A stretch of 23,629 nucleotides of DNA from a virus. Position 1 is the stretch's first letter, and every line of letters begins with the position of its first letter. Below the pieces are notes generated by a model. It searched no databases. It saw only the letters and a list, made by a program, of their open reading frames with translations, and was not told the origin of the DNA. A program made the translations under genes and the position numbers. Where the stretch lies: positions 1 through 23,629 of the IMG/VR virus record IMGVR_UViG_3300031539_011196; one strand, written 5' to 3'. Of this stretch, positions 1 through 23,629 are shown piece after piece.

Positions 1-763
1 CTAGTGTGTAATATGCCTCATCATCTGATGCAGCATCAAAATCTAATGTTGAAAATACCCCCTCAAATGATGCAGTAGGACCAGCGACTCCTCCTTGCCA
101 AGAAGCCGCCCCAATACAAATATGCCGTTCGACTCGCGCTGTGCCGACCAGCGTTAAATCACCGGTAGCAGAGAATGTGGTATAATTAGTAGTGCTATCG
201 CCGAATCGAGTAATACCAGCATCAAGCTCGACCCCGGCAGCCGGTATTCGACCTATACCGAGAGTGCCGGCGGAACCAAAGTAAATTACTAGGGGGTTGA
301 GATGGCCAGCAGCGTTAGTTCCATAAGTGAAGCGAAGGGAGCCGTCACCCGCACCATGACCATTTGTCTGACGGATCATGGTCCAGGCATTTTCATAGGC
401 CGTATCATCGACCTGCCTCAAGACAAGTCCAGCACCCCAGGTACCCAAATCGGTATCGATGATGCTGAACTGATCAGAGACATTATTCAACCAATCAAGA
501 AATCTTTGGAGATTCGGTCCAACATTAATGGACTCGATCGCCTCTAAGATCTCGTCAGGAGCATCAATCTCTAGCGCATTTACCACTGGGTTAAAAATGG
601 TCTCAAATTCTACTGTATCACCGCCTTCGGTGGTGACGCGTGCAAGCAGCATATGAAGAATAAAATCCTTTACACAGTATGTCTTAATCTCCTCTGAGAC
701 CGGACAATCATTGGCACTAATAAGGCCGCGGGGACGTGGAACTTCAAAATCATATCGGGGCAT
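1..763 (-). CDS. Probable phage virion/tail-fibre-type protein, C-terminus off the window
   Basis: An uninterrupted minus-strand frame of 254 codons starts at ATG 763 and runs out of the left edge, so the C-terminus is missing. A strong ribosome binding site (GGAGGG, about 7 bases before the ATG) fixes the start. The N-terminal part (MPRYDFEVPRPRG...) is acidic and probably alpha-helical. From about residue 150 it becomes Gly/Thr/Ala-rich with short alternating hydrophobic stretches, for example LGIGRIPAAGVELDAG and NYTTFSATGDLTLVG, which is the texture of beta-rich tail fibre or baseplate-associated proteins. No catalytic motif is visible. The structural assignment rests on composition and resemblance only; the exact role is unknown. 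It lies downstream of the 849-1451 gene on the same strand. Confidence 0.6.
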   Translation of the reverse strand, partial: MPRYDFEVPRPRGLISANDCPVSEEIKTYCVKDFILHMLLARVTTEGGDTVEFETIFNPVVNALEIDAPDEILEAIESINVGPNLQRFLDWLNNVSDQFSIIDTDLGTWGAGLVLRQVDDTAYENAWTMIRQTNGHGAGDGSLRFTYGTNAAGHLNPLVIYFGSAGTLGIGRIPAAGVELDAGITRFGDSTTNYTTFSATGDLTLVGTARVERHICIGAASWQGGVAGPTASFEGVFSTLDFDAASDDEAYYTL

Positions 764-848
764 TTTCTAACCCTCCGATTATATGTTTGAAGTATCTAAC
801 ACACAAAGCGAACTGCACAAAATTGGTAATTATCGATGAGTATGACCC

Positions 849-1451
849 TCAAGGCCTGGGAAAATGGTGGCCGCCATCGCCCCAAGTGGCAGATTTATAT
901 TGCAATCGGAAAAGACCAAGAGCATGTCCAGACTCGTCCGACACAGCAGAGATCGCAGCCTCGATCAATTGCTTAAGCTCAATAACCTCGGCCTCAACAT
1001 CAGTGTTTGGTAATCCACTAGGATCCCATGCCCACTGTCCATTTTGTCCAGCGAAATAGCTACCACCATGAATAACTGGCATCCTAGCAAATGGTTGGAC
1101 TAGTGCAGCGTGGCTGGCTTCGGGTGCTGTAAAGAATCCCTCGATCATAAGTAAAGAAGGTTGGTTGCCGATTTGCGGTTTGGCAGCGGCACCATATTGT
1201 AATGTACTATAGCTGCCAAACATCCGGAATTGGCCGCCACCGGGTTTGGGTAGAGTAATCCTGTCTGGTTCGTTGGCTTCTAGTTCGCTATAGACAAGAG
1301 TTGCGAGACGTTGGAGGTCTCGGACGAAATCGGCTCGAGCGGATCTCCGAACGGCTCCTTGTTCTTTGTATCCCGGGCCGGTTGTATCGGTGGCTTGACC
1401 CCGATGCGGGACGACTTTGATGTGGGCTGTGAATGGAACTTGGTTGGCCAT
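849..1451 (-). CDS. Conserved-looking protein of unknown function, 200 aa
   Basis: A 200-residue minus-strand ORF with a clear ribosome binding site (AGAGGAG, 6 bases before the ATG). The N-terminus (MANQVPFTAHIKVVPHRGQ) carries no signal peptide or membrane segment. A Lys/Arg-rich patch around residues 30-45 is followed by a Gly/Pro-rich middle (residues 65-100) and a short acidic helical part near 150-170. I recognise no family. It sits 85 bases upstream of the virion-type gene and is probably co-transcribed with it, so a virion or assembly role is possible, but that is only context. The plus-strand frames across this region lack ribosome binding sites and are treated as antisense shadows. 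Confidence 0.7.
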   Translation of the reverse strand: MANQVPFTAHIKVVPHRGQATDTTGPGYKEQGAVRRSARADFVRDLQRLATLVYSELEANEPDRITLPKPGGGQFRMFGSYSTLQYGAAAKPQIGNQPSLLMIEGFFTAPEASHAALVQPFARMPVIHGGSYFAGQNGQWAWDPSGLPNTDVEAEVIELKQLIEAAISAVSDESGHALGLFRLQYKSATWGDGGHHFPRP

Positions 1452-1510
1452 TTGGAACTCCTCTGGACGGTTATTCTGTAATTATCTTTGGTCCAGATCG
1501 CCACCATCCT

Positions 1511-2353
1511 CTATACCTCAAGCACATAACATAGCTTCTCACCACCCCACTTCTTCACATAGCCATATTCCTCTGCGAAATCCGATTCTATCATACCCAT
1601 TTTACAAGCTCTACCATAAAGAGTACGCTTGTGCATCACAAATCTATCCCCATCCACATACCAATCATCAGAAGGAACAGTATGATGCAATTCAAAATTA
1701 CTAGCTTTATAAACAGTACCATCATGACCAACAGTAGTATCGGCATAAGCAATAACTAACTTGGAATCGATCAGCTTAATAGCTCGAGAAATAAACCAGC
1801 TAGCAAAATTCTTCTTGTGATAAGATGGATGAATACAAAGCCTTGATAATTCTCTAATATCACCGTCAACCAAGCCAAATTGCCCAGCAGTATTCTGTCT
1901 TAATGGTGGACTAAAAACTATGCAAGCAATCAATTCGTCTCCGTGATAAGCGCCAAAGCATTTCCCACCCCTCCCCTTGCCAATATAATGATAAGCATCA
2001 AGAAATGATTTAATATCCCCACCAGATACTTCTCTTAATTCAACATTCTTAAAATCAAAATCTTTTGTTTTAATATCAATACCTAGTTTTAATTTTAATC
2101 TATCAAGTACTCTATCCTTGGCAGAAAATTCGTGCTCCCAGATATACATGATCTCATGCTCAGGAAAATAGCGATTAATATAGGTAAACTTGGATTTATC
2201 CCTACGTTGAGCATCTTGTGATGAGTGCCAGTAATCGCCCTGACATTCAATTAATAAGTACTTGGTCATGCTGTTCTGTTTTGATACCAGACAGTCAAAT
2301 GCATAATAGCCAATAGCTGTGTCGGGGCTCTCCTCAACATAATCAACACCCAA
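1511..2353 (-). pseudogene. C-terminal half of IS-split nuclease-Mom fusion gene
   Basis: This 280-codon frame lacks its own ribosome binding site and begins at a TTG lying inside the 4-bp target duplication of the IS element. It continues the gene interrupted at 4213. It contains the Vsr-like PD-(D/E)XK nuclease core (AFDCL, then LIECQGDYWH, then DKSKF) followed by a Mom-like GNAT domain (HYIGKGRGGKCFGAY; LSRLCIHPSYHKKNFASWF; YADTTVGHDGTVYKASNF). By eye it is roughly 80% identical to residues 495-762 of the intact relative at 5442-7730, and long stretches are also near-identical as DNA. Removal of the IS plus one CTTG copy gives Asp-Asp-Leu-Gly-Val-Asp in frame, predicting an ancestral protein of about 493 residues. 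Whether the fragment is still expressed from within the IS is unknown. Confidence 0.85.
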
Positions 2354-2538
2354 GCGGCCTGTTGATTTGATGCAGTGATATTACGATGCTTTTCGACGTT
2401 TGGCGGTTTGCGAAACGTCGTGGACGACAAAACTGAGATGCAGAACCCGACACAACTCAGTTTCGTGACTGATCCGCGATCCATGGAGGTCCACGCGACA
2501 AGCGTTCGCGACTGCGCATTCTTCTCTCCTTTCCAGTC

Positions 2539-3546
2539 TTACCCACTCGCTGCCATTTCCGCAAACTCGGCGCGCAGTTTCCCTATCTCGCGACTCAATT
2601 TCATCACATTGAACGCCGTCGCGGCCCACAGCCATTCCGTTTTCACCTTCTCTAATCCACGCAACAAAAACTGACGGAAACCCATCACCGACTTCAGAAT
2701 CCCAAACGTCGTCTCGGCGATCCGAGGCCGTTGGTTGTAAAGCTGCCGAGACGATTCGCTCGCCATCCGCGCCGCCGTCCGTTCCCGCACCTCTTCGTAT
2801 TGGTCGCGGGTGATCGTGCGGCCACGCTTGTTCTTCGGCGACAGACAGGCCGTGGCCAGCGGACAGCCCGCACAGGCACCGCAGCGGTAAATCCGTTTCT
2901 GAATCACCTCGCCACCACGCTTCTCCGGCTTGGTCGTTTCAAACGGCATCGCATGACCTTGCGGACAATAGTATTGGTCCTCCGATTCGTGATACACAAA
3001 ACACGACTTATCCAGTCGGCCCTGGTCGTTCCGCGGCAGGTCCGGCCACTGCGATTCCGCTACCGCCTCACGCGGGTCGCCGCGCAAGGCGGGGTTGCCC
3101 GCTTGCGGCTGATTCGACTCGACTGGGGCGTAAAACTCCACCCCGCGCTCTTCCATGCCGACCATGATCTGGCCGCTGTTGTTACCGGCGTCGGTCAAAA
3201 ACCGCTCCGGCCGCCGGCCGAACGTTTCTTCGATCCGGTCCACGCTCGGCAACGCCGCCGAACCCTCGTTGACTTCCGCCAGCACGTCGCAATCCAGAAT
3301 GAAACCCCGCTCGCCGTCGGTCGTGGCAACCGGGGTGTAGTTGGGAGCGTAGCCGCCTTCTTTGTTGGGCATCACGCGGGAATCCGGGTCGCTGGTGGGG
3401 ACCTGCGCCGGGTTCTTTTCCGGGTTGACGCCTTGCTGTCGGCGGGCTTCGTCGGCGGCACGGGCCTGATCGAGGGCCGCTCGGACAAGCTGCCGCCGCT
3501 GCTCGACCTCGGCCAGTTCGTCCGGTAAGTGGGTCGAGCTACCCAT
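2539..3546 (-). pseudogene. IS1182-type transposase, C-terminal frame
   Basis: Continuation of the transposase in the -1 frame relative to 3372-4118. It carries the second catalytic Asp (FLTDAGNNSGQ) and the catalytic Glu region (RPRIAETTFGILKSVMGF), with the Cys-containing insertion CGACAGCPLATACL before it. The first in-frame ATG is at 3546, but similarity continues upstream of it: EPLDEADADG in this frame joins naturally to DELFEQLL of the other frame, so the crossover lies near 3570-3585. The C-terminus (WLWAATAFNVMKLSREI) is typical of the family. Together the two frames would give a transposase of about 520 residues. Confidence 0.85.
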
Positions 3547-4118
3547 GCCATCCGCGTCGGCTTCGTCGAGCGGCTCAGCAGTTGCTCGAACAATTCGTCC
3601 AGGGCCTGCAGTTTCTCTTGCAAGGTTTTGGCGGTGCGGGTTTGATACCGGCTGTTGTTGGCTTTGACGCGCGTGCCGTCAAAGGCGACTTCGCCGAGCC
3701 GGATCAAACCGAGCGTCATGGCGATGCACCCGATTTGCCGGAACAGGTCTTTGAGAGGCTGGCGAAACCGGGTACGGAACTTATTGAAGGTGGTGTGATC
3801 GATGTGCCGCCCTTGGACGAGCCAGATGAAATCGAAGCGATAATTGCACGCTTCTTCGAGTTTTCGGCTGCTGCGGATGCCCCGGTACATGCCATAGAGG
3901 ATGGCTGCGGCGATGCGTTTGGGCTGGATCGGCGGCTGCCCTTTACGTCTCGGATAATCGTCTTCCCACGGCGACCAATCGACCGCATCCAGGACTTCGT
4001 CGATCAAGCGGACGGGATCGTCGGGCGAAATCAGCGAATCGAGGGTGGGAAAATAGACCGAGAACAAGCTACTGCCGCGATCGAACGTCGCGTCGGCCCA
4101 ATAATCCTCAGTCGCCAT
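3372..4118 (-). pseudogene. IS1182-type transposase, N-terminal frame
   Basis: This frame starts at ATG 4118 with a good ribosome binding site (AAGGAG, 7 bases upstream). It encodes the N-terminal transposase domain (DDPVRLIDEVLDAVDW, HIDHTTFNKFRTRFR) typical of IS1182-family enzymes and the first catalytic Asp in VAFDGTRVKANNSR. After about residue 178 (near FEQLLSRS) the sequence stops resembling a transposase and becomes Arg/Ser/Pro-rich up to the stop. The homologous continuation lies in the -1 frame (2539-3546). The remaining catalytic Asp and Glu are in that second frame. No canonical slippery heptamer was seen at the crossover, so an indel mutation or an assembly error is more likely than programmed frameshifting. 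Confidence 0.85.
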
Positions 4119-4182
4119 GGCGCAACTCCTTCCTTGCCATCGGAGCCAACGAATGTCTTACTCACAAATTATACGCTCCCGA

Positions 4183-4854
4183 TCAACGGGCGTCGTCTAA
4201 ATCAACAGGCCGCAAGTCATCTAAGTATTTATATAATTGCCGCTGTATGGAACTCACCGTCCCCAACTGAGTGGCCCATACTTTAGCCATTTTCTGTCGA
4301 TATTCTGGATTCATCCATTTGCGTCTTGCTGATTCGTGTTGTTTCTTACGATAGTCAGTACGTTTCCAATTTCGTTTAGATTGTGCTGACTGCCTCTCTA
4401 AATATTGCTCGGTTTTCACAAACTCACGAATCTTAGAAACCATTTGGTTTCGATATTCAGCATTATCCCAATTCTGCTTACTGGACTCCGACAATCTAGC
4501 TCTGTGCTCGTCTAGCTGACAACTAGCCAGATGCTTTTCCTTCCAATCATCAGTACTCATTATAGCGTCTAGTTTATTACGGTATTCGGGATCCTCCCAA
4601 AGTGCTTTGCTAACACAAGAACGGCACAAACACCGGTTTGCACGTATAGACCGCCATAACACTTCCTTAGACTCGCCGCACCGACAAGTAATTATGACCA
4701 CATCTGGCTTCTGTAAGACATAGTTGTCGGGGTAGCCGAACTTGATTTTGGTAGCTTCCCAATTTATCAACTTAAACTTGTGCGAGACTCTTTGACGACA
4801 CAGGCTACAACTTATGCCCCGCTTTTCAGACCCACATATCTTACATATAACCAC
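4183..4854 (-). pseudogene. N-terminal half of IS-split nuclease-Mom fusion gene
   Basis: This frame carries the N-terminus of the interrupted gene. The genuine coding part runs from about GTG 4854 (or TTG 4869; no good ribosome binding site decides) to base 4213; the last nine residues are read from the IS end. Paired cysteines (CKICG, CSLC, then CRCG and CRSC) suggest two small zinc-binding modules. They are followed by five or six copies of a W-x-x-(P/A)-E-Y-R-x-K/Q unit (ALWEDPEYRNK, QNWDNAEYRNQ, RKWMNPEYRQK), far fewer than in the intact relative. It ends with SSIQRQLYKYLDDL, which matches SSIQLQLYKYLDDL just before the nuclease domain of 5442-7730. The N-terminal halves of the two relatives are much less alike than the C-terminal halves. 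Confidence 0.85.
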
Positions 4855-4868
4855 AATATTATAATACA

Positions 4869-4900
4869 AAATCAGCCATACTAGATAGTATGGCTGATTT
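4869..4900 (-). terminator. Perfect 14-bp hairpin, probable terminator of the 4960-5367 gene
   Basis: AAATCAGCCATACT (4869-4882) pairs perfectly with AGTATGGCTGATTT (4887-4900) around a 4-base loop. Read on the minus strand the stem is followed by a T-rich stretch (TTTTGTATT), as in an intrinsic terminator. It lies about 60 bases after the stop of the minus-strand gene at 4960-5367 and immediately before the split nuclease-Mom gene, so it would separate their transcripts. A TATAAT sequence follows on the minus strand and could serve the downstream gene, but no convincing -35 element was found. Confidence 0.75.
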
Positions 4901-4959
4901 AGTTAATTTTTCAATCCATCAGCACTCCATGCTGAGATTCCTACCCCGCAATCCTTCGA

Positions 4960-5367
4960 TTACATGTTCGCAACTTGAGTGTCGTCGCGAAGATCACTGT
5001 GCAGATCACGTGCGGCCAGACTAGCTGCAGCATGGTGGAGGAATTTGTCTCTACCAATCTGGAAGCCGAAGTCTACGCCGGTAATCCCCTCTTGGGCATC
5101 AGAGAAAGCCTTCTGCGGCAGAAGCCCGATGACGATCGGGAATCCACGAGTAGCGTCATGACGCGCCTCACCCATGTAGGTCGAGAAGTCTTGCAGGGTC
5201 GTGTCCCTGGTCAATACGCCAGACAGGATTTCCTCACCGGGAACGCTCATCACCAGCGGGCGAAGATGCTTAGTCAGAGCCTCTACGCTCTCGTGCCGAT
5301 GATCTTGTCGGAAAGCCCGAACCCTGCGAAAGACATTGATTAAAGTGTTGGCGGGTTGTGATGCCAT
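4960..5367 (-). CDS. Unknown protein, 135 aa
   Basis: A 135-residue minus-strand ORF. I chose ATG 5367 (MASQPANTLINVFRRVRAF) over an upstream in-frame start because AAAGGAGA lies 5 bases before it. The N-terminal part is basic and probably helical; the middle (LMSVPGEE-like segment, then FPIVIGLLP) is more hydrophobic; there is no signal peptide. I recognise no family. It sits between the two relatives of the nuclease-Mom gene, transcribed on the same strand as the split copy and divergently from the intact copy, with only 74 bases between its start and that of the plus-strand gene. It may be an original phage gene flanked by two invading elements, or their partner; the sequence does not decide. 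Confidence 0.7.
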   Translation of the reverse strand: MASQPANTLINVFRRVRAFRQDHRHESVEALTKHLRPLVMSVPGEEILSGVLTRDTTLQDFSTYMGEARHDATRGFPIVIGLLPQKAFSDAQEGITGVDFGFQIGRDKFLHHAAASLAARDLHSDLRDDTQVANM

Positions 5368-5441
5368 TGTGATCTCCTTTGAACGTATTTTAATGAAGAC
5401 AGGCTTCAAAATTCAACACATTATTTTTGCTTGAGACAACA

Positions 5442-7730
5442 ATGAATAAATGGGATTTTATTGATTGGGAAGAAACCCAGCGAAGATTCAATTATGCCTC
5501 TCAGAAGTTAAAAGCCGCGGATCGCGTGCTGGTGCGGTGTTATCAATGCAATATATTCGTTGAAGTTAGATATGATTCGGTGCGAGGCAGAGGAGGAAAG
5601 CTATATAAACCAGTCTGCAAAAGCTGTAGTGTCAAAAAACAATGGGAGAATCAAGAATACAAACAAAATATTGCCGCTAAAGCAAGTTTGAGCATGCAAA
5701 AAGTATGGAATAATGAAGAATATGTCCGCAACCAGCAAGAAAAACACAAAATTGCGGGAAAATTGAAATGGCAGGATGATGAATATAGAGCCAAAGTAAA
5801 AAGCGGGGTTAGGAGAGCCCATGCTAATAATCCAGAATATACCAAATCTGCCGTAGCTGCTTTAAGAACAGAAAAAGCGATGGCCGCCCAAAAGAAAGCA
5901 TCGCAACAAAAACGAAAATGTAAAGACTATCGGCGCAAATTATCTGAAGCATCTAAGAATAATTGGAATAATCCAAAATATAGAAAAAGAATGCTGTCTA
6001 TACTAAAATCTGAAGAATTTAGACAAAAACAAATAGATACCCACAGTACACCAGAATACAAAGAAAAAGCTGCTGCTATTATGCGATCTCTCTGGGAGCA
6101 GCCAGAATACAGAGAAAAAATGATTACCACTATACAGGCCATGTGGAATCAACCGGAATTTAGAAGCCGGATGACTAAGATGCTCAGCGACAGCTCAAAA
6201 CACCTATGGGAAAATGAAGAATATAGAAAAAAACACAGAAAACAATTAATCATTGCCATGCGAACACTATGGAATCAACCAAAATTTAGAAATCGGATGA
6301 CTAAGATAATCAGCAATAATTCAAAACGCCTGTGGGAAAATGAAGAATATCGAGAAAACCAAATAGATACCCACAGCACACCGGAATATAAAGAAAAAGC
6401 TGCTGCTATTATGCGATCTCTCTGGGAGCAGCCAGAATACAGAGAAAAAATGATAACTATTTGGAATCAACCAGAATATAAAGAGCGAATGAGTAAGATA
6501 TTTAGCGATAGCACAAAACACCTATGGGAAAATGAAGAATATCGAGAACAAATAACCACTGCTATGAAAGCATTGTGGGACCAACCAGAATACAAGGAGC
6601 GGATGAGTAAGATACTCAGCAACAGCACAAAACGCCTATGGGAAAATGAAGAATACCGAGAAAAAATGGTTGCTACTATACAAGCATTGTGGGATCAACC
6701 AGAATTTAGAAATCGGATGGGTAAAATACTCAGCGATAGCTCAAAACACCTATGGGAAAATGAAGAATACCGAGAAAAAATGATTGCTATTCATAATACA
6801 CCAGAATACAAAAAGCGAATGGCTATTGTCCGAGCCAATATGCCCAGAATAAGCTCAATCCAATTACAATTGTATAAATACCTTGACGATCTCGATGTGG
6901 AATATTGTAAAGAAGGAACCGAGACAGCTATTGGATATTATGCCTTTGATTGTCTAATTCCCAAGCAAAACAAGATGCATAGACATTTGCTCATTGAGTG
7001 TCAGGGCGATTACTGGCATTCGCTCCCAAAGGCAATTAGAAACGATAAATCCAAGTTTACATATATTAATCGTTATTTTCCAGAGCATGAGATAATATAT
7101 GTCTGGGAGCACGAATTCTATGCTAAGGATAGGGTGCTTGATAGATTAAAATTAAAACTAGGTATTGATATTAAAACAAAAGATTTTGATTTTAAGAATA
7201 TTGAATTAAGAGAAGTATCGAGCGGAGATATTAAATCATTCCTTGATGCTTACCATTATATTGGTAAGGGGAGGGGTGGGAAATGCTTCGGCGCTTATTA
7301 TAGGGGTGAGTTAATTGCTTGTATGGTTTTTAGTCCACCATTAAGACAGAATACTGCTGGGCAGTTCGATTTGGTTGATGGTGGTGTTAGGGAATTGTCT
7401 AGATTATGCATTCATCCTTCTTATCATAAGAAGAATTTTGCTAGTTGGTTTATATCCAAAGCAGTTAAAAATATTAAAGAATTAGTTGTTGCTTATGCTG
7501 ATACTACTGTTGGGCACACTGGGACAATCTACAAAGCATCCAACTTCAAATTGCATCATACTGTCGCTCCTGATTATTGGTATGTAGACATAGATGGGTT
7601 TGTGATGCACAAGAAAACACTCTACCAACGAGCTAAGACCATGAGTATGAAAGAGTCAGATTTCGCAAAGGAGTATGGGTATCACAAAAAGTGGGGTGGT
7701 AAAAAATTCTGTTTTATCTACGCTAAATAA
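5442..7730 (+). CDS. Zinc/repeat DNA-binding + Vsr-like nuclease + Mom-like acyltransferase fusion
   Basis: A 762-residue protein from ATG 5442 (MNKWDFIDWEE); the TTG 15 bases earlier is less likely, and the ribosome binding site is weak (GAGA). Order: paired cysteines C33/C36 and C59/C62 (zinc-binding); about 22 copies of a W-x-x-(P/E)-E-Y-R-x-K-M unit over residues 66-465, resembling repeat modules of phage homing endonucleases; a Vsr-like PD-(D/E)XK core at about 470-570 with D503 (FDCL), E519/Q521 (IECQGDYWH) and DKSKF; and a C-terminal GNAT domain (about 590-762) with HYIGKGRGG (H605) and YADTTVGHTGTIYKASNF (Y685-), a signature of Mu Mom-type DNA acyltransferases, which modify adenine. 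Inference: a DNA-targeting nuclease joined to a DNA-modifying enzyme, perhaps a homing element. No activity is proven. Confidence 0.8.
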   Translation: MNKWDFIDWEETQRRFNYASQKLKAADRVLVRCYQCNIFVEVRYDSVRGRGGKLYKPVCKSCSVKKQWENQEYKQNIAAKASLSMQKVWNNEEYVRNQQEKHKIAGKLKWQDDEYRAKVKSGVRRAHANNPEYTKSAVAALRTEKAMAAQKKASQQKRKCKDYRRKLSEASKNNWNNPKYRKRMLSILKSEEFRQKQIDTHSTPEYKEKAAAIMRSLWEQPEYREKMITTIQAMWNQPEFRSRMTKMLSDSSKHLWENEEYRKKHRKQLIIAMRTLWNQPKFRNRMTKIISNNSKRLWENEEYRENQIDTHSTPEYKEKAAAIMRSLWEQPEYREKMITIWNQPEYKERMSKIFSDSTKHLWENEEYREQITTAMKALWDQPEYKERMSKILSNSTKRLWENEEYREKMVATIQALWDQPEFRNRMGKILSDSSKHLWENEEYREKMIAIHNTPEYKKRMAIVRANMPRISSIQLQLYKYLDDLDVEYCKEGTETAIGYYAFDCLIPKQNKMHRHLLIECQGDYWHSLPKAIRNDKSKFTYINRYFPEHEIIYVWEHEFYAKDRVLDRLKLKLGIDIKTKDFDFKNIELREVSSGDIKSFLDAYHYIGKGRGGKCFGAYYRGELIACMVFSPPLRQNTAGQFDLVDGGVRELSRLCIHPSYHKKNFASWFISKAVKNIKELVVAYADTTVGHTGTIYKASNFKLHHTVAPDYWYVDIDGFVMHKKTLYQRAKTMSMKESDFAKEYGYHKKWGGKKFCFIYAK
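6031..6454 (+). repeat. Internal 330-bp-spaced direct repeat within the repeat array
   Basis: The 94 bases at 6031-6124 recur at 6361-6454 with three differences by eye. The spacing is exactly 330 bases, i.e. 110 codons, so the reading frame is kept. The repeated stretch encodes QIDTHSTPEYKEKAAA and the following unit. This shows that the W-x-x-P-E-Y-R array grew by in-frame duplication of several units at once, recently enough that the DNA is still nearly identical. Confidence 0.9.
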
Positions 7731-7733
7731 TTA

Positions 7734-8177
7734 TTATACTTGACCATCACACCATTCTTTGATAGCGCCAAGTAAATTATCCTTAATTTCGGCCTGACTC
7801 AAAGCCATATCTTGCATGATAGGACCGACAACCTCCAAAGCTTTACCATAAAAACCGGTATGCCCGGTGTGATGGGACTGCTTGGTATTTGTCGGTTTGG
7901 CCGGACTCCCACAGGCCATATCAATAAACTCAAGAACACACTTTATCAGCTTGTGTGGCATCTCGTCTCTGGGACGAGACTGAGTACCAACATAAAGATG
8001 ATCAACACCAAGAGACTCAGCAACCGGTATATTATTCACAAGCCGACAGAGTATCATATCTCCACCACAAGTTGGTTGAATAGTCAACCCGATCTTGTTG
8101 AACTCCTCCTCTAGGGAATATAGAGTACCGAAATCGAAACACCTTTCCCGGATGAATTGTTTCAACTCGACTGACAT
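7734..8177 (-). CDS. Unknown protein, 147 aa
   Basis: I place the start at ATG 8177 (MSVELKQFIRERCFDFG), which has AGAGG 6-7 bases upstream, rather than at the in-frame start 48 bases earlier. The protein is soluble-looking and mixed alpha/beta by composition, with several Cys and His residues (PTCGGDMILC, and SHHTGHTGFYG near residue 110) but no clear metal-binding spacing. I recognise no family. The stop is only three bases from the stop of the convergent nuclease-Mom gene. The ribosome binding site forms one arm of a perfect 9-bp inverted repeat (8185-8218), so translation may be controlled by RNA structure. Confidence 0.7.
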   Translation of the reverse strand: MSVELKQFIRERCFDFGTLYSLEEEFNKIGLTIQPTCGGDMILCRLVNNIPVAESLGVDHLYVGTQSRPRDEMPHKLIKCVLEFIDMACGSPAKPTNTKQSHHTGHTGFYGKALEVVGPIMQDMALSQAEIKDNLLGAIKEWCDGQV

Positions 8178-8184
8178 AAGACTA

Positions 8185-8218
8185 CCTCTATAAGTATCTT
8201 TACCCGGTATTATAGAGG
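8185..8218 (-). promoter_or_regulatory. Inverted repeat covering a ribosome binding site
   Basis: On the minus strand CCTCTATAA (8218-8210) is followed after 16 bases by TTATAGAGG (8193-8185). The second arm contains the AGAGG ribosome binding site of the 7734-8177 gene, and the ATG follows 7 bases after the arm. If the stem forms in the mRNA, it would hide the site and reduce translation. Alternatively it is an operator for a dimeric repressor. No T-run follows, so it is not a terminator. Confidence 0.5.
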
Positions 8219-8294
8219 AGCACATGACCAGACCAAATGTTCTTGTCAGAGCTTAACAGCTTGTACGCCGACCTGGCCTACGAGAGTGGCAGCC

Positions 8295-8597
8295 TCAGGT
8301 CGACGGCTTGTCTTTTCGAGCTAATGGAGCAGGTGGTTGATCCCCCAATGAAACACCAGCGCAACAAACTACCGGTTCTAAAGTCCTGGGATTAGCCGGA
8401 AGTAATTGCAAGGCTGTGACAGCCTCCGTGAACCAATGCTTCACGATAGTGCGATCATTAACCAGAACATAACAATGGTCATCGATTACAATGTGCGATA
8501 CACCGCCATATTCATCCTTAAGTGTAGCAACCGGTGTGCAGATACTCCCGTTCATCAACTCTACTGATTCATCGGGTTTAGGTTGCCGTTGGTACAT
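8295..8597 (-). CDS. Small unknown protein, 100 aa
   Basis: A 100-residue ORF whose ATG (8597) overlaps the end of gmd by 20 bases; AAAGGA lies 6 bases before the start. The sequence ([26 protein letters not shown]) looks like a small beta-rich domain, followed by a proline-rich tail ([20 protein letters not shown]). No family is recognised. The overlap with gmd points to translational coupling, making it the last gene of the sugar operon as seen here. About 117 bases downstream, before the next gene start at 8177, hold only the inverted repeat described separately. Confidence 0.6.
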
Positions 8598-9588
8598 CGT
8601 CGGTTCCTTTCTTTGATTCTGACTCGTAGTCTGCTTGAACCATCATCCTAACCAAATCAATGAAATCGTGCTCAGGCTTCCATCCAAGTACTTCCTTGGC
8701 TTTAGTGGCATCTCCGCAAAGAGCATCCACCTCTGCTGGCCGCAGATACCGCTCATCAAAGCATACATGATCCTGACTTTTAAGGCCAACCGCCTTAAAT
8801 GCCTTTTCGACAAAATCCCGTACTGAATGGGTTTCACCGGTGGCAATAACATAATCATCTGGCTTGTCGTGTTGTAGCATGCCCCAAATAGCTTTTACAT
8901 AATCTCCTGAATAGCCCCAATCGCGCTTGGCATCAAGATTGCCGAGATACAGCTTATCCTGCCTACCTAGCGCAATCCTAGCCACGGCCTTGGTAATCTT
9001 ACGGGTAACGAAAGTCTCGCCACGACGCGGACTTTCGTTATTAAACATTATCCCATTACAAGCAAATAAACCATATGCTTCCCGATAAAACACAGTAGCA
9101 TGATAACCTGCAACCTTGGCAATTGCATATGGGCTACGTGGATGAAATGTGGTTTTCTCATTCTGTGGCGGCGGTGAAGATCCGAACATTTCGCTTGAAC
9201 TTGATTGATAAAACTTAACAGGCTTGCTCATTCGCCGGATTGCCTCTAGTATCCTAAAGACACCAGTACCAACCACATCGAAGGTATACTCTGGGATATC
9301 AAATGAGACACGGACTTGGCTCTGGGCTGCCAATCCATACACTTCATCCGGCTGTACCTTGCCCAAAATATTATTGAGACTATCACTATCTGACATATCG
9401 CCAAAATGAAGAAATAATTTGACGTCCGGATCATGGGGGTCCTGATAAAGATGATCTATACGATCTGTGTTAAAGGTAGAACACCGCCTAACGATACCGT
9501 GAACAACATACCCCTTGTCAAGCAATAATTCAGTTAGGTAACTCCCTACTTGTCCCGTTATTCCTGTGATTAATGCTACTTTGCTCAT
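8578..9588 (-). CDS. gmd: GDP-mannose 4,6-dehydratase
   Basis: This enzyme converts GDP-D-mannose to GDP-4-keto-6-deoxy-D-mannose, the entry to GDP-fucose, GDP-rhamnose and perosamine sugars. The protein (336 residues from ATG 9588; the GTG 6 bases earlier is part of the GAGGTG ribosome binding site) is a short-chain dehydratase. It shows the NADP-binding [11 protein letters not shown] loop at the N-terminus, the family-typical HGIVRR, the active-site region [11 protein letters not shown], the YAIAK (Tyr-x-x-x-Lys) pair, the [17 protein letters not shown] segment and RPAEVDAL near the C-terminus. Length and motifs are those of a complete, active enzyme. It overlaps the upstream gene by 59 bases and the downstream small gene by 20. 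No GDP-fucose synthase is in the window, so the final sugar depends on genes elsewhere or on the host. Confidence 0.96.
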
Positions 9589-10576
9589 GTCCACCTCGTG
9601 CTCTTGTAATAAAGAGTTTCACCTGAGCGCGCAGCGACCAGCCAGTTCTATAATCCTGCATCGACTGTTTCGCCAAGCATTCCCATGTCGCCCGGTCATA
9701 TATACTATCGAGGTCAGACCATTGGTCTACAAACAAACAATTATGCCTATCCTCTAGTAGTGGATAATAAGTAGACGGCCAATGCTGGCAAATAAGAGTT
9801 CTCCCCAGCATGGCTGCCTCAGTAAAGCGCAAACTCTTGTCGCCATTCCCCCTCATATCAATACAACCGCGGTAATGCATCATCCACCGGATAAATTCAC
9901 GCGATGGGGTACCCCGTTCCCACTGGAACTCGGCCCACTCCGGAAACTGATCTATTGTCTCGATTCTGGTATGGGATGGTGCTTTGTTACCCATGAAACC
10001 AGCAATGCCGGTTTCTTCTTCCCGAAACACTTCAATCAACTCATCCAACTCATCGCGGAGATAGTGATGATACACTCCCTCGCGCATAAATAACTCATAC
10101 ATTCTTGGATCAATGGGATGCGAGGTAGGGATCACCTTATCACCATGAGTCTTAAGAAGCTGCGGGGTATGGTTCACCGGCATATAAAGATCGGCCCGAT
10201 CTTGCACCGGATGCCCGCGGTGGCTCCTAAATGGCTTCGAACTCTCCCTGAAACATCGATCTGAGTTGCAGAAACAGACCTTGAACCCGGGTAATCGTGA
10301 TACTTCTGCCCAGTTATCATCGCGATAGAAAGCATCGGCTTTGGCAACATAAATCTCAATATCGTTCGGAATCATCGCACGTCCAGAGGCAATGCGCGGT
10401 GTCCAAAGTCGCCTAGCTCGCTTCATAAACGAATGCTGCTCGAGATGTTCCTGGCTAACTATGCATACTACTTCCTCACCAAGGTCCTCAGCAATCAAGG
10501 CCATGTGAAGAAGCTGATAAGAGCATCGTTTAAGCCGGTATGGCTTCGTAAGGCGAGAGAAATCGAATACTATCAT
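9530..10576 (-). CDS. Glycosyltransferase-like protein, 348 aa
   Basis: The start ATG 10576 overlaps the stop of the sulfatase-like gene as ATGA, a sign of translational coupling. The N-terminal half ([20 protein letters not shown], ending [11 protein letters not shown]) looks like a Rossmann-type domain. The C-terminal half has the element [20 protein letters not shown] at about residues 255-275, which resembles the donor-binding part of GT-B or exostosin-like glycosyltransferases, followed by [20 protein letters not shown], the usual C-terminal region in those families. No DXD-type motif needs to be present in GT-B enzymes. Its place directly before gmd supports a role in transferring a GDP-linked sugar. 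Specific donor and acceptor are unknown. Confidence 0.65.
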
Positions 10577-11403
10577 TTAAAACCACAGACCTTCAAGTTC
10601 TCTTCAGTTATCGGATAAGACCGGCCATGTGGCATAAATACCGTCCAACCAAGCGGAACCGCCATAACATTGGGATGTGCAAAACCATGGCCATAACAAT
10701 TATCCTCACCCATACAATCACCATGATCTGCACAAAAGCAAACTACAGTCCGCAACTTACTAGACCCAAGCCAATTAAATAATCTGCCCAGCAATTCATC
10801 AGTATATTCCAGACATTTAATCTGCTTATTCCTAAGTTTTTTATTAAATGTCGAACGATAGTTATTACCAGATCGGGGACTTCTTATATTCGCCAAATCT
10901 GAAGACATGCCCGGAACTCGATAGGGACGATGTGTGGTGCCAAAATTGAGCAAACCGTAGAAGGGCTCCCTATCAAGACGACGGATAAACTCCGCCACTG
11001 CTACGACCCCATCAGACTCATAGACAAAATCCTCAAAACCGAGTCCCATGGGTGTACGCTGTTTGAACCACCCAACACCACCCGCTGCAACAGTCCGATA
11101 ACCCCTATTGCGCAATACTTTGGGAATTGACCCATTACCACACAATTCACTTAAACACGGCCGCCGAGACTTATAGAACCACCGGTATACAGACTTCTCG
11201 AACCGGTTATAGATCGGCCGATCTCCAGCAGTAGTGGGGAAGAAGCCTTGAAACATCGCCGCATGAGCCGGATACGTAAATGTAGCCATCGCACCAGCTT
11301 CGACAACTTCAAAGTGTGCATCAATATTCTTCGTTACTGCTAATTGAAAAGTATCCCAACGACAGCTATCAACCACTATTGTTAGAAAATTGAAAGCTAT
11401 CAT
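10573..11403 (-). CDS. Alkaline phosphatase/sulfatase superfamily protein, 276 aa
   Basis: Metal-dependent hydrolase of phosphate or sulfate esters by fold. Seen: an N-terminal strand with a metal-binding Asp (FLTIVVDSCRWDTF), a likely Thr nucleophile in ATFTYPAHAAMFQGFFP (like the TFPNH element of phosphodiesterases rather than the Cys-x-Pro-x-Arg of true sulfatases), and the metal-binding cluster VVCFCADHGDCMGE followed by YGHGFAH. The core motifs are present, although 276 residues is short for the family and the usual C-terminal subdomain is missing. It is located between two glycosyltransferase-like genes, with GGATGGA before the ATG, so it probably acts on the same glycan. Before the TnpB element inserted, its start lay only about 11 bases after the upstream gene's stop. 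Confidence 0.75.
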   Translation of the reverse strand: MIAFNFLTIVVDSCRWDTFQLAVTKNIDAHFEVVEAGAMATFTYPAHAAMFQGFFPTTAGDRPIYNRFEKSVYRWFYKSRRPCLSELCGNGSIPKVLRNRGYRTVAAGGVGWFKQRTPMGLGFEDFVYESDGVVAVAEFIRRLDREPFYGLLNFGTTHRPYRVPGMSSDLANIRSPRSGNNYRSTFNKKLRNKQIKCLEYTDELLGRLFNWLGSSKLRTVVCFCADHGDCMGEDNCYGHGFAHPNVMAVPLGWTVFMPHGRSYPITEENLKVCGFK

Positions 11404-11452
11404 TTATCCATCCATTAAATAAAGTGAACCATATTTTAGTTAAATATAATAC

Positions 11453-12604
11453 ATGCAAATATATAAGGCCGTAAAACTCCGAGCACATCCTAGTAGAACG
11501 CAAACAGCACTGCTGAATAACCATTTTGGATGTGCTAGATTCATCTATAATTATTTCCTTGCTTACAAGACACAACAATATAAACTCACAGGAAAATCTA
11601 CCAGCTTCTTACAGATGAGTAGGGAACTTACAAAGCTTAAAAGGGCCGAAGAGTACTCTTGGCTTGCCAATGTCAGCAGACAATCATTGGGTCATTCTCT
11701 GGCTAATCTAGACAAAGCCTTCAATAGTTTCTTCAGGAAACAAGCTGATTATCCAAAATTCAAATCTAAGAATCACAGCAAACAATCGTTTATTATTGGC
11801 TTTCCATTTTGCCGGGTGAAAGCTGCCGGCATCCATTTACCACTTATTGGAACTATCAAATGTGATGTATCTTTGCTGCCAGATGACCACAAATTACTCT
11901 CGGCTACAGTTTCAAAGAGTGCCAGCGGCAAAATCTTTATATCATTGAATATTCAAACAGATATACTCGATCCTATTACTGATATTTCAAAACCAGTAAT
12001 TGGTATTGATTTTGGAATTAAGACATTTATCACTACCTCAGACGGTGATAAGTATGATCACCCGAAACCATTTAGAAAGTATCAACTCAAGCTAGTCAGA
12101 CAGCAACGAATCTTGGCCCGGAGAAAGAATGGTAGCAAAAGAAGAACAAAGCAAAAACACAGGGTGGCAACTGTTTATGAGAAGATCTCTAACATTAGGA
12201 AAGATTTTCTGCATAAGTTGAGTAGGAAGCTCGTCGGCGAAAACCAAGCCATTTATGTAGAAGATCTAAACTTAGAGCAGATGAAGAAGAGGTTCGGAAC
12301 ATCTATCAACGATCTTGGCTGGGCCGAATTCCTTAGGCAGTTGAGCTATAAGGGACAGTGGTATGGCTGCGAGATAGAGAAGATTGATAGATTCTTTCCC
12401 TCCAGTAAAACATGTTCTAAATGCGGGTGGGTTAAACAGGATTTGTCTCTGAGGGATAGAGTATGGGAGTGTCCTGTTTGTCTGACTGAGCATGATCGGG
12501 ATGTTAATGCTGCCAGAAATGTTTTGGAATACGGTCGGGTCGGCCGAAATTCACGCACAGGGAGAGCGCCTTGCTCTGTGAACTGTGAAGCTCAATGTGA
12601 GTAG
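11453..12604 (+). CDS. tnpB: TnpB, RNA-guided endonuclease of IS200/IS605 type
   Basis: TnpB proteins are RNA-guided DNA nucleases related to Cas12; they help the element persist by cutting empty sites. The 383-residue protein starts MQIYKAVKLRAHPSRTQ, typical for the family, with helical N-terminal part up to about residue 110. The RuvC residues are all visible: Asp in VIGIDFGIKTFITTSDG, Glu in AIYVEDLNLEQMKKRF, Asp in HDRDVNAARNVLEYG. A zinc ribbon (CSKCG ... CPVC) lies between the second and third. Length is normal, and no stop or frameshift is seen, so it is probably functional. A TATAAT-like sequence just upstream (AAATATAATAC) could be its promoter. It opposes the surrounding minus-strand operon. 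Confidence 0.95.
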   Translation: MQIYKAVKLRAHPSRTQTALLNNHFGCARFIYNYFLAYKTQQYKLTGKSTSFLQMSRELTKLKRAEEYSWLANVSRQSLGHSLANLDKAFNSFFRKQADYPKFKSKNHSKQSFIIGFPFCRVKAAGIHLPLIGTIKCDVSLLPDDHKLLSATVSKSASGKIFISLNIQTDILDPITDISKPVIGIDFGIKTFITTSDGDKYDHPKPFRKYQLKLVRQQRILARRKNGSKRRTKQKHRVATVYEKISNIRKDFLHKLSRKLVGENQAIYVEDLNLEQMKKRFGTSINDLGWAEFLRQLSYKGQWYGCEIEKIDRFFPSSKTCSKCGWVKQDLSLRDRVWECPVCLTEHDRDVNAARNVLEYGRVGRNSRTGRAPCSVNCEAQCE

Positions 12605-12629
12605 GCCATTGAAAAGATCGTCCATTAAA
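12500..12629 (+). ncRNA. Candidate omega RNA at the 3' end of tnpB
   Basis: In this family the guide scaffold RNA overlaps the 3' end of tnpB and runs to the right end of the element. Here the region contains an imperfect hairpin: TTCACGCACAG near 12549-12559 can pair with CTGTGAA near 12576-12582. The guide would be the bases after the element's right end. The boundaries are assumed from family knowledge, not from a covariance match. Confidence 0.4.
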
Positions 12630-13605
12630 AATCCACCTTAAGAAGCTTCAAACTCTGTAATATAGCCCGTGATTCATTATTAAATCCCAGAAACTTGAAC
12701 AAACCGGCCAATCGATGATGGTAAGTATGAGCCCCAAAAACCTCATTGTATTGCTTCCTCGCCTTAGTGGTGACCTCTGGTGTTTCTGCGGCCAGAGACT
12801 TTACCTTCTCGTGATAGGCAGACGGTGATGTAGCTACCGGCACACTCTCAAGAACTTCGTGAAAATTAGCAACTGGATCATGAACAGCAATTGTCCCACT
12901 CAGAGCAATTTTGAAAACACGCTCCGGCACATCAATACCATGACGAATAGTGTGGGACTCTGCAATGCACGGTCCAATCTTCGCTGATGCTAAGATCCCC
13001 GGAACCTGTGAATCAGCAGCCCGGCTGACTATCAGATCAGAGGGCCAATTGCCCCAGCCATATATCACACAAGATAGACCACGATCCCTGAGTACAGGCA
13101 GGAGATACGGGTCAATACTCTTAGCCTTGTAATCCCAGCGCCCGCCCAAATAGACAATATCCTTCTCATGACTCCCGTTATGGGGATTGAACTGAGTAGC
13201 ATCACCCGCACAGGCCATCGGAATCCAGGGTATCCCGCCGCGATCCCACCATGACCAGTAAGAACGATCTTTCTCTAGTCCATAACCGTAGACAACATCT
13301 GGTTCTTGATCCTTGACCCATTTGATGGCTTCTGGTTGCTCGTTTATGTTGGGTTGTACCTTGGTCGGGCAATAGGGGTTGGCGTGTATGGCGATTTTAC
13401 AGCCACCCCTTTGGCCCTTCCCTGGAATGAGCTGGCGATGTCCGCTAGCTCCGCAATATAGATCTGGCTTGAAGTTATCCCACGATCCTTGTTTGCCGTC
13501 CCAGCGCCGGACCTGAATTTCTGGAACCATTGACAATGCGTTAATCCAAGAATCCGTGATAAATCCAAAGGCCCCACCTGGACGATGGCAAATGAGAACT
13601 CTCAT
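12625..13605 (-). CDS. CgeB-like / family 1-type glycosyltransferase, 326 aa
   Basis: Start at ATG 13605 (MRVLICHRPGGAFGF), with AAAGGG 9-10 bases upstream; an in-frame upstream start would add 14 hydrophobic residues without a site. The N-terminal domain shows Rossmann-like strands (RVLICH, PDVVYGYG). The C-terminal domain has DIVYLGGRWDYKAKSID, CVIYGWGNWP, then HGIDVPERVFKIALSGTIAV and HDPVANFHEVLE, an arrangement like the C-terminal half of CgeB and related GT-B transferases, where ERVFKIAL-type segments bind the sugar donor. It is the first gene of the sugar operon as seen; all downstream genes overlap or nearly touch, apart from the TnpB insertion. Donor and acceptor are unknown. Confidence 0.75.
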   Translation of the reverse strand: MRVLICHRPGGAFGFITDSWINALSMVPEIQVRRWDGKQGSWDNFKPDLYCGASGHRQLIPGKGQRGGCKIAIHANPYCPTKVQPNINEQPEAIKWVKDQEPDVVYGYGLEKDRSYWSWWDRGGIPWIPMACAGDATQFNPHNGSHEKDIVYLGGRWDYKAKSIDPYLLPVLRDRGLSCVIYGWGNWPSDLIVSRAADSQVPGILASAKIGPCIAESHTIRHGIDVPERVFKIALSGTIAVHDPVANFHEVLESVPVATSPSAYHEKVKSLAAETPEVTTKARKQYNEVFGAHTYHHRLAGLFKFLGFNNESRAILQSLKLLKVDF

Positions 13606-13646
13606 TAATACAACCCTTTGGTAAAAGTTAAACCAGAAATAGATCA

Positions 13647-14289
13647 ATGTCTATGCCATTGTTATCTTATATACCTGCCCAGCCTGTGAAAACGGATAGA
13701 AAATTGAATCTATTATTTATCATGACCGATCAGCAGACGTGCCAGTCACCATTGGGTGACTAAGCTAATGCTTTATGAAGAATCGGTTACCGTACCAATG
13801 ATTATCTGTTGGAAAGACGTTATACAAGCAGACGTTGTGGACAAAACTCATTTGGTTTCTGGGCTTGATATATTCCCCACAGTGTGCGATTATGCGGATT
13901 TAGAGGTACCAAAAGACATACGAGGAATCAGTCTGCGACCATTGATTGAGAATCCTCACCTAAATGGTCGCGATTTCCTCGTAGCCGAACTTCAGGCTTT
14001 TAAGAATCAGCCCGAACGGGCGGGACGTATGGTGCGTAGTCAGCGGTATAAATATATTGTTTTTTCTTATGGCGAAAATCCCGAGATGCTTTTTGATCTT
14101 GAGGCTGACCCCGGCGAAACCCAGAATTTAGTCCATTACTCAACAATGCAGAGTGAATTAATTCGTCATCGCCATTTGCTAAATAAATGGATTATAGAGA
14201 CAAAAGATGATTTTAAAAAATGCTGTTCGTCCCCGGAACAGCACTACAATCAAGAACGGGAAAAGCATGATCCACAAAGTACGCCATAA
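13647..14289 (+). pseudogene. Sulfatase remnant with large internal deletion
   Basis: A short frame at 13647-13763 encodes the N-terminus of a typical sulfatase (KLNLLFIMTDQQ). A second frame, one base off, from about 13740 to 14289, encodes the C-terminal part: KLMLYEESVTVPMII, GLDIFPTVCDYADL, GISLRPLIEN, RMVRSQRYKYIVFSYG and MLFDLEADPGETQNLV are all standard sulfatase C-terminal elements. Everything between, including the Cys/Ser-x-Pro-x-Arg active site and the second metal site, is missing, a loss of roughly 250-300 residues judged from family length. The fusion point lies near 13735-13755. The gene cannot make an active enzyme. It runs opposite to its neighbours, which suggests separate acquisition. 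It is distinct from the 10573-11403 protein. Confidence 0.88.
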
Positions 14290-14383
14290 ATCCACATATG
14301 GGCTCCCCCGATAACGACAATAACGCACCGCAAAATATTGAAGTACTCATCTCATCAAGCCACCTAGGATCGAGTTGAACCAC
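14213..14383 (-). CDS. Small ORF with strong ribosome binding site, possibly truncated gene
   Basis: Nineteen bases after the stop of the intein-containing glycosyltransferase, AAAGGAG stands 6 bases before GTG 14383, opening a 56-codon frame (MVQLDPRWLDEMSTSIFCGA...). It overlaps the 3' end of the sulfatase remnant on the other strand. The good initiation signal suggests a real gene start, but the product matches nothing I know, and another minus-strand frame here encodes a membrane-like stretch (LWIMLFPFLIVVLFRG). It may be a genuine small gene, or the stub of a gene cut off when the sulfatase gene arrived. Confidence 0.4.
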   Translation of the reverse strand: MVQLDPRWLDEMSTSIFCGALLSLSGEPICGFMAYFVDHAFPVLDCSAVPGTNSIF

Positions 14384-14401
14384 GATTTGCTCCTTTCGTG
14401 A

Positions 14402-16855
14402 TTACTGCCTCGCTAAAGCTTGACTTACAAATTTGGCGTATGATGTATTCTTCAAATACTTGTGCTGCTTCAAGATTTGATCCTCAACACTAAACCCGGC
14501 AAGTTGCTTCTCAAACACCTTATTCGCATCATGATATTTCATCCACCCACTGGTGCGTATGTGCCACAAATGAACAAGATCTATAATCCTGTTTTCATGC
14601 CAACGACTACCCTTAGATAGGCGGAAATAGAAATTGCAATCTTCGCAATTGTGGACCGCTAAACCATTAACAACATATGAATGGTCGCCAGACACCTCGA
14701 AATTATAAACCATCCCAGTATGCTGATTTGAATCAATTTTGGTGACGGTGCCGAATTTAGACCGATTGTGTGATCTATCTGACCTAGTCACCAACTCGAT
14801 ATCATATGGTGGTAATAATTCGGACATGAAATCTGTATCCAATAACTCATCGCCCTCCTTGATATTATTGGCTATTTTCCATACAAACTCTTCACCATCA
14901 CGCACTAGAAATGGATGTTCTGGCGTCACTCCCTTAATTCCTAATCTCCCAGCAACAAAAATATTCAGTATCTCTCCTTTGTAAAAACGCTTTCTCGTTG
15001 TGGCTGGACGAAATCGCCCTTCGTGTGTGTAGAGATATTCTCCATCAACCACATCTGCGATGTCTTTATAACCATTGGCAGTAAGAACATAATTATCTTG
15101 TGCAAAACAGCCATAGCCCCAATAGTCCTCAACGAATCCACCAACTTTCCAGAAAGTATCAGTAAGACAGGCAATACTCCCTCCTTCGAAATAGGTGACA
15201 ATCTTTTCGGCAGTAACGGTCTTATCTACCCGATTGTGTGTATTGATACTGTCTGTCGACGTCTTATCCGCGTAAATTACCCTAGCCCCGAGATGACAAG
15301 AGTCAGCACGATCTAAAGTATCAAAGACCAATTGTGTGTAATGAGCTGGCACCAGGGTATCGGCATCATGAAGCAGCAATTTATCATGGCTAGCACGGGA
15401 AACACCTGCATTAAAAGCCATGCTTTTGTTAAATGGTTTTCCGGGTGTAGCCACAAGCAAATGAGTTAAGCAGCACAACTCATCTGGTTTGAAACAACTT
15501 TGATCATCTTGCTCGGCGGCAATCATCTCGATACAAGGAAATCGCTGAGCCCTGATATTATTTATTGCAGTCATAATAGATTGGTGCCGTCCAATATCCT
15601 TGAACGGGATTATACACGATATCGACGGAACTTTCGACTTGCCAGACGCCGCAATCTTAACAGGCCGATCACCCATAGCGGTGTATTTTGATCGAGCAAT
15701 CTGTAGATGTTTTATGCGGTCCGGGACAGCCGAACGATCGGAATGGATTCTGAAATACTTGGTTGCCCCGTCAACGTCCCAGTAACCCGGTGGCTGCAGT
15801 TTAGCAGCGGCTACTCTTGTCGACCAATCAACATGCTCCATACCGTAATAACCAAAAGCCTCATTGAAATATCCAACTTTGGCAAACGCCCGATCATCCA
15901 AAGCCATCACAGCCCCATGTGGGCGAACGTCAACCCGGATGAGTAGCTTATCCCTCATTGGCTGTTTGACACCTTCAGACGCACCATAAACGCCCGGCTG
16001 GTTCAAACAGAAATGGTGCAGCCCTGTATTGTACATTGTATTAAAGTAGAAATGTTCCCATCCTTTCGCTAAGACCTCAACATCATCATTGAGGAGCAAC
16101 TTACTCGGAAAACGCTGTAAGCAACGCAATAGGCGGTTAGAATTCCCAGCGATCCCCAAGCGAGTCCTATTTCTGAGAATGACAAAGTTGTTCGTCTTCT
16201 CGAGCTTGGTAAAATAGCGATGCAACTCAACATCGGTACTACCATCGTCGCTTATGAAAACAGTAGTCTTCTGTAAATCGGTCGTCCCAACAATAGAGTT
16301 CACCAGTCGCCGAAGCGATTTCGGACGATTAAATGATAATATTCCAACCCCGACACCATTGCTGATCGGGTAGAACATTGTGGATAATGTTTTGTGCAAT
16401 GCCTCTGTGGCACCTCGCTTGAATCCCCTGCCAACTATCTGAGCTTGGAGGCGCTGCCTAGCCCGACTTTCATTAATTTGCCTAGCCCGACTTTTGTTGA
16501 TCCGATGCAAAGTATGTTTAGTTTTCGACGAGACGATACGGTTAGAAGCTGGCTGCTTTTCAGCGTTTTTGGCTTGAGTTAATGCAGAGGCAGCACCCTG
16601 CTCGGCCATAACCAGTGACCTCTTCTTAGCAATTCCAAGTGCCTGGCTGCGTGAAGGATGGTATTTCTTCGGCTGAACAGTTTCCGTCACGGTTGGCCGT
16701 TGAGACGTGCGCAGATGCTTCAGAAACCCTCGTTTGACATAACGGTCAAAGAATGATGGAAGACATATGCTTTTCCCGCGACGTATGATAACCTTCTTAC
16801 CATCAGGACCAACAAGATGTAGATCATAGTCGTGGGAATTTACATAGTCGGGCAC
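14402..16855 (-). CDS. Two-domain family 2-type glycosyltransferase interrupted by a mini-intein
   Basis: An 817-residue precursor starting at GTG 16855 (GGAG 8 bases before; overlaps the upstream gene by 16 bases). Residues 1-50 form a small domain (LHLVGPDGKKVIIRRG), then a basic linker to about 160. Residues 168-400 are a first GT-A domain (GVGILSFNRPKSLRRLV, FISDDGSTD, LLNDDVEV, GYYGMEHVDWSTR). Residues 409-582 plus the part after the intein form a second GT-A domain (SISCIIPFKDIGRHQS, NAGVSRASHDKLLLHDADT). Residues 583-736 are an intein; splicing would rejoin WGYG to CEDCNFYFRLSKG, the ED motif expected to hold the catalytic base, giving a 663-residue enzyme. The likely role is assembly of a glycan with two linkages; donor and acceptor are unknown. 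A duplicated KSRARQ / ESRARQ sits at about 121-134. Confidence 0.9.
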   Translation of the reverse strand: MPDYVNSHDYDLHLVGPDGKKVIIRRGKSICLPSFFDRYVKRGFLKHLRTSQRPTVTETVQPKKYHPSRSQALGIAKKRSLVMAEQGAASALTQAKNAEKQPASNRIVSSKTKHTLHRINKSRARQINESRARQRLQAQIVGRGFKRGATEALHKTLSTMFYPISNGVGVGILSFNRPKSLRRLVNSIVGTTDLQKTTVFISDDGSTDVELHRYFTKLEKTNNFVILRNRTRLGIAGNSNRLLRCLQRFPSKLLLNDDVEVLAKGWEHFYFNTMYNTGLHHFCLNQPGVYGASEGVKQPMRDKLLIRVDVRPHGAVMALDDRAFAKVGYFNEAFGYYGMEHVDWSTRVAAAKLQPPGYWDVDGATKYFRIHSDRSAVPDRIKHLQIARSKYTAMGDRPVKIAASGKSKVPSISCIIPFKDIGRHQSIMTAINNIRAQRFPCIEMIAAEQDDQSCFKPDELCCLTHLLVATPGKPFNKSMAFNAGVSRASHDKLLLHDADTLVPAHYTQLVFDTLDRADSCHLGARVIYADKTSTDSINTHNRVDKTVTAEKIVTYFEGGSIACLTDTFWKVGGFVEDYWGYGCFAQDNYVLTANGYKDIADVVDGEYLYTHEGRFRPATTRKRFYKGEILNIFVAGRLGIKGVTPEHPFLVRDGEEFVWKIANNIKEGDELLDTDFMSELLPPYDIELVTRSDRSHNRSKFGTVTKIDSNQHTGMVYNFEVSGDHSYVVNGLAVHNCEDCNFYFRLSKGSRWHENRIIDLVHLWHIRTSGWMKYHDANKVFEKQLAGFSVEDQILKQHKYLKNTSYAKFVSQALARQ
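14648..15109 (-). other. Mini-intein, 154 aa, inserted in the glycosyltransferase ED motif
   Basis: The segment shows the Hint-fold splicing blocks. Block A is CFAQDNYVLTANGYKDIADV, starting with Cys1. Block B is KGVTPEHPFLV with the conserved Thr and His. Block F is MVYNFEVSGDHSYVVNG. Block G is LAVHN with penultimate His and final Asn, followed by Cys as the first C-extein residue. These match a class 1 intein with Cys1/Cys+1 chemistry. At 154 residues it has no room for a homing endonuclease; the linker between blocks B and F (about residues 85-130) is short and hydrophilic. All key splicing residues are present, so it is predicted to be active. Removing it restores a continuous GT motif. 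Confidence 0.93.
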
Positions 16856-17376
16856 AATTTACTCCAAGCGACAAGAGCATTTTGCTCAAGCGCGGCGAGA
16901 GTGTCAGTGTTCTCAACAATAATTATCCGATCGCACTTACTTTTAAATTTTGGCAAGGAATTTCGGATACTCTCGACATAAGTTTGAACTACCTGCGCAC
17001 CCACCCACTTATCACCGGCCCTGGCCTCACACTGTGCGGGTCTCGAATTCACATATAACACTGCCAACTTGTGCCCATTGCGTTTAGCCCTCCGAAGTAA
17101 ACTCTCAAGTGGCCTAAACTTAGAATTAGCACAATCTAAGACTATCAATTCGGACGAATTACACTCCTCGACTGCTTTCTCTGCCATTGATATGGCAAAT
17201 TTCCAAGATTCAATCCGATAATTCTTTTCGGCTTCGGCTCCGAGGCTATTAATATTGTCCGGTAACCAATCCTCGGGTCGGATAACCCGGACGGGTGGTC
17301 CCATTGTCTTTTGTATTATGATGTCGATGGTTACTGATTTACCACAGGATGGTAGACCACACATTAATATAAACAT
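16840..17376 (-). CDS. P-loop kinase-like ATPase, 178 aa
   Basis: The Walker A motif is at the N-terminus (FILMCGLPSCGKSVTID, residues 2-18), a Walker B-like strand at about 78-84 (SELIVLDCAN) and a probable Arg-containing lid (SRPAQCEARAGDKW, about 111-124). This pattern fits the small P-loop kinases related to polynucleotide kinase, zeta toxin and APS kinase families, which phosphorylate a nucleic acid, sugar nucleotide or small molecule. The substrate cannot be read from sequence. AAGG lies 6 bases before the ATG. It overlaps the start of the glycosyltransferase gene by 16 bases, so a nucleotide-sugar role is possible, but repair-type 5' end kinase activity is equally plausible. No phosphatase domain is attached. 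Confidence 0.75.
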   Translation of the reverse strand: MFILMCGLPSCGKSVTIDIIIQKTMGPPVRVIRPEDWLPDNINSLGAEAEKNYRIESWKFAISMAEKAVEECNSSELIVLDCANSKFRPLESLLRRAKRNGHKLAVLYVNSRPAQCEARAGDKWVGAQVVQTYVESIRNSLPKFKSKCDRIIIVENTDTLAALEQNALVAWSKLCPTM

Positions 17377-17380
17377 TATT

Positions 17381-17986
17381 TTACCTTATCACCTCTACAT
17401 AAAGCGGGATAGGATCATCCCCCAAGGTAGCAAATCGAAAACGACTTGGTTTCAATATAATACTTGGTGAAAACCGATCCCGCCCGACCAAAATAGAATC
17501 CATAATTGCATCGTTTAACGTTTCGATACAGATCACCCGCTGCGTCTCGAGCACTTTCCCAAAAACATCCTGAAGCATACCAGGACCGACAAATTTATTT
17601 AGGCTAATCCTCACATCAGTTAGAATAAACTTTTCGCCAGATATTACAAAATACAGGATTGCCTGCTCAACTTTGATATGTTTAAGAACCTGATATGCCA
17701 TAATGGCCACAGAATTCAAACAAGCATGGGCAACTTCCCACAATGGGTCTTTAGGATCATCTAGTGGGATGGCATTACCATTCCAATCACCCACAAGAAA
17801 TTGAACGTTCTCACCATCACGGCATATCAACAGAGACACACCAGTCTGCCCATAGTGTTCTATAATATAACAAAACATCCCCCGAATTCCCATAAACTCA
17901 TCGATAGGGATAGGTGGGGGCAATGGCAGCAGGGTGGGTAACTCAGATATACCAGACGTTTTGATTGTCATTGGTCTTTTGGACAT
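17381..17986 (-). CDS. Unknown protein, 201 aa
   Basis: Starts at ATG 17986 with AGAGGA 7 bases upstream, overlapping the previous gene by 44 bases. The N-terminus is proline-rich (LPTLLPLPPPIPIDEF). The rest alternates hydrophobic strands and helices (MFCYIIEHYG, VSLLICRDGENVQFLV, ILYFVISGEKFILTDVRISL) and looks like a compact alpha/beta domain without obvious catalytic residues. I recognise no family. It is the first of several minus-strand unknown genes that overlap one another and probably form one operon leading into the kinase and glycosyltransferase genes. Confidence 0.7.
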   Translation of the reverse strand: MSKRPMTIKTSGISELPTLLPLPPPIPIDEFMGIRGMFCYIIEHYGQTGVSLLICRDGENVQFLVGDWNGNAIPLDDPKDPLWEVAHACLNSVAIMAYQVLKHIKVEQAILYFVISGEKFILTDVRISLNKFVGPGMLQDVFGKVLETQRVICIETLNDAIMDSILVGRDRFSPSIILKPSRFRFATLGDDPIPLYVEVIR

Positions 17987-18251
17987 ACCAGCGTCCTCTT
18001 TTCCTTTTCCTGATATCCGGTAAGCTTAGTATTACTAGGCTATTGCGAATCTCATCCTCGTGCATTGTAAACAGCAGTCGAGGAGTATTTTCGAAAGCCA
18101 CTGCTACTTGCTGCTTATCGGCATCGAAATCGACCACCACGCCATACCACGTCCTAAACCAACGCGTCCAGATTACAAAATCCGCGTAAGTCGGTATGTA
18201 ATCAGCAATACTCCTATACACCGCCAGTGGCGGGACTTGTATCTCCGGCAT
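17943..18251 (-). CDS. Unknown small protein, 102 aa
   Basis: A GTG-ATG pair opens the frame; I chose ATG 18251, with AGGG about 9 bases upstream. The sequence (YADFVIWTRWFRTWYGVVVDFD, QQVAVAFENTPRLLFTMHEDE) suggests a small beta-barrel of the kind seen in KOW/SH3-like or Tudor-like modules, rich in Trp and Tyr, with a basic C-terminal stretch (DIRKRKRGRWYV). That would suit nucleic-acid or protein binding, but this is only impression from composition. It overlaps the genes on both sides (by 38 bases upstream, 44 downstream). Confidence 0.65.
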   Translation of the reverse strand: MPEIQVPPLAVYRSIADYIPTYADFVIWTRWFRTWYGVVVDFDADKQQVAVAFENTPRLLFTMHEDEIRNSLVILSLPDIRKRKRGRWYVQKTNDNQNVWYI

Positions 18252-18777
18252 CACGCAATACCCTAATCAATCTGTGTTGAAAGATCTCATAACGATAAGT
18301 ATAACCGTCAGACAAATCCCAACAAATGAATTGCCCTTCCCGATGCGCACCGAGCAGACGCTCGATAATTGCATCTATGGCGTGCCGACCTTCCGTATTC
18401 ACAGCAGCCGGGGGTGTCATCGGTCTACCATTAACCTCAACAGCACGAATTGTCTCTTCTTTCGCCAGCTTTTCGGCAGTCTCTAGTCTCTGCTTTATCA
18501 CCCGGAATCCCTCAAGCAAAATCTGCCGGTGTGACTTTGAGGACGTAATTGTCTGAACTTGGAAATTAGTAGACTTCCTACCATCAGAACCAATAAGATC
18601 CGTTGTTAACTTAATATCCTCCTGCGATTGGTTTAGTCGTATAGATGGATCAAGCTCGTGAAGCACGCGTTTAATATCATTGACTGTGTTAATGATTGGT
18701 GCATCAAAAGCCTCGGCCTGTTGTTGGACCGACTTTTGCCTATTCATCGCTCTCTGGATATTCTCCATCCCCGCCAT
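18214..18777 (-). CDS. Unknown protein, 187 aa
   Basis: Frame from ATG 18777 (MAGMENIQRAMNRQKSV); a second ATG three codons later is also possible, and both lie in a G-rich stretch. The N-terminal 30 residues are Gln/Arg-rich and helical. The middle contains a Ser/Thr-rich segment (QVQTITSSKSHRQILLEGF) followed by a long helix (RVIKQRLETAEKLAKEETI). The C-terminus has the Trp/Tyr-rich stretch FICWDLSDGYTYRYEIFQHR. No known family. It overlaps the membrane-protein gene by 38 bases and the following gene by 38, so it is tightly embedded in the operon. Confidence 0.65.
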   Translation of the reverse strand: MAGMENIQRAMNRQKSVQQQAEAFDAPIINTVNDIKRVLHELDPSIRLNQSQEDIKLTTDLIGSDGRKSTNFQVQTITSSKSHRQILLEGFRVIKQRLETAEKLAKEETIRAVEVNGRPMTPPAAVNTEGRHAIDAIIERLLGAHREGQFICWDLSDGYTYRYEIFQHRLIRVLRDAGDTSPATGGV

Positions 18778-19234
18778 CCCCTATAATAATACCGAGTTCT
18801 GACATTTCATCCTCGTCGGAATCACTCCCAACCATCTTAAGTGTGTGCTTGACCTCTATAATACCATTATATACACCCAAAGTCATCGCCCTCTGAAAAA
18901 TCCTATGCCAGAGATTGGTCATACCCACCAGCGCCAACCATTTAACAAGAATATTATGGGCTGCCGCCACACAGAAATACTCACCCGGCAGAAACCAACA
19001 AAATAACATCGAAACCCATACACTCAAACACCACGCACAGGAAATAATATTGTGTAAAAAAATAAACAGCAACTTAGATGCGGTGCGTGTAGCATCCTCT
19101 GATAGGGTACGCCGAGCCAACCAATTACGAAGGGGAAAGAAGAACTTCGAATCACTGATTATCTCAATCGTACGCTCGACGGCTAGAATTATAAGTATCC
19201 AGCTACCAATAATTATGTATATGTTTTCTGACAT
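18740..19234 (-). CDS. Membrane protein, possibly DUF1360-like, 164 aa
   Basis: ATG 19234 (MSENIYIIIGSWILIILAVE) is preceded by AGGTG at 6 bases; a GTG nine bases earlier is less likely. Three hydrophobic segments are visible: residues 4-20, about 55-82 (LLFIFLHNIISCAWCLSVWV, continuing MLFCWFLPG) and about 87-108 (FCVAAAHNILVKWLALVGMT). The pair of cysteines in SCAWCLSVWV followed by a last helix ending in NLWHRIF recalls DUF1360 membrane proteins found in phages and bacteria. The C-terminal 30 residues are strongly acidic (GSDSDEDEMSE, DGGDGEYPESDE). Function unknown; inner-membrane location is likely. It overlaps the upstream zinc-ribbon gene by 22 bases. Confidence 0.7.
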   Translation of the reverse strand: MSENIYIIIGSWILIILAVERTIEIISDSKFFFPLRNWLARRTLSEDATRTASKLLFIFLHNIISCAWCLSVWVSMLFCWFLPGEYFCVAAAHNILVKWLALVGMTNLWHRIFQRAMTLGVYNGIIEVKHTLKMVGSDSDEDEMSELGIIIGDGGDGEYPESDE

Positions 19235-19524
19235 CGGATGCACCTAAATCGTTTGCGACGAGTTCTCCCTGTTATTTCAATACTCAGAGAAGCACCACAA
19301 ACGGGGCACAACCGTATATCACGTGCACGACTTCTAGCCACTTTAACCAATTCTAGAGGTCGTACTTTTATTTGTGTCCGTGGCTTGAGGGGAGAAGCCA
19401 TTCTCTGTATCGGTTTGGGGCGCAGCTCCTTCTGAACACTAGGCGATGTCCTATTGGGAATTGTCGTAGTCAACCTTTTAGGTGCGATTTTTACATCGCC
19501 CCCGCCGCAGCCGCCGCAGGGCAT
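19213..19524 (-). CDS. Zinc-ribbon protein with N-terminal CGGCG, 103 aa
   Basis: ATG 19524 is preceded by GGGAGA at 5 bases, inside the last codons of the upstream gene, whose stop is separated from this ATG by two bases. The protein begins MPCGGCGGGD, continues with a basic, Pro/Thr-rich disordered stretch (about residues 10-70), and ends in a zinc ribbon: CPVCGASLSIEI ... KRFRCIRCQKTYT. Such proteins often bind nucleic acid or other proteins; the target is unknown. The N-terminal CGGCG motif is shared with the product of the preceding small gene, suggesting a common origin or function of the two. Confidence 0.75.
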   Translation of the reverse strand: MPCGGCGGGDVKIAPKRLTTTIPNRTSPSVQKELRPKPIQRMASPLKPRTQIKVRPLELVKVARSRARDIRLCPVCGASLSIEITGRTRRKRFRCIRCQKTYT

Positions 19525-19526
19525 AA

Positions 19527-19715
19527 TTATCTCCCACTTCGCACAACACGGACACCACCAGTCGGTGTGCTGGGTTTGAAACGTTTAACTTTAGATTTCT
19601 TACCCGCTTCGTGCCGCACGACAATAACTCTATTGGTCATTGTCTTGAGCTTGTTCTTGGGAACATTCCGAGCTACCCGGACGGCCGTGCTCTTTCTTCC
19701 GCATCCCCCACACAT
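19527..19715 (-). CDS. Small basic protein with N-terminal CGGCG, 62 aa
   Basis: A 62-residue protein with a good ribosome binding site (GGGGG, 7 bases before ATG 19715) inside the 3' end of the nuclease gene, which it overlaps by 43 bases. It begins MCGGCGRKST and the remainder is very basic (KNKLKTMTNRVIVVRHEAGK, KSKVKRFK, VRVVRSGR). The composition suits nucleic-acid binding. The two cysteines spaced C-G-G-C could join in a zinc site or disulfide, possibly in a dimer. The next gene starts two bases after the stop and shares the CGGCG start. Confidence 0.65.
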   Translation of the reverse strand: MCGGCGRKSTAVRVARNVPKNKLKTMTNRVIVVRHEAGKKSKVKRFKPSTPTGGVRVVRSGR

Positions 19716-20377
19716 TTATCGGCCCCCATCAAGAATGACTCCGGATCTACATTCGCAGCAAAATCTCTCCACCGGCAAATGAAACACGGCCCAAGTTTTA
19801 AAGACACCATTATCTTATTTTTAGCTTTCCTGGTGTGGACAACATTGTGCGAGATCTCACCACACCGATCGTACTGATCGTAAACAAAATGAGGAAACCA
19901 GAGATGTCCCCTGGGACAAGTAGCTGCCGCAATTATACTTCTCTCACCAAGCGGCTTAAGAAATTCTAAAGCCGCGGTATCAACAGCTACCCAATCCCAA
20001 TTGGGAACAGGCTTGAAGAAAAGGAGAGGTAGGAATTTCAGCTTGTGCTGCTCAGAACATAACTTCGCGTCAAAAGAGGACTGGTGGTACCACTTTGCAA
20101 ATTGGCAGCCTTTGACGTTAGACAACATAGCATCAAGACTAAAATTCTCCCCCTTCTTACACTCAATATTGAAATGACAAAAACGATCGATAGGGATCAC
20201 ATCGCCAGTAAGATCCCTAGCAATAGTATCCGCCATCCGGCCCTCCACACGGCGCCGGCGGAATTCTACACCAGACCAATCAGAAAGAAGATGAGCTATG
20301 CGACGTTCATGGGCCTTAGAGGTCTGAACGTTAGATCTACCCACCTGGCTAGCGGTACGCTGGGGTTTCTTGCTCAT
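19673..20377 (-). CDS. PD-(D/E)XK nuclease, resolvase-like, 234 aa
   Basis: The N-terminal half shows a PD-(D/E)XK nuclease core: helix with Glu (KAHERRIAHLLSDWSG, E24), GDVIPIDRF (D59) and HFNIECKKGENF (E72-x-K74), all in order and at normal spacing. This fold includes Holliday-junction resolvases and restriction-type endonucleases. The C-terminal half has paired cysteines (CPRGHLWF, DRCGEI, CFICRW) that may bind zinc. In the context of gp32-like, UvsY-like and FEN-type genes a recombination or DNA-processing role is the best inference, but restriction or host-DNA breakdown cannot be excluded. The ribosome binding site is weak (TAGAG). The stop overlaps the following small gene. Confidence 0.78.
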   Translation of the reverse strand: MSKKPQRTASQVGRSNVQTSKAHERRIAHLLSDWSGVEFRRRRVEGRMADTIARDLTGDVIPIDRFCHFNIECKKGENFSLDAMLSNVKGCQFAKWYHQSSFDAKLCSEQHKLKFLPLLFFKPVPNWDWVAVDTAALEFLKPLGERSIIAAATCPRGHLWFPHFVYDQYDRCGEISHNVVHTRKAKNKIMVSLKLGPCFICRWRDFAANVDPESFLMGADKCVGDAEERARPSG

Positions 20378-20387
20378 ACTCTATATA

Positions 20388-20672
20388 CTAGGGTAATGGC
20401 CCCGCGTCATGCTCATAGGTAACAACAGTATTCTGATCCATATAATGCAAGACATAATTATCATCAGCCTCAAGCTCAAGATAGGCAGAGACCCGAGGGT
20501 AATTGGCAGAATTCGGAATAGCTGGATTTAGCATTATCCTATGCTCATTACTAAAATTTGTCATCTCACCGATGGTAGCAGGAGTGGAAGTTTCGGCATT
20601 CTTATCTAAGAATTGTCCTGCCAAATCTACAGCAACAAAGTTAACTCGCGCGACGTGAATACCAATAGCCAT
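20388..20672 (-). CDS. Unknown small protein, 94 aa
   Basis: ATG 20672 has an excellent ribosome binding site (TAGGAGA, 5 bases before). The product (MAIGIHVARVNFVAVDLAGQ, ending YMDQNTVVTYEHDAGPLP) has no Cys, is acidic overall and appears to be a small beta-rich domain. I recognise no family. It is 10 bases before the nuclease gene and about 160 bases after the exonuclease gene, in the same direction, and is likely co-transcribed with the nuclease. The 157 bases upstream hold no convincing gene. Confidence 0.65.
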   Translation of the reverse strand: MAIGIHVARVNFVAVDLAGQFLDKNAETSTPATIGEMTNFSNEHRIMLNPAIPNSANYPRVSAYLELEADDNYVLHYMDQNTVVTYEHDAGPLP

Positions 20673-20829
20673 GATCGTCTCCTAGAGAACTTTATTATAT
20701 CTTTTCTGAGTCATCCGCAGATTCGTGGGTTCTCGGCTCTCCGCGAAGCTCATCGGAGCAGACCATAGAACCAATAGTAGGGATGTGGCCGTCGCGATAC
20801 CCGCCACATACCCAAAGACGATCGATATC

Positions 20830-21756
20830 CTAGATGGCAGCCTCTGCCCGCTCAAGAAGAAGCTTGAACGGCACAATCACCCGATCATACTCCCCAACAA
20901 GGCCAGCGATTTTGTGCTTTTTGGCCATTGCCTTGATCTGAGCTTTATTGAATTTTGGCCTGTTTACCAGCACTCGTTGGACATACAAATCATTCTTCAA
21001 CAGTTCCGGATTAAGGGACAAGTCAATCAACAGAAGATTCCTGATGAACACCTTGCGGCCGAGCCCACCGCAAACAGTACAGACAGGTTTCTGTTGCGGT
21101 AAACAGCCATCATGATTCCGCAGAAATTCTTCCCTCTCCCGGAGATTCCTCGCCATCTTGGCACTCTTCACAGGACCGATACCAGAGTATCCAGGAACCT
21201 TATCTGATTTATCGCCGGCTAGGGCTTTGGCAACCGCCGGATCGTGGTCGGTAGCTCCAATGAACTTACCCCTGCCAGAATCAACCATAGGATTCCACAA
21301 TCGAACGTTCTGCATCCGAAAAATAACTTGCTCATAATCCTTATCGGTGGAAACAATAATTAATTCCCGCGGTGATAACGTTCGACAGGCAGAGTAAATC
21401 AGATCATCAGCCTCCATATGATCCTTACTAAACTGCCAAACACCCATCTCGGCGAACATAGCTTTAGCAGACACCTGCGTGTAGATTAAATCGTCCTTGA
21501 TATCTTCGAAGAGCTCGTTTTCGTTCCGGACCTTGTAATCTGCAAGTATCTTCTTGCGCCAAATGGTGTTCTTTTTGGCATCCCAGAAGACGCAAACACC
21601 AGAAGGTTTGAATTTATCCAACCACCCCCACATAAATCGAACCATAACGGTAAAGTGATGTAATCGGGCACCAGACTTCTGCTCTTTCCTATTGGCGAAG
21701 ATAGCCCGATACATCAGATTGCGCGCGTCAACCAACAGTATCGGTGCAGAACTCAC
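20830..21756 (-). CDS. 5'-3' exonuclease / FEN-RNase H-type, 308 aa
   Basis: Removes RNA primers and flaps during replication, as T4 RNase H or the Pol I 5' nuclease do. Motifs: first metal Asp in APILLVDARNLMYR, KILADYKVRN, the acidic cluster DHMEADDLIY, IIVSTDKDYEQV, and the helix-hairpin-helix with acidic ligands GDKSDKVPGYSGIGPVKSAK. All metal ligands expected for the family are there. I prefer GTG 21756 (MSSAPILLVDAR), which has AGGGG 7 bases upstream, over ATG 21771, which has none and abuts a hairpin. An unusual CTVCGG sits in the loop after the helix-hairpin-helix. It follows the gp32-like gene, as replication genes often do. Confidence 0.92.
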   Translation of the reverse strand: MSSAPILLVDARNLMYRAIFANRKEQKSGARLHHFTVMVRFMWGWLDKFKPSGVCVFWDAKKNTIWRKKILADYKVRNENELFEDIKDDLIYTQVSAKAMFAEMGVWQFSKDHMEADDLIYSACRTLSPRELIIVSTDKDYEQVIFRMQNVRLWNPMVDSGRGKFIGATDHDPAVAKALAGDKSDKVPGYSGIGPVKSAKMARNLREREEFLRNHDGCLPQQKPVCTVCGGLGRKVFIRNLLLIDLSLNPELLKNDLYVQRVLVNRPKFNKAQIKAMAKKHKIAGLVGEYDRVIVPFKLLLERAEAAI

Positions 21757-21772
21757 AGATTTACCCCTCATG

Positions 21773-21825
21773 GGACTGGACCCGGGGCTACTATGTGTAT
21801 AAGCCCTGGGGTCCAGCTCCAGTCC
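21773..21825 (-). promoter_or_regulatory. GC-rich hairpin between the gp32-like and exonuclease genes
   Basis: On the minus strand GGACTGGAGCTGGACCCC (with AGGGCT) pairs with AGCCCCGGGTCCAGTCC across a 12-base loop, with one bulge and a small mismatch. It lies 14 bases after the gp32-like stop and 16 bases before the preferred exonuclease start. No T-run follows, so it is not a classical intrinsic terminator; it may limit read-through, stabilise the upstream mRNA's 3' end or modulate exonuclease translation. Confidence 0.65.
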
Positions 21826-21839
21826 TCAAGCCCTAGAGA

Positions 21840-22952
21840 TCAGTCATCACCTAGTTGGTCAAGAAGTGCGTCGACATCATCGTCATCGCCATCATTTTCT
21901 CGGGCCTCTGGTTCTGCTTCCTTTTCATTAAATGGAGGTTCCTCGTCGGCTGGCACCTCGCCGACAACCGGTTCCTTTACGGGCTCTTCATCCAGACCAG
22001 CAAGGTCGTCTACATCATCTACTGGTTTAACCTTGGTTTTGGTAGAGGCCGAGGATTCGGAGACAGCCGGTTTGAGACCACTCTTCTTCTTAGTCTTTCG
22101 TTCCTTTACGACCTTCTTGTCCTGCGTCTCATCGGCATCGAAACCGCTACTACTATCATCGCCATCGCCAGTGAGGTTGCGTGCAACTCCCTCGATGTCA
22201 GCCGCAGACACGTCGGGTACCTTGTCAAAGAGATCGTGCCGTTTCGATAGGATCTCGATGATCTTCTTATGGTCCGGGTGGCCGGCTTTGCCACCGATCG
22301 GGACAGCTTGGAGACTCTCGGTAAGAAAAAATTTGGACTTGGTATAGCTATTCGCCTGGCCCTGCTTGACAACCTCAAGTCGGAAAAGGTAAGCTTCCTC
22401 TTCATCGTAGAAGACACCAAAAGGCAACGGTTCTTGGGGGTCCCCGCCGTCATCATCACGGTAGAGACAATCTTCCCATATATCAAACACAGTCTTCGGG
22501 CAATTGTACCACCGGACTTGCCCGCGCAATTCCTCGGGGTTCTTGTCGATGTTCGGGAAGTAGATGTTAACCATATAATAGGTGCCAGGTAGCAAACGCT
22601 TGGCAATGTCTCGTCTCTGGTCCTTGACCTCGGTCTCTTTCATAAGATCGAAACCATGTTGGCAGATGGGGCATTCATCATCATTAATGACCCGGGGGCA
22701 ACCTAACCGCTTGTTGTCAAGGTAGTGGGAGCCATTCCGAATAAAGAATTCTTCCATGCCTTGTGTGGCCGGACCGGTCGCCAACTCGTCGCCCTCCGCG
22801 AATGGTGGGAGGACAAAAAAACGGAACTGGATGGCGGGCTGGCCATCTTCGGCCTTGGGAGGCCTGAACTCGGTCGGGTCCTTCTTCTTACCTACCTTCT
22901 CCCTGACTTGGTTTCGGATTTTGTGGATGTCATATTTGCCGCTGCGTGACAT
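21840..22952 (-). CDS. Single-stranded DNA binding protein, T4 gp32-like
   Basis: Coats single-stranded DNA in replication and recombination. The 370-residue protein starts at ATG 22952 behind AAAGGAGA (6 bases). A basic N-terminal segment (KIRNQVREKVGKKKD) matches the place of the gp32 cooperativity domain. The core contains the zinc signature H76, C85, C94, C97 (NGSHYLDNKRLGC, then ECPICQHGFD), the same His-Cys3 pattern as in gp32. Aromatic-rich strands follow (GTYYMVNIYFPNID, VRWYNCP, AYLFRLEVV). The C-terminal 110 residues are low-complexity and acidic, ending DDDDVDALLDQLGDD, typical of the partner-binding tail. The tail is longer than in T4 (protein 370 against about 301 residues). Confidence 0.93.
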   Translation of the reverse strand: MSRSGKYDIHKIRNQVREKVGKKKDPTEFRPPKAEDGQPAIQFRFFVLPPFAEGDELATGPATQGMEEFFIRNGSHYLDNKRLGCPRVINDDECPICQHGFDLMKETEVKDQRRDIAKRLLPGTYYMVNIYFPNIDKNPEELRGQVRWYNCPKTVFDIWEDCLYRDDDGGDPQEPLPFGVFYDEEEAYLFRLEVVKQGQANSYTKSKFFLTESLQAVPIGGKAGHPDHKKIIEILSKRHDLFDKVPDVSAADIEGVARNLTGDGDDSSSGFDADETQDKKVVKERKTKKKSGLKPAVSESSASTKTKVKPVDDVDDLAGLDEEPVKEPVVGEVPADEEPPFNEKEAEPEARENDGDDDDVDALLDQLGDD

Positions 22953-22966
22953 GAGAATCTCCTTTA

Positions 22967-23482
22967 CTAGGTCTGTTGACTCGATTGCTCTTTATCCTGA
23001 CGTTTAAATCCCGCCAATGATCTACAGTGCTCAGATCTCAGGCGAATCGCTTCAACCATGTGATAGACCTTACCGGTCTTTTTTTGGGCCGAGGCTAATT
23101 CTACCTGAAGTGTTGCCAATTTATTATCTATAGTAACAAGATTCACCAGCTGCTTGTCAGTAAGCTTTATGGCTTTGGCTTTGAAATCCTCTAGGATCTG
23201 TTTTGTCAATGTTGCTCTTCGACGATCAACCTTCATTTCAGCGATCGCCACCATACTCTTAAGCTCGCTGTAAATGGCCGCCCAAAACATATATTGCGCC
23301 GGTATCTCCTCTAAATGACTCTCAAGAATATCGTAATCAATATCGATATCACTTAATAGATCAATCTCTTCCTCGTGGCTATTCGGAAACTTTACCTTGA
23401 ATCTGAAAACCTGGCTAGTGGCCATAGTCTCAGAGGTATTCGATTTAATCCACTTCGGAATAGTATGTTTTTTCCTTCCCAT
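22967..23482 (-). CDS. UvsY-like recombination mediator (probable), 171 aa
   Basis: UvsY loads UvsX recombinase onto gp32-coated DNA. This protein (from ATG 23482, MGRKKHTIPKWIKSN; an upstream in-frame GTG is less likely; ribosome binding site weak) resembles UvsY in layout: an N-terminal acidic stretch with DIDIDYDILESHLEE, a helix beginning AQYMFWAAIYSELKSMVAIA, a basic stretch (KVDRRRATLTKQI), and a long C-terminal helical part with KKTGKVYHMVEAIRLRSEHC. It is 14 bases before the gp32-like gene, a recombination neighbour in many T4-like phages. The similarity is in architecture and helix pattern, not strict motifs, so the call is an inference. Confidence 0.55.
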   Translation of the reverse strand: MGRKKHTIPKWIKSNTSETMATSQVFRFKVKFPNSHEEEIDLLSDIDIDYDILESHLEEIPAQYMFWAAIYSELKSMVAIAEMKVDRRRATLTKQILEDFKAKAIKLTDKQLVNLVTIDNKLATLQVELASAQKKTGKVYHMVEAIRLRSEHCRSLAGFKRQDKEQSSQQT

Positions 23483-23524
23483 AACTACTAAAATACACTT
23501 CACACTTAAGTTAGTGATAGATAA

Positions 23525-23629
23525 TTACGGATATACGCGGAGCCCCTTCCAACCCTTCCATGAGTTGCCAATGCTAACCCTCACAGGAAATATTGGATTA
23601 TTGTCAAGGACACCCTCAAACGGATAACA
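23525..23629 (-). CDS. C-terminal end of a gene running off the right edge
   Basis: The minus strand is open from the window edge for 34 codons to a TAA at 23525-23527, reading CYPFEGVLDN ... NSWKGWKGLRVYP. The Trp/Lys/Gly-rich ending looks like protein rather than random sequence, and the position directly before the UvsY-like gene fits an upstream operon member. Too short to identify. The competing plus-strand frame has no support. Confidence 0.35.
   Translation of the reverse strand, partial: CYPFEGVLDNNPIFPVRVSIGNSWKGWKGLRVYP

Follow-up and report, generated by a model that had tools for sequence, protein, structure and literature searches.

A probable free-standing homing endonuclease of the Hef superfamily with a fused Mom-type domain in a T4-related phage

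Mom of phage Mu is a bulk genome modifier and a stand-alone protein without a nuclease. Proteins that join a Mom domain to a restriction-endonuclease fold were described in jumbo phages by Iyer et al. 2021, who predicted that these Mom-REase fusions act in restriction-modification and gave PA5oct as the example of a phage with multiple momylating enzymes, five in number; the term homing endonuclease is absent from that paper (PMC7824862). Hef-like homing endonucleases are free-standing genes, several per genome, that adjoin head and tail genes. The kind also includes Hef of phage U5, and our comparison covers Hef-like proteins of Campylobacter phages, LIMEstone1 and PA5oct and Hef-type proteins from IMG/VR; for LIMEstone1, a published table lists four Hef-like homing endonuclease genes. 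Proteins of phrog_559 occur in terL introns of Bastillevirinae and contain a VSR domain, the only domain named in their InterPro annotation (PMC11878797).

The DNA analysed here (the window) is a 23,629-nucleotide stretch of the IMG/VR virus record IMGVR_UViG_3300031539_011196 and contains two copies, A and B, of a gene related to all of these systems. Copy B (5442..7730, + strand), identified as a free-standing homing endonuclease gene from its ORF, Pfam and PHROG matches and homologues, runs from an ATG at 5442 to a stop at 7730 and encodes 762 amino acids; a TTG at 5427 lengthens the frame by five codons. From N- to C-terminus, the protein consists of a four-Cys motif, a W-x-x-PEYR-like array, a Vsr/EDxHD-type nuclease and a Mom domain. 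A preliminary description, made from the sequence alone, had proposed the fusion of repeat array, Vsr-like nuclease and Mom-like domain in one polypeptide, and the ORF, profile searches and fold searches all bear this out. Its further remark, that it knew of no described system with this exact layout, did not survive comparison with the Mom-REase fusions (PMC7824862), with the Hef-like proteins of Campylobacter, Dickeya and Pseudomonas phages, or with phrog_559, a single family whose one profile spans the array, nuclease and Mom region (residues 168-756 of the window protein on 36-590/607 of the profile). Since only VSR was named in the annotation of phrog_559, the Bastillevirinae paper seems not to have remarked on its Mom part. 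Within a protein kind already known, the subfamily that has both the array and a complete Mom signature stands out as a distinct variant; it forms its own group, with support of 94/95, on an unrooted Mom-domain tree that does not distinguish a single from a double origin of the fusion. In a full-length AlphaFold (AF2) model (mean pLDDT 78.7), the array is helical and the nuclease and Mom domains are well predicted, while the pTM of 0.40 means that the arrangement of the domains relative to one another is not reliable.

The N-terminal part begins with a probable zinc ribbon (5538..5627, + strand), recognized as CxxC...CxxC in the family consensus and written C33-x2-C36...C59-x2-C62 in the window protein, where there are exactly two C-x-x-C pairs, C33-YQ-C36 and C59-KS-C62; the region reads E28-32, E39-43, H44-50 in the AF2 model. 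The zinc array first suggested for this region is reduced to one four-Cys motif, the C-x-x-C pairs themselves being present. Next comes an array (5697..6839, + strand; from pattern counts and AF2 helices) in which short helical units of the form W-x-x-[PE]-[EK]-[YF]-[RK] occur 15-18 times. Strict W-x-x-[PE]-E-[YF]-like matches number 15, and looser patterns give 17-18, so that the repeats are real and the initial count of about 22 W-x-x-P-E-Y-R units was somewhat high; among 1000 shuffles, strict matches averaged 0.04 and never exceeded 1. Spacing between units is mostly 13, 17 or 21 residues, and their number differs among homologues. The array is modelled as alpha helices throughout, carries a net positive charge (82 K+R vs 55 D+E in 385 amino acids), and is presumed to bind DNA. 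Matches of the array to GerD and nitrile hydratase were put down to a superficial likeness among helical repeats and set aside; the GerD match, from NCBIfam, lies below its own cut-off.

The central domain (6852..7190, + strand; residues about 471-583) was assigned as an EDxHD/Vsr-like PD-(D/E)XK nuclease on the basis of conserved residues (D503, E519, Q521, W525, H526, E556, F559) and its similarity to the structure 3r3p. The proposed catalytic core D503, E519 and Q521 is correct in the numbering from the ATG at 5442 and is invariant, together with Y524, W525 and H526, in a 25-row family alignment; across 58 relatives including the Hef branch, the residues that never change are D, E, G, H and K of the nuclease plus the glutamate in its WEHEF motif. 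A profile of these 58 relatives found 3r3p, a 'mobile intron protein', as its best solved relative (2.9e-12), and the Vsr entries 1cw0/1vsr appeared lower in the same search, weakly matched. Because the best 50 Foldseek matches for the full model showed acetyltransferase folds, Mom among them, a separate model of the nuclease was made (AF2, pLDDT 93), and its top Foldseek match was 3r3p_B (prob 1.00, TM 0.69/0.78, E 3.8e-3), named there as the catalytic domain of the homing endonuclease I-Bth0305I. The middle domain is thus placed within the PD-(D/E)XK nucleases, and 'Vsr-like' is a correct label for it; with 3r3p as the best match and Vsr weak and further down, the EDxHD homing endonuclease family is, on profile and modelled fold, the nearer relative. 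I-Bth0305I has a nuclease domain homologous to that of the window protein in sequence and fold, although its solved chain is the 105-amino-acid catalytic domain only, and it is not known to carry a Mom domain. I-Bth0305I is intron-borne, unlike the free-standing window gene: there was no Rfam match at E <= 1 anywhere in the window, and so no group I intron was found, which speaks against an intron-borne homing endonuclease and separates this gene from phrog_559 proteins, which are intron-encoded in the terminase.

The C-terminal Mom domain (7200..7727, + strand; residues about 587-762) matches PF25680, the Pfam Mom family, at 6e-22 with 78.7 bits against a curated cut-off of 27.1, and phrog_1384, the Mom-like PHROG, at 5.5e-28. 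Alignment of the window-family C-terminus to nine stand-alone Moms with hhalign gave an E of 3.5e-23, and the top Foldseek match for the AF2 model was 8bv8, Mu Mom S124A. These results place the domain in the Mom family rather than in another GNAT family, in agreement with the preliminary description, and the HYIGKGRGG and YADTTVGHTGTIYKASN motifs it had noted are both present in the C-terminal segment. Mu Mom and the window domain share their fold and all signature residues, and differ in that the latter is fused to a nuclease. With Mu Mom positions given in the 231-amino-acid numbering unless stated, window residues H605, Y606, R654 and N665 correspond to H48, Y49, R101 and N111, S668 to S114 (S124 in the 241-amino-acid numbering), and D687, G694 and Y697 to D139, G146 and Y149. 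The nine stand-alone Moms share H48, Y49, R101, N111, D139, G146, Y149 and N153, as well as S114 (T in one), and the window protein keeps every position conserved among them. The 26 window-family rows are uniform at the H, Y, R, N, D, G and Y, and 25 of them have the S; at the N153 position, 18 rows show N and eight show G. A catalytic role for these residues rests, for S124 only, on the PDB title of 8bv8, 'inactive mutant S124A', the S114 position reading alanine in that chain; we found no papers testing Mom active-site mutants in the literature searched.

Between the two window copies, dN/dS is 0.14 for the nuclease and 0.13 for the Mom domain, a comparison of sequences indicating that both domains are under purifying selection. 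The intact signature and this constraint (dN/dS 0.13) favour a working enzyme, and on balance we lean towards a catalytically active Mom domain that modifies DNA adenine at N6.

The window-family profile also found its way to established Hef-like genes. It matched four places in LIMEstone1, the same number as the published Hef-like genes, one of which was confirmed as F-LimIII; 10 places in Campylobacter phage CP30A; nine in one 341-kb phage; and four in PA5oct, where the two proteins that we looked at are annotated as Hef-like and adjoin the tail sheath and major head genes. The Hef-like proteins of Campylobacter phages, LIMEstone1 and PA5oct have the same order of an N-terminal part, a Vsr-like nuclease and a Mom-type domain, and differ from the window family in their N-terminus, which is not the W-x-x-PEYR array, and in having E-x-N in place of E-x-Q in the nuclease. 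Comparison of Hef and window-family profiles by hhalign gave an E of 5.4e-22 for the C-terminal part and 6.9e-8 for the nuclease, and the Hef C-terminal profile aligned to stand-alone Mom at 3.6e-13. On the unrooted Mom-domain tree three groups separate, with Hef apart from the window family.

In an alignment of 50 Hef-type rows (47 from IMG/VR, two from CP30A and one from LIMEstone1), every row has D, E and H in the nuclease and H48, R101, D139 and Y149 in Mom, and 48 rows have S114, whereas the nuclease Q is replaced by N, Y49 by I/L/V, N111 by G and N153 mostly by G. The changes at Y49, N111 and mostly N153 mean that the domain may do something else in the Hef branch. They also bear on whether the Mom domain of such a homing endonuclease has lost its chemistry and is kept as a DNA-binding or positioning module, a reading with a real though minority claim. 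Phage homing endonucleases are built of tethered DNA-binding modules (PMC3943268), and nuclease relatives with no recognizable Mom domain exist (L042, L043, L045, L047-L049), so that not all genes of this type depend on marking. A pure binding module, however, should not need the four Mom residues found in all 50 Hef rows, the window family has the still fuller conservation given above, and the Mom part has nearly the same dN/dS as the nuclease.

Whatever the chemistry, the genomic behaviour of the family is that of a mobile element. IMG/VR members adjoin genes for gp21 (prohead protease), gp23 (major head), tail sheath or portal, and searching for homologues and their insertion sites recovered the same fusion in phage relatives, with occupied and empty sites. 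The gap between the gp21-like and gp22-like genes is 35-45 bp in L032, L033 and L038, the empty form, and 2.1-5.6 kb including the homing gene in L013, L015, L016, L019 and L027, with the flanking protein ends conserved on both sides; L027 has copies at two such sites. Broken or partial copies occur in this window, L020, G004 and G007, and the interrupted copy of L020 has an open counterpart in the near-identical relative L018. Records differ at the site of the Hef pair by the Campylobacter tail sheath. In Campylobacter phage F336 (MT863715.1, 109567-114903), some features of the Hef-pair region bear the annotation adenine-specific DNA methyltransferase. Nearly all relatives found were viral, a profile search of genome contigs giving only five loci. 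Nuclease-Mom relatives (43-49% identity) on contigs binned as Lokiarchaeota MAGs (L140-L143) could be viral or mis-binned.

Such a record has to be set against one-protein restriction-modification, in which Mom would place marks broadly over the phage genome and unmarked host or competitor DNA would be destroyed by the nuclease. Two matching predicted activities in one chain and intact Mom signature positions speak for that account, under which the Mom-REase fusions were described (PMC7824862). It does not sit well with the many copies per genome seen in CP30A and the 341-kb phage, with recurrent sites beside core genes in occupied and empty forms, with copies that are sometimes broken, or with N-terminal parts that differ among relatives (array, HTH in L051, DUF7487 in L046). 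In PA5oct, that paper's own example, two of the four matches are annotated as Hef-like homing endonucleases and lie beside tail sheath and major head genes, whether or not they are among the paper's five. The pattern of an optional, site-recurrent, multi-copy gene with broken copies fits homing better, and we regard restriction-modification as quite improbable. Homing endonuclease, the class first proposed, is the right one by genomic behaviour, and we consider it very likely that the window gene, carried by a T4-related phage, encodes a mobile, free-standing homing endonuclease belonging to the Hef superfamily. Hef homing endonucleases and what had been read in jumbo phages as 'Mom-REase restriction systems' seem to be proteins of one kind, which joins two readings so far apart. 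It also raises the puzzle of why cutters of the Hef kind keep an apparently intact DNA-marking domain.

As an overall explanation, a Hef-type homing endonuclease with a Mom domain that probably works, and whose likeliest use is to mark its own target, accounts well for the locus and we hold it with good confidence. The zinc motif and helix array would bind a long DNA target; the Vsr/EDxHD-type domain, whose residues and fold are in place, would cut phage DNA that is without the gene; and recombinational repair would copy the gene in, as the occupied and empty sites in relatives suggest. The Mom domain, keeping all stand-alone Mom residues, probably modifies DNA adenine N6, and marking of the carrier's own target would prevent cutting by the same protein. 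This self-protection is the role that we prefer for the Mom domain, tentatively, as it is the least certain step; no rule for whether cutting or marking comes first at the same site is visible in the sequence. Alternatively, Mom might act in homing itself, for example by putting marks on DNA ends or on the repaired product, or by recognizing modified DNA, and not in immunity. Its fixed fusion to the nuclease, and the DNA-binding part that the two have in common, would bring the two chemistries to a single site; Mu Mom, though, modifies its genome in bulk, and we think such a role unlikely. The protein also makes testable an old question, that of how the product of a free-standing homing gene spares the genome that carries it. 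If the Mom domain works, proteins of this design would cut and mark DNA with a single chain, in which a modular helix array serves for recognition. A more speculative extension, and a somewhat doubtful one, is that phage homing endonucleases throughout a large superfamily have their own site-directed adenine modifier, one DNA-binding arm steering both cutter and marker to the same locus. If this is true, the selfish gene both spreads and immunizes its carrier, and Hef proteins are self-protecting homing endonucleases whose Mom domain is largely unnamed in annotation.

Copy A, assigned to the same family from its ORFs and homology (1511..4869, - strand), is 79% identical to copy B over nuclease and Mom and is split by an IS1182-family element (2354..4213, - strand) with 15-bp perfect inverted ends, a possible 4-bp CAAG target duplication and a transposase in two overlapping frames. 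Between the head-to-head copies lies a conserved 149-amino-acid gene (4960..5409, - strand) with an 81% identical homologue in L051, and this gene may be a recurrent homing target. In L029/L030 (3860-7503), a homologue of the 149-amino-acid gene is also flanked head-to-head by two homing endonucleases. Beyond copy B is a GDP-mannose 4,6-dehydratase gene (8578..9594, - strand; profile match), whose counterpart in the syntenic relative L051 directly adjoins the 149-amino-acid gene with copy B absent between them. The L051 site is the sole candidate for an empty site of copy B and is not clean, two small ORFs (7734-8225 and 8295-8597) being missing there as well; no clean one was found, and a search for relatives of the 163-amino-acid neighbour at 7734-8225 returned none. 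On its far side, L051 carries another Mom-type homing endonuclease, the one with the HTH N-terminus.

Elsewhere in the window, a glycosyltransferase gene (14402-16855, - strand) has an apparent mini-intein at about residues 583-742, and its L051 homologue is a single 987-amino-acid frame with a longer insert at that place. ORFs at 10573-11403 (- strand) and 13756-14289 (+ strand) read by eye like sulfatase fragments on opposite strands. The ORF at 11453-12604 (+ strand) reads as an IS605-type TnpB-like protein and matches an ORF of L043 at 37%.
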